A stretch of 64,000 nt of DNA from Chryseobacterium wanjuense. Lineage in GTDB: Bacteria; Bacteroidota; Bacteroidia; Flavobacteriales; Weeksellaceae. The position numbers and the translations under genes are program-made. The stretch covers positions 1,302,001 through 1,366,000 of the forward strand of contig NZ_FOIU01000001.1 of assembly GCF_900111495.1 (NCBI RefSeq), read 5' to 3'. The notes under the pieces were generated by a model. That model saw only the letters and a list, made by a program, of their open reading frames with translations, was not told where the DNA came from and made no database searches. This document shows, one piece after another, positions 1 to 64,000 of this stretch. Within the stretch, counting starts at the first letter, position 1. Every line of letters begins with the position of its first letter.

Positions 1-2
1 TC

Positions 3-1364
3 AAAAATCACAGACCGACTCCGGAATTGTCTTTCACGGTGCGTGACAAAAAATGTAACGGAGGAATTGTATTAACAGCTTCTCATAATCCGCCTGAATA
101 TAACGGTTATAAAGTATATTGGAATGATGGCGCACAAATCGTTCCGCCACATGATGAAGCCATCATTAATGAAGTATATTCCGTGAAATTTGATGAGATT
201 AAATTTAACGGAAACGATGATCTGATCGAATGGATTGGAGAGGAGCAGGATGAAGTGTATATCGACGCTTGTATCGAAAACTCTACGTATCAGGATGTTG
301 GTAAGGGAAATTTAAATATTGTTTTCACATCCATCCACGGAACGACGTATACAACGGTTCCGAAAGCCTTAGAGAAAGCAGGTTTCAAGAAAATTGATCT
401 GGTAAGGGAGCAGATGATTCCGAGTGGAAATTTCCCGACGGTGGATTCTCCCAATCCTGAAGAACCGGCAGCGTTGGAAATGGCGATGGATCTTGCAAAA
501 ATCACAAATGCTGATATCGTGATCGGAACAGATCCGGATGGCGACAGACTGGGTATTGCCGTAAGAAATCTGGATGGAGAAATTCAGTTACTGAATGGAA
601 ATCAGACCAATACGATTCTTACCTACTATATTTTAAATGAATGGAGAAAACAGGAAAGAATTACCGGAAAGGAATTCATCGGTTCTACGATCGTTACTTC
701 TGATATTTTCTTCGATATTGCCCAGAGATTCGGTGTCGACTGCAAAGTAGGACTTACCGGATTCAAATGGATCGGAAAAATGATCCGTGATTTTGAAGGA
801 AAAGAGAAATTCATTTGCGGTGGTGAAGAAAGTTTCGGATTCATGACGGGAGATTTTGTTCGTGATAAAGATTCTTGCGGAAGTATCGTTTTGGCTTGCG
901 AAATTGCAGCCTGGTGTAAAGCCAACGGAAGAACGATGTATCAGTACCTGATCGAGATTTACCAGGAGCTGGGAATGTATTATGAAGGATTGGTAAACCT
1001 TGTCAGAAAAGGGAAAGACGGAGCAGAAGAAATTGAAAATATGATGAAAAACTTCCGCGAAAATCCTCCGAAAGAATTGGCGGGTTCACCAGTGGAAGAA
1101 GTGAAAGATTTTAAGGAACAGACCAATTTCATTGTTTCACAAAATGATAAAAAAGTAATGAATGACATTCCAAAATCGAATGTTTTGATCTACTATACTC
1201 AGGATGGAACGAAAGTTTGCGTAAGACCTTCAGGAACAGAACCCAAAATTAAATTTTACATCTCAGTAAAAGATTCCATTACTTCTGAAGCAGATTTCAG
1301 AGATAAACTGAACTCTTTGGATGAGAAAATTAATCAGGTAAAAAAAGATTTACAACTAACATAA
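3..1364 (+). CDS. Phosphoglucomutase/phosphomannomutase family protein (5' truncated by window edge)
   Basis: Alpha-D-phosphohexomutase that interconverts hexose 1- and 6-phosphates in the cytoplasm. The frame is open from the first bases, so the start lies outside the window; the TTG at position 27 is an internal leucine codon. Visible landmarks are the active-site phosphoserine loop TASHNPPEYNGYKVYW (about nt 75-120), the Mg2+ loop DPDGDR (about 530-546), the sugar-binding GGEESFG (about 820-840) and the phosphate-binding RPSGTEPK near the C-terminus. The domain order is that of PGM/PMM family proteins of about 570 residues, so roughly 120 residues are missing. Whether glucose or mannose phosphate is preferred cannot be read from the sequence. 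Confidence 0.95.
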   Translation, partial: KNHRPTPELSFTVRDKKCNGGIVLTASHNPPEYNGYKVYWNDGAQIVPPHDEAIINEVYSVKFDEIKFNGNDDLIEWIGEEQDEVYIDACIENSTYQDVGKGNLNIVFTSIHGTTYTTVPKALEKAGFKKIDLVREQMIPSGNFPTVDSPNPEEPAALEMAMDLAKITNADIVIGTDPDGDRLGIAVRNLDGEIQLLNGNQTNTILTYYILNEWRKQERITGKEFIGSTIVTSDIFFDIAQRFGVDCKVGLTGFKWIGKMIRDFEGKEKFICGGEESFGFMTGDFVRDKDSCGSIVLACEIAAWCKANGRTMYQYLIEIYQELGMYYEGLVNLVRKGKDGAEEIENMMKNFRENPPKELAGSPVEEVKDFKEQTNFIVSQNDKKVMNDIPKSNVLIYYTQDGTKVCVRPSGTEPKIKFYISVKDSITSEADFRDKLNSLDEKINQVKKDLQLT

Positions 1365-1371
1365 ATTAAAT

Positions 1372-1437
1372 GCAGCAATGTATCAGTCTGGCAATATACC
1401 AATTATTGTTACCTGTTGCATTGTTATTGTTACATTA
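1372..1437. repeat. Dispersed intergenic palindromic repeat (family D), degenerate copy
   Basis: The spacer holds runs related to the 30-bp palindrome at 5210-5283: CAATGTA, GGCAATATACCAAT and ATTGTTACATTA. It can fold only imperfectly. It is probably an older copy of the same small intergenic repeat. Confidence 0.55.
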
Positions 1438-1459
1438 AAATAATTAAATAAAAAATAAA

Positions 1460-2713
1460 GTGAAAGTTTCAAAATTAGCGGCGAACCTGATCGGTTCTGA
1501 AATTGTAAAAATTGGTAACGAAGTAAATGATTTAAAAGCAAAGGGAGCGGAAATTGCTAATCTTACGATTGGTGATTTGAATTCTAATATCTATCCGATT
1601 CCTGCAAAGTTGAAGGAAGAAATTCAGAAGGCTTATCAGAACAACCTGACAAATTATCCGCCTGCTAACGGACTTTTATCTTTAAGAAAAGAGGTTTCTA
1701 AAGACCTAAAAACCAGATGGAATCTTGATTATTCCCCGGAAGATATTTTAATCACGGCTGGTTCAAGACCTTTGATTTACGCGGTGTACAAAACGATCGT
1801 CGACGAAGGTGATAAAGTAGTTTATCCGATCCCGTCTTGGAACAACAACCATTATGCCTACCTTACTTCAGCTGATGCGGTAGAAGTGAAGACGACCCCT
1901 GAAAACAATTTCCTTCCGACTGCGGATGACTTAAGACCTCACTTGTCGGGAGCAGTTCTGGTAGCGCTTTGCTCGCCTTTGAACCCGACTGGGACGATGT
2001 TTACAAAAGAGCAGCTTTCTGAAATTTGTGAATTGATTCTAGAAGAAAATAAAAAAAGAAGCGAGAATGAAAAACCGTTGTACCTGATGTATGACCAAAT
2101 TTATTCAAACCTTACTTTTGGAGCAGAACACGTTGATCCTGTATCGCTTTTCCCTGAAATGAAGGAATATACAATTTATATCGATGGGATCTCAAAATGC
2201 CTTGCTGCGACGGGAGTACGTGTAGGTTGGGGATTTGGTCCGTCTCATATTTTAGACAAAATGAAAGCTCTTTTAACGCACGTTGGAGCTTGGGCGCCAA
2301 AACCGGAACAGGAAGCTACTGCAAAATATTATGAAAATCCGGAAGAAGTAAATGCTTTCGTAGAAGATTTCAAAGAAAAATTGGAAACGAGCTTAAAAGT
2401 TCTTCACAGCGGAATTCAGGATCTGAAAGGAAAAGGTCTTGCAGTTGACAGTATCGAACCGATGGGAGCGCTTTACCTGACAATCAAATTAGATTATATC
2501 GGAAAAACAAAACCGGACGGAACAGTGATCGAAAACTCTTCTGATTTGGTATTTTATTTAATCAATGAAGCCGGAGTTGCTTTGGTTCCTTTCTCAGCTT
2601 TTGGGGAAGAAAAGTCTGAGCCTTGGTTCAGAGCTTCTGTTGGTGGTTTAGCGATCGGTGAGATCACAGCCATGATGCCGAAATTAGAAACTGCTTTGAA
2701 TAATTTAAAATAA
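1460..2713 (+). CDS. Class I/II pyridoxal-phosphate-dependent aminotransferase
   Basis: Fold-type I aminotransferase of the aspartate aminotransferase superfamily, 417 residues. Cofactor and substrate motifs are present: NYPPANGLLSLR near residue 70, SPLNPTG in the middle (cofactor-ring Asn), YDQIYSNL, and the Schiff-base lysine in DGISKCLAATGVRVGWG. The start is GTG at 1460; an in-frame stop lies just upstream and no ATG is near. The amino donor is not evident; aspartate, aromatic or branched substrates are all possible. It follows the phosphosugar mutase by 95 bp with a repeat between, so co-transcription is possible but not shown. Confidence 0.9.
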   Translation: MKVSKLAANLIGSEIVKIGNEVNDLKAKGAEIANLTIGDLNSNIYPIPAKLKEEIQKAYQNNLTNYPPANGLLSLRKEVSKDLKTRWNLDYSPEDILITAGSRPLIYAVYKTIVDEGDKVVYPIPSWNNNHYAYLTSADAVEVKTTPENNFLPTADDLRPHLSGAVLVALCSPLNPTGTMFTKEQLSEICELILEENKKRSENEKPLYLMYDQIYSNLTFGAEHVDPVSLFPEMKEYTIYIDGISKCLAATGVRVGWGFGPSHILDKMKALLTHVGAWAPKPEQEATAKYYENPEEVNAFVEDFKEKLETSLKVLHSGIQDLKGKGLAVDSIEPMGALYLTIKLDYIGKTKPDGTVIENSSDLVFYLINEAGVALVPFSAFGEEKSEPWFRASVGGLAIGEITAMMPKLETALNNLK

Positions 2714-2721
2714 TACACTTA

Positions 2722-2752
2722 AGTTATAAGTTATTAATTATGAGTTATGAGT
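2722..2752 (+). repeat. Left 31-bp inverted repeat of the four-helix-bundle unit
   Basis: A 31-bp sequence that recurs as an exact reverse complement at 3095-3125. It contains the ATG (2747-2749) and second codon of the enclosed gene. A related single copy lies at 44792-44830. Confidence 0.85.
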
Positions 2753-3109
2753 GAAAGTATTGTTGGGAAAAAAACTTTTGAATTTGCAATACAGATTGTC
2801 AATTTTTATAAAAAGTTTAGTATTGAAAAGAAAGAATACATTTTATCCAAACAAATCTTACGCTCAGAAACTTCTGTTGGAGCTAATGTCAGAGAAGCTT
2901 TAAACGCTCAAAGTAAAATGGATTTTATTCACAAATTATCTATTTCTCAAAAAGAATGTGATGAAACAATTTATTGGCTTGAACTTTTATTCGCAACTGA
3001 ATATATTTCAAAAGAAGAATTTGAAAGTTTAAAAGGACAGGCACAAGAAATACTAAAAATTATCCGGAGTATAATAATAACCACAAAGAATAAGACTCAT
3101 AACTCATAA
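2747..3109 (+). CDS. Four-helix-bundle protein (23S rRNA intervening-sequence / S23-like family)
   Basis: A 120-residue protein of the four-helix-bundle family related to proteins encoded in 23S rRNA intervening sequences and to the Avd accessory protein of diversity-generating retroelements. Family landmarks are an early KTFEFA, the conserved LRSETSVGANVREA in the second helix, then KECDETIYWLELL, and a C-terminal helix with EILKIIRSI. The family's job is unknown; Avd binds nucleic acid. The gene is bracketed by perfect 31-bp inverted repeats that supply both its start codon and its last codons and stop, leaving no other DNA in the unit. It separates an aminotransferase from kdsB, and kdsB begins 10 bp past the right repeat. 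No ribosome-binding sequence is obvious. Confidence 0.85.
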   Translation: MSESIVGKKTFEFAIQIVNFYKKFSIEKKEYILSKQILRSETSVGANVREALNAQSKMDFIHKLSISQKECDETIYWLELLFATEYISKEEFESLKGQAQEILKIIRSIIITTKNKTHNS

Positions 3110-3125
3110 TTAATAACTTATAACT
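3095..3125 (-). repeat. Right 31-bp inverted repeat of the four-helix-bundle unit
   Basis: Exact reverse complement of 2722-2752. It encodes the last codons (Thr-His-Asn-Ser) and the TAA stop of the enclosed gene. The flanks beyond the two repeats show no convincing target-site duplication. Confidence 0.85.
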
Positions 3126-3134
3126 CTTTAACTT

Positions 3135-3863
3135 ATGAAAATAATCGCAGTTATTCCCGCACGCTACGAAGCAAGTCGTTTTCCTGCAAAGCTGATGCAG
3201 ATGTTGGGTGAGAAAACAGTGATCACGACGACCTACCAGAATGTTGTGGAAACAGGTTTATTCGATGAAGTTTTTGTGGCGACGGATTCCGAAATTATTT
3301 TTGATGAAATTGTAAAAAATGGCGGAAAAGCAGTTATGACCGGTCAGCATGAAACCGGAAGCGACAGAATTGCAGAAGCCGTACAAAATATTGATTGTGA
3401 TATAGTTATCAATGTTCAGGGTGACGAGCCTTTCCTTAAACTAGAACCTCTACAACAGTTAATTGAAGTTTTTCATAACGATGAAAATCAGGAAATTTCT
3501 TTAGCTTCATTAAAAATAAAACTGACTGAAAAAGAGGAAATTGAAAACCCAAACAACGTAAAAGTGATTACGGATAATAATGGTTTTGCCCTGTATTTCA
3601 GCCGTTCTGTGATTCCTTTTCATCGTGAGATTTCTTATGATGTAAGCTATTTTAAGCATATCGGTGTCTACGCTTTCAGAAAACATGCTTTGATTCAGTT
3701 TTCAAAACTGGAGATGAAACCTTTGGAAATTTCCGAAAAGATCGAATGCATCCGTTATCTGGAATATGGCATGAAAATCAAGATGATAGAAACCAATTTC
3801 ATCGGAGTAGGAATCGATACCCCGGAAGACCTGGAAAAAGCCAGAAAAATAATATCAGAATAA
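3135..3863 (+). CDS. kdsB: 3-deoxy-manno-octulosonate cytidylyltransferase
   Basis: Activates Kdo as CMP-Kdo for lipopolysaccharide inner-core synthesis in the cytoplasm. At 242 residues it has normal family length. Diagnostic motifs are the N-terminal nucleotide-binding [21 protein letters not shown], the [11 protein letters not shown] segment, NVQGDEPF (metal and CTP site) and the C-terminal [11 protein letters not shown]. The ATG at 3135 follows the repeat-bounded four-helix-bundle unit by 10 bp, so any promoter specific to kdsB would lie inside that unit; read-through from upstream is more likely. Its pathway partner kdsA lies at 26812-27621, not adjacent. Confidence 0.96.
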
Positions 3864-3887
3864 TTGGTAAATTACCAGATTAATACA

Positions 3888-3916
3888 TTGGTAAATTATT
3901 TAAAGCCTTATATTTG
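3888..3916 (+). promoter_or_regulatory. Bacteroidota-type promoter for the 3935 gene
   Basis: A -33 TTG (3888-3890) is followed after 18 bp by a -7 TATATTTG (3909-3916), matching TTG-N~19-TAnnTTTG. The start codon lies 19 bp downstream. Confidence 0.7.
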
Positions 3917-3934
3917 AATTTATAAATTGAATTA

Positions 3935-4597
3935 ATGAAGAAATTAGTTTTAGTATTCGTCCTGATATTCTCGCAGTCAATTTTTGCACAAACAGCAAAG
4001 GAAATCATTGATAAAAATATTGAATTATCCGGAGGATTAACGAATTGGAAGCTGTTAAATTCTGTATTACTTCAAGGAAAAGTAATCTTGGGAGTAAAAG
4101 ATGAATACCCGATAAAAATCTATCAGCAGCGTCCGAATCTTACTAAAACACTCATTACCATCAACGGAAAAGATACCGCAGTGGAAGGCTACGACGGAAC
4201 GAGAGGATATGCCATGAACTATGCCACCAACAAACTTCAGGAATATCCGGGATATGTGCCGGAAAGCTTCGATAATGATTTTATCGACTGGGAAAATAAA
4301 GGTTTTGAAGCTAAATATTTAGGAAAAGAAAAAATCGGAAATATTTATTGTCATAAGGTTGAATTAACGAAAAACGTAAACAAAAATATCTATTATTTCG
4401 ACACAAAAAATTACATGCTTTTAAGAGAAATCAAGAAAGATGAAACATTGGATTATTTCGATTATAAAAAAGTAGGAAATCTGAGTATGCCCTTCAGAAT
4501 TGAGTCATCATCGACAAAAAAAGACGGAGATTATGTAATGTTGATTAATAAAATCGATATTAATAAAGTTTTTCCTGCTAATACTTTTAGATTTTAA
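3935..4597 (+). CDS. Exported LolA-like / outer-membrane lipoprotein-sorting-type protein
   Basis: A 220-residue protein with a cleavable signal peptide (hydrophobic stretch ending in IFAQ, residues 1-18), so periplasmic or surface exposed. The rest is beta-rich with short strands (VLLQGKVI, YPIKIYQQRP, TAVEGYDG, CHKVELT, YYFDTKNYMLLREIK), the pattern of LolA/LolB-fold proteins, in which the later strands report on a bound lipid or lipoprotein. Proteins of this type are often labelled outer membrane lipoprotein-sorting protein. Whether it carries lipoproteins is not shown. It has its own promoter and is followed 30 bp later by a peroxidase lipoprotein. Confidence 0.6.
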   Translation: MKKLVLVFVLIFSQSIFAQTAKEIIDKNIELSGGLTNWKLLNSVLLQGKVILGVKDEYPIKIYQQRPNLTKTLITINGKDTAVEGYDGTRGYAMNYATNKLQEYPGYVPESFDNDFIDWENKGFEAKYLGKEKIGNIYCHKVELTKNVNKNIYYFDTKNYMLLREIKKDETLDYFDYKKVGNLSMPFRIESSSTKKDGDYVMLINKIDINKVFPANTFRF

Positions 4598-4627
4598 TTT
4601 TAATTAAAAAAGAATAAAATTTTAGTT

Positions 4628-5206
4628 ATGAAAAAGATATTTTTACTGGCACTTTCCTTCGTAGCATTTTTACAAAGCTGCATGAATCAGAAAAGTGAAG
4701 TTTCTAAAGCTAAAACCACAGAACTTATGGGAAAATCAATATATGATTTCAAAGTTGATGCACTGGAAGAAGGCAAACAAATCAACTTTGCAGATTTTAA
4801 AGGAAAGAAAATCCTTATTGTAAACACGGCTTCAGAATGCGGTTTTACACCACAATACGCTGATTTGGAGAAAGTTTCAGAAGAGTATAAGGATAAATTA
4901 GTAGTGATCGGCTTCCCTGCAAACAATTTCGGTGGTCAGGAACCCGGATCGAATAAGGAAATCGGTGCTTTCTGCCAGAAAAATTACGGAGTAACGTTCC
5001 CGATGGCTGCGAAAGTTTCTGTAAAAGGTGATGATACCGCTCCGATCTTTAAATATTTAACTGAAAAAGATTTAAACGGAGTAAAAAATACAACCATCCT
5101 TTGGAACTTTACAAAATTCTTAGTCGACGAAAACGGAAAACTAATCGATTCTTTTGTAAGTACTACAAAACCAACGGATGAGGCGATTACGAAGTATTTG
5201 AAATAA
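4628..5206 (+). CDS. Glutathione peroxidase-like lipoprotein (thiol peroxidase, GPx/BtuE family)
   Basis: Reduces hydroperoxides, probably with thioredoxin as donor as in other bacterial GPx proteins. It has a lipoprotein signal with lipobox LQSC (Cys18), so it should be membrane anchored and extracytoplasmic. The catalytic Cys lies in NTASECGFTPQY, with the remaining catalytic residues in FPANNFGGQEPG (Gln) and ILWNFTKFLVD (Trp, Asn). A second Cys in AFCQKNYGV could be the resolving residue. At 192 residues it is typical apart from the lipoprotein leader. It lies 30 bp behind the LolA-like gene, probably in the same transcript, and ends 3 bp before a long palindrome. Confidence 0.93.
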   Translation: MKKIFLLALSFVAFLQSCMNQKSEVSKAKTTELMGKSIYDFKVDALEEGKQINFADFKGKKILIVNTASECGFTPQYADLEKVSEEYKDKLVVIGFPANNFGGQEPGSNKEIGAFCQKNYGVTFPMAAKVSVKGDDTAPIFKYLTEKDLNGVKNTTILWNFTKFLVDENGKLIDSFVSTTKPTDEAITKYLK

Positions 5207-5209
5207 ATT

Positions 5210-5283
5210 ATTAATGTAACAATGTAGCAATATAACAGTTTACCAATTGTTAGACTGTTATATTGCTACATTGTTACATTAAT
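5210..5283. repeat. 30-bp perfect inverted repeat, probable bidirectional terminator (family D)
   Basis: Positions 5210-5239 are the exact reverse complement of 5254-5283, with a 14-nt loop. The palindrome fills the whole space between two convergent stop codons (5206 and 5287). Related degenerate copies lie at 1372-1437 and 11200-11245. The strong stem between convergent genes suggests a terminator role, although there is no long U tract. Confidence 0.8.
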
Positions 5284-5286
5284 TTA

Positions 5287-5943
5287 TCACTCATTCGTTT
5301 TCTCCGCAAAACAAAAAATATTCCCCAGCTTTATGCTTGAATAGCCGTTGCTCTTTATTTTTGAAGATTTAATCATGGCTTTGGCTAAAATATCGGTGGG
5401 CAAAGGTTTCTGACTTTCCAAAAGACCTAATTTATTAGCAAATTTTATAATTCGGCTTCCCAAAACTTCTCCCGATCTGTCAGAATCTTTTCTTTCGAGC
5501 ATTCCGGGTTTGAAGATGGTGATTTTGTTGAAATGTAACTGTTTTACGGCTTCTTCAAGCTCGCCTTTCATTTTAGAATAGAAAATTTTAGATTTCGGAT
5601 CGGCTCCGTAAGCGGAAACCAAAATATAATCTTCCACATTATTTTCTTTGGCTGCTTTTGCAAATTCGTACTGATAATCAAAATCCACTTTCCTTTGTGC
5701 TTCCTTGCTTCCCGCTGTTTTTAGAGTCGTTCCGAGACATGAAAAAGCAACATCACCTTTCACCATATTTTTCCACTCGTCAGGATTTTCAAAATTTACG
5801 ACATGTACTTTCAATTTATTATTCTGAATATCAAGAGGTTTTCTCACAAAAACGTCGATTTCTTCAAAGTCTTTATCAGTAAGCAATTGATTGACTAAAT
5901 CTTTTCCTGTGGCACCCGTAGCACCAATTACCAAAGCTTTCAT
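5287..5943 (-). CDS. NAD(P)-binding atypical short-chain dehydrogenase (NmrA/HTATIP2-like)
   Basis: A 218-residue cytoplasmic Rossmann protein. The N-terminus KALVIGATGATGKDLV carries the glycine-rich dinucleotide motif GATGATG; FSCLGTTLKTAGS and ILVSAYGADPKS follow, and YSKMKGELEE supplies the YxxxK pair of the atypical SDR family. Similar proteins are annotated as NAD(P)H-binding protein or oxidoreductase of the HTATIP2/TIP30 type. No substrate can be assigned. The start is ATG at 5943, and its neighbours are on the opposite strand, so it is probably monocistronic. Confidence 0.85.
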   Translation of the reverse strand: MKALVIGATGATGKDLVNQLLTDKDFEEIDVFVRKPLDIQNNKLKVHVVNFENPDEWKNMVKGDVAFSCLGTTLKTAGSKEAQRKVDFDYQYEFAKAAKENNVEDYILVSAYGADPKSKIFYSKMKGELEEAVKQLHFNKITIFKPGMLERKDSDRSGEVLGSRIIKFANKLGLLESQKPLPTDILAKAMIKSSKIKSNGYSSIKLGNIFCFAEKTNE

Positions 5944-6040
5944 ATTAATTATGGTTTATTGTGATGATGTTTTCCTTCTTAAATTTACTAAATTTGGCGT
6001 AAAGTAAAAAATATTAACCATTACTAATTATTCATTGAAT

Positions 6041-6394
6041 ATGGATGCCAACGAAATCTTAGATTATTGTCTCGCGAAAAAAGGAGTTACAGAAAGTTTT
6101 CCGTTTGATAGTGAAACACTTGTATTGAAAGTAGGAACGAAAATGTTTCTCCTTATGAGCCTCGAAAAGCAGCCTTTAGGAATCAATGTAAAAACAGATC
6201 CTGAATGGAGCAGTGAGCTTAGGGAACAGTATCCACAAATTACCGGGGCATATCACATGAACAAAACACATTGGAATTCTGTAATGGTAGACGGCTTGAA
6301 GCGGGATTTGACCTTAAAAATGATCGATCAGTCGTATGAGCTGGTATTTAAATCTTTAACCAAGAAAATTCAAAACGAAATTAATAATTCATAA
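6041..6394 (+). CDS. MmcQ/YjbR family protein
   Basis: A small cytoplasmic protein of about 117 residues of the MmcQ/YjbR family (CyaY-like double-wing fold), often described as DNA-binding-like but of unknown role. Family landmarks are the opening DYCLAKKGVTESFPF, KVGTKMFLLMSL, the GINVKTDPEWSSELRE segment and AYHMNKTHWNSV. I chose the ATG at 6041; a TTG two codons earlier would also be in frame. It lies 19 bp upstream of the large DUF3857 gene on the same strand, which suggests co-transcription. Confidence 0.85.
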   Translation: MDANEILDYCLAKKGVTESFPFDSETLVLKVGTKMFLLMSLEKQPLGINVKTDPEWSSELREQYPQITGAYHMNKTHWNSVMVDGLKRDLTLKMIDQSYELVFKSLTKKIQNEINNS

Positions 6395-6413
6395 ATAAAA
6401 CTGTAAATTAAAC

Positions 6414-9400
6414 ATGAGGAAAGTACTAATTTCCGCAATCTATTTTTTATCAATAGGTGCAATTGCACAAACGAAGGAAGAAACTAAAACCTGGGAACTT
6501 TTACTCAACAATAAACGAACAGAAGCCCGAAATTTTTACGATAAAAATTTAAAAGACAAGAAGTTAAACGGTTTCGAGTCTTTGTTTCTCGATGCCCTGA
6601 TTGATGAGGAAATGGGTGAAATGATTTTTGATGAAACATTTCTCAAAAACTTTGTTAATCTAAAGGAAGACGAATCTCTTTTATACCCGATTTTCAAGAA
6701 GAGCTTTGTGCTGTCGGACAACGAAAATTCGTCGATGGATGACAACACTTACAAAAAAGTAGATTTTCTGGCACAGGATCCTATTTACGGACAAAATATC
6801 TCTATTCTCGAATATAAAGCTACGCTTGACAGGGTGAGAAATAATCCCAAATCTGCGGATGATTATTTAGCCAAAATTAAAAGAATTGATAAGTGGCAGT
6901 TTGCCGGAGTATTTGAAAATCTCAACGGGAGCGGACTTTATAATGAATACGAGCCTGAGACTCATGCCAATAACGATAAACTTTTTAATGCCAATAGTTT
7001 TGGAAATATAGGCTGGTACAACAGGAAATTTCCTTCCAATGATGCTTTCGAATTTTTCATGAACGAAAGTGAGTATGGAAGAGGGATTATGTATGCTCAA
7101 AGTTTCATTGAAAATCCGGCGGAAAGAAAAATTTTATTTGAAGTCGATACTAACACGGAATTCAGGTTATTTTTAAATGATGTTGAAGTTCTGTCCAGTA
7201 CAAGCGACGGATATTCGAATCTGGGAGCCCATATGGTGGAAGTGAATCTGCCAAAAGGAATGAACAGGCTTTTGCTGAAATTTGACATGAAGGAGTCTAA
7301 AAATGCTTTCATGGTCATCCCTTTTGACACGAATTTCCAGAAAATCTCCGATCTGAAATATTTTGATACTTACCAAAATTATCAGAAAAGTTCTTTGACA
7401 CAGCTGCAGGCAAAAGAATTACCTCTAAAATTTGAAAGATTATTAAAGGAAAAAGTAGCCCAGAATCCGAACAGTTTCTTTTACAAATACTTATTGGCAG
7501 CGGGTTATCTTAATAATTATCAAAACGATCAGGCAAAAGAGATCATCGACGAATTGTTGAAAACCTATCCAAAAGCATCATTGGTTCAGGGACTTTTATC
7601 ATCCTATTATACCAATCTTGATGATAAGGAAAAAATTAATGAAGTATTTAAAAATATAGAATTAAATGATGCTGAATATTTTCTCGTTCCGGTTTTGAAA
7701 ATGACCAACAGTGATGGCTTTCAGGACATGTCTATCCAGGATCTTGAGAAAAACAGAGACATTCTTCTGAAGACCAAAGCTAAAGCTCTTGGCGGGTTTT
7801 TCGATATGATGATTGCCCTGAGAAACAGAGATATGGATAAGGCTAAAATGCATATTGCCAATCTTAAAAAAGGTTTTGCCAATAACGAAAAATTTTTCGT
7901 TGTTTTCACCGCTTTGGAGGATATGGATAAAAAAGATCAGTCTTCCACGATCAAAAAGTTTGAAGAATTTTATGCTCAGAAAAGCAGTCCGGATGTGATG
8001 TCGGGCTTGTACAGCCTTTATCAGAAGTCAAACAGGGTAGAAGATCAGAAGAAAATACTGAAAAAATATATGGAAATGTTTCCGTCTGTGAATTCTTTCA
8101 GATCACAATATCTTGATCTTCTGGATGATAATGTTCAGAATCCGGAATATGGGACAGAGCTGGAAAATGCTTTAGGAAACTATCCGTATTCTTATTCTTT
8201 ACTGGCTGCAAAAGCTGAATATCTGGCCAAGCAAAATAAAAAAGCGGAAGCCGTAAAATTTGCAAAACTTTCCCTTTCCCACAACACGGAAAACGAAACG
8301 ATGCACAAGCTTGTAAGGGACATTGACAATACACAGGATGAGATAAGCCTGGTGGCGGTAAAAGATCTTTACAAAATCGCTTCCGAAAGAAAAAATAAAG
8401 CTCCGAAAGGTAAAAAAGGCGTAACTACACTTTTGGATGAGTACATCGTAAATGTCTATCCTGAAGGAGGTTTCAAAAAAAGAAGCACCTATCTTTACGA
8501 AATAACTTCCGAGAAAGGGATCGAGGAAATGAAAGAATATTATGTCAATTATTATGATGATGTCATAAAATCCGAGATCGTAAAACCGAACGGAAGTATC
8601 GTTCCCGGAGAAAAGTCTGAGGATCAGATCGTATTTACAAATCTTGCGGTGGGAGATATTGTTGTCATTCAGAAAGAGAGCCTGGAAAGAAGCGGCGGAA
8701 GATTTTATAAGGATTTTAATTTAAGTTCTTATTTTAATTCGGAATATCCTGTTGTGGAATCCATTTTCACGGTAATCACGCCGGAATCAATGAATTATCA
8801 GGTGAAAAGCAATAATAAAGAAGTGCCTTCAACCAAGAAAAAAATCGGTGATAAAGTATTCCAGACCTGGAAACTGACCGATCTTCCGGAAGTCAACCTT
8901 GATGAATATTTTGGACCGAGTTTTTACGATGCAACTATTTCTGTAACAGCAAATTCTATTAAGACCTGGCAGGAAATTTCAAGCTGGTACGCGGATCTGA
9001 CGAGAAAAAGTCTGGTTTCTGATAAAGTGGTCGAAAAAGCATTTAAAGAAATTTTCCCAAGCGGAGTTTCAGGAATGAATGACACTCAAAAAGCAGAAAA
9101 AATTTACAATTATATTGAGAAAAATGTCACGTATAGTTCGGTAGACTTCCGCCAGAGTGGATATATTCCGCAAAAACCATCCAAAACTTTGGTAACAAAA
9201 CTGGGGGATTGTAAAGACCTTTCGACGCTTTTCGTGATCCTTGGAAATCAAGCCGGATTAAAATCAAATCTGGTTTTGGTTCAGACTAATGATAATTCTG
9301 TGCAGCGCCTGATTTTGCCGAATTTAAGTTTCAATCATTGTATTGTAAAAGTAAATCTCGACGGAAAAGAAACCTTTTTGGAAATGACGGATAAATATTT

Positions 9401-10166
9401 ACCGTTTAATTCAGTTGTTAAAGGAAATTATAAAGCAAAAGGACTTGTCATTTATACAGATAAATCTGCTTCGGGAAATTCGGATTTAATTGATATTTCT
9501 ATTGATAATAATACGAAAACGTCTTTTAAAACAATAAGTGAAGTCAATATCAATGGGGATTTGCAGAACTTTTCCACAAAACAGTTTGTAATGGGAGAAA
9601 CGAAAAGTTATTACAACGATTTTTTCCAGGATTCGCAGACGGAAGATTTCCGCAAAAAGAATCTGGAAGAGGAATTCGGATCTGTTTTAGATAAAGTGAT
9701 CAGCGTAAAATCTGTGAAACTTCTTGACGGGAAAGATCTTACGGCAAAACCGCTGTCGTATGAAGTGCAGTTTAATATTAATGATAAGCCACAATCTGTC
9801 GGAAGTTTGAAAATCATGAAAATTCCTTTTGTGACAAAGCCTTTTACGAAAGAAGTGGTGGCCACTGAAAACAGATCTACAGATATTCAATACACGAAAT
9901 ATGAGAAACAGAACGATTATTTTGAAGAAGTGTATCTGAATATTCCTGAAGGTATGAAATTCATTGAAATTCCTGAAAATAAAACATTGGCTTACAATGG
10001 ATTTAATTATTCCATCAATTATAATCTGGAAAAAAACAATAGATTAAAAATTACCAGAAAAGCAGATACACCTTGGGATAATATCAAGAAAGAACAATAT
10101 CCTGAGTTTAAAAAATTCGTGGAAGATGCCATTAATGCAGAAAACCAGATTTTAGGTTATAAATAA
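6414..10166 (+). CDS. Large exported TPR / DUF3857 / transglutaminase-like protein
   Basis: A 1250-residue protein with an N-terminal signal peptide (ends GAIAQ, about residue 19). Residues about 340-660 are helical and TPR-like. A DUF3857 region follows (about 670-830; YLYEITSEKGIEEMKEYY), then a transglutaminase-like core with the catalytic Cys in LGDCKDLSTLF (about residue 933), His in FNHCIVKV and Asp in LEMTDKY. The C-terminus is beta-rich. DUF3857-transglutaminase proteins are common in Bacteroidota, and their role is not established; the complete Cys-His-Asp set suggests an active amidase or crosslinking enzyme in the periplasm. It ends 34 bp before a terminator palindrome shared with convergent ribF. 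Confidence 0.85.
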   Translation: MRKVLISAIYFLSIGAIAQTKEETKTWELLLNNKRTEARNFYDKNLKDKKLNGFESLFLDALIDEEMGEMIFDETFLKNFVNLKEDESLLYPIFKKSFVLSDNENSSMDDNTYKKVDFLAQDPIYGQNISILEYKATLDRVRNNPKSADDYLAKIKRIDKWQFAGVFENLNGSGLYNEYEPETHANNDKLFNANSFGNIGWYNRKFPSNDAFEFFMNESEYGRGIMYAQSFIENPAERKILFEVDTNTEFRLFLNDVEVLSSTSDGYSNLGAHMVEVNLPKGMNRLLLKFDMKESKNAFMVIPFDTNFQKISDLKYFDTYQNYQKSSLTQLQAKELPLKFERLLKEKVAQNPNSFFYKYLLAAGYLNNYQNDQAKEIIDELLKTYPKASLVQGLLSSYYTNLDDKEKINEVFKNIELNDAEYFLVPVLKMTNSDGFQDMSIQDLEKNRDILLKTKAKALGGFFDMMIALRNRDMDKAKMHIANLKKGFANNEKFFVVFTALEDMDKKDQSSTIKKFEEFYAQKSSPDVMSGLYSLYQKSNRVEDQKKILKKYMEMFPSVNSFRSQYLDLLDDNVQNPEYGTELENALGNYPYSYSLLAAKAEYLAKQNKKAEAVKFAKLSLSHNTENETMHKLVRDIDNTQDEISLVAVKDLYKIASERKNKAPKGKKGVTTLLDEYIVNVYPEGGFKKRSTYLYEITSEKGIEEMKEYYVNYYDDVIKSEIVKPNGSIVPGEKSEDQIVFTNLAVGDIVVIQKESLERSGGRFYKDFNLSSYFNSEYPVVESIFTVITPESMNYQVKSNNKEVPSTKKKIGDKVFQTWKLTDLPEVNLDEYFGPSFYDATISVTANSIKTWQEISSWYADLTRKSLVSDKVVEKAFKEIFPSGVSGMNDTQKAEKIYNYIEKNVTYSSVDFRQSGYIPQKPSKTLVTKLGDCKDLSTLFVILGNQAGLKSNLVLVQTNDNSVQRLILPNLSFNHCIVKVNLDGKETFLEMTDKYLPFNSVVKGNYKAKGLVIYTDKSASGNSDLIDISIDNNTKTSFKTISEVNINGDLQNFSTKQFVMGETKSYYNDFFQDSQTEDFRKKNLEEEFGSVLDKVISVKSVKLLDGKDLTAKPLSYEVQFNINDKPQSVGSLKIMKIPFVTKPFTKEVVATENRSTDIQYTKYEKQNDYFEEVYLNIPEGMKFIEIPENKTLAYNGFNYSINYNLEKNNRLKITRKADTPWDNIKKEQYPEFKKFVEDAINAENQILGYK

Positions 10167-10192
10167 TTTTAACCACAAAAATAATTCAATAC

Positions 10193-10234
10193 AAAAAAGA
10201 AAATGCTTACAAATTTGTAAGCATTTTTTATTTT
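10193..10234. terminator. Bidirectional terminator between the DUF3857 gene and ribF
   Basis: A perfect 13-bp palindrome (10201-10226, arms AAATGCTTACAAA and TTTGTAAGCATTT) is flanked by A-rich sequence on the left and T-rich sequence on the right, and lies between two convergent stop codons. Confidence 0.8.
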
Positions 10235-11153
10235 AAAAATTAAATTCTTCAGTTAATCTTTTGTCTTCGTCTAATCTTTCAATGAGTTTTTCGAGTCCTT
10301 CGAATTTTATTTCGTCGTGAAGAAAATCTCTGAATTTCACAGTAATTTTTTCATCGTAGATATCACCTTCAAAATCAAGAATATATACTTCTACGGTTAA
10401 TTTTTCTCCGTTTACAGTCGGATTGGTTCCAATGCTTAGCATTCCTTTATATTGCTGGTTTTTTACAAAAACTTCAACGATATAAGCGCCTTTTTTAGGT
10501 AAAAGTTTAATGGAATCTGTTTCAATATTGGCTGTCGGATAGCCGATTGTTCTTCCGATTTTCTTCCCGTGAGCCACCGTCCCGGAAACAGAGTAGGAAT
10601 ACCCCAGCATTTCATTGGCATCCTTGATGTTTCCTGCTAAAAGCGCATTTCGGATTTTGGTAGAACTGATATTATTTTCATGAATATTAATCGCTTCCAT
10701 CTGCTCAACTTCAAAATCCAGTTCTTTTGACAATTTTTGAAGCAATTCAAAGTTTCCGCTTTTATTTTTTCCGAAAGAATGGTCGTAGCCTATAATTAAA
10801 TACTTTACATTTAATCTTTCAATTAAAATCTGACGTACAAATTCTTCACCTGTCAGGTTTCGGAACTCTTCATCGAATTCTTTTAAAAACAGATTATCAA
10901 TGCCATACTTTTCCATCAGGAATTTCTTTTCCTCTAAAGTATTCAGCAGTTTTAAATCTTCATTAGGATTAAAAACAAACCTCGGATGTGGCCAAAAAGT
11001 GAGCACTGCAGTCTCTAAATTGTTCTCTGCACCTACCTTTGTCAACTCATCGATAATACTTTTATGACCAAGATGTACCCCGTCGAACATACCTAAAGAC
11101 AAGGCTAATGGCTTTTGAGAGGAATAATCTGTGAAATTCTTGAAAACTTTCAA
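10233..11153 (-). CDS. ribF: Bifunctional riboflavin kinase / FAD synthetase
   Basis: Makes FMN from riboflavin and then FAD from FMN; cytoplasmic, 306 residues. The N-terminal nucleotidyltransferase domain shows LGMFDGVHLGHKSII (HxGH-type motif), VLTFWPHPRFVF and IGYDHSFGKNKSG, then SSTKIRNAL. The C-terminal kinase domain begins near residue 180 with VAHGKKIGRTIGYPTANI and continues through the GAYIVEV and GTNPTVNG segments. The start codon is TTG at 11153; no closer ATG fits the N-terminus of the family. A -7 box lies 21 bp upstream. Confidence 0.95.
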   Translation of the reverse strand: MKVFKNFTDYSSQKPLALSLGMFDGVHLGHKSIIDELTKVGAENNLETAVLTFWPHPRFVFNPNEDLKLLNTLEEKKFLMEKYGIDNLFLKEFDEEFRNLTGEEFVRQILIERLNVKYLIIGYDHSFGKNKSGNFELLQKLSKELDFEVEQMEAINIHENNISSTKIRNALLAGNIKDANEMLGYSYSVSGTVAHGKKIGRTIGYPTANIETDSIKLLPKKGAYIVEVFVKNQQYKGMLSIGTNPTVNGEKLTVEVYILDFEGDIYDEKITVKFRDFLHDEIKFEGLEKLIERLDEDKRLTEEFNF

Positions 11154-11173
11154 AACGGAAAAAAATTTGACTG

Positions 11174-11181
11174 CAAATATA
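11174..11181 (-). promoter_or_regulatory. -7 element of the ribF promoter
   Basis: Minus-strand TATATTTG, a full match to TAnnTTTG, placed 21 bp before the ribF start. No TTG is found at the normal -33 spacing, so the call is partial. Confidence 0.45.
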
Positions 11182-11199
11182 GGAAATAATGTACCAAAT

Positions 11200-11245
11200 T
11201 AATGTAACAATATAACAATGTAGCATTTTAGCAATACATAATATA
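11200..11245. repeat. Single arm of intergenic repeat family D
   Basis: TTAATGTAACAATATAACAA and GTAGCATTTTAGCAATA resemble one arm of the 5210-5283 palindrome, with small insertions. The opposite arm is absent. Confidence 0.5.
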
Positions 11246-11343
11246 TAACCTGATTCTGTTATCCGCGATTTGACTGGGGAACTCATAAATTATTATCTTG
11301 CTACACCAGCAAAAAAGTATGATAAAAATCTGTTTTTTACCAA

Positions 11344-12902
<1,559 letters not shown>

Positions 12903-12916
12903 TTTTTGAACGCTTT

Positions 12917-12945
12917 ATGCCTAAAGCTTAAAGCCTAAAGCCTAA
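12917..12945. repeat. Short tandem repeat in the atpD-atpC spacer
   Basis: About four near-copies of a 7-bp unit (GCCTAAA / GCTTAAA) lie between the atpD stop and the atpC start. They make up most of the 48-bp spacer. Confidence 0.7.
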
Positions 12946-12950
12946 AAAAT

Positions 12951-13232
12951 ATGAATATAAAAATTTTAACACCAGAATACGTAGTTTTTGAAGGGGAAGT
13001 AGATTCTGTATTGTTGCCGGGTAAAAATGGAGAATTCCATATTATGCAAAATCACGCAGGAATCGTTTCTTCTCTAGTAGGTGGTAAAGTAAAATTATAT
13101 GCTAAGTCTGTGGATGAAGCATATACGAAATATTTTACTAAAGAAAATGAAAAAGATTCAGTTTTCTCTTATCCTATCAAAAGCGGTGTTGTAGAATTTA
13201 ATCATAATAAAGGAATTATCCTTTGTGAATAA
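12951..13232 (+). CDS. atpC: F0F1 ATP synthase subunit epsilon (short form)
   Basis: A 93-residue epsilon subunit that connects the F1 head to the rotor. It has the N-terminal beta-sandwich only, with LTPEYVVFEGEVDSVLLPGKNGEF and MQNHAGIVSSL. The two C-terminal inhibitory helices of E. coli epsilon are missing, as is common for Bacteroidota, so regulation by the extended epsilon conformation is not expected. It is followed by a strong terminator. Confidence 0.95.
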   Translation: MNIKILTPEYVVFEGEVDSVLLPGKNGEFHIMQNHAGIVSSLVGGKVKLYAKSVDEAYTKYFTKENEKDSVFSYPIKSGVVEFNHNKGIILCE

Positions 13233-13261
13233 TTAAATGAAAAGCTAAATATATTTTCAAG

Positions 13262-13289
13262 AAAGTGTAACTTTGGTTACACTTTTTTT
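13262..13289 (+). terminator. Rho-independent terminator of atpDC
   Basis: A 10-bp stem (AAAGTGTAAC / GTTACACTTT) with loop TTTG runs into a T tract, 30 bp after the atpC stop. Confidence 0.9.
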
Positions 13290-13312
13290 ATGTCTTGTAA
13301 AAATCTGATTGT

Positions 13313-14134
13313 ATGAAGAAATATTTAATCATTTTATTTACAGTTTTGGGTATGCTGTTCAATGCTCAAAATATAAAAACAAAAAGAGGAATTGTAACGA
13401 TTGACGGAATTCACGTTGCAAAAATCTCCAACAAATCGGATGAATATATTTTCATGGATTTGAAGGAAACTCCGATTTATACTATAGAATTTGTAGACAA
13501 AAGTATAGTTGATTCTGTACGAGACAGTTACATCAAATTAAATAGGATTTATAATAAAGATAAAACCTTAGAATTAGATTACATTTCTCCATCGGCATTT
13601 TCCGGTGAAGAAAAATCGGCAGTCTATACTTCGGTTAAAAGTCTGAAAATTATTGATAATAAAGGAATTAATATCAAAAATCTGGACGACTTATTTTCTA
13701 AAACTCCCAAAAGAAATTTAGATGCCAAAACCAAGGAAGCATATTCCGTAAGAAGTAAAATTGATAAACTGAATATCACGGTGAACAATGTCGGTGAAAT
13801 TTTAAGTAACGGAAGACCCGTTGGATATTTTACCAATCTACCCGTGAGTTTTGGTTCGGAAGACACGGTCATGGATAAAACTTTTGTTGATATAGAAATC
13901 TACGACGCCAACAGTAAATATATCGGAAGATATATCACAACAACGAAGCAATTGAAAACTGCCGGCGGAAAAACTTTCACCATGTACAGGGAAATGTCCG
14001 GTCGGGCTTCGATTCTGAAATTTCCGACTTACAAAGCGATTGCAGAAAGACTCGCCATCATGGATCCGAATTTTATTAAACCTCAGGGAAAAGTTGTCGC
14101 TGGTCCCGTTTTGAAAGATGGTATAGAAAAATAA
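13313..14134 (+). CDS. Exported protein of unknown function
   Basis: A 273-residue protein with a signal peptide (KKYLIILFTVLGMLFNAQ, cleaved near residue 19). I do not recognise a named family. The mature part begins with strands (RGIVTIDGIHVAKISNK, IFMDLKETPIYTIEFV), has a polar middle, and ends with a compact region containing NNVGEILSNGRPVGYF and IEIYDANSKYIGRYITT. No catalytic motif or transmembrane helix is seen after the leader. It stands alone between the atpDC terminator and a repeat plus terminator. It is probably periplasmic. Confidence 0.7.
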   Translation: MKKYLIILFTVLGMLFNAQNIKTKRGIVTIDGIHVAKISNKSDEYIFMDLKETPIYTIEFVDKSIVDSVRDSYIKLNRIYNKDKTLELDYISPSAFSGEEKSAVYTSVKSLKIIDNKGINIKNLDDLFSKTPKRNLDAKTKEAYSVRSKIDKLNITVNNVGEILSNGRPVGYFTNLPVSFGSEDTVMDKTFVDIEIYDANSKYIGRYITTTKQLKTAGGKTFTMYREMSGRASILKFPTYKAIAERLAIMDPNFIKPQGKVVAGPVLKDGIEK

Positions 14135-14140
14135 ATAAAA

Positions 14141-14197
14141 ATAGGACGGGCTTTAGCCCGTTTGCACAAAAAATACATTCAACTGGCTTTAGCCAAA
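14141..14197. repeat. Intergenic double-hairpin repeat (family C)
   Basis: Two short hairpins in tandem, CGGGCTTTAGCCCG (14147-14160) and TGGCTTTAGCCA (14184-14195), are joined by an AT-rich linker. The same layout recurs at 47402-47460, so this is a dispersed element. Confidence 0.8.
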
Positions 14198-14200
14198 ATT

Positions 14201-14240
14201 AAAAAAACTCCTGAAAATTATTTTTCAGGAGTTATATTTT
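14201..14240. terminator. Bidirectional terminator
   Basis: A 12-bp stem AACTCCTGAAAA / TTTTCAGGAGTT (14206-14217 and 14222-14233) lies between convergent genes, with A-rich and T-rich flanks. Confidence 0.75.
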
Positions 14241-14247
14241 AAACTTA

Positions 14248-14316
14248 GCTTGTCATTCTGTAGGAATCTAAACATGGTTTTGCTAAAAATTGGAACCTGA
14301 ATTCCTACGACAAAGT
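14248..14316. repeat. Dispersed GTCATTCTG-type repeat (family B)
   Basis: TTGTCATTCTGTAGGAAT pairs imperfectly with ATTCCTACGACAA about 50 bp on. It belongs to the GTCATTCTG / GTCATGCTGAG repeat set seen also at 15694, 36022 and 42087. Confidence 0.6.
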
Positions 14317-14364
14317 TGATGTATATTTTATTTATAAAAGTTACGAAAGAAAAAAATTCAAAAA

Positions 14365-16560
14365 TTACAAACTCAAAATCACTCCATTTTCTTTCAACTG
14401 CTGCATGGGTTTTGAAAACCAAAACAATTCAAAATCTTCAAAATTTTCTTCAAAATTTGTCTTAACTTGTTGAAGGGTAATCTTTTTAGGGTTTTCAGGA
14501 GAGTTTTCTTCAAACATTTTCATCAGCCATTCTGCCTGTTCCTGCTCCAAATCGATGCTGACAATATTGGTTTTTAAATGGACTGTAATTTTCGTATACG
14601 GATAAACATATTGTTTTTTTGTTTTTACGCGATTCTCAGCGATTACATTTTTCGTCAGAAAAACGATTTTTGAATTTCCTTTAAATTTAAAATCTTCATC
14701 TTCCAATAAACAGTCATGAATATAATCGGGATGAATGGTTGTTCTCGGAATTTTAAAATCAAACCATTCCTGAAGCGAAAGGTCAAAATTAATTTCGTGC
14801 ATATAATTGAACAAAGATTTTTTTAATCCAAAACTAAATTTCCCATGATCGATTCCGGTTTTATCTTTAAAATCGACATCGTTGTTGGCAAACAAAATTT
14901 CCTGTTTGATCGGAATCACTCCAAACTCTTCAGGATTCAAACCGACAGGTGAGTGGGCAGTCATGGCAAACTGATGCCAAAATCCACTTTGCAGAATTCC
15001 CATTTCAAACATCTGTCGAACCATTTCTAAAGAATCGACCGTTTCCTGAATTGTCTGGGTAGGATAGCCATACATCAGATAAGCATGGATCATGATCCCG
15101 GCTTCGGTAAAATTTCTTGTCACCTGTGCAACCTGTTCCACAGAAATTCCTTTGTCGATTAATTGTAGCAACCGATCACTGGCCACTTCAAGGCCACCCG
15201 AAACGGCAACGCAACCTGAAAGTTTTAACAAAAAACATAAATCCTTAGTAAAACTTTTTTCAAATCGAATATTGGTCCACCAGGTGACTACAAGATTTCT
15301 TCGCAAAATTTCCAGCGCAACTTCCCGCATCAGAGCCGGAGGAGCGGCTTCGTCTACAAAATGAAATCCGGTTTCCCCTGTTGTTTGGATCAACTCTTCC
15401 ATTCTGTCAACGAGAATTTTTGCAGAAATGGGCTCGTAAATTTTGATATAATCCAAAGAAATATCACAAAAAGTACATTTTCCCCAGTAGCAGCCGTGCG
15501 CCATTGTCAGTTTATTCCACCTTCCGTCGCTCCATAAACTGTGCATCGGGTTGGCGATTTCAATCACTGAAATATATTTATCTAGTTGTAAATCAATGTA
15601 ATCGGGAGTGCCGATGTCAACTTGTTTATAATCGTGTCTTTTAGAATTATTTTTATAGGTAACCTTTTGGTTTTCAATGAGAAAGGTTCTTTTAAATTCA
15701 GGTTCTTCACTCGGTTCAGAATGACAAATATGTTCGTAAAGCAGTTCAATAGGAAGCTCGCCATCATCCAAAGTAATGAAATCAAAAAATTCAAAAACTC
15801 TCGTGTCTTTTACTTCCCGTAATTCTGTATTCGGGAAACCGCCACCCATCGCGATTTTGATGTGAGGATAATTTTCTTTAATAAACTTTGCACATCGAAA
15901 AGCTGAATATAAATTTCCGGGAAAAGGTATCGAAAAACACACAAGCTTTGGTTGTACAATATCAATTTTTTCTTTAAGAATTTTTAAAGTAAAATCATCA
16001 ATAAAAGTCTGATTCTCTGATAGTTTTAAATATAATTCATCAAAGGAATTGGCACTTTTTCCCAATTTTTCTGCATACCTGCTGAACCCAAAATCTGAAT
16101 CGATATTTTCAATAATATAATCAGATAAATCTTCTAAATATAAGGTAGCCAAATGTTTAGCTTTATCCTGCAAACCCATGTTCCCGAAAGCAAATTCCAT
16201 ATCATCAAGTTGGTTGAATCTGGAAGCTTCCGGCAAAAAATTCATGGAGCAGATCTGTCTCGCCAGTGTCGGAGTTTTGCCCTGAAGAAAAGAAATTACC
16301 TGATCGATGGTTTTGATGTATTCATCTCTTAAGGCAAAAATTCTTTGCGCATTTTCTGAAACATTTTGAATATCAATCTTTTTGTCGAAAATTCTCTGAA
16401 TTCCGTCTTTTGAAAATAAATCCAAAATCACTTCAATTCCCAAATCGATCTGATAGCTTGAAATATTTTTAGTATTTAAAAAACCTTTGATATAAGCCGT
16501 CGCAGGATATGGAGTATTGAGTTGGGTAAAAGGCGGAGTGATAAGAAGCAGATCTTTCAA
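14365..16560 (-). CDS. B12-binding-domain radical SAM protein
   Basis: A 731-residue cytoplasmic iron-sulfur enzyme of unknown substrate. The N-terminus (LLITPPFTQLNTPYPA) and residues about 200-270 (KLVCFSIPFPGNLYSAF, IKIAMGGGFPNTELREVKD) form the cobalamin-binding-like region. The radical SAM core begins near residue 350 with HGCYWGKCTFCDIS, where the cysteines are spaced C-x4-C-x2-C rather than C-x3-C-x2-C, and continues with HFVDEAAPP and ASDRLLQLIDKG. Between the two domains (about residues 278-288) is the peptide CHSEPSEEPEF, encoded by a copy of a dispersed repeat. The start is TTG at 16560, since no usable ATG is near, with a -7 box 14 bp upstream. EamA lies 40 bp upstream on the same strand. 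Confidence 0.88.
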   Translation of the reverse strand: MKDLLLITPPFTQLNTPYPATAYIKGFLNTKNISSYQIDLGIEVILDLFSKDGIQRIFDKKIDIQNVSENAQRIFALRDEYIKTIDQVISFLQGKTPTLARQICSMNFLPEASRFNQLDDMEFAFGNMGLQDKAKHLATLYLEDLSDYIIENIDSDFGFSRYAEKLGKSANSFDELYLKLSENQTFIDDFTLKILKEKIDIVQPKLVCFSIPFPGNLYSAFRCAKFIKENYPHIKIAMGGGFPNTELREVKDTRVFEFFDFITLDDGELPIELLYEHICHSEPSEEPEFKRTFLIENQKVTYKNNSKRHDYKQVDIGTPDYIDLQLDKYISVIEIANPMHSLWSDGRWNKLTMAHGCYWGKCTFCDISLDYIKIYEPISAKILVDRMEELIQTTGETGFHFVDEAAPPALMREVALEILRRNLVVTWWTNIRFEKSFTKDLCFLLKLSGCVAVSGGLEVASDRLLQLIDKGISVEQVAQVTRNFTEAGIMIHAYLMYGYPTQTIQETVDSLEMVRQMFEMGILQSGFWHQFAMTAHSPVGLNPEEFGVIPIKQEILFANNDVDFKDKTGIDHGKFSFGLKKSLFNYMHEINFDLSLQEWFDFKIPRTTIHPDYIHDCLLEDEDFKFKGNSKIVFLTKNVIAENRVKTKKQYVYPYTKITVHLKTNIVSIDLEQEQAEWLMKMFEENSPENPKKITLQQVKTNFEENFEDFELFWFSKPMQQLKENGVILSL
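15694..15733 (-). repeat. Family B repeat inside the radical SAM coding sequence
   Basis: On the minus strand TGTCATTCTGAACCGAGTGA plus GAACCTGAA is a copy of the dispersed GTCATTCTG...GAAGAA repeat, read in frame as CHSEPSEEPEF. The opposite frame gives FVILNRVKNL, the familiar shadow translation of this repeat type. Confidence 0.75.
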
Positions 16561-16574
16561 CAGTAAAATTTTTG

Positions 16575-16582
16575 CAAAGTTA
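16575..16582 (-). promoter_or_regulatory. -7 element upstream of the radical SAM gene
   Basis: Minus-strand TAACTTTG (TAnnTTTG) lies 14 bp before the TTG start. No properly spaced -33 TTG is seen. Confidence 0.4.
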
Positions 16583-16600
16583 TTTTAAATTTTTGAATTT

Positions 16601-17479
16601 TTAAGAATGAACATTTTTTTTACTTCCGGCCAAAACATTTAAAATTACTCCGACCAATATCAAAGTGATTCCAAGAAATAAATTGAAAGTAAATTTTTCA
16701 TTAAAAATAAGTACACTCACCAATACTGCGACTACAGGTTCCAGTGCTCCCAAGATTGCTGCCGGAGTTGAACCAATACTTTTGATGGCAAAAACCAGAC
16801 ACAATGTTGAAACTACAGTCGTTAAAAATGCAAAAACTACAAAACTAAAAAATAAAGTTATTGACGGAATAGCGAATGATTCTTTTCCTAGTAGAGCTTT
16901 AATCATAAAAAAACCTGAAGTAAAAAGCATGGAATAGAAGGAAAGCTTAAACCCTGAAACCTTTATATTGGATTTATTAACGATGATAATATAAAGTGCA
17001 TAAAAAAGTGAGCTCAGCATTACAATTCCCAATCCTATGTAATTAATTTCCAGACCTTTTCCTTTTAGGCATAAAACAATTACTCCAGCAAAAGCGAGAA
17101 GTAATGATAAGATAGAAATGAAATTTAGCTTTTCTTTATAAAAGAAAAACATGATCAGAGCAACAATAACAGGGTAGATAAAAAGCACGGTTGATGCGAT
17201 TCCCGCGGTGAGGAAATCATATCCTAAAAATAAAAATTCTGAAGAAAGGGCATAACACATTCCGAGTACTGCTAAAATTAATCCTTCTTTTTTATTAATA
17301 GAAAAACTTTCTTTGGAATAAAGTAAATAACCACCAATCATTAAGGCAGAAAATAAAAATCTATAAAATAAAGTAATATCTAATGAAAAATGTGCCTGCT
17401 TTACAGGTACGATAAAAATCGGAATCAGACCATATGAAACCGCTGAAATAATTCCTAAAGCATATCCTTTTAATTTCAT
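16601..17479 (-). CDS. EamA/DMT-family transporter
   Basis: A 292-residue inner-membrane protein with about ten hydrophobic segments and two EamA repeats (residues about 5-140 and 150-285). Family signs are the opening GIISAVSYGLIPIF, the mid-protein GLGIVMLSSLFYALYIIIVN, and LGALEPVVAVLVSVLIFNEK in the last helices. Drug/metabolite transporters of this group move amino acids or metabolites out of or into the cell; the substrate is unknown. It is separated from upstream capB by a strong terminator, so it should have its own promoter. Confidence 0.9.
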   Translation of the reverse strand: MKLKGYALGIISAVSYGLIPIFIVPVKQAHFSLDITLFYRFLFSALMIGGYLLYSKESFSINKKEGLILAVLGMCYALSSEFLFLGYDFLTAGIASTVLFIYPVIVALIMFFFYKEKLNFISILSLLLAFAGVIVLCLKGKGLEINYIGLGIVMLSSLFYALYIIIVNKSNIKVSGFKLSFYSMLFTSGFFMIKALLGKESFAIPSITLFFSFVVFAFLTTVVSTLCLVFAIKSIGSTPAAILGALEPVVAVLVSVLIFNEKFTFNLFLGITLILVGVILNVLAGSKKNVHS

Positions 17480-17510
17480 TAAAATTATTCTATAAAAAAT
17501 TAAAATATTA

Positions 17511-17549
17511 TAAAAAAAACCACTGAATGACTCAGTGGTTTTTTTTTAT
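17511..17549. terminator. Terminator of the capA-capB transcript
   Basis: A 9-bp stem AACCACTGA / TCAGTGGTT (17518-17526 and 17532-17540) is flanked by A8 and T9 tracts. It is directly downstream of the capB stop on the minus strand. Confidence 0.85.
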
Positions 17550-18823
17550 TAAATAGGTTTGAAACTTAAACCTTGTTCTTGTAACAGTTTCTGTTCCTGC
17601 TCTTTATAGTAACCACTTACTAATTTGTCATGAATTGCTTCAAACGCCGCAAGCGTTTCGTTGATTTCTGAATCTGTGTGAGAAGCTGTAGGAATTAATC
17701 TTAATAAAATCATTCCCTTTGGAATCACCGGATACACAACCACAGAGGTGAAAATTCTATAGTTTTCTCTTAAATCTTTCACCAAAAGAGTGGCTTCTAC
17801 AGGGGTTCCCTGCATCATCACCGGAGTTACGCAAGTGTTTGTATCACCAATGTTGAATCCTCTTTCTTTTAATCCGTTTTGCAGTTTATTGGTGTTTTCC
17901 CAAAGCTTTGCTTTGATTTCCGGTCTTGTTCTCAACAGCTCCAATCTTTTCAAACCTCCGATTACCATTGGCATTGTCAAAGATTTAGCAAAAATCTGAG
18001 ATCTTAAATTGAATTTTAAATATCTGATGATCTCTTTATCACCAGCGATGAAAGCTCCGAAACCAGCCATTGACTTGGCAAAAGTAGAGAAGTATACATC
18101 AATCTGATCCTGACATTCCTGCTCTTCACCAGCTCCGGCTCCTGTTTTTCCAAGAGTTCCGAATCCGTGAGCATCGTCAACCAGAAGTCTGAATTTATAT
18201 TTTGATTTCAATTCACAAATTTCTTTCAGTTTACCTTGCTGTCCTCTCATTCCGAAAACACCTTCAGTAATTACTAAAATACCTCCGCCATTTTCCTGAG
18301 CTACTTTTGTTGCTCTCTGAAGGTTTTTTTCAAGACTTTCAATATTGTTGTGCTTGTAAGTAAATCTTTTTCCGGCGTGAAGTCTTACACCGTCTACGAT
18401 ACAAGCGTGAGAATCAACATCATAAACGATTACATCATTTCTTCCTACCAAAGCATCGATGGTAGAAACCATTCCCTGATACCCGAAATTCAATAAATAC
18501 GCAGATTCTTTTTGAACAAAATCAGCCAATTCTCTTTCCAGTTGCAAGTGCTGTTCAGTTTCTCCTGACATTGCTCTTGCTCCCATCGGATAAAACATTC
18601 CGTATTCTGCAGCAGCTTTTGCATCAGCTTCTAAAACTTCAGGATGATTACACAGTCCAAGATAATCATTGGCACTCCAGAAAATCACTTCTTTTCCCTG
18701 AAACTTCATTCTCGGTCCGATTGGTCCTTCCAATCTGGGAAAAATAAAATATCCTTCTCCGTAATCTGCAAATTGTCCAAGAGGCCCTGGATTATCTTTT
18801 ATTCTTTCAAAAATATCCAACAT
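17549..18823 (-). CDS. capB: Cysteate C-fatty-acyltransferase (CapB), alpha-oxoamine synthase family
   Basis: PLP-dependent alpha-oxoamine synthase of 424 residues, related to serine palmitoyltransferase and KBL/AONS. Landmarks are FWSANDYLGLCNHPEV, GARAMSGETEQHLQLE, the cofactor-stacking His in DSHACIVDG (His139), VDDAHGFGTLG (Asp217, His219), and the Schiff-base lysine in FSTFAKSMAGFGAF (Lys250). In gliding Bacteroidota the enzyme of this type next to a CBS-like cysteate synthase condenses L-cysteate with a fatty acyl thioester to dehydrocapnine, the sulfonolipid precursor. The adjacent capA makes that reading likely here. Serine palmitoyltransferase or 2-amino-3-oxobutyrate ligase activity remain alternatives, since cysteate and serine use cannot be told apart by eye. 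Confidence 0.75.
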   Translation of the reverse strand: MLDIFERIKDNPGPLGQFADYGEGYFIFPRLEGPIGPRMKFQGKEVIFWSANDYLGLCNHPEVLEADAKAAAEYGMFYPMGARAMSGETEQHLQLERELADFVQKESAYLLNFGYQGMVSTIDALVGRNDVIVYDVDSHACIVDGVRLHAGKRFTYKHNNIESLEKNLQRATKVAQENGGGILVITEGVFGMRGQQGKLKEICELKSKYKFRLLVDDAHGFGTLGKTGAGAGEEQECQDQIDVYFSTFAKSMAGFGAFIAGDKEIIRYLKFNLRSQIFAKSLTMPMVIGGLKRLELLRTRPEIKAKLWENTNKLQNGLKERGFNIGDTNTCVTPVMMQGTPVEATLLVKDLRENYRIFTSVVVYPVIPKGMILLRLIPTASHTDSEINETLAAFEAIHDKLVSGYYKEQEQKLLQEQGLSFKPI

Positions 18824-18846
18824 TATAGTAATTTTTTAAGTAAAAA

Positions 18847-18873
18847 AGCCTTTTATGATCTACAAAAAAGGCT
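18847..18873 (-). terminator. Hairpin with U tract between capA and capB
   Basis: AGCCTTTT / AAAAGGCT (18847-18854 and 18866-18873), followed on the minus strand by T6. It lies inside the probable capA-capB operon, so it may attenuate or process the transcript rather than end it. Confidence 0.55.
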
Positions 18874-18899
18874 CGATTTGTATCGTGAATTAATAATTT

Positions 18900-19937
18900 T
18901 TATTTAATAATCTCTGTTTTGAAGACTTCATCGTAGTTGTGAACACAATTATTTACAAAGCCCTGTTCTGCCATCCATTTGTCGCTGTATACTTTGGTAA
19001 TATATCTCGAGCCGTGGTCCGGATAGATAAGAACAACCATATCATTTTCCGAAAACTCATGAGATTGTGCATATTGCAGCAATGCCTGAGTTACCGCTCC
19101 GGTTGTATAACCTCCCATGATGGCTTCCTTCAATGCAACTTCGCGGGTTCTGTAAGCAGACATTTCATCATTTACTCTTACAAACTCATCCACTTTATCG
19201 AAAAGAAGGGCAGAAGGGATCAGGTTTTTACCCATACCTTCGATCTGGTAAGGGTGAACGTCTTCTTTATGAATTTCTCCTGTTTCGTGATAGCTTTTCA
19301 AAATAGAGCCATCTGCATCTACACCAATGATTTTGATATCAGGATTTTTTTCTTTCAAAAATTTTGCAGAACCGGATAAAGTTCCGCCTGTTCCCGTACA
19401 TGCAAAAAGATGCGTTATCTTCCCTTCAGTCTGTTCCCAGATTTCAGGACCAGTGGTTTGATAATGTGCATCAATATTTAGTTCATTAAAATATTGATTA
19501 ATGTAAACCGAATTAGGCGTTTCTGAAGCTATTCTTTTGGCAACTTCATAATATGATCTGGGATCATCCGCAGGTACGTTCGCAGGGCATACATAAACAG
19601 TAGCGCCAAGAGCTTTTAAATAAGCGATTTTTTCAGGTTTTGTTTTATCACTTACAGCCAGAATGCATTTGTATCCTTTGATAATGCAAACCATGGCAAG
19701 AGAGAAACCTGTATTTCCTGAAGTAGTTTCTACAACTACAGAATCTTTGTTTAATAAACCTTTTTTCTCAGCGTTTTCTATAATATGAAGTGCGATTCTA
19801 TCTTTAGTGGAATGTCCAGGATTATATGATTCTAACTTGGCATAAACAGTTGCAGGAATATCTTTCGTCACAGTATTAAGCTTCACCATAGGAGTATTTC
19901 CTATTAGGCCAAGTATATTATCGTAAACATTACTCAT
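18900..19937 (-). CDS. capA: Cysteate synthase (CapA), cystathionine-beta-synthase-like
   Basis: Fold-type II PLP enzyme of 345 residues. It has GLIGNTPMVKLN, the Schiff-base lysine in NPGHSTKDRIA (Lys45), the substrate loop TTSGNTGFSLA (about 71-80) and the phosphate cradle GTGGTLSGS. In Capnocytophaga the CBS-like CapA makes L-cysteate from O-phosphoserine and sulfite for capnine synthesis. The gene directly precedes the capB candidate (76-bp spacer with a hairpin), and this pairing is the main support for cysteate synthase over ordinary cysteine synthase or cystathionine beta-synthase. There is no C-terminal CBS-pair regulatory domain. A -7 box lies about 31 bp upstream. Confidence 0.7.
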   Translation of the reverse strand: MSNVYDNILGLIGNTPMVKLNTVTKDIPATVYAKLESYNPGHSTKDRIALHIIENAEKKGLLNKDSVVVETTSGNTGFSLAMVCIIKGYKCILAVSDKTKPEKIAYLKALGATVYVCPANVPADDPRSYYEVAKRIASETPNSVYINQYFNELNIDAHYQTTGPEIWEQTEGKITHLFACTGTGGTLSGSAKFLKEKNPDIKIIGVDADGSILKSYHETGEIHKEDVHPYQIEGMGKNLIPSALLFDKVDEFVRVNDEMSAYRTREVALKEAIMGGYTTGAVTQALLQYAQSHEFSENDMVVLIYPDHGSRYITKVYSDKWMAEQGFVNNCVHNYDEVFKTEIIK

Positions 19938-19968
19938 TATTTGTTATTTTTCAATAAAAATCTGACGG

Positions 19969-19976
19969 CAAAAATA
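19969..19976 (-). promoter_or_regulatory. -7 element of the capA-capB promoter
   Basis: Minus-strand TATTTTTG fits TAnnTTTG and lies about 31 bp before the capA ATG. No -33 TTG is found at standard spacing. Confidence 0.4.
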
Positions 19977-20158
19977 CAAAAAAATAAATTTATTTCTAAA
20001 CTTTTGTTTGATTTCAACCTCTAAAATAGCTAAAATTTATTTTTCTATCATAATCTAAATACGAAAGTTTTCAAAAAGTGAGCCAAAATCTTTAAATTTT
20101 GTTAAAAACAATAGATAATGGTCGAAAAACCTTATTTTCGCGTAATTGATTTAATACT

Positions 20159-23100
20159 ATGAAAAATTGGACTTTTAGGCAATGGAACACCGTTCTCGGA
20201 TGGGTAGTTTTCGTCATTGCATTTTTCACGTACTTGTCCACCATAGAACCCAATTTCAGTTTTTGGGATTGTGGCGAGTATATTTCTTCTGCTGTAAAAC
20301 TTGAAGTAACGCACGCTCCCGGAGCTGCTTTATTCCAGATTGTGGGTGCTGTGGCAGCCATTTTTGCTTTAGGGAAAGGTGAAAATTATTCTATCGTGAT
20401 CAATGCGATGTCTGCATTGTTCAGTGCATTTACGATTTTGTTCCTATTCTGGACGATTACTCATTTCGTAAGAAGACTTTTAAACAAAGATTTTGATGAA
20501 ATTACAAAACATCAGGAGATTTCTATTCTTTTCGCAGGAGTGGTGGGAGCTTTATGCTTTACATTTTCAGATACATTCTGGTTTTCTGCGGTGGAAGGTG
20601 AAGTGTATTCGATGGCGTCTATGTTCATCGCGCTTTTAGTTTGGTTGATCACAAAATGGGAAAACGAGTATGCCGCACCGGATAATGAAAGATGGATTGT
20701 GCTTATTTTCTTTATTTTAGGACTTTCTGTCGGGGTTCACATGATGTGTATGCTGGCGATTCCTGCGGTTTGTCTTGTGTATTATGCAAGAAACTACCAA
20801 TTCACCTGGAAGAATTTTATTTGGGCTAATGTGATCACACTGGTGATTTTAGCTATAGTATTTAAAGGAATTTTCCCGTTGATCATGACACTGTTCGGGA
20901 AACTTGAAATTTTCTTCGTAAACGGATTAGGCTTGCCTTTCCACTCAGGAACGATTGTGGCGTTTATTTTAATGGTTGCGATCTGCTACTTCCTGATTTC
21001 TTATGCAAGAAAAATGAAGAAAAATGTGTATCAGACGGTTGCTTTATCAGTAGTTTTCATGATGATCGGTTTTTCTTGCTGGATGGTAATTCCTATCAGA
21101 GCGAATGCCAATCCTCCGATGAACCTTAATGATCCGGACAACGCTATCGGAATGCTGGATTATTATAACAGAGAACAATACGGTGACTGGCCGACAATTT
21201 ACGGTCAAAACTATACAGCTTTCTTAGATGCCAACGGAATTGAGAAGAATGAAGACGGAAGTTTTAAAACAACAAAGACGGGAGAAATCTACGAAAAAGA
21301 CGAAAAAACAGGAACTTACAGAAAAACAGGTGACAGATTCAACTATGTTTTCAATAAGGCTCACGTAGGTTTTATGCCGAGAATGTTTAATGAGGATAAA
21401 GATGTAATGGCCAATTACATTTCAATGTACGGAGCACCGGATTTTTCATTCAATTATGGAAATGAAGATGTTGCAGACAGCCCTGAAGCGAAACAGCTTT
21501 TTGAAGAATTAAGACAAAAATATCAGGACGGATCGATCACGGCTGCAGATTATTTAAAGGTAAAACCTTATAATTTAATTAATGTTCAGAAACCTTCTTT
21601 ATCTCAGAATTTAGATTACTTTTTCACGTTCCAGAACGGATATTATTTTGTAAGATACCTGATGTGGAACTTCGTAGGACGCCAGAACGACCTTGAAGGA
21701 AACATGGAAAGCACGAGAGGAAACTGGATTTCCGGAATTTCTTTCATCGACGATGCTTTATGGGGAAATCAGGAAAAAATGCCTGCTAAATTTAAAAATG
21801 AAAGTACGGTAAAATTCTTCTTTTTACCTTTATTATTAGGGTTAATAGGATTCTTTTTCCAATTAAATAAAGACTTTGGAAGATTCTACGCTTTGTTATC
21901 TTTATTTGTGTTAACAAGTCTTGGAATCATCTTCTATACAGGAGTAAAACCTTTCGAACCTAGAGAAAGAGATTATGCAATGGTGGGTTCGTTCTACGCA
22001 TTTGCGATCTGGATCGGATTGGGAGCGGGAGCCATTCTTTGGTTTTTACAGTCTAAAATAAAATCGAATGCTGCGAATATTGTTGCAGGGGTAATTTTGT
22101 TGGGAGTTCCTTTCATGATGGGCTTCCAGAATTATAATGTACACAACAGACACGACAGATATACTTCTTACGACTATGGTTATTCAGTATTAAAATCTTT
22201 GCCGAAAAACGATATTCTTTTTGTGTATGGTGATAATGATACGTATCCGGTTTGGGCGATTCAGGAAACTGAAAGATTCAGGGATGATGTGAAAGTGGTG
22301 AACTTCACTTTGGCTTCCACTCCTTGGAACATCGACCAGATCAAGAGAAGAACTTACAATGCAGCACCGGTTCCGGGAGTATTGACTCACGATGACTACA
22401 GAGATGGGACAAATGACCAGATCTATATGATGAAAAAAGATGATTGGGAGGGTCTTTTCTCAATGCTTAAAGAGCAGGGCGCTCCGGAAACGGAATTTGC
22501 AGAATTCAGAAAATATCTTACCCAGGATTCAATGACATTGAAGGAAGCTGTAAATTTCCTTAAATATAAATCTCCTGCAAAAGATGAGCTTCTTAAAATG
22601 TATTTTGGAGAAGAGAAATATGAAAAATATAATATCTTACCTGTAACCAAATTTATTTTACCTGTCAACAAAGCCAATGCTTTACAGGCCGGAATCATCA
22701 ATCAGGCAGATCTTCCGAATACGGTGAACCAGATCATGATCAATTATAAAGGAAATACACTTTACAAAAATAATCTGATCATGCTTGATATCCTTGCCAA
22801 CTTCGATTGGAAGCGACCGATTAACTTCTCTTCAGGAGGGATCTACGACAGCGAAAATGTTTTCTATCTGGATGAATATCTTCAGTTTGACGGATTCAGT
22901 TACAGATTAATTCCGATTCACACACCGCAGACTCCGGATGGAGAATTGGGAAGAGTAGACGCCAATTCTTTATATAATGTTGTGAAAAACTTCAGATGGG
23001 GTAATTTCAAAAACCTGAATACTCACTTTGATGAAACCGCAACTTCAAACATCATGAGCTACAGAAGTTCTGCAAGCAGAGCAGCAGCAGCTTTAGCAAC

Positions 23101-23644
23101 GATGGGACAAAAAGGAAAAGCAATCGAATTATTAGATTTAGCTTCAAAAGAAATTCCTGCTGAAAAATACAACGATCCTCGTTCATTAAGTTCAATGGTT
23201 TACGGATATATCGTTTCCGGACAGGAGAAAAAAGGATTGCAGCTGGCAGAAGTTCTGAAGAAAGGAATCTTTGAAGAATATGATTATTACATGAGTCTTA
23301 GCAAGGCAGACCAAAGCTATCTGAGAAAACAGATCAGAACAAAACCAATGGAATATTCCCTTGTAGTTTCTGCTGTTACGGATGCTTATACGAGAATCGG
23401 ACAAAAAGAAAAAGCTTACGATTACCTTGTGAGATCCATTGAGCCGATTGATAAGAAATTCAATACTTTCGTTGAAGGTCTTAAAGAAATGGGCAAGGAA
23501 AAAGCGATGAGCGAATCTGAAGAAGTTCAAAAGATCACACCGTTCTATCAATATTTATTTGATGTAATGGAACCTTTTGACTCCACTTATTCGAAAGAAA
23601 AGGAAAGTCAGATCACCAATGCGATTATCAAGGCAACGCAATAA
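20159..23644 (+). CDS. DUF2723 multi-spanning membrane protein (TMEM260-like O-mannosyltransferase family)
   Basis: A 1161-residue protein. The N-terminal half is an integral-membrane DUF2723 domain with about a dozen hydrophobic segments. The first luminal loop carries YLSTIEPNFSFWDCGEYISSA, with acidic residues in the place expected for a GT-C catalytic loop, and SDTFWFSAVEGEVYSM follows. A second membrane block runs through about residues 560-660. The C-terminal third is soluble and helical (TPR-like). The eukaryotic relative TMEM260 is a protein O-mannosyltransferase, and O-mannosylation of exported proteins is known in Bacteroidota, so an O-glycosylation role is plausible but inferred. 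It stands alone between a capA promoter on the left and a strong terminator. Confidence 0.85.
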   Translation: MKNWTFRQWNTVLGWVVFVIAFFTYLSTIEPNFSFWDCGEYISSAVKLEVTHAPGAALFQIVGAVAAIFALGKGENYSIVINAMSALFSAFTILFLFWTITHFVRRLLNKDFDEITKHQEISILFAGVVGALCFTFSDTFWFSAVEGEVYSMASMFIALLVWLITKWENEYAAPDNERWIVLIFFILGLSVGVHMMCMLAIPAVCLVYYARNYQFTWKNFIWANVITLVILAIVFKGIFPLIMTLFGKLEIFFVNGLGLPFHSGTIVAFILMVAICYFLISYARKMKKNVYQTVALSVVFMMIGFSCWMVIPIRANANPPMNLNDPDNAIGMLDYYNREQYGDWPTIYGQNYTAFLDANGIEKNEDGSFKTTKTGEIYEKDEKTGTYRKTGDRFNYVFNKAHVGFMPRMFNEDKDVMANYISMYGAPDFSFNYGNEDVADSPEAKQLFEELRQKYQDGSITAADYLKVKPYNLINVQKPSLSQNLDYFFTFQNGYYFVRYLMWNFVGRQNDLEGNMESTRGNWISGISFIDDALWGNQEKMPAKFKNESTVKFFFLPLLLGLIGFFFQLNKDFGRFYALLSLFVLTSLGIIFYTGVKPFEPRERDYAMVGSFYAFAIWIGLGAGAILWFLQSKIKSNAANIVAGVILLGVPFMMGFQNYNVHNRHDRYTSYDYGYSVLKSLPKNDILFVYGDNDTYPVWAIQETERFRDDVKVVNFTLASTPWNIDQIKRRTYNAAPVPGVLTHDDYRDGTNDQIYMMKKDDWEGLFSMLKEQGAPETEFAEFRKYLTQDSMTLKEAVNFLKYKSPAKDELLKMYFGEEKYEKYNILPVTKFILPVNKANALQAGIINQADLPNTVNQIMINYKGNTLYKNNLIMLDILANFDWKRPINFSSGGIYDSENVFYLDEYLQFDGFSYRLIPIHTPQTPDGELGRVDANSLYNVVKNFRWGNFKNLNTHFDETATSNIMSYRSSASRAAAALATMGQKGKAIELLDLASKEIPAEKYNDPRSLSSMVYGYIVSGQEKKGLQLAEVLKKGIFEEYDYYMSLSKADQSYLRKQIRTKPMEYSLVVSAVTDAYTRIGQKEKAYDYLVRSIEPIDKKFNTFVEGLKEMGKEKAMSESEEVQKITPFYQYLFDVMEPFDSTYSKEKESQITNAIIKATQ

Positions 23645-23656
23645 GAACAAAATTTA

Positions 23657-23682
23657 AAACGGAACTTCGGTTCCGTTTTTTT
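23657..23682 (+). terminator. Rho-independent terminator of the DUF2723 gene
   Basis: A 9-bp stem AAACGGAAC / GTTCCGTTT closed by a stable TTCG tetraloop and followed by a T tract, 13 bp after the stop codon. Confidence 0.92.
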
Positions 23683-23689
23683 TATACTA

Positions 23690-23720
23690 TTGGGATTCAA
23701 AAATTTTAAGATTATATTTG
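23690..23720 (+). promoter_or_regulatory. Bacteroidota-type promoter of the 23739 gene
   Basis: TTG (23690-23692), a 20-bp spacer and TATATTTG (23713-23720); the ATG follows 18 bp later. Confidence 0.75.
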
Positions 23721-23738
23721 CGAAACTAAAGAAGCACA

Positions 23739-25226
23739 ATGGGCGAGACGAAAAATAATAAAATCCCAATTTATGCTGTACTATTTACAGTCGTTTTTAA
23801 ACTTTTATTCTTACTAACACATTACATTCAGGAAGATGCCTTCATTACCTGGAGAGTGGCACAAAACCTTTTGGATTACGGCGTGATCGGGTTCAACGGG
23901 GCTACCAAAATCTCTGCATCTACAACACATCTGTATGTTTTTGTTTCCTATCTTTTTAATTTAATTTTCGGGAAAGAGCATTTCATTATACCGATTCTTA
24001 TCTTCAATTCAATACTTTTCAGCATAGGAACTTTACTGCTTTCTCATTTGGTTTTAAAAAATATCTGGCACAAAGCAATCTTTATATTTTTAATAGGAAT
24101 TTTACCTCCAGCGATAAAAATTTCTATTCTGGGAATGGAATACGGAATCCTTTTCTTTTTAGAAATGGCTTTGTTGTACTACGGCTTTAATAAAGGAAAA
24201 AAATGGGCGTTCATCATATTGCCGATCTTAATTTTGTTCACCAGAATTGATACGGTAATTTTCCTGGGAATTGTCTTTTTGGTTGATCTATTCTGGACTA
24301 AAAAAATAAGATGGAATTATATTTTAGGGGGAATTTTAGGGATTTCAGTGGCGCTGGCTTTCAACTGGTTTTATTTTGGTGAAATTGTGAATAATACGAT
24401 TATTGCTAAAAAATTAGCCTATGATAAACACTTTACCTTTGCTCAGAACTTAGAATATTTTAAGTTAAATTTTGGAAATTTCTGGGGAATGCTGAAACTT
24501 CCGGGAGATTTTAATCCGTTGACGATTTTACTTTTAATTTTCGAATTGTTATGCTTTATTTATTTAATCAGACAAAGGAAAAATAGAAATTATTTTCTTT
24601 GGATGATCTTTATTTTCGGATGGGTAAAACAACTGATTTTCCTTTCCCAGAAAAGCCTTTTCGACTGGTACTACTGGGTTCCGCAGATTTTGCTTTTTGT
24701 CCCGATCCTGATTTTTGTTTTGGAGCAGAAGGTGAAAAGAAACCTATGGTTATCACTATTAATTATCATTTATATTCTTCCGATGCTGGCTTTCCAGACC
24801 ATCCATTCCATCGCAACCGGGAACGGTGAATGGAATTACAGAAGAACGATCGGATTATTTTTAAATCAATATGAAAAAGATAAAAACCAGTGGATTTTAT
24901 TGGAACCGGCAGGATATGTGCCTTATTTTTCAGGTTTAAAAACGATTGATGAAGTGGGGTTGGTGGATAAGGAAGTGCAGGAAGAAATTAAAAAAGACAA
25001 ACCTAATTTCTGGATCAATACCGTAAAGAAAAGAAAACCGAAATATCTGCTTTCCTACGACGATTTATATCAAAGAAAAGACGCGGAATATTTTAAAGCT
25101 CATTATAAATTATTAAAAGAATTCAGGGTAAAAGACCACCTGAAAAGTAACCATAAAATTTTAGAAAAAATATATATATTAAAACCTTCGGGAACAGATT
25201 ATAATTTGTACGAAAGGATTGATTAA
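23739..25226 (+). CDS. Multi-spanning GT-C-like glycosyltransferase (putative)
   Basis: A 495-residue inner-membrane protein with about ten hydrophobic segments and a short soluble C-terminal tail (from about residue 370). The first extracytoplasmic loop reads YIQEDAFITWRVAQNLLDYG, an acidic pair plus aromatic pattern resembling the catalytic loop of GT-C transferases such as arabinofuranosyl- and mannosyltransferases that use polyprenyl-phosphate sugars. The tail GYVPYFSGLKTIDEVGLVD is also typical of these enzymes. Donor and acceptor are unknown. It lies directly after another GT-C-like gene but has its own promoter. A membrane transporter is the main alternative. Confidence 0.65.
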   Translation: MGETKNNKIPIYAVLFTVVFKLLFLLTHYIQEDAFITWRVAQNLLDYGVIGFNGATKISASTTHLYVFVSYLFNLIFGKEHFIIPILIFNSILFSIGTLLLSHLVLKNIWHKAIFIFLIGILPPAIKISILGMEYGILFFLEMALLYYGFNKGKKWAFIILPILILFTRIDTVIFLGIVFLVDLFWTKKIRWNYILGGILGISVALAFNWFYFGEIVNNTIIAKKLAYDKHFTFAQNLEYFKLNFGNFWGMLKLPGDFNPLTILLLIFELLCFIYLIRQRKNRNYFLWMIFIFGWVKQLIFLSQKSLFDWYYWVPQILLFVPILIFVLEQKVKRNLWLSLLIIIYILPMLAFQTIHSIATGNGEWNYRRTIGLFLNQYEKDKNQWILLEPAGYVPYFSGLKTIDEVGLVDKEVQEEIKKDKPNFWINTVKKRKPKYLLSYDDLYQRKDAEYFKAHYKLLKEFRVKDHLKSNHKILEKIYILKPSGTDYNLYERID

Positions 25227-25324
25227 TAGGCTGGAAGATGGAAGATGGATGCACGAAGTGTAAATATGATGTTTAAAATCTAAATCTCCCACTCAAAAAA
25301 CCTCAAACTCTCAAACCCAAAACT

Positions 25325-25849
25325 ATGAAATACTGTGCATTTCTCCGCGGCGTCAACGTAAAAGGAACCAATATGAAAATGGCGGAAGTCTGTCAGGTCT
25401 TCAAAGATGCCGGAATGGAGGATGTGGTGTCTATTTTGGCTTCCGGAAATATTGTTTTTTCTTCCGGTAAAAAAGAGGATGAATTAAAGAAAATCCTTGA
25501 AAAATCAATGTCTGAGCATTTCTCTTATGAAGCCTATTTATTTGTAAAGTCACAGAAAGAAACAGAAAATTTCTGGAACGGAAATCCATTTGAGAAAAAT
25601 GAAAATTTACATTCTTATGCTTTCGTTGGAAATGACGGAATTGAAAATATTTTAATGCAGGAATTCCAAAATGCTTCTAAAACAGAAGATGAAGATGCCA
25701 AAATAGTGAATAATATTTTCTACTGGCAGGTTCCAAAAGGCAATACGCTGGATTCAACTTTCGGAAAAATTTTAGGCAGGAAAAGCCTTAAAGATCAGTT
25801 TACAAGCAGAAATATTAATACTTTTGAGAAAATAATTAAAAAAATGTAA
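25325..25849 (+). CDS. DUF1697 domain-containing protein
   Basis: A 174-residue cytoplasmic protein with the family's opening CAFLRGVNVKGTNMKMAEV, the ILASGNIVFSS motif and the C-terminal KSLKDQFTSRNINTFEKI. The fold is a pair of ferredoxin-like halves; the function is unknown. It shares a boundary with the next gene (TAA then ATGATG), so the two are translationally close. Confidence 0.9.
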   Translation: MKYCAFLRGVNVKGTNMKMAEVCQVFKDAGMEDVVSILASGNIVFSSGKKEDELKKILEKSMSEHFSYEAYLFVKSQKETENFWNGNPFEKNENLHSYAFVGNDGIENILMQEFQNASKTEDEDAKIVNNIFYWQVPKGNTLDSTFGKILGRKSLKDQFTSRNINTFEKIIKKM

Positions 25850-26715
25850 TGATGAAAAATTTTTTGTTAATCCCATTGATTGCCTTTAGTTCGTCACTTT
25901 TTTCACAGACTGCTTCTGATTTGAAGTTTACAACGACTGTTCCTGATGCTGAAAATCATTGGGTCGTTTTTCAAAAGAGCGAAGAAGCTAATGATTATAA
26001 TGTAGGTTTTATTTATTTTGATGAATCTGCAGGATATTCTCTAAGAAGTTTGGGAACTCTGGTTGAAGAAAACGGAAAACTAAAATATAGAGAAGATCAA
26101 GAAACGAAAAATGCAGTATTTATAAAAAGATTGGAAAATCTGGAGTATCAATATGCAGTAATATCTCCTAAACTCTTAAAGGATTTTAATTTGCCGCCTC
26201 AACCGGAATGGTTAAAATCTTATTTGAGCACAGCTTCTAAAAATGAAAAAAATCTCAATAGAGCGAGCATGATGAATGGAGTGGGGTTTTCAAAAATGGC
26301 TTTGCCCAGATTGGAAAATTTGTATAAGAGCAATTTTAAAACAGACAAGTTATATTTCGAGCTTGCCTTCGCCTACAATGCTTTGGGAGAATTTTCAAAA
26401 GCTGAAAAAATTTGCTCTGAAGCCATCAACAATAAGATTTTTGATGATTTAATTAATAAAGAGTATGTATATTCATTGTTACATCAGGAAAAAGTTTCAG
26501 AAGCAGATGTATTTTTGACGAAAAATCTTGATCGGTACAAAAACAAATCCTACAAGTACGAAGCAATGATGAATATGATTGTTGTGAGTGCACAGCTGAA
26601 AAATATACCTTTAGCTAAAAAATGGTTGGAATTGTTCAAAAATAGTAATGATCCGGATACTGCTGAGTATATTAAAAAATTTGAAGAGTTAATAGCTGCA
26701 AAGGAAAATGGGTAA
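25849..26715 (+). CDS. Exported TPR-like protein of unknown function
   Basis: A 288-residue protein with a signal peptide (FLLIPLIAFSSSLFSQ). The start can be ATG 25849 or the adjacent ATG 25852; the second avoids overlapping the previous stop. The first half is beta-rich. The second half (from about residue 150) has helical pairs such as LYFELAFAYNALGEFSKAEKIC that fit tetratricopeptide repeats, a protein-binding fold. No enzyme motif is visible. It probably shares a transcript with the DUF1697 gene; kdsA follows 96 bp later. Confidence 0.7.
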   Translation: MMKNFLLIPLIAFSSSLFSQTASDLKFTTTVPDAENHWVVFQKSEEANDYNVGFIYFDESAGYSLRSLGTLVEENGKLKYREDQETKNAVFIKRLENLEYQYAVISPKLLKDFNLPPQPEWLKSYLSTASKNEKNLNRASMMNGVGFSKMALPRLENLYKSNFKTDKLYFELAFAYNALGEFSKAEKICSEAINNKIFDDLINKEYVYSLLHQEKVSEADVFLTKNLDRYKNKSYKYEAMMNMIVVSAQLKNIPLAKKWLELFKNSNDPDTAEYIKKFEELIAAKENG

Positions 26716-26811
26716 AAACTATTGCTCTCATAGTCCGTTAAAACCCTCAAATAATTTCGCATTTCCGAACTTTCTCACTATTTTTACTGAACTTTTTAAT
26801 TTAAAATAAAG

Positions 26812-27621
26812 ATGATTCAGTATTTAGATAATATCCATCACAAAGATTCAAAAAACTTTTTCCTGATTGCCGGACCTTGTATTATTGAAGGGGAAGATAT
26901 GGCATTGAGAATTGCTGAAAAAGTAGTAGAACTAACAGATAAATACAATATTCCATATATTTTCAAAGGAAGTTTCAAGAAGGCCAACAGAAGCAGAGTA
27001 GATTCATTTACGACGATTGGTGAAGAAAAATCTTTGGAAATCCTGAAAAAAGTTGGAGAAACCTTCAACATTCCGACAACAACCGATATTCATGAAAATG
27101 AGCATGCGGCTTTGGCGGCTCAATATGTTGATGTTCTGCAGATTCCTGCATTTTTGGTGCGTCAGACTGACCTTTTGGTGGCTGCAGCGAAAACAGGAAA
27201 ATGTGTAACCTTGAAAAAAGGACAATTTCTTTCTCCGGAATCCATGAAATTTGCGGTTCAGAAAATAACAGATTCTGATAATCAGAAGGTTGCGATTATC
27301 GAACGAGGAAATTCTTTCGGATATACCGATCTTATTGTCGATTATAGAGGAATTCCTACCATGAGAGAGTATGCTCCTGTAATTCTGGATGTTACACACT
27401 CTTTACAACAGCCGAATCAAAGCTCGGGAGTTACGGGTGGAAGACCGGATTTAATCGAAACTGTTGCCAAGGCAGGAATTGCAGTAGGAGCCGACGGTAT
27501 TTTCATCGAAACGCATCCGACTCCGGAAACAGCTTTATCAGATGGTGCTAATATGTTAAGATTAGATTTACTGGAAGATTTGTTACAAAAACTGACAAGA
27601 ATTCGCGAAGCTATTTTATAA
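26812..27621 (+). CDS. kdsA: 2-dehydro-3-deoxyphosphooctonate aldolase (Kdo-8-phosphate synthase), metal-dependent type
   Basis: Condenses phosphoenolpyruvate with arabinose 5-phosphate to Kdo-8-phosphate for lipopolysaccharide. The 269 residues include IFKGSFKKANRSR, TTDIHENEHAA, QIPAFLVRQTDL, GNSFGYTDLIVD, DVTHSLQQPNQ and FIETHPTPE. The N-terminal motif IAGPCIIEG has Cys23 where the E. coli metal-independent enzyme has Asn, which marks the metal-requiring class. kdsB lies at 3135. An AT-rich spacer precedes it. Confidence 0.96.
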   Translation: MIQYLDNIHHKDSKNFFLIAGPCIIEGEDMALRIAEKVVELTDKYNIPYIFKGSFKKANRSRVDSFTTIGEEKSLEILKKVGETFNIPTTTDIHENEHAALAAQYVDVLQIPAFLVRQTDLLVAAAKTGKCVTLKKGQFLSPESMKFAVQKITDSDNQKVAIIERGNSFGYTDLIVDYRGIPTMREYAPVILDVTHSLQQPNQSSGVTGGRPDLIETVAKAGIAVGADGIFIETHPTPETALSDGANMLRLDLLEDLLQKLTRIREAIL

Positions 27622-27769
27622 TCCTTTTAAACACAATAATTGTGACTTATTCAAATAAAAAAATGAACGATTGATATCATTTTACCATTATCGTTTAAAT
27701 GTTAAATAAAGTTTAAATAAGTTAAAATAAAATTTATATATTCACGTTTGAAATTTTAAAACATTTCTT

Positions 27770-29992
27770 TTGAAAAAACTAGTTTTACCACTAAGCCTTA
27801 TGGTTCCCATGTTAGTATTCTCTCAGGCAAGGAAGAAGAAGGATACTACAGCTAAAGTCAATACTATCGAGGAAGTCGTTTTCCAGAAAAAGACAACAGG
27901 AAAAACGAATGATATCACCACAGTGAAAATTTCAGCAAAAGACGCTCAGAATGTGGCAAGTATCTCCGGCGGGATTGAAGGAATCATCAAAACGCTGCCT
28001 TCTGTAAACTCCAATACAGAGCTTTCTTCACAATATATGGTTCGTGGTGGAAACTATGACGAAAACCTTATCTATATTAATGATATTGAAATTTACAGGC
28101 CTTTCCTGATCCGAAATTCTCAGCAGGAAGGTTTAAGTATCATCAATCCGGATATGGTTTCTACAGTGAATTTCTCAGCAGGAGGTTTTGAACCGCGATA
28201 TGGTGATAAAATGTCTTCTGCTTTAAATATCTATTATCGTGAGCCCGAAAAATTTGAAGTTGACGGGGAAGCGAGCTTGATCGGGGGAAGATTAACAACC
28301 GGTTTTGGAGCAGGAAAAGATAGTGATGGTGACAAAAAGTTTACCGCTCTATTTTCAGGAAGATATAGAAATACGAATTTGGTTCTTAATACCTTAAAAG
28401 AGGATACGGATTTTAATCCAAAATATATGGATTTCCAGACGTATCTGAATTACCACTTCAGTCCTAAGTTCTCCATGTCATTCATCGGATATTACTCTAA
28501 GAATGATTATGAAATGATTCCTAAAGAAAGAAGTGTAGATTTTGGTTCTCTTAATCAGCCTTTGAACCTTACCGTTAATTACGCCGGCCGTGAAGACGAT
28601 AAGTACAAAAATATGATGGGAACTTATTCCATGAATTTTAAACCATCTGAAAAATGGAGGTTTACTTTGGATGCTTTTGCGTATCAGAATCGTGAAAGAG
28701 AATATTATTCCATAGCTTCGGCTTATATTTTACAGACTTTTGATCCGATTACAGGAGCGCCTGTTACTTCGTATGATACTGGAGGACAAATAGAACACGC
28801 AAGAAATGATTTATTTGTAAGAACGTATGGAGCACAGTTCAGGACACGTTTTTCACCGAATGTGAATACGGATATCGAATTAGGTTTTAAATATGAAAAA
28901 GAAAACCTGAAAGATCTTACCAACGAATGGAAATTGGTAGATTCTGCAGGATACAGCCTTCCGCACGCCGAGTTTGTTGATCCGAGAAATCCCGGTGATC
29001 TGGAATTAATGTACAATATTTCAGGGCAAAATCATATTCAGCCAACGAGAATGTCTGCCTATGCACAGTATTCTCAGAAGTTTTTCTGGGGAAGCAGCAA
29101 AGTATTTGTAAATGCCGGAGCGAGGGTAGCACACTGGAGTTTTAATAACGAAACTATTTTCTCTCCAAGAGCTCAGTTTGCCTTTAAGCCGGATTGGGAT
29201 ACGGATATGTTGTTCAGACTTTCGGGAGGAGTGTATTATCAGGCTCCTTTTTATAAGGAAATTAAAGATTTAGATGGTAATTTTAATTCAGATATAAAAT
29301 CTCAGAGGTCAATTCAGGCTATTTTGGCTAATGATTATGAATTTTATTTTGATGACAGACCTTTCAAATTAACGACCGAGCTTTACTATAAAAAAATGAA
29401 TAACCTGATTCCGTATTATATGGATAATGTGAGAATCCGTTATTCAGGGAAAAATAATGCGTCGGGTTACGCTTACGGGATTGATACCAGATTATTCGGG
29501 GAATTTGTTCCTGGTGTTGATTCTTGGTTATCTGCGAGTTATGCCAGAGTTTTCGAAAATATTGATGGAAAAGGTGATATTCCTAGACCAACAGACCAAA
29601 GGTTCAGATTTGCCATGTTTTACCAGGATTATATGCCGAGATTTCCTCAAATGCGTGTAAACCTTACTTTGGTATATGCAATGGGATTACCGACGGGGGC
29701 TCCGGTTCTTACCGATCCATATCAATACCAGAAAACGTTGCCTTCCTATAAGAGGGTAGATCTAGGACTTTCGTATGCATTTATAGATCCTAAAGAAAAG
29801 AAAGGTGGCTATGGATTTTGGGGCAATTTCGATGAGCTGACATTAGGTGTGCAGGTTTTCAATGCCTTCAACATCAGAAATACTGTTTCAAACCAGTGGA
29901 TTACAGATTCTAATACCAATCTGATGTATCCGGTTCCGGTTCGTCTGACAGGGCGTTTCTTTAATGTGAAACTTGAATTTAAAATTAAATAA
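27770..29992 (+). CDS. TonB-dependent outer-membrane receptor
   Basis: A 740-residue protein with a signal peptide (KKLVLPLSLMVPMLVFSQ), a short N-terminal region with a TonB-box-like NTIEEVVF, a plug domain (about residues 55-160: SSQYMVRGGNYDENLIYIND) and a long beta-barrel ending in an aromatic/hydrophobic strand (RFFNVKLEFKIK). It lacks the N-terminal carboxypeptidase-regulatory domain typical of SusC proteins, and there is no SusD next to it, so a SusCD polysaccharide system is unlikely. The substrate is unknown. The start appears to be TTG at 27770, directly before a perfect signal sequence. A terminator follows. Confidence 0.9.
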   Translation: MKKLVLPLSLMVPMLVFSQARKKKDTTAKVNTIEEVVFQKKTTGKTNDITTVKISAKDAQNVASISGGIEGIIKTLPSVNSNTELSSQYMVRGGNYDENLIYINDIEIYRPFLIRNSQQEGLSIINPDMVSTVNFSAGGFEPRYGDKMSSALNIYYREPEKFEVDGEASLIGGRLTTGFGAGKDSDGDKKFTALFSGRYRNTNLVLNTLKEDTDFNPKYMDFQTYLNYHFSPKFSMSFIGYYSKNDYEMIPKERSVDFGSLNQPLNLTVNYAGREDDKYKNMMGTYSMNFKPSEKWRFTLDAFAYQNREREYYSIASAYILQTFDPITGAPVTSYDTGGQIEHARNDLFVRTYGAQFRTRFSPNVNTDIELGFKYEKENLKDLTNEWKLVDSAGYSLPHAEFVDPRNPGDLELMYNISGQNHIQPTRMSAYAQYSQKFFWGSSKVFVNAGARVAHWSFNNETIFSPRAQFAFKPDWDTDMLFRLSGGVYYQAPFYKEIKDLDGNFNSDIKSQRSIQAILANDYEFYFDDRPFKLTTELYYKKMNNLIPYYMDNVRIRYSGKNNASGYAYGIDTRLFGEFVPGVDSWLSASYARVFENIDGKGDIPRPTDQRFRFAMFYQDYMPRFPQMRVNLTLVYAMGLPTGAPVLTDPYQYQKTLPSYKRVDLGLSYAFIDPKEKKGGYGFWGNFDELTLGVQVFNAFNIRNTVSNQWITDSNTNLMYPVPVRLTGRFFNVKLEFKIK

Positions 29993-30081
29993 ACAGAACT
30001 TAATGAGTAAAGATTAGATTAAATTAAAAATATTCTCAATCATCTGCTAAATCTGCATCATCTGCGAAAAAATACAAACAA

Positions 30082-30112
30082 AAAAACTCCTGAAAACCTC
30101 AGGAGTTTTTTA
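30082..30112 (+). terminator. Terminator downstream of the TonB-dependent receptor
   Basis: A 12-bp stem AAAAACTCCTGA / TCAGGAGTTTTT (30082-30093 and 30099-30110) with a 5-nt loop. It lies about 90 bp after the receptor stop; a short repeat-like stretch with CTGCTAAATCTGC lies between. Confidence 0.85.
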
Positions 30113-30184
30113 TTTCCCGAATTTTATAACAAGATTACAAAATTTTATAACATACCTACCACATATATTTTTAACTTTGCTGTA

Positions 30185-30562
30185 ATGAAAAAGATTCTGG
30201 CCATATTGTTCTCTGTTTTCTACTTCGGTTTTTCTTCCGGGGCGGTTTTCAGCGTTCATTATTGTATGGAGGAATTCGCTTCTATCAGCCAGAAAGTTGA
30301 TGATATCTGTAGCAAATGCGGTGTTAAAACCAAAAAAGACTGCTGCAAAACAGAAATTAAAGTTGTAAAAGTTGATGATTCCCAAAAATCAGATTTTCTT
30401 AAAATTGATTTTGCAAAACAGATTACAGAAGTTCAGCAGCATGAATTTTTGTTCGTAGACAAATCTTTTTCAGCGACCAAATTCACCCAGATTCAGATCA
30501 ATGCACCGCCGGAAAATCGGCCGGTTCCCATTTTTATCCATCATTGTAATTTTAGAATTTAG
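30185..30562 (+). CDS. HYC_CC_PP family exported protein
   Basis: A 125-residue protein with an N-terminal signal or membrane anchor and the three signatures that name the family: HYC (VHYCMEE), CC (KDCCKTE) and PP (INAPPENRPVP), plus a Cys pair in ICSKCGVK. The many conserved Cys and His suggest metal binding. The family recurs in Bacteroidota beside heavy-metal, especially copper, genes, and here it precedes a DUF3347 protein and a multicopper oxidase. A -7-like TAACTTTG (30172-30179) lies just before the ATG. Confidence 0.85.
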   Translation: MKKILAILFSVFYFGFSSGAVFSVHYCMEEFASISQKVDDICSKCGVKTKKDCCKTEIKVVKVDDSQKSDFLKIDFAKQITEVQQHEFLFVDKSFSATKFTQIQINAPPENRPVPIFIHHCNFRI

Positions 30563-30673
30563 AATTCGTCAGTCATTTGATAACCTTATCATTATGATGA
30601 CATGACCTGTCGTTTTATGCGATGTTTTTCAACAATTCTTTATTAAAAATTATTAATTCTAAAATTTAAAACA

Positions 30674-31147
30674 ATGAAAAAATATATCATTACAGCAGCA
30701 TTATCTTTATTTTCAATCATTTCACTTTCAGCACAATCTAAAAAAGATGCACAGGTTTCTAAGCTGTATCAGAATTATATTGCTATAAAATCGGCTTTGG
30801 CTTCAGACGATGCAGATAAAACTTCAAAAGCTGCGGTAGAATTCATCAAAACCGCTTCCGCTGTTGATTATAAAGTGGTTTCTGAGGGAAATTTAAACAT
30901 CCTTAGAAAAGACGCAACAGCTATTTCGGAAGCCAGAAATATTACGGCACAACGAGAAACTTTTTACAATTTATCAGACAACATGATCGGGCTTACAAAG
31001 GAATTCAAGCTTTCCGAAAATCCGATTTATGTGCAGTATTGTCCAATGGCAGACGGAAGCTGGCTGAGCGACGAAAAGAAAATTGTAAATCCATACTACG
31101 GAAGTTCTATGCTTTCTTGCGGAAGTGTTAAATCAGAGATTAAATAA
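30674..31147 (+). CDS. DUF3347 domain exported protein (copper-associated)
   Basis: A 157-residue periplasmic protein with a signal peptide ending LSAQ. It has the DUF3347 pattern: an amphipathic first helix (VSKLYQNYIAIKSALASDD), central helices, and the C-terminal metal-site-like YVQYCPMADGSWLSDEKKIVNPYYGSSMLSCG, where Cys, Met and the second Cys are conserved. DUF3347 also occurs attached to CusB-type efflux adaptors, and a copper-binding role is inferred. It is the second gene of the copper locus; a palindromic repeat separates it from the oxidase gene. Confidence 0.85.
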   Translation: MKKYIITAALSLFSIISLSAQSKKDAQVSKLYQNYIAIKSALASDDADKTSKAAVEFIKTASAVDYKVVSEGNLNILRKDATAISEARNITAQRETFYNLSDNMIGLTKEFKLSENPIYVQYCPMADGSWLSDEKKIVNPYYGSSMLSCGSVKSEIK

Positions 31148-31172
31148 TTTATCTATTTCATTTAAAAATAAT

Positions 31173-31341
31173 AAGTTGTATAGCTTAAGTTAAAGTTTAC
31201 TTGAAAACGAATTGTTTAAGATTTTTGAGATCTTTGCTAAGTGAAACGCCTTTGTGAACTTAAAAATATTCTCAATAATTTCAAGAAACATTAGCGGACT
31301 TCGCGTTCAATCTAAGCAAGCTTAAACAAGCTATACAACTT
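31173..31341. repeat. 170-bp element with 14-bp perfect terminal inverted repeats
   Basis: AAGTTGTATAGCTT at 31173-31186 is the exact reverse complement of 31328-31341. The interior is AT-rich with inner short palindromes and no open frame. It occupies nearly all of the 211-bp gap between the DUF3347 and multicopper oxidase genes. Confidence 0.65.
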
Positions 31342-31358
31342 AAAAATATCGAAATATT

Positions 31359-34166
31359 ATGAAAAAAATAATAATGTTTCTACTGTTTTTATTCTCTGTT
31401 TTCACATTTGCGCAAACAACAAAAACGTTTTATACCTGTCCTATGCATCCGGAAGTCGTGTCCTCAAAACCTGGAGACTGCCCGAAATGCGGAATGACTT
31501 TAGTTAAAAAAACGGTCATCATAAAACCGAAAGTTGTAGCAAAACCACAGGTGAAACCTTTACCGAAAACAGAAGTAAAATCAACAGAAAGTAAGAATAA
31601 GGCTAAAACTAAGGTTAAGGCTAAGATTAAGGTTGAGAAAAAGCCTGATGTTAAAAAAATAAATAAGTCTAAGGAAACGAATATTGTTAAACCAGTTTTA
31701 AATTCTAAAAAGCAAAACCAAATTAAATCAGAAATTTCATCTGATTCTAAACCTGAGCCTCAATCTCAACCTCAAAAATACACCTGCCCAATGCATCCGG
31801 AAATCATTTCAGATCACCCGGGGAAATGCCCGAAATGCGGAATGGATTTGGTAGAAATTGAAGATCATTCTAAGCATCAAGCTGAACCTGAACCTCAAAA
31901 TTCTGTTTTAAAAAGAAACTCAGAAAACGGGAAAGTAAGCTTCGGTGGAAAAACGGTTCGCTACGATTTATATGTAAAAGATACGATTGTAAATTTTACA
32001 GGAAAAACCCGCCGGGCAATTGCAGTAAACGGAAAATTACAGGCTCCGACTTTATATTTTACAGAAGGAGATACAGCAGAAATTTACCTTCACAATATGC
32101 TGAAAGAAAATACAGGTTTTCATTGGCATGGCGTGATTTTACCGAACGAACATGATGGTGTTCCGTATCTTACAACAAAGCCAGTAAAACCGGGAGAAAC
32201 TCATTTATATAAATTCAGGGTTTCCCAAAACGGGACGTATTGGTATCACTCTCACGAAGCGCTTCAGGAGCAAATCGGGATGAACGGAATTTTAGTTTTT
32301 CAAAAGAGGGAAGGAGAACCAAAGGTGAATTATACCAAAGAAATTCCTGTATTGCTGGGAGATTGGAGCGATGAAGATCCGATGCAGATTGCAAGAAGGC
32401 TTCACATGGCGAATACGGATTGGTATGCCATTAAGAAAAATGCAGTTCAAAGTTATTGGGAAGCTATAAAATCAGGAAATTTCGGAACAAAAGCCCTCAA
32501 CGAATGGAAAAGAATGGAGGCGATGGATGTGAGTGATGTTTATTATGATAAATTTCTCATCAACGGACTTCCAAGTTCGGATTATTCACATTTAAAAAAA
32601 GGAGATAAAGTCCGGCTGAGAGTAGCCAATGGAGGTTCGTCAACCTATTTCTGGCTGAATTTTGGAGGCGGGAAAATAAAAGTAATTGCCAACGACGGAA
32701 ATGATGTGGTGCCGGTAGAAGTTGACCGTCTGATAGTCGGGGTTTCCGAGACCTATGATATTGAAGTGACAATTCCTGAGGATAAAAGTTTTGAATTCAG
32801 GGCAACTTCAGAAGACAGGATCGGTCATGCATCGCTTTGGTTGGGTTCCGGTGAAAAAATGAATGCTCCGGATTTACCGAGGTTAAAACTTTTTGAAGGG
32901 ATGAAAATGATGAACGGTATGATGGAAATGAGCGGAAATATGAAGCCCATGAACATGACAATGAGCAATCAGATGATGGATATGAATGAAGTAATGTATC
33001 CTGAACTTCCTGAAAGTCAGCGAAAAATGACCATGAAGCACATGAATGAAATGATGGGAATTAAAACTGAAGAAGAAGATCACTCCAATCATTCGGGAAT
33101 GAATATGACGGAGGAAAAATCCATTAAAAGATTGTCGTATAATATATTGAAGTCCCCGGAAAAAACGATTCTTCCCACCGAAAATGTAAGGGAATTAAAA
33201 TTTAGACTGGAAGGAAATATGAACCACTATTTGTGGACATTAGACAATAAAACGGTAACCGAGACCGACAAAATTTTAGTAAAAAAAGGTGAAATTCTGA
33301 GAATTACGATGTATAATAATTCGATGATGCGCCATCCGATGCACCTTCACGGTCATGATTTTAGGTTAATTAATTCAAAAGGAGAATATTCACCGTTAAA
33401 AAATGTGGTTGACATCATGCCGATGGAAACCAACACAATTGAATTTGCTGCCAATCAGGATGGTGACTGGTTTTTCCACTGCCACATTCTCTATCACATG
33501 ATGGCGGGAATGGGAAGAATTTTTAGTTATGAAAATTCAAAGCCGAATCCACAGCTTCCTGACAGAAAATTAGCATGGAAAAACTTCCTGAAAGATAATA
33601 GAATGATCAGTTCGATGGCGATGCTGGATATCAACAGCAACAAAATTCATGCAGAAACAATGACGATGTTCGGGCCAAGATGGGCTAATTTGAATGAATT
33701 TCATACCAATTGGGATTTCAATCATTTTGACGGCAATTTCAAGGTGGGAAGATTTTTAGGAAAATTCCAGTGGGCACTTCCTTACGCGGGTTTTAGAATT
33801 CAAAAAAATCATGAAATCATGGAAAGACAAATGATGGAAGATATGGGGATGGATTTTCATGGGAAGAAAACCTGGTTCGGTCAGCAAAAAGCATCAAAAA
33901 CCCGTGGAGCTTTTGTTGTGGGGATGCAATATCTTCTGCCGATGCTGATTACAGCCGATGCAAGTGTAGACCAAAACGGAAAAGTTTTATTGGAATTCAG
34001 CAGGGAAGACATTCCACTTTCCAGAAGATTGAGAGGAAATTTTACCGTAAATTCTGATGGTGAATTCAATACAGGATTGCGATACATATTGCAAAAATGG
34101 CTTTCTGTTTCCGGAAATTATGATAACGAATTTGGATGGGGAGCCGGAATTACTTTAACGTATTAA
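31359..34166 (+). CDS. Multicopper oxidase with two heavy-metal-binding domains and a C-terminal CopB-like domain
   Basis: A 935-residue periplasmic copper-resistance protein. In order: a signal peptide (to about residue 20); heavy-metal-binding domain 1 (YTCPMHPEVV...CPKCGM, about 24-50); a Lys/Pro-rich linker; heavy-metal-binding domain 2 (about 140-166); three cupredoxin domains with the copper motifs FHWHG, WYHSH, HPMHLHGH and HCHILYH; and a Met-rich segment (about 510-590) like that of CopA. After the last copper motif (about residue 715) a further 200 residues end in alternating strands (LLPMLITADASVD, KVLLEFSREDIPL, TGLRYILQ, WLSVSGNYDNEFGWGAG), which resemble the outer-membrane barrel protein CopB. 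This would be a natural CopA-CopB fusion. A strong terminator follows. Confidence 0.88.
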   Translation: MKKIIMFLLFLFSVFTFAQTTKTFYTCPMHPEVVSSKPGDCPKCGMTLVKKTVIIKPKVVAKPQVKPLPKTEVKSTESKNKAKTKVKAKIKVEKKPDVKKINKSKETNIVKPVLNSKKQNQIKSEISSDSKPEPQSQPQKYTCPMHPEIISDHPGKCPKCGMDLVEIEDHSKHQAEPEPQNSVLKRNSENGKVSFGGKTVRYDLYVKDTIVNFTGKTRRAIAVNGKLQAPTLYFTEGDTAEIYLHNMLKENTGFHWHGVILPNEHDGVPYLTTKPVKPGETHLYKFRVSQNGTYWYHSHEALQEQIGMNGILVFQKREGEPKVNYTKEIPVLLGDWSDEDPMQIARRLHMANTDWYAIKKNAVQSYWEAIKSGNFGTKALNEWKRMEAMDVSDVYYDKFLINGLPSSDYSHLKKGDKVRLRVANGGSSTYFWLNFGGGKIKVIANDGNDVVPVEVDRLIVGVSETYDIEVTIPEDKSFEFRATSEDRIGHASLWLGSGEKMNAPDLPRLKLFEGMKMMNGMMEMSGNMKPMNMTMSNQMMDMNEVMYPELPESQRKMTMKHMNEMMGIKTEEEDHSNHSGMNMTEEKSIKRLSYNILKSPEKTILPTENVRELKFRLEGNMNHYLWTLDNKTVTETDKILVKKGEILRITMYNNSMMRHPMHLHGHDFRLINSKGEYSPLKNVVDIMPMETNTIEFAANQDGDWFFHCHILYHMMAGMGRIFSYENSKPNPQLPDRKLAWKNFLKDNRMISSMAMLDINSNKIHAETMTMFGPRWANLNEFHTNWDFNHFDGNFKVGRFLGKFQWALPYAGFRIQKNHEIMERQMMEDMGMDFHGKKTWFGQQKASKTRGAFVVGMQYLLPMLITADASVDQNGKVLLEFSREDIPLSRRLRGNFTVNSDGEFNTGLRYILQKWLSVSGNYDNEFGWGAGITLTY

Positions 34167-34170
34167 AATT

Positions 34171-34199
34171 AAGGAACTCAAAAGGAGTTCCTTTTTTTT
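34171..34199 (+). terminator. Terminator of the copper locus
   Basis: A 9-bp stem AAGGAACTC / GAGTTCCTT, then a T tract, 5 bp after the multicopper oxidase stop. Confidence 0.92.
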
Positions 34200-34261
34200 G
34201 CAAAATCTAATTATTTAAGTTTGACAATGGCGACACTTGAAGGGTTTGTTAAAGTAAAGTT

Positions 34262-34693
34262 TTATAAAAATTTATTTAAATATTCTTCCAAATCAAAGTC
34301 TTTATTTTTAAAATTTAGATTTGCTTTAAAGCTTTTGTCAAAATTTGCTATTTCAAGCCTGTCCTTTACTTTTCGTTTAGAATAATAGGTGAATTTGTGC
34401 ATAACGCCGGGAAAAATATCAATGCCTTTTGATAGTTGTATAATGGCTTTATTAAAACTTAATAAAAAAATCTCATCCTCTAAAAAGATAATATCACACT
34501 TTCTATAAGTGATTTTTGCACCGATTTTTTGATAGGATTCCGTTTCTGTTTCAACATTTTTTACAATGCTGTATTTTCTGTCTTTGATGAAATTAAAGAA
34601 GATTTTGCGGGTATATTTAAAATAAAAATAGAATATGAGGTTGATTAAAATCCAAAATAGGATCACTCCTCCAATCAAAAAATATATTTCCAT
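34262..34693 (-). CDS. Small membrane-anchored protein of unknown function
   Basis: A 143-residue protein. Residues 4-27 form one hydrophobic helix (YFLIGGVILFWILINLIFYFYF) followed by KYTRK, which suggests an N-terminal anchor with the remainder in the cytoplasm. The soluble part has alternating strands (YSIVKNVETETESYQKIGAKITYRK, CDIIFLEDEIFLLSF) and might form a small beta-barrel of PH-like type. No family is recognised. It lies between the copper-locus terminator and the rpoD terminator. Confidence 0.65.
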   Translation of the reverse strand: MEIYFLIGGVILFWILINLIFYFYFKYTRKIFFNFIKDRKYSIVKNVETETESYQKIGAKITYRKCDIIFLEDEIFLLSFNKAIIQLSKGIDIFPGVMHKFTYYSKRKVKDRLEIANFDKSFKANLNFKNKDFDLEEYLNKFL

Positions 34694-34710
34694 CGTTCAA
34701 CAAAAATAAA

Positions 34711-34740
34711 AAAACGGAGCCTGAAAATCAAGCTCCGCCG
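34711..34740 (-). terminator. Terminator of the primary sigma factor gene
   Basis: CGGAGC / GCTCCG (34715-34720 and 34732-34737), then on the minus strand a T tract, about 20 bp past the sigma factor stop. Confidence 0.75.
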
Positions 34741-34758
34741 TATACATTTACGTTAAAA

Positions 34759-35625
34759 TTATTTACCTAAATAAGATTTCAAAATCTTACTTCTGGTATT
34801 ATGTTTTAATCTCTTGATCGCTTTTTCTTTGATCTGACGAACCCTCTCTCTTGTTAAATCAAAAGTTTCACCAATTTCTTCCAAAGTCATCGGATGTTTT
34901 CCGTTCAGACCGAAGTACAATCTTACCAAGTCAGCCTCTCTCGGCGTCAAAGTATTTAATGCTCTTTCGATCTCGATTTGTAGAGACTCCAGCATCAGAT
35001 CTTTATCCGGGCTAGGAGATTCTCCTGAACGCAATACATCATAAAGATTAGAATCTTCACCTTCTACCAAAGGTGCATCCATAGACAGGTGTCTACCGGA
35101 GTTTTTCATAGATTCCTTGATATCTTCCTCGCTCATGTCAAGAACTTCAGCCAATTCTTCCGGAGAAGGCGGTCTTTCATTTTCCTGCTCAAGGTGAGCG
35201 TATGCTTTGTTAATTTTGTTGATTGAACCAATTTTATTTAACGGTAATCTTACAATTCTCGACTGCTCTGCCAATGCCTGTAAGATCGACTGACGAATCC
35301 ACCAAACCGCGTAAGAGATAAATTTGAAACCTCTGGTCTCATCATATCTTTTTGCAGCTTTCATAAGTCCTAAGTTACCTTCATTGATCAAATCGGGTAA
35401 AGAAAGACCTTGGTTTTGGTATTGCTTAGATACAGAAACTACGAAACGAAGGTTGGCTTTGATCAGTTTTTCCAATGCTGCTCTGTCGCCAGCACGGATT
35501 CTTTGTGCCAATTCTACTTCTTCGTCTGCAGTAATCAATTCTACTTTACCAATTTCCTGCAAATACTTGTCTAATGAAGCAGTTTCCCTGTTGGTAACCT
35601 GCTTAGTAATTTTTAACTGTCTCAT
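34759..35625 (-). CDS. rpoD: Primary RNA polymerase sigma factor (RpoD/SigA, short Bacteroidota form)
   Basis: Group 1 sigma-70 factor of 288 residues, much shorter than E. coli RpoD because region 1.1 and the non-conserved region are absent, as is usual in Bacteroidota. Region 1.2 ([26 protein letters not shown]), region 2 ([36 protein letters not shown]), region 3 and region 4 ([47 protein letters not shown]) are all present. It should recognise the TTG/TAnnTTTG promoters seen throughout the window. Confidence 0.95.
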
Positions 35626-35669
35626 CTATTTTTTTCCTCAAAAAAGAGTTACTATACATTATACGTTTG

Positions 35670-35698
35670 AAAAGGTAAAAAGGTTACACAGGTTTCAA
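35670..35698 (-). promoter_or_regulatory. Candidate rpoD promoter
   Basis: On the minus strand TTG (35698-35696), an 18-bp spacer and TACCTTTT (35677-35670), one mismatch from TAnnTTTG. The leader to the ATG is about 45 nt. Confidence 0.45.
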
Positions 35699-35867
35699 TT
35701 ATTTTTTATTTATTTAAATTAAAATTGAAAAATTAGTTGTAAATTGTCGCTCCCACTAGATAAAACAGTGATTTTTTCATTTCAATACTTAGGAAAGATT
35801 TGAAATCTGTATCAAAAAGTATTTAATTCAGCTTTAAACTTGTTGGAAATTTTTATTAGAAGCTATT

Positions 35868-35985
35868 TCCTGCTTTCCACTATATCTTTTTTGTTACGGG
35901 GCTCCTGAACAACGTTCGGAAACTTTCAGTTTATGCTCCGCCCGCAACAAAAAAGGATGCCGTTTCAATCAGGGCTAGGGCTGTA
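35868..35985. repeat. Hairpin repeat (family G)
   Basis: A conserved left block CTTTCCACTATATCTTTTTTG and a right block CAAAAAAGGATGCCG, followed by CAATCAGGGCTAGGG, enclose a GC-richer stem. The same blocks, diverged, occur at 55058-55140 inside a coding sequence. Confidence 0.7.
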
Positions 35986-36021
35986 GTCATTTCTTTAAAT
36001 ATTAGGAAATATCCACAAAGT

Positions 36022-36197
36022 TTGTCATACTGAAAGCATCTAGATAAGAATCTTTCCAAAATATTTTCTAATACTATGTTTAAATGCTTTCAGCCTGACA
36101 CTGGATAAAACTTACGGATAGTATTAGCGTTGTCAGGCTGAGGCTCTCGAAGCCTTTAAATTTAAATAATAGTTTCTTCTTCGCCAGAATGACACAC
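36022..36197. repeat. Two adjacent palindromic units of family B
   Basis: TGTCATACTGAAAGCAT (36023-36039) pairs with ATGCTTTCAGCCTGACA (36084-36100). A second unit runs from GTTGTCAGGCTGAGG to CTTCTTCGCCAGAATGACA. Confidence 0.65.
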
Positions 36198-36312
36198 TTA
36201 GAAAATAAATAAAAAAGACGTTGAAAAAAATCAGCATGACAAAATCTGTGGTAAATCAATGTAAAAAATCGTGTCCATTCGTGAAAAATCAGTGTCATTT
36301 GTGTTTTAAAAA

Positions 36313-36340
36313 CAAAAAAAGCGAAACCAAAGTTCCGCTC
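36313..36340 (-). terminator. Terminator of the S1/P1 nuclease gene
   Basis: On the minus strand AGCGGAAC-TTTG-GTTTCGCT (one G-U pair), then a T7 tract, about 55 bp past the stop codon. Confidence 0.65.
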
Positions 36341-36395
36341 ATATATTTTAAAGTTTGACAATCAACAAAAACCATCAACTATTAACTAGCAACCA

Positions 36396-37187
36396 TCAAA
36401 ACAAATCATTCAACAATTTCGCCAGTCTCAACCCTCCGTAAAGAAGCTGTCTTTCCATAGTATCATTGAATTTATACTGATAATCATAAGACAATTTGGA
36501 ATCATTGGGTGTTTGCGCGTAGATTTTATTGGCGATTTTATGAGAATCGTACAACCAGTCTTCTAGCGTTCCTGTCTGGATCTGTTTTACTTCATCATTG
36601 GTTTTGATATCAAGTAATTTTGCATATTCCGTGTAGCTGTATTTTTGAGAATCTACCAATTTGCTGTCCCAAACAGAGTGCAGATTGGTTTTATCACCAA
36701 AATAAGTAACGTTGATTTTATTTCCGCCTAAATCTTCAGCTCTTCCCACATGCAGCGGCTGCGCCAAATCTCCCATGATGTGAATTAAGAAAATTAATGC
36801 TATTTTTCTGTCTTTTTCGGAAGTTTTTTCATCTTTGATCTGGCTCGACAATATTTTGATCTGAGTATATAAACTTGGCCCTGCCTGAGCTTTTAAATTT
36901 TGTTCAAATGCTTTGAAATCCGTTTGTGGATCGATGTTTACATAATGCCATGATGACGCTTCTTTCCAGACTCCTGTGGTATCGGATTTGACGAAATCCG
37001 GCCAGTTTGCCCAGTAAGCAAGGCGTTCTCTCCCCATCATTTTTTTAATCTCTCTTCTTGCCTTTCCGGAAAGGTGGTTTTCTGCAATTTCTGCAATAAT
37101 TCTGTGTCCCGTTAATCCCCATGCATACGAATAAAGCGAAGATGCCATGAATGCCAGAATCAGAATTTTAGAATACATACTTTTCAT
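36396..37187 (-). CDS. S1/P1-type zinc-dependent nuclease
   Basis: Exported single-strand-preferring nuclease or 3'-nucleotidase, about 263 residues. The signal peptide ends SLYSYA, so the mature protein begins WGLTGH, supplying the N-terminal Trp zinc ligand that the family needs. Further trinuclear zinc-site motifs are ASSWHYVNID, LIFLIHIMGDLAQPLHVGRAEDLGGN and LHSVWDSKLV. I set the start at ATG 37187: a -7 box at 37210-37217 would put the transcript start almost on the upstream ATG at 37199. ATG 37178 is also possible. Confidence 0.92.
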   Translation of the reverse strand: MKSMYSKILILAFMASSLYSYAWGLTGHRIIAEIAENHLSGKARREIKKMMGRERLAYWANWPDFVKSDTTGVWKEASSWHYVNIDPQTDFKAFEQNLKAQAGPSLYTQIKILSSQIKDEKTSEKDRKIALIFLIHIMGDLAQPLHVGRAEDLGGNKINVTYFGDKTNLHSVWDSKLVDSQKYSYTEYAKLLDIKTNDEVKQIQTGTLEDWLYDSHKIANKIYAQTPNDSKLSYDYQYKFNDTMERQLLYGGLRLAKLLNDLF

Positions 37188-37199
37188 TGTAAATAACAT

Positions 37200-37620
37200 T
37201 TTCAGGGTGCAAAGATACGGTTAATTTGAGGTTTACATTAATGGTGGACTAATGATTTAAAAAATTAACTAAAACTTAAAATTAACATGAAATTGGAATG
37301 AAAAATAAGATAAACCCCTTTAAACGCGACAACCGCAAGGTATAATATAACCAATACTTTTATTTTTTCGTTCGCAAGGGCACTTTGTTCAACAAATGAT
37401 AGCAGAATGAAACATAATTGTTAAAACTAGATTAAATATCTCCTTTCCAAGCCATAACCTTAATGTCAACCTTAAAATTTCCGTATTTTTACGGTTTATG
37501 ATTGATATTATTCTTTTTAATGCCAATAAATTAGTATTTTTAGAATAAAATTAATTGGAAAATATTTTTTCAATAATTTGAGATATATTATTTTTACAAG
37601 CCAAAATCACAGCAAACACT
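37200..37620. other. 421-bp intergenic region between divergent genes
   Basis: AT-rich and without a plausible gene. It contains the minus-strand -7 box TATCTTTG (37210-37217) for the nuclease and should contain the tssG promoter, for which no clear consensus match was found. No repeat family was recognised. Confidence 0.6.
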
Positions 37621-38562
37621 ATGTATGAGAATAATATTGTAGAGATGAATTACAATAAGCTGCAGACAGATTTCAAGGCAGAAGCTGTGGCAGTTAACCT
37701 CCTGAAATATCACAGGGCGGTAAGCAATATCTTCATTGAGCGGATCGGGATTAATGATCGTGCTTATTTAAAGGATATTAAGAGTATTTCGAGCAATTAT
37801 TTAGGATTCGACGAAGAAGTTTTTACCATAGAAACGTACAGGGAAGGGATTTACGATTATCTTCCGGAAGGGTTGTTTCATCCGCCGTCGCTGGGTGCTT
37901 CAAGGAAAAATGTAGAAAGTGTTGTACGGGAAATCCGCAAACAGAAAAGGGTAGAAGAGGACGCCAGAAAATTTTTCCGGCCGTTCGAATTGGAAATATT
38001 TTTCACCGAAATCAGTGCTTTGCTTAAAGAATCTGATTTTGAAATCTCGAGCGATACCGACGCGCTTCTTGATACCGTAAGCGAACTTTGGCCGTTGATC
38101 AATATGCTGGACAAGCAGAATGCCTATATTTTCATTTATATTTTACCGTTTTTTCACCAGATAAGAGGCGATAAAAAATGGTTTGAAAGATGCATGACGG
38201 CTTTTTTGCATGTTCCTGTAGAAGTTACTTTTTTACCTAATATTATTGATGGAATCGAAGAAAATGATGATTCGATGCTGTTGGGAAATTCCAGGTTAGG
38301 GGTTACTTACATTCCGAGCGGGAGACATATGGACGGACAGAGAAACTGGGTGGTGAATATCGGCCCGATTCCTTATTCGGATATGAAAAAATATATCGAC
38401 GGAAATCCGTTCCGGAAAGTTTTACAGGCTTTGTATGATTATTTTTTACCTATAAGCGTAGATGTGGTGGAAAATTTTATCACAGAAAAAAAAGAATATT
38501 CTTTTGCTCTGGAAGATGATGAAAGAAATGCAAACCGGCTTGGTTACTCTACATTCCTGTGA
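37621..38562 (+). CDS. tssG: T6SS subtype iii baseplate protein TssG (probable)
   Basis: A 313-residue cytoplasmic protein. The first half has YREGIYDYLPEGLFHPPS and a helical charged stretch. The C-terminal half shows the TssG-like pattern SRLGVTYIPSG, then WVVNIGPIPYSDMKKYIDGN and VLQALYDYFLPISVDVV, as in the wedge subunit that links the T6SS baseplate to the sheath. On its own the match is moderate, but it is followed by tssN and tssK, which makes the assignment strong. tssF, the usual partner, is not in the window. Confidence 0.75.
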   Translation: MYENNIVEMNYNKLQTDFKAEAVAVNLLKYHRAVSNIFIERIGINDRAYLKDIKSISSNYLGFDEEVFTIETYREGIYDYLPEGLFHPPSLGASRKNVESVVREIRKQKRVEEDARKFFRPFELEIFFTEISALLKESDFEISSDTDALLDTVSELWPLINMLDKQNAYIFIYILPFFHQIRGDKKWFERCMTAFLHVPVEVTFLPNIIDGIEENDDSMLLGNSRLGVTYIPSGRHMDGQRNWVVNIGPIPYSDMKKYIDGNPFRKVLQALYDYFLPISVDVVENFITEKKEYSFALEDDERNANRLGYSTFL

Positions 38563-38616
38563 AAATTTTTAACTATATTTACATTCACCAATAAAAATAT
38601 TAATTAGAGAAAGACA

Positions 38617-39531
38617 ATGGAAGTTTCTTCAGTAAAAGGGATCTTTTTAAGGTATATTTTAATGCCTTTATTTGCGGTAATTATGATGGTTATTTTAGGC
38701 GCCATCAGAAGAAATAAGCCTGCAATCAAGATCAAGACCATTATTATATATGTTCTGTTGTGCAGTTTATGTCTTGCCATTCCGGGAGTTTTCGGTTTTG
38801 CAGGCAATCTTTTTAATCCTTATTGGTATCTTATTGCACAGATTGTTTACCTTATTTTAGGGATCATTCATGTGAATTTATCAGATAAATATTTTAAAAA
38901 GCATTTAAATTCTTTAACGAAAAGTATTCTTTTTGAATCGATACTTTCATTGACGTGTATTGGTTTCGGAGGTTATCTTTTTTACCTGATTTTCAATTGG
39001 ATGAGCAAAGGAACGGGATATCCGATCATGGCGGCAACGAGTATGTTTATTTTTATTGTGCCGTTGGTTTTCCATTACTGTTACATTCAGCTGATCAGTA
39101 TTCCTGTTGATATTTATAAAACATGGAGATATTCGCCGGATCAGAAACTTCCGGATTTTGAAGGTGCTGATTTCGACAGGTTAATGGTTTTAAATGTGGA
39201 ATTAAGCAAGAATCTTGAAGATGCCAACAGATTCAGAATCAAGGCTAAAACTTTACCGACAGGTGTTACCTTCGGAGATTGGTTCTACAGGGTTGTGGAT
39301 GATTACAACCACAAAAATCCGAATTCGATCATTCATCTTTCGGATCAGGCGAGAGAGCCTTATTACTGGATTTTTTATACGAAAAAGTCGTTTTTCAGTT
39401 TCAGAAAATATATAGATTTTGACCAGGATATTATGGAAAACAGCATCGCCGAAAATGATGTCGTGATCTGTAAAAGAGTGATCCAACACGAGGAAGAAGG
39501 AATAAGAAAACCACAATCACACACAGTTTAA
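38617..39531 (+). CDS. tssN: T6SS subtype iii transmembrane protein TssN
   Basis: A 304-residue inner-membrane protein with five hydrophobic segments in the first 180 residues (YILMPLFAVIMMVILGA, IIIYVLLCSLCLAIPGVFGFAG, IAQIVYLILGIIHVN, ILSLTCIGFGGYLFYLIF, MFIFIVPLVFHYCYI), then a soluble tail (from SPDQKLPDFEGADFDRLMVLNVELSKN). TssN is found only in the Bacteroidota T6SSiii, where it is thought to help replace the TssJLM membrane complex. It lies 54 bp after tssG and 6 bp before tssK, so the three form an operon. Confidence 0.85.
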   Translation: MEVSSVKGIFLRYILMPLFAVIMMVILGAIRRNKPAIKIKTIIIYVLLCSLCLAIPGVFGFAGNLFNPYWYLIAQIVYLILGIIHVNLSDKYFKKHLNSLTKSILFESILSLTCIGFGGYLFYLIFNWMSKGTGYPIMAATSMFIFIVPLVFHYCYIQLISIPVDIYKTWRYSPDQKLPDFEGADFDRLMVLNVELSKNLEDANRFRIKAKTLPTGVTFGDWFYRVVDDYNHKNPNSIIHLSDQAREPYYWIFYTKKSFFSFRKYIDFDQDIMENSIAENDVVICKRVIQHEEEGIRKPQSHTV

Positions 39532-39537
39532 AAAATA

Positions 39538-40683
39538 TTGAATATGATACAGCCTATTAAGCATTTTGCAATCAATTGGGTTGACGGGATGAAGGTTTCC
39601 CAGAGACATCTGAATGATCAGGATAATTTTTTAATTGATACCATCAGAGATTCCAACTCATTGGCAATCACTACATATAACTATGGGCTTTTGCCTATCT
39701 CCAACGAATTTACGGACAGAACGATTTTTGATGTTCATAATACAGCTACCAACGATGTGCAGCTCGTAATCAAGCATTGCAGTGCTATCACAATGGCCGG
39801 TTACAGAATTGAACTCAACGACAGGAGAGTAAGCGTAAAATCGTTGGCCAAATCAATGAACGAAGAGCAGGCCGATGGTGAATATTATATCTTAATTTCT
39901 GTTAATCCGTTTGATAAAGTTCCGTTTGGAGATATCGATCCGGAGGAAATTCCGCCGCGTCACCCGAATACCCAATCGAACCACCATATCGAATTACTTC
40001 CCGTAACTTCCCTGAACAGCAGTTACTCAGGAGGAAATTATTTAATCATCGGGAAAGTGGATTTAAAAGGAAATATTGCTCAGGTAGATTCTAATTTTAT
40101 TCCGCCGTGTACATCGATTCAGAGCCATCCTGCATTGTTGGATTACTATAATAATTATGCAAAATCTATTGGAAATTTACAGCAATATGCTTTTAAAATT
40201 ATCCAAAAAACTTCGCATAAAAATCAGAATACGGCATTAGCACAAAATGTTAAGTTCCTGTGTAATACGATGATAAATACATTTGGAGATATGTATTTCC
40301 AGTTCAGAAATATTACGCCGTACCAACCGCCTGTATTTTTGATCGAATCTTTTGCCAAGCTTGCGCTTCGTTTATACAATGCGACTCAGGTGCTGGTTCC
40401 TGCAGAATTGGAAGAAATGCTGAATTATAGCTTAGAATGGAGTGAGATTGCTCCTCATACTTTACTAAACCAGCTATCCATCGTAGCTGAAACAAATTAT
40501 GACCACCACAATTGCGGAGAACCATTACTTTATATCCAGCAAATGTTGAGAAGCCTGGAAACAATTTTCTCTAAACTGAGCGAACTTGATTATATCGGTC
40601 AGAGAAAAGAAAATATCATTGTTAATGAACAGGAAGTTTCAAACAACAACAATCCGAAAAGAGGTTGGAGTGTTTTAGATTAA
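39538..40683 (+). CDS. tssK: T6SS baseplate protein TssK
   Basis: A 381-residue protein opening with HFAINWVDGMKVSQRHLNDQDNF, the T6SSiii version of the TssK N-terminal W-x-x-G-M-x-x-x-x-x-H motif, followed by YNYGLLPI. TssK is the adaptor joining baseplate to membrane complex. The start could be TTG 39538 or, two codons on, ATG 39544; the latter gives a better start and a 12-bp gap from tssN. A terminator follows; no sheath (TssBC), Hcp, VgrG or ClpV gene is near. Confidence 0.85.
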   Translation: MNMIQPIKHFAINWVDGMKVSQRHLNDQDNFLIDTIRDSNSLAITTYNYGLLPISNEFTDRTIFDVHNTATNDVQLVIKHCSAITMAGYRIELNDRRVSVKSLAKSMNEEQADGEYYILISVNPFDKVPFGDIDPEEIPPRHPNTQSNHHIELLPVTSLNSSYSGGNYLIIGKVDLKGNIAQVDSNFIPPCTSIQSHPALLDYYNNYAKSIGNLQQYAFKIIQKTSHKNQNTALAQNVKFLCNTMINTFGDMYFQFRNITPYQPPVFLIESFAKLALRLYNATQVLVPAELEEMLNYSLEWSEIAPHTLLNQLSIVAETNYDHHNCGEPLLYIQQMLRSLETIFSKLSELDYIGQRKENIIVNEQEVSNNNNPKRGWSVLD

Positions 40684-40707
40684 TCTAAATTCTATTTAAA
40701 ATATAAT

Positions 40708-40739
40708 AAATCCCGTTATTTGAAATTTCGGGATTTTTT
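40708..40739 (+). terminator. Terminator of tssGNK
   Basis: An 8-bp stem AAATCCCG / CGGGATTT with a 13-nt loop, then a T tract, 25 bp after the tssK stop. Confidence 0.85.
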
Positions 40740-40760
40740 GTGTATAGTTGTTTTTTTTAG

Positions 40761-40823
40761 TCTCGCAGATGATTATGTTTAATTAATTATTTAAGAATAA
40801 AAAAATCTGCTAAATCTGCGAGA
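40761..40823. repeat. Inverted repeat with CTGCTAAATCTGC core (family F)
   Basis: TCTCGCAGAT (40761-40770) is the exact reverse complement of ATCTGCGAGA (40814-40823). The phrase CTGCTAAATCTGC also occurs near 30045 after the TonB receptor gene. Confidence 0.55.
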
Positions 40824-40899
40824 AAATGAAAATAATAGATTCTTCCTTCGTAAAAATGACAGAATATTGTATTAGGATAAATAAAATAAGAATTAAAAA

Positions 40900-42078
40900 A
40901 TGAACACAGATAAAATAAGACAAGACATAAAAGGATTATCAGACGGAAAAATATTCTTAAATAATGCAGGTTCTTCTTTAATGCCTCAAGTAGTTTTAGA
41001 TTCCATGATTAATTATTTACATCAGGAAGAACAATTCGGAGGATATGAAGTTGCAAACAGAAATGCGGAATTATTAGAGCAATTTTACGATGAAACAGCA
41101 AAACTGATCAACTGCAAATCTTCTAATGTTGCATTTGCTACAAGTGCTACAGATGCTTATGCCAAGGCGTTGTCGAGCATTGTTTTTAAAGAACGGGATG
41201 TTATTATCACCACCGTTGATGATTATATTTCCAATCAGATCGTATTTATTTCACTACAGAAAAAATTAAATGTAAAAGTCATAAGAACGAAAAATCTTTC
41301 AGATAATGAATTGGATCTGGAGGATTTGGAACATTTAATCAAAGAATATCGTCCGAAATTGGTTGCGGTTACTCATATACCGACAAATTCCGGCTTGATT
41401 CAAAATGTGGAAAGTGTAGGTAAAATCTGTCGTCAGTATGATGTTTTGTATTTGGTTGATGCCTGTCAGTCTGTGGGTCAATTGGAGGTAGACGTTGAAA
41501 AAATTGGCTGTGATTTTCTGACGGCAACCGGAAGGAAATTCATGCGGGGTCCCAGAGGAACAGGGTTTTTATATGTTTCGGATAAGGTTTTAGAGCAAAA
41601 TTACGCCCCATTATTGTTGGATATGAGAGGGGCAAATTGGTCGGAATTCGATGATTATGAATTATTTAAAACAGCCAAAAGATTCGAGCACTGGGAAATT
41701 TCTTATGCATCTTTATTAGGATTAATGGAAGCTACAAAATATGCGAATGCTGTAGGAATGCAGGAAATTGAAAATTACAACAGAAAATTATCAGAAAAAT
41801 TAAGGCAAAACCTTAAAAATAGTAGGTTTAACGTTTGGGATTGGGGCAATAATCTGAGCAGTATCGTGACTTTTTCCGGTCCGGACGGAGATCTTGAAAA
41901 TATTCAAAAAGTCTTGAAAGAAAATAATGTTTTCTTTTCTGTGACTTATAAAAATTCTGCATTAATTGATTTTACAAATAAAAATATCAATGGAATTGTG
42001 CGATTGTCACCACATTATTTCAATACTGTGGATGAAATTGAAAAAGTTTCTGAGATTTTGAAAAATAGCTTAAAATAA
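40900..42078 (+). CDS. Class V aminotransferase-fold PLP enzyme (cysteine desulfurase / EgtE-like)
   Basis: A 392-residue cytoplasmic PLP enzyme. Landmarks are IFLNNAGSSLMP, the cofactor loop SATDAYAKAL, VTHIPTNSGLIQ, LVDACQSVGQLEVDV and the Schiff-base lysine in TATGRKFMRGPRGTGFLYVS. The RKFMRGPRGTG variant is seen in isopenicillin-N-epimerase-like and hercynylcysteine sulfoxide lyase (EgtE) proteins rather than in IscS. No conserved active-site Cys loop of NifS/IscS type is apparent. No ergothioneine gene is adjacent, so the substrate stays open. Confidence 0.85.
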   Translation: MNTDKIRQDIKGLSDGKIFLNNAGSSLMPQVVLDSMINYLHQEEQFGGYEVANRNAELLEQFYDETAKLINCKSSNVAFATSATDAYAKALSSIVFKERDVIITTVDDYISNQIVFISLQKKLNVKVIRTKNLSDNELDLEDLEHLIKEYRPKLVAVTHIPTNSGLIQNVESVGKICRQYDVLYLVDACQSVGQLEVDVEKIGCDFLTATGRKFMRGPRGTGFLYVSDKVLEQNYAPLLLDMRGANWSEFDDYELFKTAKRFEHWEISYASLLGLMEATKYANAVGMQEIENYNRKLSEKLRQNLKNSRFNVWDWGNNLSSIVTFSGPDGDLENIQKVLKENNVFFSVTYKNSALIDFTNKNINGIVRLSPHYFNTVDEIEKVSEILKNSLK

Positions 42079-42086
42079 TTCGAAAT

Positions 42087-42172
42087 GCAGATGCTTCGAC
42101 AAGTTCAACATAAGATCACTACAAAATGACGGTTAGTATTAGGAATGTCATGCTGAGCCTGTCGAAGCATTT
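42087..42172. repeat. Palindromic repeat of family B
   Basis: ATGCTTCGAC (42091-42100) and GTCGAAGCAT (42161-42170) pair exactly, with looser pairing inside. The right arm, GTCATGCTGAGCCTGTCGAA, is the recognisable core of the family. It lies in the gap between convergent genes. Confidence 0.75.
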
Positions 42173-42200
42173 TAAGTAAACCATTTTACTGGCTCACAAA

Positions 42201-42854
42201 TTACTTTTTCACCAAAATTTTATCTGTAGCCTTCAGGCTTAAAATTTCCTGTTTTCCGTCAACTTCAACGGTAATCGACTGGTCAAAATTCTCAATTTTA
42301 ATGATCTTGATTTTCTTGTTCAGGAGTAATTTACGCTCCGTAAGATAATTCAGAAAAGCATCATCTGAGAGTGTGACAGACGCAAAAATCACAGTTTCAC
42401 CGATTTCACAATTGCTTAATTTCTGTAAATCCTGTGCGATAATGTTTCCGTCTTTATCGGGGATAGGTTCTCCGTGCGGATCAAACTTGGGATGATCAAG
42501 AATTTCATCCATTTTATCAAAAAAAATCGTAGAATGTACGTGCTCGAGCTGTTCTGCAATTTCGTGTACATTTTCCCAGCCGAAATTCATTTTTTTCACC
42601 AAAAACATTTCCGTAAGCCTGTGCTTTCTTACAACCAAAGCAGCTTCACGCCTTCCTTTTTCTGTGACAATCAGTGGTTTATAGGTTTCGTAGATCACCC
42701 AGCTTTTCTCTGCAAACTTCTTCATCATATTGTTCACGCTCGGCATTTTTACGGACAAAAATTTGCTGAGCTCATTGATTGTAACCTTATTTTCATTGTC
42801 AACCAGATGAAATAAAGCCTTCAGGTAGTTTTCTTCCGTAAGTGTTGTTTTCAA
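42201..42854 (-). CDS. Metal-dependent transcriptional regulator (DtxR/MntR family)
   Basis: A 217-residue regulator. The N-terminal winged helix-turn-helix (EENYLKALFHL, TINELSKFLSVKMPSVNNMMKKFAEKSWVIYETYKPLIVTEKGRREA) is followed by the metal-binding dimerisation domain (RKHRLTEMFLVKKMNFGWENVHEIAEQLEHV, with the ligand-rich His, Glu and Cys-free pattern nearer MntR) and a C-terminal FeoA/SH3-like domain (from about residue 150). The lack of the DtxR Cys ligand suggests manganese or iron sensing of the MntR type. The start is TTG at 42854. An inverted repeat covers its -7 box, which fits autoregulation. Confidence 0.88.
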   Translation of the reverse strand: MKTTLTEENYLKALFHLVDNENKVTINELSKFLSVKMPSVNNMMKKFAEKSWVIYETYKPLIVTEKGRREAALVVRKHRLTEMFLVKKMNFGWENVHEIAEQLEHVHSTIFFDKMDEILDHPKFDPHGEPIPDKDGNIIAQDLQKLSNCEIGETVIFASVTLSDDAFLNYLTERKLLLNKKIKIIKIENFDQSITVEVDGKQEILSLKATDKILVKK

Positions 42855-42856
42855 AA

Positions 42857-42886
42857 TGTTAGATGTTTTTCATTACAAATCTAACA
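42857..42886 (-). promoter_or_regulatory. Candidate operator over the regulator's -7 box
   Basis: TGTTAGAT (42857-42864) and ATCTAACA (42879-42886) form an exact inverted repeat with a 14-bp spacer. The right arm overlaps the minus-strand -7 box TAGATTTG (42883-42876). The half-site TTAGAT resembles the TTAGG half-sites of DtxR-family boxes. Confidence 0.5.
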
Positions 42887-42939
42887 AAATATTATTAATT
42901 ATTTGTGCTTGTTCGTGTTACTTTTTTTAATTTTACTCT

Positions 42940-43971
42940 ATGAAATTTTCATTTAAAAACGACTATTCAGAAGGTTGTCATCCAAATATTTTACAAGCAC
43001 TTTTACGCCACAACCTCGATCAGCAGGCAGGATACGGAGAAGATGAATATTCTTTGCAAGCCAAAGAATTAATTAAGGAAAAAATTAAAAAATCCGATTC
43101 GGACATCTATTTTGTTTCCGGGGGAACGCAGGCGAATTTAATTGTTATTTCCTCTGTTTTAAGGCCCTATCAATGTGCAGTTTCGGCATCTACAGGACAT
43201 ATTTTAAACAACGAAACCGGAGCCATAGAAGCAACCGGACACAAGATTTTAAGTATTGAAAAAGAAGACGGAAAACTCACTGCCGAAGATATTATTCCGG
43301 TATTGGAAAGCCATAAAAATGTACCACATCAGGTGATGCCGAAATTGGTGTATATCTCCAATTCTACGGAGCTGGGAACGATTTATACTTTAAAAGAACT
43401 TGAGAAATTATCTGCTTTTTGCAAAGAAAATGATCTGTATCTGTTTATGGACGGCGCGAGGATGGGGCACGGTCTTACCTCGGAAATCAGCGATTTGACG
43501 TTGGAAAAAGTTGCCGAACTTACAGATGTTTTTTATTTGGGCGGAACCAAAAACGGAGCTTTGATCGGAGAGGCGATTGTTATTAATAATCAGGAACTTC
43601 AGCCGGATTTTGCTTTTAATATTAAACAAAAAGGAGCTTTGCTGGCGAAAGGAAGATTGTTGGGAATCCAGTTTTTGGAACTGATGAAAAATGATCTGTA
43701 TTTTGAGTTGGCCAAACATGCGAATCAGCAGGCAATGAAAATCAAAAATGCAATGAAAGAAAGGGGAGTAGAGTTCCTTTCTGATACCTACACCAATCAG
43801 ATTTTCCCGATTTTAAGGAACGATTTAATTCAAAAATTATCGGAAAAGTTTGAATTTTACGTTTGGAAGAAAATTGATGAAAATTTTTCAGCAATCCGTC
43901 TCATTACATCATGGAATACGGAAGATGAACCCGTCAATGATTTTATCGAAATTTTAAAAAGTGAATTATAA
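42940..43971 (+). CDS. Low-specificity L-threonine aldolase family protein
   Basis: PLP enzyme of 343 residues that cleaves threonine (and related beta-hydroxy amino acids) to glycine and acetaldehyde. Landmarks are SFKNDYSEGCHPNIL, YFVSGGTQANL, the cofactor-stacking His and Glu in STGHILNNETGAIEATGHKI, FMDGARMGHGL (Asp for the pyridine N, Arg) and the Schiff-base lysine in YLGGTKNGALIGEA. Divergent from the DtxR-type regulator with an 85-bp shared upstream region, so the operator there might also affect it. A terminator follows. Confidence 0.92.
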   Translation: MKFSFKNDYSEGCHPNILQALLRHNLDQQAGYGEDEYSLQAKELIKEKIKKSDSDIYFVSGGTQANLIVISSVLRPYQCAVSASTGHILNNETGAIEATGHKILSIEKEDGKLTAEDIIPVLESHKNVPHQVMPKLVYISNSTELGTIYTLKELEKLSAFCKENDLYLFMDGARMGHGLTSEISDLTLEKVAELTDVFYLGGTKNGALIGEAIVINNQELQPDFAFNIKQKGALLAKGRLLGIQFLELMKNDLYFELAKHANQQAMKIKNAMKERGVEFLSDTYTNQIFPILRNDLIQKLSEKFEFYVWKKIDENFSAIRLITSWNTEDEPVNDFIEILKSEL

Positions 43972-44001
43972 AAAAACAGCCTGATTTTCAGGCTGTTTTT
44001 T
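43971..44001. terminator. Bidirectional terminator
   Basis: A 14-bp stem AAAAAACAGCCTGA / TCAGGCTGTTTTTT with a 3-nt loop, between the convergent threonine aldolase and lipoprotein genes. Confidence 0.9.
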
Positions 44002-44032
44002 ATTTAAAGTTTGTCATTAAATGAGTTGAAAA

Positions 44033-44536
44033 TTATTTCAAAGCTTTCGCAACTGTATTACAATCAGCTACTTTCAGACTTCTTCCGCCTTCGTATTTGA
44101 TTTTCTTTTCGTTGGCATATTTTGTTCCGGTTTCGGCATCTCTTTCACCGATTCCTTCATTCAGACCGTCCTTTGTCTGGATAAAATAGATGTCATTTTT
44201 GTTGCCTGTTTTTCCCTCGGAAGCAAATTCGTACGTAAGTTTAAGGGTGTCCCCGGATTTAAAACCTGTTAAATCCCCTTTGTTACTGTCTTTTTCACTG
44301 TTTTTGGTTGCCATTTTTCCGGTAATCGTTCCCAAATTGTCATCAATGGTCACATACACCGTATCTTTCCCCGTCACGCCCATGTAGCAGAAGGATTTTG
44401 CACCTAAAGTATCCACCACAGGTTGTGTAGCCATGGTAGTATCAGCGGGAGCTTTATCTGTAGATGAAACCTCCTTTTTTTTATTACAATTCAGCAAAAA
44501 TACTGATAATGAACTTAATAAGATTAATTTTTTCAT
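44033..44536 (-). CDS. Lipoprotein of unknown function
   Basis: About 167 residues. I start it at ATG 44536, which begins a textbook lipoprotein signal KKLILLSSLSVFLLNC; the longer reading from 44638 adds 34 residues with no signal logic. After the lipobox comes a low-complexity linker (KKKEVSSTDKAPADTTMATQP) shortened here to its Lys/Thr character, then a beta-rich domain with YMGVTGKDTVYVTIDDN, GTITGKMATKNSEKDSNKGD and a disulfide-capable Cys pair (SFCYMG and VADCNT). No family function is known. Confidence 0.75.
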   Translation of the reverse strand: MKKLILLSSLSVFLLNCNKKKEVSSTDKAPADTTMATQPVVDTLGAKSFCYMGVTGKDTVYVTIDDNLGTITGKMATKNSEKDSNKGDLTGFKSGDTLKLTYEFASEGKTGNKNDIYFIQTKDGLNEGIGERDAETGTKYANEKKIKYEGGRSLKVADCNTVAKALK

Positions 44537-44791
44537 ATCCTTGTTTGTTATAGTTAAGTCAAATTTCGATAATGCTAAATTAGTAATACTATTTCTATAT
44601 GAGAGCAGATTAGGTATAAATAAAAAATTAATTTTCAATTTAATTAAAAATTTAAAGATTGAACTTGTAAAGACTTTTTTATTTTAACCACAAAAGTGAC
44701 AAAAGATTAATTTTCTATTTAATTAAAAACAAGAACACATAAGTTTTAAAAATATTTGATCTTATTTAAGCTAAGAAAATGAGTCACAAAA

Positions 44792-44830
44792 ACTCATAAC
44801 TCATTAACTTATAATTTATAACTTATAACT
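44792..44830. repeat. Solo copy of the repeat that bounds the four-helix-bundle unit (family E)
   Basis: ACTCATAACTCATTAACTTA followed by TAATTTATAACTTATAACT repeats the right arm at 3095-3125 with a small insertion. It sits immediately downstream of the DUF4256 stop and has no partner arm or gene. Confidence 0.65.
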
Positions 44831-44832
44831 TT

Positions 44833-45390
44833 TTACACTTTAAGGCATCCCCGAAAACCTCTGGCGGCGTAATAAGAATCTGCGCCGTTGTGATAGGTGA
44901 AAATAGTATTATAGCGGCGGTCACAGAAAATGGCACCTCCCAATTCACGAATATTTGCGGGAGTTTTTACCCAACTTGAAGTTTTTAAATCAAATTTTCC
45001 CAGTTCCTGAAGCTGTCGGTATTGGTCTTCTGTCAACAATTCAATGCCCATTTCTGCGGCTTTGTCGATGACGTTACTTTCCGGTTTATTGGCTTTTCTC
45101 GCTTCCCAGGCCTGATAATCGTAGCAAAGGCTTCTTCGTTTCGGGCTTTCCGGTGAGCAGTCGAAGAAAATATATTCGTCTGTTTTTTTGTCATAGCCAA
45201 CTACATCGGGATCGCCTTCAGTTTCTTCCATTTCGTTTAATGACCAAAGTTTTTCGGGGCTTTTCTCCAGTTTTGCCTGAATTTTATCCCAGTTTAGCCC
45301 TTGATGACGGCTCATATTTTTCTCAAAACGTGTTTTCAGAACCTTCAAAAGCTCTTCGTTTTGTTCTGCAGTTAGTTTCTTTTTGCTCAT
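44833..45390 (-). CDS. DUF4256 domain-containing protein
   Basis: A 185-residue cytoplasmic protein of the DUF4256 family: LKTRFEKNMSRHQGLNWDKI, LWSLNEMEETEGDPDVVG, FFDCSPESPKRRSLCYDYQAWE and the C-terminal GAIFCDRRYNTIFTYHNGADSYYAARGFRG. The function is unknown. It is the last gene of an ArsR-led operon, 11 bp after the DoxX gene, and such genes co-occur in small-molecule or stress operons with SRPBCC proteins. Confidence 0.88.
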   Translation of the reverse strand: MSKKKLTAEQNEELLKVLKTRFEKNMSRHQGLNWDKIQAKLEKSPEKLWSLNEMEETEGDPDVVGYDKKTDEYIFFDCSPESPKRRSLCYDYQAWEARKANKPESNVIDKAAEMGIELLTEDQYRQLQELGKFDLKTSSWVKTPANIRELGGAIFCDRRYNTIFTYHNGADSYYAARGFRGCLKV

Positions 45391-45401
45391 ATCAAATGTT
45401 G

Positions 45402-45806
45402 TTAAGTGGTTTGAATATTTGAAATTTTTCTGTCAGCAGGTCTAAAATACCAGGAAATTAACACTAAAACAAGCAGTAAAAACGGAGGAAATGTTTTTCC
45501 GATCGGATCTCCGACAATGATGTGCGAAGCAACGGCGCCCGACATCAGGAAGAAAAACCCGGCATAAGCCCATTCCTTTAATAATGGTGTTTTCGGGATT
45601 AATGTAGCGATCACGCCTAATATTTTCCAGACTCCGATGATGGTCATGAGATAAGCAGGGTAGCCAAGATTGGTGAAATTGGCGAGTTCATCTTTGTTTT
45701 TCATGAGCTGGACAATGGCGGTTGAAATCATTCCCAGCGACATCCAAAGGGTGAAAATCCAATAGATGATTTTGTTTCTTTTTTGTGATTTGTTTGGTGT
45801 TTCCAT
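45402..45806 (-). CDS. DoxX-family membrane protein
   Basis: About 134 residues with four hydrophobic segments (IIYWIFTLWMSLGMISTAIVQL, YLMTIIGVWKILGVIATLI, WAYAGFFFLMSGAVASHII, FLLLVLVLISWYF), the DoxX/DoxD-like fold. Family members take part in quinone- or thiol-linked redox processes, but no activity can be read here. I chose ATG 45806; the upstream ATG 45833 would overlap the previous gene by 8 bp. Fourth gene of the ArsR-led operon. Confidence 0.82.
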   Translation of the reverse strand: METPNKSQKRNKIIYWIFTLWMSLGMISTAIVQLMKNKDELANFTNLGYPAYLMTIIGVWKILGVIATLIPKTPLLKEWAYAGFFFLMSGAVASHIIVGDPIGKTFPPFLLLVLVLISWYFRPADRKISNIQTT

Positions 45807-45825
45807 TTTTTTATAGTTTAAATTT

Positions 45826-46404
45826 TTAATCATTTAATCCTTTCCCATTAAGAATTTCCGGAATGTATTTTTCAATTCTTGATTCTCTGGTTTTGGATTG
45901 TTTTGCGGAAGAAAAATGGAGTAGATAAGCTCTTTGTCTTCCGGGTGTTAAAGCTTCAAATGCTTCTTTTAGTTCATGATTTTCATCCAGTTTCTTTTGA
46001 AATTCATCCGGCATTTCAAATTCTCTGGTTTTCTTCATTTCAACTTTTGCTCCTGATTCTTCAATTTCAGCAGCTTCAAACATATAGTCTTTAAGAACTT
46101 TCTTTAAATCAATGATTTGCTTTACATCGGTGAAACGGATTTGTCTTGCAGCCTGCACATTTTCAGTCTGTTGAATTAAAATATTTTCAGGATCTTTCAT
46201 CAAAGCACCTTTGAAAAACAGGAGTGCACAATATTCTTTAAAACCGTGAATTAAGAAAATATTTTTCCCCTGATAGGTATAGCATGGGCATCCCCATTTC
46301 AAATCTTCCTCAAGTTCGGTATCGAGGGCAATGGTTCTTAATTTTTCAAATTCTTTTTGCCATTGTTTGGCTTTATCAAAGAAGAAATCAACTTTTGGAT
46401 TCAT
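45826..46404 (-). CDS. YdeI/OmpD-associated family protein with DUF1801 domain
   Basis: A 192-residue cytoplasmic protein. The N-terminal half is DUF1801-like (LEEDLKWGCPCYTYQGKNIFLIHGFKEYCALLFFKGA), and the C-terminal YdeI part shows DEFQKKLDENHELKEAFEALTPGRQRAYLLHFSSAKQSKTRESRIEK-type helices typical of OmpD-associated proteins. The function is unknown. It lies 17 bp after the SRPBCC gene and 19 bp before the DoxX ATG, third gene of the operon. Confidence 0.85.
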   Translation of the reverse strand: MNPKVDFFFDKAKQWQKEFEKLRTIALDTELEEDLKWGCPCYTYQGKNIFLIHGFKEYCALLFFKGALMKDPENILIQQTENVQAARQIRFTDVKQIIDLKKVLKDYMFEAAEIEESGAKVEMKKTREFEMPDEFQKKLDENHELKEAFEALTPGRQRAYLLHFSSAKQSKTRESRIEKYIPEILNGKGLND

Positions 46405-46421
46405 GATGATGAATAAATTAA

Positions 46422-46895
46422 TTAACTTTTAACTTCCTTAGAAACAACTTCCTGTAAACGGTTGTGCGCCATGTTGATACCCTGTGCAAAAGGAAGTTTC
46501 AGCATCTGGTCTCTGAAATCAACGGATTTGTAGATGGTGTGAATGGTGATTTTGCTGGTATCATCCGAAAGTTTTTCAAATTCTATATAGTCAAATTGAA
46601 CGGGAAAAGGAGTGTTTTCCATCTGGAAAGTCCTGGTAATATTCTGATTATGAATGACTTCGTGAATTGTTCCGTTTGCTCTGAAAACCACGTCACCATG
46701 CTGATTTGAAGTTTCAAACTGGTAGCTGCCGTGCTGCTTATTTTCTAGCTTTAAAACCTTTGTTCCCATCCATTGTTCAACGATTTCGGCATCTGTATAG
46801 GCTTTAAAAAGAAGGTCTACAGGTAAGTCAAACTCCCTGGTAATGAAGATTTCCTGTTTTCCGTCTTCGGCGTGAATTTTTGTTTTAAGTTCCAT
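46422..46895 (-). CDS. SRPBCC / AHSA1-type ligand-binding protein
   Basis: A 157-residue START-like protein of the AHSA1 (Activator of Hsp90 ATPase homologue) family: [51 protein letters not shown], and the C-terminal long helix [21 protein letters not shown]. The fold holds hydrophobic ligands. Proteins of this kind are regularly encoded beside an ArsR regulator, as here, where the reading frames overlap by 11 bp. Confidence 0.9.
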
Positions 46896-47223
46896 ATTTG
46901 TTATTTTTTGTTTGATAATTTTTCATAATATTTTCCAGCGCATTGAATCTGTCGTCCCACATTTTGCGGAAAGGTTCTATAAAATCGGCAATTTCTTTCA
47001 TTTTATTTGGATTTAGGTGATAAATGATTTCACGACCGTTTTGTTCGGGCTTCAACAATTCACATTCTGTAAGGATCTGGAGATGCTTTGAAACGGTAGG
47101 TCTTGCGGTATCAAAATTGGAAGCAATAGCACCGGCAGTCATCGATTGTGTCGCGACCAGCATCAGGATTGATCTTCGTGTCGGATCGGCTATGGCCTGA
47201 AATACATCTCGTCTTAAATTCAT
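46885..47223 (-). CDS. ArsR-family winged-helix repressor
   Basis: A 112-residue DNA-binding protein: [66 protein letters not shown] is the ArsR/SmtB core, with the recognition helix in [13 protein letters not shown]. There is no Cys at the metal-site position (ELLKPEQ rather than ELCDVCE), so it probably does not sense metal and belongs to the ArsR group paired with SRPBCC proteins. It heads the five-gene operon and likely represses it through two palindromes around its promoter. Confidence 0.9.
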
Positions 47224-47226
47224 TAT

Positions 47227-47242
47227 GTAGCTATTTGACTAC
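47227..47242 (-). promoter_or_regulatory. ArsR operator 1
   Basis: The 16-bp imperfect palindrome GTAGCTATTTGACTAC overlaps the end of the -7 box and lies 4 bp upstream of the start codon. It matches operator 2 at 12 of 16 positions. Confidence 0.6.
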
Positions 47243-47272
47243 AAATTTATATGAAGTTATTTAACTACGCAA
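47242..47272 (-). promoter_or_regulatory. Promoter of the ArsR-led operon
   Basis: Minus-strand TTG (47272-47270), a 20-bp spacer and TAAATTTG (47249-47242). Operator 2 fills the spacer and operator 1 abuts the -7 box. Confidence 0.7.
47253..47268 (-). promoter_or_regulatory. ArsR operator 2
   Basis: The 16-bp palindrome GAAGTTATTTAACTAC lies between the -33 and -7 elements, 26 bp centre to centre from operator 1. Confidence 0.6.
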
Positions 47273-47401
47273 GTTTTATTTTAAAAATTTTTGATTTAAA
47301 ATATTCGGATATGGTTTTAATTTTAAAATATATAAGATTATCGGTGAAATAAAATTGTACAGCGGATTTTCAGCGATTAGGAATTATGAGGTTTGTATAT
47401 A

Positions 47402-47460
47402 ATAGGAACGGGCTTTAGCCCGTTTTCAAAAGATTAAAACGAATTCGGCTTTAGCCGAAA
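47402..47460. repeat. Intergenic double-hairpin repeat (family C)
   Basis: ACGGGCTTTAGCCCGT and TCGGCTTTAGCCGA are joined by an AT-rich linker, the same layout as 14141-14197. Confidence 0.8.
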
Positions 47461-47890
47461 CCTGAAATTATAAGTTTTGTTTAAAGTCAGCCGTAATATT
47501 TCAAACTGAAAAATTAAATATTCAAACAATTTTAAAAAATAAAATTTTAAAAGATTCTCAACAGTTAAAAATTTAAAATATAAAAAAAGTATGATTATAA
47601 GAGATTATAAAAGATTATTATAAAAAGGAAATTATATAATCGATTCTCAGCAATTTGAAAACACAGAAATGGGTCATATTTTAAACCTCTCTTATATCGG
47701 ATAAATAAAGATCCTATAATTTATATTATGTTAAATTGAATATGTTTCCGGTTTGTTATATTGCTTGTAATTCGTGTATTTATCTTGTATCAAATTAAGT
47801 TGATAAATTATGGCTATAAATTAAATCCGGACAAAACGAATATCTAAGTTGAAACTTCCATTTATTACAATATTTTCATTAGAGTTTAAA

Positions 47891-47929
47891 TTCAAAAAAA
47901 AATTCTACACTATAATCTTGTGTAGAATT
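47891..47929 (-). terminator. Orphan terminator hairpin
   Basis: A 10-bp perfect stem AATTCTACAC / GTGTAGAATT with a 9-nt loop, followed on the minus strand by T9. It lies about 130 bp beyond the hsp20 terminator with no gene directly before it. Confidence 0.7.
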
Positions 47930-48050
47930 TCAACCAAATGAACATCTAAAAAGTAAGAAATCTGTTTCTATGGAATTTATTCGTTCTCAGCTTAAATAAT
48001 ATTTTAAGTGAAAATGTCATGCAGAATGAATCCAGAAATTTGAATTAATA

Positions 48051-48096
48051 AAAAAAGGGAGCCGACAAAAGAACTATCAATTTTGTCAAACTCCCA
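48051..48096 (-). terminator. Terminator of hsp20
   Basis: GGGAG (48057-48061) pairs with CTCCC (48091-48095) and GACAAAA pairs with TTTTGTC inside. On the minus strand a T7 tract follows. Confidence 0.75.
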
Positions 48097-48169
48097 GAAA
48101 AAGGATGATACTTTGCCTAATTTATTGGTAAATTACTTCCTTTGTTCAATTGCAGATGTACATAACTTA

Positions 48170-48601
48170 TCAGTCAATTTTAATTTCTTTTACCTCTCCT
48201 TTTTGCGGGTTTGCTTTCGTCAGACTGATGTTTAGCAATCCATCCTGATACGTAGCTTTGATCTGATCCTCAGAAATATTATCTGGCAAACGGAAACTTC
48301 GTGAAAATGAAGATGTGGAGAATTCTTTTCTTAAATAATTTTCTTTTTCTTCGGTATGTTCACTGCTTTTTTTCGCACTTATTGTAAGCAATCCGTTTTC
48401 ATTGGCTACTTTAAAATCTTCTTTTTTAAAGCCCGGAGCAGAAACTTTTAATTCGTAGGCTTTATCTTTGTCAATAATATTAACAGTCGGATACATACTT
48501 TTTGAAAAAAGTGGCTGGCTCAGGAATCCATCAGTATTCCAGAAATCTTCTACGATTGATTTTAGTGACGGAAATGTGTTGATTTTTTCTAAGGTTTTCA
48601 T
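48170..48601 (-). CDS. Hsp20/alpha-crystallin small heat-shock protein
   Basis: A 143-residue ATP-independent chaperone of the cytoplasm. The alpha-crystallin domain spans about residues 37-140: PTVNIIDKDKAYELKVSAPGFKKEDFKV, LTISAKKSSEHTEEKENYLRKEF, then SFSRSFRLPDNISEDQIKATYQDGLLNISL, with the final Ile/Leu-rich anchor at the C-terminus. It marks the left end of a stress-type island. Its upstream region carries a direct repeat (48637-48648 and 48657-48668) suited to regulator binding. Confidence 0.93.
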   Translation of the reverse strand: MKTLEKINTFPSLKSIVEDFWNTDGFLSQPLFSKSMYPTVNIIDKDKAYELKVSAPGFKKEDFKVANENGLLTISAKKSSEHTEEKENYLRKEFSTSSFSRSFRLPDNISEDQIKATYQDGLLNISLTKANPQKGEVKEIKID

Positions 48602-48941
48602 AATAAAATTATTTTAGATTAGTTGTCCAAAATTAGGACGACAATAACTTTTGAACGATGACAATAATTACAATTTGAAATGATCTTCATCACCCTTCCC
48701 TTTCCTGTCTCCCATCCTATTTGTTTTCGATTAAAAACAAAAATTAAATCCCTTTTTTTGAGAATTGGAAAAAATGAGGCTAGCTCAATCTGGTTATTAT
48801 AAGCTTTCTGTAGATTAATTTTATTTAGCTGACTAGCATCACATTTCGGTGTGATGATCATCATTTTTTTCTTTATGTGGTTTGATGAACTTTGGTGTGC
48901 TTAATTATTGATAATTAAATATTTATTAAAAGTATACTGCC
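48602..48941. other. Divergent regulatory region between hsp20 and the GH130 gene
   Basis: 340 bp with no convincing gene. It contains a direct repeat GAYGACAATAAY at 48637-48648 and 48657-48668 (20-bp period) near hsp20, and an inverted repeat CATCACA-N6-TGTGATG at 48837-48856 about 90 bp before the GH130 ATG. Both are candidate regulator sites. Confidence 0.5.
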
Positions 48942-49988
48942 ATGATCAAGGTAAAAAAAGAAGGTGTCATCCTGGAAAAAACCAACCACGGATTTGAAAG
49001 TTCAGGAGTTTCAAACCCGGCGATTTTGAGTGAAAATGGTACGGTTCATATGTTTTACAGGGCGGTGAGTAAAGATAACTACTCTAGCATCGGCCATTGC
49101 AGATTAAAAAAGCAAGTAACCGTTGAAGACCGAAAGGAAATTCCAATTCTTTTTCCACAATACGAATATGAAAAGAAAGGCATAGAAGATCCCCGTATTG
49201 TAAAAATTGAAGATACATATTATCTTACCTACACTGCTTACGATGGCATAAATGCATTAGGCGCATTGGCGACATCGAAAGATCTGGTGACCTGGGAAAA
49301 GCGAGGGCTTATTGTGCCGCAATATTCTTACGAAGAGTTTAGATATTTAGCAGAATCTCAAGGAGAATTAAATGAAAAATATTTCCGGTTCAACGGGAAA
49401 TATATTGTCCCAAAAAAGTTTGGAAAAAAAGTGCTCCTTTGGGACAAGAATGTGATACTTTTTCCGAGACGTATTAATGGAAAGTTTTATTTCTTACATC
49501 GGATAAAGCCGGATATCCAGATTGTTTTTGTAGAAGATCTGAGTGAGCTTACCCATAATTTTTGGGATAATTTTTTCCTTATGTTTAGTGATCATCTTCT
49601 GATTTCTCCAAAATATGATCATGAAGTAAGCTATCTGGGCGGAGGCTGCCCTCCTGTAGAAACCACAGAAGGCTGGCTGCTGATTTATCATGGAGTTCAT
49701 GATACCGTAGATGGCTATGTATACTGTGTTTGTGCCGCATTATTAGATCTGGAAGATCCTACACATGAGATAGCCCGTTTACCCTATCCTCTTTTCAAAC
49801 CGGAATATGATTATGAACGGTGCGGATTAACGAATAATATCTGTTTTCCCAGCGGTGCTCTGGTTTGTGAAGATACGCTTTATATATACTATGGTGCTGC
49901 TGATGAACGCGTTGCCTGTGCTTCAGTTTGTCTTTCTGAATTGTTAAAAGAACTAATTACTTATAAAAACTTGCCAAATGAAAAATAG
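48942..49988 (+). CDS. GH130-family glycoside phosphorylase
   Basis: A 348-residue five-bladed propeller enzyme of the mannoside phosphorylase family GH130. The catalytic acid and phosphate-binding region is visible in KKGIEDPRIVKIEDTYYLTYTAYDG (Asp after Glu), with YLGGGCPPVETTEGWLLIYHGV and YIYYGAADERVACA in the last blades. Family members phosphorolyse beta-1,2- or beta-1,4-mannosides or act in the synthetic direction. No signal peptide, so cytoplasmic. It overlaps the following glycosyltransferase gene by 11 bp, which implies translational coupling and a shared glycan. Confidence 0.9.
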   Translation: MIKVKKEGVILEKTNHGFESSGVSNPAILSENGTVHMFYRAVSKDNYSSIGHCRLKKQVTVEDRKEIPILFPQYEYEKKGIEDPRIVKIEDTYYLTYTAYDGINALGALATSKDLVTWEKRGLIVPQYSYEEFRYLAESQGELNEKYFRFNGKYIVPKKFGKKVLLWDKNVILFPRRINGKFYFLHRIKPDIQIVFVEDLSELTHNFWDNFFLMFSDHLLISPKYDHEVSYLGGGCPPVETTEGWLLIYHGVHDTVDGYVYCVCAALLDLEDPTHEIARLPYPLFKPEYDYERCGLTNNICFPSGALVCEDTLYIYYGAADERVACASVCLSELLKELITYKNLPNEK

Positions 49989-52299
49989 ATTAAATATGAA
50001 AAAAAGATTACGAGACGCATCCTTTGCGAATGCCGTGCTAAAAAAGAAAGTGCCACAGTGGTTGATGATTACCACATTTCCTCCCAGAGAATGCGGCATT
50101 GCAACGTATACACAGGATTTAATCAAAGCCATCAATGATAAATTCACAGAATCTTTTGATATCAAAATATGTGCATTGGAAAACGAAGCACATGAATATA
50201 ACGGAGATGTCAATTATATCCTAGAAACAGCCAATCCTGAATCATATCGTGAACTGACCGAAAATATCAATTTGTCTGATCAAATCGAATTGGTAATCCT
50301 GCAGCATGAGTTTGGTTTATTCAGAAATAATGAAAAAGAATTATTACAATTTTTAAACTCTGTAAACAAAGCTTTGGCTGTGGTATTTCACACCGTTTTA
50401 CCAAAACCGGAGAAAGAAATAAAACAGTATATCCAAACTATTGCGGCACTTGCAGATAAATTAATAGTAATGACTAATTCTGCCAGGGAAATACTAGAAA
50501 ACGATTATGAGATTGCAAAAGATAAAATTACAGTCATTTCGCACGGCACCCACCTGGTAGAACATATCAATAAAAATACTTTAAAGAAAAAATACGGTTA
50601 CCAGAACCGAAAAATACTTTCAACATTTGGTCTTCTGAGTTCCGGGAAAAGTATTGAAACAACACTTCATGCATTACCCTCGATAGTTGAGCAACATCCT
50701 GATGTTTTGTTTCTTATTATCGGAAAAACACATCCCTGCGTAGTCCAGCACGAAGGTGAAAAATACAGACAGAGTCTGGAGTTGCTGGTGGATAACTTGC
50801 AATTAAATTCAAACGTTGCCTTTGTCAACGAATATTTACCGCTTGAAGCATTATTAGAGTATTTACAGCTTACGGATGTTTACCTGTTTACTTCAAAAGA
50901 TCCCAATCAGGCTGTGAGCGGTACTTTTTCCTATGCAATAAGCTGCGGATGCCCTATCATCTCCACTCCTATTCCGCACGCCCTCGAAGTGCTGCAAAAC
51001 GGAACCGGAATTATTATAGACTTTGAAAATCCTTTACAGCTTTCCCAACAGGTAAATAAATTATTAAATGATGAAGAGTTGAGAAATAATATTTCCTTAA
51101 ACGGCTTACACCAAATGGCTCCTACTGCTTGGGAAAATTCGGCAATTGCTCATGTACAGCAGTTTAGAAAAATTTTAGATTTTAATGTAAAGCTGCAGTA
51201 TAAAATACCGGAAATCAATCTGAATCATATCAAAAAAATGACGACCAGCTTCGGAATCATTCAGTTTTCGGTTATAAATCATCCGGATAAAGATTCGGGA
51301 TACACTGTAGATGACAATGCCAGAGCGTTAATAGCTATGTGTCAACATTATAAAATCTTCGGAACAGCAAGTGACCTAAAGTATATCACGATTTATTTTA
51401 ATTTTATTTCCTATAGTTTTCAGGAAGGATGCTTTTTAAATTATATTAATTTCCAAAAGGAGTTTACAGCACAAAATAGCGATTGCAATCTGGAAGACTC
51501 TTTTGGAAGGGCTATATGGGCTTTGGGATATTTGCTTTCTCTTCAAGACATGATCCCGGAAGACTTGATCAGGAAGGCACAGGTGTTATTTAACAAAGCT
51601 GTTTTGCAGGCTTCCGACATTCATTCTACACGAGCTATGGCATTCATTATCAAAGGACTTTATTATGCTGGCCTGAAAAATAATTCTTTACAGAACAGGC
51701 TTGCCATTGAAGAATTGGCAGACCGCCTTGTGCAGATGTACAGACACGAAACCGATGACACGTGGCAATGGTACGAAAGTTACTTAACTTATGCTAACAG
51801 TGTAATACCGGAGGCTATGCTAATGGCCTGGCTTACGATCAGGAAATCAGTATACCGATCAATTGCAACAGCTTCGTTTGATTTTCTGATATCAAAAATA
51901 TTTTCCCAGGACGCGATCAAAGTAATTTCTAATAAGGGCTGGATGCATAATAACAGGGAAATTGATGCAGCTCATAAAGGCGGGGAACAGCCTATTGATG
52001 TAGCTTATACTATTATAGCATTAAATGAATTTTATACTGTATTCAAAATTGAAAATTACAAGCAGAAAATGTTTGTTGCGTTTGAATGGTTTTTAGGCAA
52101 TAACCATTTAAACCAAATCGTATACAATCCTTGTACCGGCGGATGTTATGATGGTGTTGAAGATACTTACATCAACTTAAACCAGGGTGCAGAATCTACC
52201 ATCAGTTATTTAATGGCCCGGCTGGTTATGGAAAAATATGCTGTACCGGTAAAAAGCTATGCAGCAAAACGCAATAAGACAGAAAGAGCTTTTCATTAA
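49978..52299 (+). CDS. GT4 glycosyltransferase fused to an alpha/alpha-barrel domain
   Basis: A 773-residue cytoplasmic protein. Residues about 20-410 form a GT-B glycosyltransferase of family 4 (TTFPPRECGIATYTQDLI, VISHGTHLVEHI, LSTFGLLSSGKSIETTLHALPSIV, and the donor-site region YLFTSKDPNQAVSGTFSYAISCGCPIISTPIPHALEVL). Residues about 415-770 are helical with VDDNARALIAMCQHYK, STRAMAFIIKGLYYAG, DDTWQWYESYLTYANSVIPEAML and GGCYDGVEDTYINLNQGAESTIS, a glycosidase-type (alpha/alpha)6 barrel. ATG 49996 is an alternative start that avoids the overlap with the GH130 gene. The pair may build and recycle a mannose-containing glycan; this is inference. Confidence 0.85.
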   Translation: MKNRLNMKKRLRDASFANAVLKKKVPQWLMITTFPPRECGIATYTQDLIKAINDKFTESFDIKICALENEAHEYNGDVNYILETANPESYRELTENINLSDQIELVILQHEFGLFRNNEKELLQFLNSVNKALAVVFHTVLPKPEKEIKQYIQTIAALADKLIVMTNSAREILENDYEIAKDKITVISHGTHLVEHINKNTLKKKYGYQNRKILSTFGLLSSGKSIETTLHALPSIVEQHPDVLFLIIGKTHPCVVQHEGEKYRQSLELLVDNLQLNSNVAFVNEYLPLEALLEYLQLTDVYLFTSKDPNQAVSGTFSYAISCGCPIISTPIPHALEVLQNGTGIIIDFENPLQLSQQVNKLLNDEELRNNISLNGLHQMAPTAWENSAIAHVQQFRKILDFNVKLQYKIPEINLNHIKKMTTSFGIIQFSVINHPDKDSGYTVDDNARALIAMCQHYKIFGTASDLKYITIYFNFISYSFQEGCFLNYINFQKEFTAQNSDCNLEDSFGRAIWALGYLLSLQDMIPEDLIRKAQVLFNKAVLQASDIHSTRAMAFIIKGLYYAGLKNNSLQNRLAIEELADRLVQMYRHETDDTWQWYESYLTYANSVIPEAMLMAWLTIRKSVYRSIATASFDFLISKIFSQDAIKVISNKGWMHNNREIDAAHKGGEQPIDVAYTIIALNEFYTVFKIENYKQKMFVAFEWFLGNNHLNQIVYNPCTGGCYDGVEDTYINLNQGAESTISYLMARLVMEKYAVPVKSYAAKRNKTERAFH

Positions 52300-52349
52300 A
52301 ACATAATCTTAACCTTTAAACATTTATTAACCTCAAAAAATTTATTAAA

Positions 52350-53012
52350 ATGAAAACAAATGCAGAACTACAAAGAGATGTTCAGAAAGCACTTCAATGG
52401 GAACCATTGTTGCATTCAGCAGAGATAGGTGTGACTGCCAAAGATGGTATTGTTTCCTTAACGGGTGTGGTAGACAGCTACGCAAAAAAGATGGAAGCAG
52501 AAAATGCCGCCAAAAGAGTATCCGGACTGAAGGCTTTGGTAGAAAATATCGAAGTGAAATTCCCAAACTCACTGTATAAAACCGATGCCGAAGTGGCAAA
52601 AGAAGTTCTTAATGCTTTGAAAGCAAATTATTCTATTCCGGATGACAATATCAAAGTAAAAGTTGAAGACGGCAAGGTTACCTTAGAAGGCGAGCTTCCT
52701 TGGAATTATCAGAAAGAAGAAGCAGGACAAGCCATAAAATACCTTATCGGTGTAAAAGGTGTGATCAATAACATTAAAATTAAATCTGAAGTAGATGATG
52801 AAATTCAGAAAAAAGATATTGAAGATGCCCTCAGAAGAAGTACCATTGACGATAGTGAAATTAAAGTATCCGTATCAGGAACGACGGTAACGTTAACAGG
52901 AACCGCCAATTCATGGTATCAAAAAGAAGAAGCGGGACGTATCGCCTGGAAAACTCCGGGAATTTGGAATGTGAGAAACGAATTGGAAATCGATTACGAA
53001 TATTTCTTATAA
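52350..53012 (+). CDS. Triple BON-domain protein
   Basis: A 220-residue protein of three consecutive BON domains (about 3-66, 75-140 and 149-217), each with the pattern of a helix, then VKDGxVTLTG-like strands (AKDGIVSLTGVVDSYAKKMEAE, VEDGKVTLEGELPWNYQKEEAG, VSGTTVTLTGTANSWYQKEEAG). No signal peptide is visible, so unlike OsmY it appears cytoplasmic. BON domains bind phospholipid or glycans and recur in stress loci. A terminator hairpin follows. Confidence 0.92.
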   Translation: MKTNAELQRDVQKALQWEPLLHSAEIGVTAKDGIVSLTGVVDSYAKKMEAENAAKRVSGLKALVENIEVKFPNSLYKTDAEVAKEVLNALKANYSIPDDNIKVKVEDGKVTLEGELPWNYQKEEAGQAIKYLIGVKGVINNIKIKSEVDDEIQKKDIEDALRRSTIDDSEIKVSVSGTTVTLTGTANSWYQKEEAGRIAWKTPGIWNVRNELEIDYEYFL

Positions 53013-53037
53013 TTAAATTTTATCATTAAGTTAATTA

Positions 53038-53073
53038 AATGACCTGTGGAGCTTTTCGCAGGTCATTAAAAAA
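53038..53073 (+). terminator. Terminator of the BON gene
   Basis: A 9-bp stem AATGACCTG / CAGGTCATT, then AAAAAAT rather than a T tract, so the call is tentative. Confidence 0.55.
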
Positions 53074-53124
53074 TACCACTTATTTAAAATCATTCTTAAT
53101 GAAACATTTCATAATTTTGATGTA

Positions 53125-53514
53125 GTGAAAAAGTTGATTTCCATACTGTTGTTGTCTTTATATTTGGTTTCTACAACCGAATTGTATCAGTTGTTAAAAA
53201 TTCCGACACTGATAGAACATTATTGGGAACACAAAGCCTTAAACCCGGAAATGACACTCACTGCATTTCTGAAAACACACTACGATCACCCGGTAAAAGA
53301 CAAAGATTACAGTAAAGATCAAAAATTGCCTTTTATTATTCATTCGGCACCTCTTGCACTAGTTTTTACGATGAGTCAGGGGTTTCATTTTGAAGCCGGA
53401 AATGAACAGTTTAGGCAAATAAAGTCTCACAAAATCCCATCTTATGACGAAGATTTTTGTTACAGAGGTTTTCTAAATTCTGTCTGGGAACCGCCGAGAC
53501 ATACATTTTCATAG
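53125..53514 (+). CDS. Small exported protein with His/acid-rich motif, unknown function
   Basis: A 129-residue protein with a GTG start (53125); an in-frame stop (TAG) lies just before it, so no upstream start exists. The N-terminus KKLISILLLSLYLVS is a signal or anchor. The conserved-looking core TELYQLLKIPTLIEHYWEHKALNP and FLKTHYDHPVKDKDYSKDQKLPF carries several His and Asp that could bind metal. Similar small proteins occur near redox and metal genes in Bacteroidota. It precedes the thioredoxin-ApbE operon by 113 bp. Confidence 0.65.
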   Translation: MKKLISILLLSLYLVSTTELYQLLKIPTLIEHYWEHKALNPEMTLTAFLKTHYDHPVKDKDYSKDQKLPFIIHSAPLALVFTMSQGFHFEAGNEQFRQIKSHKIPSYDEDFCYRGFLNSVWEPPRHTFS

Positions 53515-53627
53515 TAAATTTCATCTTATTTGATTACCGTAATCAAACAACTTTTCCTATACTGAACTTATTTTCAGTGTATGGATATTTATAAAAATTA
53601 ATTTAAATCATTATAAATTTTTAGATA

Positions 53628-54074
53628 ATGAAAACAATACTTTCAGCCATATTGATGGTTGTGTTTTCTATTGGTATTCAGGCGCAGAGCCGTTTAGAAA
53701 ATGCCAAAAAGCAGGCAGCAGAAAACAATGAGCTTATTTTGCTCAATTTTTCCGGGTCAGACTGGTGCATTCCGTGCATCAAGCTTCATAAAAATATCAT
53801 TGAAACAGAAGATTTCAAAAAGCTGGAAACGGAAAACGTGATCGTTTACATCAATGCAGATTTTCCCAGAAATAAAAAGAATCAGCTTTCTCCTGATCTG
53901 AAAAAAGAAAATGCATCTCTTGCCGATCAGTACAACCCGAAAGGGCTATTTCCCTACACGCTCCTCCTGAGTCCGGAGGGGAAAATCCTGAAAAGCTGGG
54001 AAGGGCTTCCTTCTGAAAATGTACTGGCTTTCAGCAAAGAAATCAGGGATATAAAAGATCATCAAAAACAATAA
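53628..54074 (+). CDS. Periplasmic thioredoxin-family protein
   Basis: A 148-residue protein with a signal peptide ending GIQAQ and a thioredoxin fold with active site SDWCIPCIKL (WCxxC, CIPC), as in DsbD-gamma-like and YbbN-like periplasmic proteins. The cis-Pro lies in the GLFPYTLLLSPEGK segment. First gene of a tight operon with apbE, DUF4266 and DUF3570 (spacings 4 bp, overlap 4 bp, 21 bp). It is likely to keep Cys residues of the partners reduced, perhaps the Cys-rich tail of the DUF4266 protein. Confidence 0.88.
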   Translation: MKTILSAILMVVFSIGIQAQSRLENAKKQAAENNELILLNFSGSDWCIPCIKLHKNIIETEDFKKLETENVIVYINADFPRNKKNQLSPDLKKENASLADQYNPKGLFPYTLLLSPEGKILKSWEGLPSENVLAFSKEIRDIKDHQKQ

Positions 54075-54078
54075 AAAA

Positions 54079-55005
54079 ATGTTGAGAGAATTCAAAAGAC
54101 CTCAGAAACTGATGGGGAACGCTTTTGAAATTACCGTCGTAAGTGATGATGAAAAAGCCGCGAATCAGCACATTGATGATGCCATTCAGGAAATCCGGAG
54201 AATCGAAAAATTGCTGACGACTTTTAATGAAGAAAGTCAGACCTGCCTTATTAATCAGAATGCAGGAATTCAGCCTGTAAAAGTAGATCGGGAGGTATTT
54301 GACCTGATAGACCGGAGCATCAGAATCAGCAGTATTACAGACGGATATTTCGATATTTCCTATGGCGGAATCGACAAAAGTTTCTGGAATTTCGATCGCG
54401 AAATGAAGCATCTCCCCGATCCCGCGCTGGTAAAAGAACACTTAAAATTGGTCAATTACAAAAATATTCTCCTCGATCGCGAAAATCAGACCGTTTTCCT
54501 CAAAGAAAAAGGTATGAGAATCGGTTTTGGAGGCATCGGGAAAGGCTATGCCGCCGAAATGGCCAAAAGGCTGCTTCAGGAAAAAGGAGTAAGTTCCGGC
54601 ATTGTAAATGCTTCCGGAGACCTTACCACCTGGGGAAATCAGGCGAACGGAAAACCCTGGACCATCGGAATTGCCGATCCCGACAATGCAAAACTGCCAT
54701 TTTCTTATATGAATATCACGGATATGGCTGTGGCAACTTCAGGAAACTACGAAAAGTTTGTCATCATCGATGGCAAAAAATATTCGCATACCATCAACCC
54801 GAAAACAGGAATGCCCGTTTCAGGAATAAAAAGTGTCACCATTTTTTGCCCGAACGCCGAAATTGCCGATGCTATGGCAACTCCCGTGGGTATCATGGGA
54901 ACCGACGCTGCATTGCATCTCATCAATCAGATCAATCATCTGGAATGCATCATTATCGATGATCAGGACAACATTTATTCATCTCAAAACATCAATTTAA
55001 AATGA
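54079..55005 (+). CDS. apbE: FAD:protein FMN transferase (ApbE)
   Basis: Transfers FMN from FAD covalently to Thr or Ser of target proteins. The 308 residues contain the FAD-binding region FGGIGKGYAAEMAKRLL, NASGDLTTWG, the ATSGNYEKF loop, HTINPKTGMPV and the Mg2+ site region NAEIADAMATPVGIMG. Notably there is no signal peptide or lipobox (it begins MLREFKRPQKLMGNAFEI), although ApbE usually works outside the cytoplasm. It follows the thioredoxin gene by 4 bp, and its TGA overlaps the next ATG (ATGA). No protein in the operon carries an intact flavinylation motif. Confidence 0.93.
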   Translation: MLREFKRPQKLMGNAFEITVVSDDEKAANQHIDDAIQEIRRIEKLLTTFNEESQTCLINQNAGIQPVKVDREVFDLIDRSIRISSITDGYFDISYGGIDKSFWNFDREMKHLPDPALVKEHLKLVNYKNILLDRENQTVFLKEKGMRIGFGGIGKGYAAEMAKRLLQEKGVSSGIVNASGDLTTWGNQANGKPWTIGIADPDNAKLPFSYMNITDMAVATSGNYEKFVIIDGKKYSHTINPKTGMPVSGIKSVTIFCPNAEIADAMATPVGIMGTDAALHLINQINHLECIIIDDQDNIYSSQNINLK

Positions 55006-55367
55006 AAAATTCAACAAAAAATAATAGCGTTATTCAATATGTATTTGGGCAGCTTTATCCGTCTTCCACTCCCGCTTTTTTGCTCGTTCCTCGCAAAAAG
55101 AGCTCCGTTCAAGCCGGGCTGCAACGTAGCGCCACATCAGGAATATTTAGTATTAAAACAATGGCGGTTGTATCTGCAATCATGATCATTCCGTTTTTAC
55201 ATTCCTGTACCGTGGTAAAAGAATACGAAAAAAATAAATTAAACGATGCCGAAATGGTACTCGGAAACAGAACCATCGAAAAAACCGAACTGAGCTTTCA
55301 GTCATACAGAGAAGGATCTTCAGGAGCCAATGCCGGAAAAGTTGGCGGCGGATGCGGATGTAATTAA
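55002..55367 (+). CDS. DUF4266 small lipoprotein with repeat-derived N-terminal extension
   Basis: Read from the ATGA overlap with apbE the protein has 121 residues. The DUF4266 part is the last 65 or so: lipobox-like FLHSC, then VKEYEKNKLNDAEMVLGNR, KTELSFQSYREGSSGANAGK and the Gly/Cys tail GGGCGCN. The normal form of about 70-80 residues would start near ATG 55161 (MAVVSAIMIIPFLHSC). The 50 residues before that, including YPSSTPAFLLVPRKKSSVQAG, are encoded by a copy of the hairpin repeat seen at 35868. Either the repeat landed between the true start and the lipobox, or translation begins at 55161. Confidence 0.8.
   Translation: MKNSTKNNSVIQYVFGQLYPSSTPAFLLVPRKKSSVQAGLQRSATSGIFSIKTMAVVSAIMIIPFLHSCTVVKEYEKNKLNDAEMVLGNRTIEKTELSFQSYREGSSGANAGKVGGGCGCN
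55058..55140 (+). repeat. Hairpin repeat (family G) inside the DUF4266 reading frame
   Basis: TCTTCCACTCCCGCTTTTTT, the hairpin GCTCGTTCCTCGC, then CAAAAAGAGCTCCG and AAGCCGGGCTGCAACG follow block for block the element at 35868-35985. Confidence 0.7.
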
Positions 55368-55388
55368 AAATTAATTGATTAGAAAAAA

Positions 55389-56579
55389 ATGAAAAAAATC
55401 ATCATAAGTATCCTTGCCCTTTTCGGATTTCTCAACGCAGAAGCGCAGGAAAATACAAATAACGAACAGCCTAAAAAGCTTAGCCTAGATGAAGCCAATC
55501 TGGTATCAAGCTATTACCGTCAGGACGGAAACAATTCTGCCGTTACAGGAGGAATCGGGTCTGAGAAGCTTACAGACATTTCCAACACCATCGATGTAAC
55601 CATGGTGAAATACGATAAAAAGGAACGAAAAAACAAATTCAATTTCAGTGTAGGAATAGATCATTATACATCAGCATCTTCGGATATGATCGATCTTAAA
55701 GCCAATTCATCAGCCTCTCACGCAGACAACAGAATTTATCCCGCACTAAGCTGGAGCCGCGAAAATGAAAGCAAAGGAACCACCCTGATGGCGGGCGTTT
55801 CGTTTTCTACAGAATACGATTACCAGTCTTACGGTGCCAATATCGGTTTTGCCCAAAAAACAGCCAACAGGATGGGAGAATTTACGGCCAAATTTCAAGC
55901 TTATATCGACCAGGTAAAGCTAATTGCACCTATCGAACTGCGTCAAGGAGGAGTCACAGATGGCGAACACGAAAGCTACGGAACAAGCGGAAGAAATACA
56001 TTTGCCCTTTCATTATCATACACTCAGATCATTAATCAGAATTTTCAGGTGGAGTTTCTGGCAGACGGAGTTCAGCAAACCGGCTATTTAAGCCTGCCTT
56101 TCCACAGGGTTTATTTTGCGGATAATTCTGTGCATCAGGAAACGTTGCCGGATAGAAGATTTAAACTTCCTTTGGGAGCCAGAGCCAATTATTTTCTGGG
56201 TGATAGAGTGATTCTGAGAGCATATTACCGGTATTACACCGATGATTGGGGACTGAAATCAAATACCTTCAGCCTGGAAACTCCTGTGAAGATCTCACCT
56301 TTTATTTCGGTAAGTCCGTTTTACAGGTATTATTCGCAGACTTCAGCCAAATATTTTGCTCCATATCAGCAACATACAGCGTTTGATGACTATTACACCA
56401 GTAATTATGACCTTTCTAAATTTGACAGCCATTTTTACGGAGCCGGAATCCGTTTCAGTCCGAAGAACGGTTTGTTTGGCATAGAACGTCTCAATATGCT
56501 GGAAATCCGATACGGACATTATACAAAATCTGTGGGAATGAAATCTGATATTATTTCATTAAATTTAAGATTTAAATAA
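55389..56579 (+). CDS. DUF3570 outer-membrane beta-barrel protein
   Basis: A 396-residue protein with a signal peptide (ends NAEAQ). It is rich in alternating aromatic strands through to the end (FNFSVGIDHYTSASSDMIDL, TLMAGVSFSTEYDYQSYGANIGF, VILRAYYRYYTDDWGL, SVSPFYRYYSQTSAKYF, IISLNLRFK), i.e. a barrel in the outer membrane. DUF3570 genes repeatedly sit next to DUF4266 and ApbE in Bacteroidota. With the thioredoxin they may form an envelope redox system, but no substrate is known. Last gene of the operon; the PAP2 phosphatase ATG follows 5 bp later. Confidence 0.88.
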   Translation: MKKIIISILALFGFLNAEAQENTNNEQPKKLSLDEANLVSSYYRQDGNNSAVTGGIGSEKLTDISNTIDVTMVKYDKKERKNKFNFSVGIDHYTSASSDMIDLKANSSASHADNRIYPALSWSRENESKGTTLMAGVSFSTEYDYQSYGANIGFAQKTANRMGEFTAKFQAYIDQVKLIAPIELRQGGVTDGEHESYGTSGRNTFALSLSYTQIINQNFQVEFLADGVQQTGYLSLPFHRVYFADNSVHQETLPDRRFKLPLGARANYFLGDRVILRAYYRYYTDDWGLKSNTFSLETPVKISPFISVSPFYRYYSQTSAKYFAPYQQHTAFDDYYTSNYDLSKFDSHFYGAGIRFSPKNGLFGIERLNMLEIRYGHYTKSVGMKSDIISLNLRFK

Positions 56580-56584
56580 ATTGT

Positions 56585-57355
56585 ATGAAATTATTAACCA
56601 TGATTTTAACTGCTTTAATCTGTTCAAATGTTTTTTATGGACAGATTAAGGCAGATTCTTCAGTTTCCGAAGATCACATTTCTGAATACAAGGATAATAT
56701 TTACAAACCCAATTATAAAAAACTGATCGTACCGACCGTTTTTATTGGATATGGCGTCATAAGTTTAACCTCAGACGCACTGAAAGACCTCAACAGATCC
56801 ACAAAATATGAGATCGGAGAACATCAGCCAAAAAAGATTAAACTGGACAATTATACCCAATATTTACCTGCAGCAATGGTGTATGGCTATAATCTCACGG
56901 GAATAAAAGGAAAGCACAATTTTAAAGAAAGAACAATCATTTATGGGACTTCCCAATTGATTTCCGCGGCGTTTGTACTGCCTTTGAAGCACATTATAAA
57001 AGAAGAGCGACCTGATGGATCGAATTCTCTGTCATTTCCTTCGGGCCATACTGCTACAGCTTTTTCATCCGCACATTTTCTTTTCAGGGAATATCAGGAT
57101 GAAAACTTCTGGATGGCAATTTCAGGATATCCTGTCGCTGTTTTTACGGGCGTCTACAGAACATTGAATGATAAACACTGGGTGGGAGATGTAGTTGCCG
57201 GAGCCGGATTCGGAATTCTGAGCACAGAGCTGGCATATTGGCTGTTTCCCATTATTAATAGGATGTTTAATAAAAAAGATGCTAAAAGTTTTGCCCTCAT
57301 ATATCCTGTTGCGGAACCTAAAAACTTTGGAGCTGGGTTTGTTTTAAATTTTTAA
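56585..57355 (+). CDS. PAP2-family phosphatase
   Basis: A 256-residue envelope phosphatase with a signal-like N-terminus (LLTMILTALICSNVFYG). The three PAP2 motifs are intact: KHIIKEERPDGS (KxxxxxxRP), FPSGHTATAFSSAH (PSGH), and YRTLNDKHWVGDVVAG (Rx5Hx3D). It probably dephosphorylates lipid or prenyl phosphates at the outer face of a membrane. The gap of 5 bp from the DUF3570 gene suggests it is part of the same transcript; the VIT transporter follows 22 bp later. Confidence 0.92.
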   Translation: MKLLTMILTALICSNVFYGQIKADSSVSEDHISEYKDNIYKPNYKKLIVPTVFIGYGVISLTSDALKDLNRSTKYEIGEHQPKKIKLDNYTQYLPAAMVYGYNLTGIKGKHNFKERTIIYGTSQLISAAFVLPLKHIIKEERPDGSNSLSFPSGHTATAFSSAHFLFREYQDENFWMAISGYPVAVFTGVYRTLNDKHWVGDVVAGAGFGILSTELAYWLFPIINRMFNKKDAKSFALIYPVAEPKNFGAGFVLNF

Positions 57356-57377
57356 TAATTTAATAAAAACTGTAATT

Positions 57378-58073
57378 ATGTATCATCAATTAGAAAAACA
57401 TTACGTAAACCGGGTTGGCTGGCTTCGTGCCGCTGTTTTGGGAGCTAATGACGGATTGCTTTCCACAACCAGTATTGTGATCGGTGTGGCAGCAGCTAAT
57501 ACTGAGCGAAATACCATTATTCTGGCTGCTTTGGCCGGAATGATAGCCGGTGCAATGTCTATGGCTGCCGGAGAATATGTTTCCGTAAGTTCCCAGGAAG
57601 ATACCGAAAAAGCTGATCTTTTAAGAGAAAAAAGAGAGCTCGAGGAAATACCGGAAATCGAACTGAAAGAACTTGCTAAAATTTATGAAAAAAGAGGCGT
57701 AAGCAAAGAAACGGCATTGCAAGTTGCTACCGAGCTTACGGAGCATGATGCTTTGGGGGCGCATGCTCACGACGAATTAGGAATCAATGAGATCACTCAG
57801 GCAAAACCTTTTTTGGCTGCCATTGCCTCATTTGGTTCGTTTGCTCTCGGTGCTTTGCTTCCTTTTGCGGTTTCTTTGCTGGCTCCGATTAAGCAGATGG
57901 TATACTTTCAATACGGATTTTCTATTATTTTCTTAATGATTCTTGGCGCAATTTCAGCAAGAACGGGAGGTTCCAAAACCGGAATTGCAGTGCTGAGAAT
58001 TTGTTTCTGGGGAACAGTAGCTATGGGAATAACCGCTTTGATAGGACATTTTTTTGGTGTCACGGTTGCTTAA
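57378..58073 (+). CDS. VIT1/CCC1-family Fe2+/Mn2+ transporter
   Basis: A 231-residue inner-membrane protein of the VIT family. Motifs: RVGWLRAAVLGANDGLLSTTSIVIGVAAA in helix 1, GMIAGAMSMAAGEYVSVSSQEDTEKADL in helix 2 with the metal-gating Met and acidic residues, a cytoplasmic metal-binding loop rich in Glu (REKRELEEIPEIELKELAKIYEKRG), and three more helices. Exports or stores iron or manganese. The position in a stress island fits iron control, and its convergent neighbour is NUDIX with a 12-bp gap. Confidence 0.92.
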   Translation: MYHQLEKHYVNRVGWLRAAVLGANDGLLSTTSIVIGVAAANTERNTIILAALAGMIAGAMSMAAGEYVSVSSQEDTEKADLLREKRELEEIPEIELKELAKIYEKRGVSKETALQVATELTEHDALGAHAHDELGINEITQAKPFLAAIASFGSFALGALLPFAVSLLAPIKQMVYFQYGFSIIFLMILGAISARTGGSKTGIAVLRICFWGTVAMGITALIGHFFGVTVA

Positions 58074-58085
58074 TTTTAGTTTTTA

Positions 58086-58544
58086 TTAATTATTTAAAAG
58101 CTTTTCCAATTCATCTATAAATCCTGCCTGTGCGGGATTTATTCTTTTTTTGGCTTCCTCCGAACTGAACCATTCCCACGCGTCTACTTCCGGGATTTCA
58201 AGCATCTTCCCTGCTTTGGGTGGCCATTCTATCATGATGGTGTTGCTTTGGAGATCAGACATTTCTATTTCTCCTTCCACAGCCCAGGCATAGATTTTTT
58301 TTCCGCTTTTTTGTTTTACAGGCGATAATTCTATGAATTTTCCCTCGATTGTTTTTCCTGTTTCTTCTTTAAACTCAGTTAAGGCTCTTTCCAAGAGGTT
58401 TTCATCGGGCAAAGCTTCTCCTTTGGGGATCGACCAGGCGCCTTCATCCTTATTTTTCCAGAAAGGACCGCCGGGATGAACCAGAAAATAGAGATTATCA
58501 TTCTTTTCTTTTTTAAATACTAAAATGCCCGCGCTTATTTTCAT
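58086..58544 (-). CDS. NUDIX hydrolase
   Basis: A 152-residue cytoplasmic pyrophosphohydrolase. The Nudix box runs IPKGEALPDENLLERALTEFKEETGK; the residue before the central EE pair is Thr-Glu in place of the usual Arg-Glu. The opening KISAGILVFKK and the PGGPFWKNKDEGAWSIPKGE segment resemble the diadenosine-polyphosphate or YmfB-like group. It lies 20 bp downstream of the beta-CASP gene on the same strand, so the two are probably co-transcribed. Confidence 0.9.
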   Translation of the reverse strand: MKISAGILVFKKEKNDNLYFLVHPGGPFWKNKDEGAWSIPKGEALPDENLLERALTEFKEETGKTIEGKFIELSPVKQKSGKKIYAWAVEGEIEMSDLQSNTIMIEWPPKAGKMLEIPEVDAWEWFSSEEAKKRINPAQAGFIDELEKLLNN

Positions 58545-58564
58545 TAGCTTTAATTTAGCTCTAA

Positions 58565-59935
58565 CTAAAATAAAGTAATTTCCTCATCTTTCCTCATAAT
58601 TTTCACAGGGATTTGTAATTCTGACTGAATTTTCACCCGTAATGCTTCCAACGGAGATGGTTCGCCATGTACAAGCATGATCTGTTTGGGCGGATTTTGA
58701 TATTTTTTGATCCAATCTATAAGTTCCGATTGGTCTGCGTGGGCAGATAATCCTGTGATTTCAACGATATTGGCTTTTACGCGGTAATATTTACCATGCA
58801 TTTTAAGCTCATACGACTTATTGAGTAACGCTCTTCCACGCGTACCTTCTGCCTGAAAACCTACGATGAAAACCGTGTTTTTGCTGTTTCCTATATCATG
58901 TTTAAGATATTCGAGCACTCTCCCACCGGTGATCATTCCGCTGCCTGCAATGATGATCTTGCTTTGTTTATCATGCACTATTACTTCTGTTTGTTCATAA
59001 TCCCGGTTGATGGTGATGGTGTCGAGAATCTCAATCCATTTTTGTTGGTCTATATTGGTGTAATCTGCATATTCAAGCACGATATCTGTCGCCGCTGCGG
59101 CCATCGGACTATCGAGTATGATCGGAAGATTTTTAGGTATTCTGTTTTGTTCTTTCAGCTGATAAAGGATATAGATGATTTCCTGTGCCCTTCCTACCGC
59201 AAAGCTTGGAATGATGATATTTCCTTTGTTTTTTACAGTTAAATTAATCCAGTGTTCCAGCTCATCGTAAAGGTTGGCGCTATCATGAAGCCTGTCTCCG
59301 TAAGTGGATTCCATGACCAGAAAATCGGCCTGGGTGAAAAAATCCGGGGCAGGTAAAACAAAGCTGTGATTTCTCCCGATATCTCCTGAAAAAATAATTA
59401 TTTTATCATAACAGGTAACCTCAACGGAACAGGCTCCTAAGATATGTCCGCATTGTTTAAATCTGATATGAATATGATTGCTTAATTTAATTTCCCTGTT
59501 TTCTGCAACGGTAAAAAACTGTCTGAAAGATTTTTCCGCATCATTGATGGTGTATAACGGTTTTGCAGGATGATGCTTTGAGTAATGGTGTCTATTGGCC
59601 TTTTCGGCATCTTCTTCCTGTAATTTGGCGCTGTCTAATAAGATAAGTTTGGTTAATTCCCGGGTGGGCTCGGTCATGTAGATTTTACCTTTAAAACCAT
59701 TTTTTACTATAAGGGGAATATAGCCGCAATGATCCAGATGAGCATGGGTAAGGATAATGGCATCTATCTCTGAAACGTCTGTATTTAAGTTTTCCCAATT
59801 CTGTTCCCGTAAAAATTTTGTTCCCTGAAACAATCCGCAATCAATGAGTACGGTAAGTTTTGGTGTTTTTAAAAGATGTTTGGATCCGGTTACGGTTTCT
59901 GCACCGCCCAATGATTTTAAACTAATAGATTCCAT
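58565..59935 (-). CDS. Beta-CASP metallo-beta-lactamase (RNA-processing exonuclease type)
   Basis: A 456-residue cytoplasmic zinc enzyme of the CPSF73/Ysh1-like beta-CASP group. Motifs: LIDCGLFQG, ILTHAHLDHCGYIP (HxHxDH), MTEPTRELTKLIL, HILGACSVEV, FSGDIGR, then the beta-CASP parts PSFAVGRAQEIIYILYQL, GSGMITGGRVLEYL, and the C-terminal SAHADQSELIDWI plus LVHGEPSPLEALR. Such proteins cleave RNA and appear in bacterial stress islands beside universal stress proteins. It is upstream of the NUDIX gene on the same strand. Confidence 0.93.
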   Translation of the reverse strand: MESISLKSLGGAETVTGSKHLLKTPKLTVLIDCGLFQGTKFLREQNWENLNTDVSEIDAIILTHAHLDHCGYIPLIVKNGFKGKIYMTEPTRELTKLILLDSAKLQEEDAEKANRHHYSKHHPAKPLYTINDAEKSFRQFFTVAENREIKLSNHIHIRFKQCGHILGACSVEVTCYDKIIIFSGDIGRNHSFVLPAPDFFTQADFLVMESTYGDRLHDSANLYDELEHWINLTVKNKGNIIIPSFAVGRAQEIIYILYQLKEQNRIPKNLPIILDSPMAAAATDIVLEYADYTNIDQQKWIEILDTITINRDYEQTEVIVHDKQSKIIIAGSGMITGGRVLEYLKHDIGNSKNTVFIVGFQAEGTRGRALLNKSYELKMHGKYYRVKANIVEITGLSAHADQSELIDWIKKYQNPPKQIMLVHGEPSPLEALRVKIQSELQIPVKIMRKDEEITLF

Positions 59936-59997
59936 AATGAAAGTGTTTAGATTATGAATTCAAAGTTAAAATTGAAATAATTTTCAAGCGATGATCT

Positions 59998-60372
59998 TCA
60001 TTTCCTTTCAGAATGATCCTTATCACTTTTTTCCCATTCATCAAGGATGTCAATAATTTGAAAAGCCTTTGGTTTTTGATCAGAATTTTTAATTTGAATA
60101 AATGTAAACCCCTTGTTTTTAATTAATGAAGTTTCGGCTGGAGACAGTTCATCAGAATCAAATAGTAAATATTTTATATTGAGGGAGCTTAATAGTTCAA
60201 TGATTTCGGGTGAAATATGGTCTGTAAGGATCACAACGTCTTTCGAATCAGCGAAATAAACAGTCGTTTCATCCAAAGGCGATGTGATAATCGTAATTTT
60301 ATGTTTTTTACGATTAGCCAGGGCGAGAAGCTTTTTATCTTCCTGATTGATATTGTAAATAATTACTTTCAT
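59998..60372 (-). CDS. Stand-alone D-lactate dehydrogenase N-terminal-like domain protein
   Basis: A 124-residue protein. MKVIIYNINQEDKKLLALAN, the acidic segment VVILTDHISPEIIELLSSLNIKYLLFD and AETSLIKNKGFTFIQI follow the order of the substrate-binding N-terminal domain of D-2-hydroxyacid dehydrogenases (KVxVYxTKxYDxxFL, VFVNDDLSxEVLExLxxLGVKxIALR). The NAD-binding domain and the catalytic Arg, Glu and His are absent. It may be a relic, or a small domain reused as a sensor or binding protein. It lies 62 bp upstream of the beta-CASP gene and 79 bp downstream of the REC-CRP gene, all on the minus strand. Confidence 0.55.
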   Translation of the reverse strand: MKVIIYNINQEDKKLLALANRKKHKITIITSPLDETTVYFADSKDVVILTDHISPEIIELLSSLNIKYLLFDSDELSPAETSLIKNKGFTFIQIKNSDQKPKAFQIIDILDEWEKSDKDHSERK

Positions 60373-60451
60373 ACCTTCTGTTCATCGATCAAATGTACTG
60401 AACAAAACAGAGGCAGCGAATGTGTAAGATCACGATAAAAAATGATAGAAA

Positions 60452-61504
60452 TTAGTTTTTTAATTTTTGAAGGCGGGTCATATCAAGAATGATTATTTTA
60501 CTCGCATTTCTGTCTATTAATCCCTCTTCTTTAAAATCGCTCAGAATTCTGCTTACTGTTTCAATAGCCATTCCGGCCATCGAAGCAAGATTTTCTCTGG
60601 AGATCTCAAAACCTTGATTATCGGGATGTTTCGTATGTAATTTAATGAGTACTTCTGCCATACGTTTTCTTACGGAAAAATAGGCAAGCTGCAGGAGCTG
60701 TTCTTCATGATTGACGATATTTTGGGCGAGAATTTTAATGAATTTATTAGCCACATCAGGATATTTATACAACAGCTGGTCGATGACTTCTCTCGGTACG
60801 GAGCATAAGGTGGCATCTTCCAATACTTCAGCCGTTTCCTTGTATTCCCTACCGGTAAATAAAGAAGTGATCCCGAAATAATCTTCCGCCTGGAAAACCC
60901 CTGTCATCAGCTCTTTTCCTTCGTCCGTCATTTTGGTGGTTTTTACCGAACCCGATAGTATCAGATAGATTGCATTGGCCGTATCTCCTTCATAATAAAT
61001 GACCTGCTTTTTTTTCATTAATTTAATTTTCCTTTCATCAAATGATTTTTTCAGTTCATCAAGCCCGTGGGAATCTTGGAACAAATTAGTCATTTGAGTG
61101 AGGTTTTCGCTATAAATTTTTGTCTGGCGTTCCTTTTTTTTCAGTCTGCTTTCTATGGCATTTAAAAGTTCTATATCATCGAAAGGTTTGGTAAGATAAT
61201 CATCAGCACCCATTTCAATGCCTTTTCTTATCTCGGCTCTGTCGGTTTTTGCTGTAATGAAAATAAAGGGAATTAATGCTGTGTCGTCCCGTTTGCTCAG
61301 AAGGTGCAAAACGCCGTACCCATCGAGTTCGGGCATCATGATATCACATAATATAATATCCGGAATATGTTTGATGGCAAGTTCTATTCCCTGTTTCCCA
61401 TTCAATGCCTGAAATACCTCATAATTGGCAAGTCCGAGAATTTCTGCGGTGCTTTCACGGATGTCGTCATTATCTTCAATGATCAGGATGCGTATTTTTT
61501 CCAT
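60452..61504 (-). CDS. Response regulator fused to a CRP/FNR-type transcription factor (FixJ-FixK-like fusion)
   Basis: A 350-residue protein. Residues 1-125 form a receiver domain with the acidic pair Glu10/Asp11, phospho-acceptor Asp54 in ILCDIMMPELDG and Lys106 in LTKPFDD. Residues about 160-270 are a cyclic-nucleotide-binding-type fold (KQVIYYEGDTANAIYLILSGSVK, TGVFQAEDYFGITSLF). Residues about 275-350 are a CRP/FNR helix-turn-helix with recognition helix AIETVSRILSDF (the E-x-x-SR pattern). There are no FNR-type N-terminal cysteines. Phosphorylation would directly switch a CRP-like DNA-binding protein. It lies 9 bp behind the histidine kinase, so the two are co-transcribed. Confidence 0.92.
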   Translation of the reverse strand: MEKIRILIIEDNDDIRESTAEILGLANYEVFQALNGKQGIELAIKHIPDIILCDIMMPELDGYGVLHLLSKRDDTALIPFIFITAKTDRAEIRKGIEMGADDYLTKPFDDIELLNAIESRLKKKERQTKIYSENLTQMTNLFQDSHGLDELKKSFDERKIKLMKKKQVIYYEGDTANAIYLILSGSVKTTKMTDEGKELMTGVFQAEDYFGITSLFTGREYKETAEVLEDATLCSVPREVIDQLLYKYPDVANKFIKILAQNIVNHEEQLLQLAYFSVRKRMAEVLIKLHTKHPDNQGFEISRENLASMAGMAIETVSRILSDFKEEGLIDRNASKIIILDMTRLQKLKN

Positions 61505-61513
61505 CTGAGTTTT

Positions 61514-62704
61514 TTAAAATTTTTTGTTAAATAATAAAGTAAAAGTAGTACCGACGTTGGATTTGCTTTCAAAACTTACTTTCCCGTCCATTAAGTTTAC
61601 ATATCGAAGTACGATATTAAGACCGAGTCCCGTTCCCGGAATATTTCCGGTATTGTGGGCTCTGAAAAAAGGCTGGAAAAGTGCAGCATGGTCCTGTTCG
61701 GGAATTCCTATTCCGTTGTCTTTTACTGTAAACAGGTAATATTTTTCATTTATTTCTGTGGAAAATTCGATCAGGGTGTTTTCTCCGGAATATTTTATGG
61801 CATTGCTTATCAGGTTCATCAGGCAGTTTCTCAATAAGTTCTGATCGAGATTTATTTCAGATTCGGAGCCGGTGTGCTGATAAATGATGATCTGATCATC
61901 TTTGGTAATAAGCTGCAGTTCTTCAGTCAGTTCTTCGGAAAATTTTATCACATCAAATACTCCGAAATTAGGAGCTATAATTCCGGCTTCAAGTTTTTCT
62001 AAAGAAAGGAAATCGTTGAGAATGCCATTTAAACTCGCAATAGCATTTTTAATTTTTTGGAGATGTTTAAGAATCTGCGTATTGTCTGAGATCTGAAGAT
62101 ACTTTTCGATGAGTACCACCGAAAGCTGCATAGAGCTGAGGGGCGTACGGAACTCATGTGACGCCATGGAGACGAAACGGCTTTTCATCTTGTTGAGGTG
62201 TTTCTCTTTTTCCAGCGAGATATTGGCTTCTTCTTTTGCTTCTTCCAACTCATAAAGCATTTGTTTGAGGGATCTTGTACGATGTTCTACAAGTTCTTCC
62301 AGTTCGCTCGCGTATTTTTTTAAAAATTCTTCTGCTTCTTTTTCTTTGGAAAGGTCGTGGATAAATCCAGTGTATATTATTCTGTCCTCATATTGTACTT
62401 CACTTACAGCCAGCCTGAAAGGGAACTGAGATCCATCCTTCTTCAGTCCTCTTACTTCTCTCCCCTTTCCTATTATTTTTTTTTCACCCGTATCCTGATA
62501 ACGGTGCAGATAGCCATCATGTCGGCTTTTGTCCGGTTCCGGCATCAGCACGGAAATGTTTTTTCCGATCAGTTCCTCTTCTTTGTACCCGAATATTTTT
62601 AGAGCAGACGGATTCAGGCTTTCTATTTTGCCTTTGCTATCTATAGTAATAATACCGTCAATAGCTGTTTCTATGATGGCACGTAACAGTTTAGCACTTT
62701 CCAT
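61514..62704 (-). CDS. Soluble PAS histidine kinase, FixL-like oxygen-sensor candidate
   Basis: A 396-residue protein without membrane segments. The PAS domain (about 8-115) reads LNPSALKIFGYKEEELIGKNISVLMPEPDKSRHDGYLHRY then TGEKKIIGKGREVRG, the FixL-type order. Positions matching B. japonicum FixL His200 (heme ligand), Arg206, Ile215 and Arg220 (oxygen-contacting) are His62, Arg68, Ile77 and Arg82. A coiled coil (115-165) leads to the HisKA domain (phospho-His in SMASHEFRTPL) and HATPase (NLISNAIKYSG, VKDNGIGIPEQD, GTGLGLNIV). Together with the downstream REC-CRP gene it forms a FixL-FixJ/K-like pair. Many non-heme PAS domains look similar, so heme binding is unproven. Confidence 0.9.
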   Translation of the reverse strand: MESAKLLRAIIETAIDGIITIDSKGKIESLNPSALKIFGYKEEELIGKNISVLMPEPDKSRHDGYLHRYQDTGEKKIIGKGREVRGLKKDGSQFPFRLAVSEVQYEDRIIYTGFIHDLSKEKEAEEFLKKYASELEELVEHRTRSLKQMLYELEEAKEEANISLEKEKHLNKMKSRFVSMASHEFRTPLSSMQLSVVLIEKYLQISDNTQILKHLQKIKNAIASLNGILNDFLSLEKLEAGIIAPNFGVFDVIKFSEELTEELQLITKDDQIIIYQHTGSESEINLDQNLLRNCLMNLISNAIKYSGENTLIEFSTEINEKYYLFTVKDNGIGIPEQDHAALFQPFFRAHNTGNIPGTGLGLNIVLRYVNLMDGKVSFESKSNVGTTFTLLFNKKF

Positions 62705-62811
62705 ACTTAAATTAATAACCCAAATTAAAGGTAAGAATTTTAAAGGATTAATGATAAAAAATGTTACATAAACTTATAGTAAGCTATCAACGGCATTAAA
62801 AAACCACAAAA

Positions 62812-63687
62812 TCAAAAATATATGTGTCCTCCTTCCGGAAGGATGAGTAAAGGAATTTCCATATGAGCGGCCTGCTTTTCGGCATGGCTGCGGGTTGTTA
62901 TCCTGCTGAAAAAGCCCTGGTGATGATGTCCCAGAGCCATCATATCAATATCTTTATCTTTCAGGATATCTAAACCGTAATCTATATTTTCGCTGTAGAT
63001 ACAGTTGTAGCAGATTTTCCCGTCGAGATCTTTTAAGAATAATTCTTTTTTATGCTCATATTCTTTGTCCTGCAGCACTTCATTGGTACTTTGGATGATA
63101 TGCGTAATCAAAACTTCTGCATCGAAGTATCTTGCTAATTTCAATAGAGATTGAGCTGTTTTTATATCTTTTTTATCCAGATCGGTGGCAAAAGCAATTT
63201 TTTCAGGTTTCTTATATTCAAATCCGTCCGGGATGATGAGCAAGGGATGTTTGGTGAATTCAATCATTTTCAACGTATTGCTACCGAAAATAAAACGGGT
63301 AAACATTCCGGCGCCCTGCATTCCCATTACGATCATTAAAGTCTGGTTTTTTTCTGCAGTGTTGTTAATGATATTAATGGCGTCTCCTGCCTCACACGTA
63401 TAAGATATCGCGGGATGAAAAGGGAAAGCTTCATCTCCCCACAGTGTTTTTTCTTTTTTCTCTAATTTTTTTACGAGTTTTTTTAATCCTTCACTGTTTT
63501 CTTCCTGTAATGCAGGATATTCGTACAAAGCCCATGCAGTCTGCCCAAGCATAGGGTTTTCAAAAGGAAGGCTAAAGGCATGGCAGAGTTCTATATTGGC
63601 TTTTAAAGCATTAGCCACATGAAGGGCATAATAAGCAGCATTCTTTGCCGGCTTCGAATAATCGGTGGGTACTAAAATCGATCTCAT
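62812..63687 (-). CDS. Tandem universal stress protein
   Basis: About 291 residues with two UspA domains (residues 1-140 and 150-291). The first opens RSILVPTDYSKPAKNAAYYALHVANALK and has MQGAGMFTRFIFGSNTLKMIEFTKHPLLIIP, with the ATP-binding-type Gly spacing; the second starts IAFATDLDKKDIKTAQSLLKLARYF and ends GHHHQGFFSRI. I start at ATG 63687; the upstream ATG 63750 would overlap the transpeptidase gene by 59 bp. It is 4 bp behind the L,D-transpeptidase gene. Confidence 0.9.
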   Translation of the reverse strand: MRSILVPTDYSKPAKNAAYYALHVANALKANIELCHAFSLPFENPMLGQTAWALYEYPALQEENSEGLKKLVKKLEKKEKTLWGDEAFPFHPAISYTCEAGDAINIINNTAEKNQTLMIVMGMQGAGMFTRFIFGSNTLKMIEFTKHPLLIIPDGFEYKKPEKIAFATDLDKKDIKTAQSLLKLARYFDAEVLITHIIQSTNEVLQDKEYEHKKELFLKDLDGKICYNCIYSENIDYGLDILKDKDIDMMALGHHHQGFFSRITTRSHAEKQAAHMEIPLLILPEGGHIYF

Positions 63688-63691
63688 TGTA

Positions 63692-64000
63692 TTATTGTTT
63701 ATTAAGATTAAATTTATTTTCCAGATCTGCATCAAGATGGTAGATGTCATTGTAGAACACAGGTTTACCGTCTTTTATCATGCAGGTGAGATAGGCAATA
63801 TTTATGGGTACAGGTTGTTTTAAAACAAAGTCTTTATGATCATATTTCTGCATGGCAGTTTGCAATGCGGGAATTTTATCTTCTGCTCCATCATTTTTCA
63901 AAAGTAATGAAGCCAGCTCCTGAGCTTTTTCTACGCGGATACAACCGTGACTCAAGGCTCTTTCTGTTTTATTAAACAATTGTTTCTGAGAGGTATCGTG
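63692..64000 (-). CDS. L,D-transpeptidase (YkuD domain), C-terminal part, 5' beyond window edge
   Basis: Only the last 103 or so codons lie in the window. The reading begins at the edge with HDTSQKQLFNK and continues ERALSHGCIRVEKAQELA, the HxT and SHGCIR catalytic motifs of YkuD-fold L,D-transpeptidases (catalytic Cys in SHGC), then PVPINIAYLTCMIKDGKPVFYNDIYHLD. The order and tail match the large YcbB-type enzymes that make 3-3 peptidoglycan crosslinks in the periplasm, which are stress- and stationary-phase associated. Confidence 0.9.
   Translation of the reverse strand, partial: HDTSQKQLFNKTERALSHGCIRVEKAQELASLLLKNDGAEDKIPALQTAMQKYDHKDFVLKQPVPINIAYLTCMIKDGKPVFYNDIYHLDADLENKFNLNKQ

Follow-up and report, generated by a model that had tools for sequence, protein, structure and literature searches.

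What kind of unit holds a single small gene so tightly between two inverted repeats that the gene starts inside one of them and ends inside the other? The question is raised by a locus of Chryseobacterium wanjuense that lies in a 64,000-nucleotide stretch of DNA, which was analysed as a whole and is referred to here as the window (contig NZ_FOIU01000001.1, positions 1,302,001 to 1,366,000). The unit is situated between a class I/II aminotransferase gene and kdsB (Table 1). Its two arms, 2722-2752 and 3095-3125, are perfect inverted repeats of 31 nt, as the original prediction held; they are 100% complementary, lie 342 nt apart and form the only perfect inverted pair among 25 of the 35 repeats listed for the window. 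The left arm contains the first two codons (ATG AGT) and the right arm codons 117-120 (T H N S) together with the TAA stop, again as predicted. When folded as RNA, the unit is closed by a 31-bp stem (-90 kcal/mol, z -5.0). A unique terminal repeat of 31 bp was considered and rejected, because the arm is itself a tandem heptamer array of a kind that is usual in the S23 family. Its five four-letter cores follow each other in the order AGTT, AGTT, AATT, AGTT and AGTG (ARTK type), with the spacers ATA, ATT, ATG and ATG in between, which results in a 7-nt spacing. In the right arm, four strict units are followed by AGTC as a degenerate fifth one. A third, solo arm had also been claimed, and it was recovered at about 44805-44835 (27-31 nt, 90-93% identical); this array has more units beyond a single 8-nt step.

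Table 1. Position of the S23 unit, its parts and the solo array within the window.
Feature	Position	Strand	Basis
Whole unit: S23 gene with inverted five-heptamer arms	2722..3125	+	Repeat search, ORF
Left arm, start codon inside	2722..2753	+	Five in-phase ARTK units, 7-nt spacing
S23 / 23S-IVP four-helix-bundle gene, subfamily A, 120 aa	2747..3109	+	ORF, PF05635, TIGR02436
Right arm, inverted array; last four codons and stop inside	3095..3125	-	Repeat search
Solo array without gene	44792..44830	-	Four strict in-phase units at 44806-44830

The claim that the gene fills the space between its arms exactly applies to the window unit and its closest relatives. The start lies inside the left array in the 10 closest relatives, too, and the stop lies inside the right array (ACTCATAA) in 10 of the 11 window-type genes examined, including 9 of the 10 closest relatives. 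The claim does not extend to the 77 loci of the family-wide set described below, in which the median gap is 19 nt from the array end to the start and 7 nt from the stop to the array. Exact filling is a clade feature, not a class-wide rule. The 4.67-Mb genome of the window harbours more arm-like places than chance would give: there are 82 with up to three mismatches versus 55 for the reversed pattern, and a stricter arm pattern is found at 26 sites versus 2 for the reversed form. The window also contains repeats of another type (GTAACAAT) at 5210-5283, 1366-1403 and 11198-11235, with units that by eye measure about 8 nt. The repeat at 5210-5283 is a palindrome (95% complementary), and similar gene-less palindromes are located upstream of the aminotransferase gene in several relatives. 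Perhaps these repeats correspond to the heptamer hairpins, with a period of 8 instead of 7.

The protein that is encoded between the arms matches PF05635 with 100 bits (E 1.1e-28, cut-off 33.8) and TIGR02436 with 110 against a cut-off of 24 (E 6.7e-32). Its AlphaFold model (pLDDT 87.6) shows four helices, in line with the four-helix-bundle gene that had been proposed, and superimposes on 2rld with a TM of 0.86-0.90 and on 2gsc with a TM of 0.76-0.80. These two entries are the S23 crystal structures found; 2rld is the best solved relative of the subfamily A profile, and 2gsc (XCC0516) that of a subfamily B protein. Five chains are deposited in each of them, and the title of a 2006 paper by Lin reportedly speaks of 'five four-helix bundles'. 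By analogy with these structures, we infer that the S23 protein would form a five-membered ring. Purifying selection acts on the protein, as seen from a median dN/dS of 0.07 for 55 pairs, a rough value with dS near saturation. Since S23 copies inside one genome are at most 60.6% identical (34 pairs sampled), there is no sign of recent copying.

To what extent the arrangement is shared by the family can be seen from loci chosen by the protein alone. From the best 80 of at least 590 matches in GTDB genomes (Bacteroidota, Clostridia, Treponema, Campylobacterota, Cloacimonadota, Lentisphaeria, Elusimicrobium, Acidobacteria and others), three loci with short flanks were dropped, which left 77. An inverted-repeat score of at least 12 was reached in 66 of these 77 subfamily-A loci, as opposed to 1 of 186 other ORFs located at these loci, 0 of 811 same-size placements chosen at random, and 9.2% of 3000 swapped flanks. 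An equal frequency of such repeats around unrelated genes, which the original prediction had named as contrary to it, was hence not observed in the loci examined. A scoring tandem array was present in 114 of the 154 S23 flanks (104 with period 7, 9 with period 8). The corresponding numbers are 38 of 372 for flanks of other ORFs, 23 of them with period 7, and 16 of 345 for random 120-mers. Within the genus, 22 of 35 loci attained a score of at least 15, as did 5 of the 84 ORFs next to them and, after flanks were swapped, 13.9% of 756 pairs, with minus-strand loci handled as plus, which barely affects the scores; the array sequence varies from locus to locus. Plasmid-borne copies, of which 12 were taken from 31 plasmid records matched (cyanobacteria, Treponema, Chloroflexota, Bernardetia), reached a score of at least 12 in 9 cases, and one from Nostoc has a perfect 39-bp repeat built of TAATTCG units (C052). 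Among the 11 loci of the main set under the cut-off, several have a left array while the right one is short or absent; four possess both arrays with no good ungapped match (L162, L163, L197, L203), and one has neither (L221). Heptamer arms flanking the gene are usual for the S23 family. The near absence of other ORFs between such arms speaks against the reading that the heptamer hairpins are an independent REP/MITE-like family, mobilised otherwise, in which S23 is mere cargo of the loop.

To determine the composition of the arms, 110 arrays were fitted without supervision with respect to phase and strand, which yielded the core N-A-[A/G]-T-[T/G]-V-A (ARTKVA). The polarity is as expected in 93 of the 110 subfamily-A arrays (left forward in 47 of 55, right backward in 46 of 55), and 15 of the 17 exceptions are arrays of AATT, which is identical on both strands. 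Measured without the motif, the arrays have a median length of 32 nt on the left as well as on the right, which equals five 4-nt cores plus four 3-nt spacers. On the left, the longest in-phase run comprises five units in 33 of 77 arms, four in 15 and six in 9; on the right, the respective numbers are 36 of 77, 16 and 4. Among arms with at least three units, the excess of five over a geometric expectation is significant on the left (p 3e-11) as well as on the right (p 3e-14). It is important to note that the ARTK motif was fitted and counted on the same 77 loci, with 3-of-4 core matches accepted within a run, while the array length is independent of the fit. Exactly five units in both arms are seen in 24 of 77 loci, and four to six in both arms in 47 of 77. 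Five is the mode of the unit number, not a law; some arrays are 11-14 units long (L097-L099), and both points count against the explanation that is preferred below.

A second subfamily has a different core. Of 118 Bacteroidota genomes, 90 had a PF05635 match, and 30 loci taken from the best matches are mostly devoid of ARTK units. ARTK as a universal core was therefore rejected, as subfamily B uses AG. Its proteins have forms of LTSQIRRSAVSIPSNIAEG where subfamily A has LSKQLLRSGTSVGANxREA. The subfamily B set was extended to 70 loci by 40 further matches (L312-L351), whose assignment rests on the motif in 34 cases and on similarity by eye in the remaining six. An inverted repeat was detected in 32 of the 70 loci versus 3 of 646 random placements and 1.2% of 2000 swapped flanks, a weaker signal than in subfamily A. 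An array is present in 53 of 140 flanks, as opposed to 9 of 188 random controls; the period is 7 in 36 cases and 8 in 13, and inverted polarity is observed in 35 of the 36 period-7 arrays. In-phase AG runs that comprise at least three units most often have five (14 left, 13 right), followed by four (11 left, 9 right); wrong-strand AG runs reach four in only 2 of 140 flanks. As subfamily-A loci carry ARTK and subfamily-B loci carry AG, the core follows the protein subfamily, which again argues against S23 as cargo of foreign hairpins.

The two arms of one element resemble each other more than they resemble those of other elements. In the 56 subfamily-A loci whose arms both have four or more units, the distance between left and right units is 0.147 within an element compared with 0.382 between elements (0 of 2000 permutations), and the distance between spacer letters is 0.216 versus 0.607. 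Protein distance tracks unit distance in the same loci (Mantel r 0.33, 0 of 2000 permutations; uncorrected for phylogeny), and shared ancestry can account for part of this signal. The unit varies between elements, agrees between the two arms of one element, and has a fixed polarity. Rapid arm-arm co-evolution was considered and rejected: in three groups of close relatives, the pairing scores of own arms (25.8, 14.0 and 18.5) and of swapped arms (25.8, 13.9 and 19.2) show no pairing loss. Since swapped arms pair as well as the native ones, there is no rapid compensation between arms. These results also bear on the idea that the arms matter solely by pairing, like a stem of an intervening sequence (IVS) that is cut by RNase III, in which case the protein would be blind to them and period 7 would stem from slippage. 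The perfect 31-bp stem of the window unit, the mostly sense placement of the elements (see below), and the IVS of Coxiella, with its 28-bp stem, RNase III processing and variable heptamer copy number (PMC4990558), are all compatible with it. Yet swaps among close relatives cost nothing, several S23 genes have a left array but a short right array or none, and fixed polarity, the subfamily-linked core, the mode of five and five-unit solo arms are left unexplained. We regard pairing as the sole role of the arms as decidedly unlikely.

The genomic context is suggestive of a life in transcripts. Both neighbours are co-directional in 51 of 66 subfamily-A loci, compared with 229 of 524 gene triples (p 1.6e-7, uncorrected for phylogeny, with random Bacteroidota stretches as the only baseline); 11 of the 77 loci were dropped, as a neighbour was out of reach. 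The neighbouring genes lie at median distances of 44.5 and 72.5 nt. Such placement favours an element living in transcripts, a reading weakened by the 12 annotated plasmid copies, in which both neighbours are co-directional in 7 cases, one in 2 and neither in 3. Some plasmid loci have conspicuous neighbours. On plasmids of Anabaena, Pseudanabaena and Nostoc (L103, L105, L108), S23 genes adjoin cas1 in CRISPR loci, in two of them between cas2 and cas1 on the opposite strand, and on plasmids of Chlorohelix and Gloeocapsa, thus in two phyla (L106, L107), S23 lies between DUF1156 and Swt1-family HEPN genes.

Copies lacking the gene, which the solo arm had led one to expect, do exist. The sample consisted of 35 stretches, 15 of which came from the 30 loci of the window's own genome (one per place with at most two mismatches; overlaps, the window unit and three loci with three mismatches were left out) and 20 from among the matches listed for genus genomes. 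They contain 46 gene-less arrays, of which 22 have five units, nine four, five six, five three, and five are longer. Three of the 35 stretches are without an array, and one locus is of unsure gene-less status, being about 0.5 kb away from an S23 gene (L303). The gene-less forms of the genus are short hairpins and solo arms composed of the same units. At least six sites of the stricter pattern are present in each of the 22 genomes that carry a window-type S23 (near full length in 19, a fragment in 3), versus 30 of 76 others (uncorrected for phylogeny), and the number of array sites differs between carriers and others with p 1.7e-5 in a rank test. Two of six genus genomes checked, with 5 and 14 sites, have arrays but no PF05635 match (G046, G093). 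In random 20-kb stretches, ARTK runs amount to 6 in 400 kb of S23-rich genomes versus 7 runs of the reversed motif, and to 4 in 360 kb of S23-free genomes versus 0. Owing to the 6 versus 7 runs, an abundance of trans-mobilised arrays in S23-rich genomes was rejected as a general rule. In one S23-free genome (G102), a gene-less inverted pair of the ARTK type is found beside GTCATGCTGAA repeats (L231:4995-5216).

At orthologous sites of the genus, the hairpin is often found without the gene, and also with a wholly different unit from species to species. Of 12 queA-rlmN loci from 98 genomes matched, 3 have an S23 unit (one of them internally deleted) and 9 a gene-less hairpin, 7 of which are five-plus-five. 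The groES-groEL junction (12 loci of 97 matched; L364-L375) contains an S23 unit in 6 cases and a gene-less palindrome in the other 6. Among 30 aminotransferase loci from 98 genomes, an S23 unit lies upstream in 6, broken in one of them (G019) and interrupted in another (G014), and downstream, intact, in 3; one genome has an upstream unit plus an internally deleted remnant downstream of the aminotransferase gene (G091). That all relatives hold the gene there without repeats, the other outcome named as contrary to the prediction, was not the case at the aminotransferase loci examined. In the proposed comparison with empty sites, S23-free junctions were found, but these are filled by other hairpins or AT-rich stretches. 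No target-site duplication or clean empty site was resolved at the aminotransferase, queA-rlmN and groES-groEL loci examined, and a tree of the window-type copies by site is poorly supported. The aminotransferase-kdsB junction (L114-L143) is variable in general and includes S23 units, hairpins and other inserts; about a dozen of the 30 loci share, by eye, a similar stretch of about 600 nt, and a GTCAYGCTGARC repeat occurs in 11 of the 30.

These observations bear on two further explanations. That S23 is cargo of independently mobilised hairpins agrees with the predominance of gene-less hairpins over S23 units at rlmN and their equal number at groE, with the 30 genomes that have at least six array sites in spite of lacking a window-type S23, with the two genomes that have arrays and no PF05635, and with the description of heptamer arrays in Xanthomonas, Nostoc, Beggiatoaceae and Geobacter in papers whose main texts do not mention S23. 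Since arrays are rare away from S23 in the genomes sampled and all 22 carriers have at least six matching sites, in addition to the scarcity of other ORFs between arms and the subfamily-linked core, we hold this explanation to be very unlikely. Alternatively, S23 proteins could be TRAP-like post-transcriptional regulators, and the hairpins non-mobile operators of neighbouring operon genes. Such a role would draw on the same evidence for recognition as our preferred explanation, and the position of hairpins between adjacent one-strand genes (groES-groEL, queA-rlmN, phosphohexomutase-aminotransferase-kdsB), the purifying selection on the protein and the lack of recent within-genome duplication among the S23 copies sampled are in line with it. 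However, the sites are occupied in a patchy way, the unit at one site changes completely between genus species, the S23 unit lies on either side of the aminotransferase gene depending on the species, one genome combines an intact with an internally deleted copy, and two genomes hold arrays and no S23 gene. A purely regulatory role is thus unlikely. Of the minimal mobile unit that had been proposed for the window, the self-contained gene with its arms stands, whereas its mobility was not borne out: arrays are not scattered above control in the S23-rich genomes sampled, the sampled S23 copies of one genome are at most 61% identical, and two genomes have arrays without PF05635.

The explanation that we prefer, and to which we assign a somewhat better than even chance, is that of a general class of small elements, in which an S23 ring reads the five-unit arms of its own element within a transcribed, IVS-like unit. 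Such an element would consist of one S23 gene and two inverted arms of about five 7-nt units. Its product would form a ring of five four-helix bundles that binds with one subunit per unit and one ring per arm. The core of the unit would be fixed by the subfamily (ARTK or AG), while the spacer letters would be private to the element or clade. As the element is mostly in sense orientation between operon genes, the arms would be transcribed and could pair to enclose the gene in a hairpin, an arrangement known from 23S rRNA intervening sequences. A ring on the 5' arm might then control translation from the element's own start codon, form an RNA-protein particle, or both, and by means of this particle the element would be tolerated and would, on rare occasions, spread. 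Five-plus-five hairpins and solo arms that lack the gene would have arisen by deletion or would offer additional binding sites. Against this explanation speak, besides the variable unit number, the weaker inverted repeats of subfamily B, the arm swaps among close relatives that cost nothing, the arrays in two genomes with no PF05635 match, the lack of scatter above control in S23-rich genomes, the orientation of the plasmid copies and the failure to resolve a target-site duplication. The association of gene and arrays, their polarity, the core by subfamily and the five-unit mode are solid. Judged from sequence, the unit's protein very probably recognises its own ends, as had been suggested at the outset, and recognition of the arm by a pentamer is likely. 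The central step, that one ring would read one arm, is suggested by five units per arm and five chains per structure; binding, its 5:5 stoichiometry and RNA as the ligand are likewise what we infer. Mobility and action at the RNA level are plausible. A bolder version would be a bacteria-wide selfish element whose pentameric ring reads its own five heptamers and which hops via an RNA-protein particle, perhaps by borrowing a reverse transcriptase in the manner of Avd, so that the 23S IVS and much of the heptamer repetition in genomes would be special cases or debris. This is conceivable, but we consider it doubtful.

If the preferred explanation is true, two old puzzles are joined, the function of the S23/IVS protein and that of tandem heptamers. 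A natural code that pairs protein subfamilies with short motifs would be possible, the link of gene and array would provide a rule for finding such elements anywhere, and the match of a five-fold ring with five 7-nt units would offer a testable account of widespread seven-letter repeats.

Elements related in form have been described before. S23 ORFs within 23S rRNA intervening sequences are known, for example, from Coxiella, where tandem heptamers (GACAGAT) precede the S23 start, a 28-bp stem is processed by RNase III, and the ORF was judged expendable (PMC4990558). The window unit resembles this IVS in its protein family, in an ORF located in the loop of complementary ends and in a size of about 430 nt; the Coxiella element has two or three heptamers in tandem and a further, degenerate one, and in our reading GACAGAT holds AG at 7-nt steps. 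Unlike a 23S IVS, the window unit is located outside the 23S rRNA gene, and no Rfam match was obtained within window positions 2500-3300. Compared with the Coxiella IVS as described in that paper, inverted arms of about five units on both sides, gene-less copies and a protein under purifying selection are further differences. Heptamer arrays, too, have been reported: 70 and 75 convergent pairs in Xanthomonas, and others in Nostoc (PMC4692102), arrays of TAACTGA in Beggiatoaceae, cyanobacteria and Bacteroidetes (PMC4679880), and one class of the Geobacter 'global regulator sites' with 'five tandem heptanucleotide repeats', in a set ascribed to IHF/HU (PMC2700814). The heptamer of this Geobacter class 3 is MTYCTGA, the reverse complement of which, derived here as TCAGRAK, has an AG core. 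These repeats are similar to the S23 arms in being 7-nt tandem arrays and, in part, inverted pairs, and the SPADE survey found 'no clear clue' to the 'prime number periodicity' of tandem heptamers (PMC6344855). 'S23' does not occur as a term in the main texts of PMC6344855, PMC2700814, PMC4692102 and PMC4679880, and no link of non-rRNA S23 genes to heptamer arrays was found in the literature searched, which comprised main texts and few subscription papers.

The combination of gene-bearing and gene-less forms invites comparison with mobile repeats. In REPIN/RAYT systems and MITEs, short palindromic gene-less copies exist alongside a gene-bearing form with the same ends. Unlike REPIN/RAYT, however, the S23 unit contains PF05635 as its only protein family and no transposase, and its arms are heptamer arrays; unlike both REPIN/RAYT and MITEs, no recent copy burst is visible among the S23 copies sampled. 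PF05635 has been noted as Avd-like (PMC10053308), and a Foldseek comparison of the predicted window protein with the Avd of diversity-generating retroelements (4dwl, 8ub7) gave a similar four-helix fold with weak E-values (0.1-0.15). A parallel for the proposed recognition is TRAP, 11 subunits of which bind 11 (G/U)AG repeats (PMC4027176). As proposed here, the S23 protein would likewise be a ring with one short repeat per subunit, in keeping with the mode of five in subfamilies A and B and in gene-less arrays. The TRAP fold differs from the S23 fold, and so do the number of subunits, the 7-nt step and the two inverted arrays that flank the protein's own gene. The window unit is thus neither an IVS as defined nor a REPIN/RAYT element, and may work like an IVS with TRAP-like recognition. 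The 23S IVS would then be a special case of the S23-array class, which would place this class, with its proposed mechanism, outside the known kinds.
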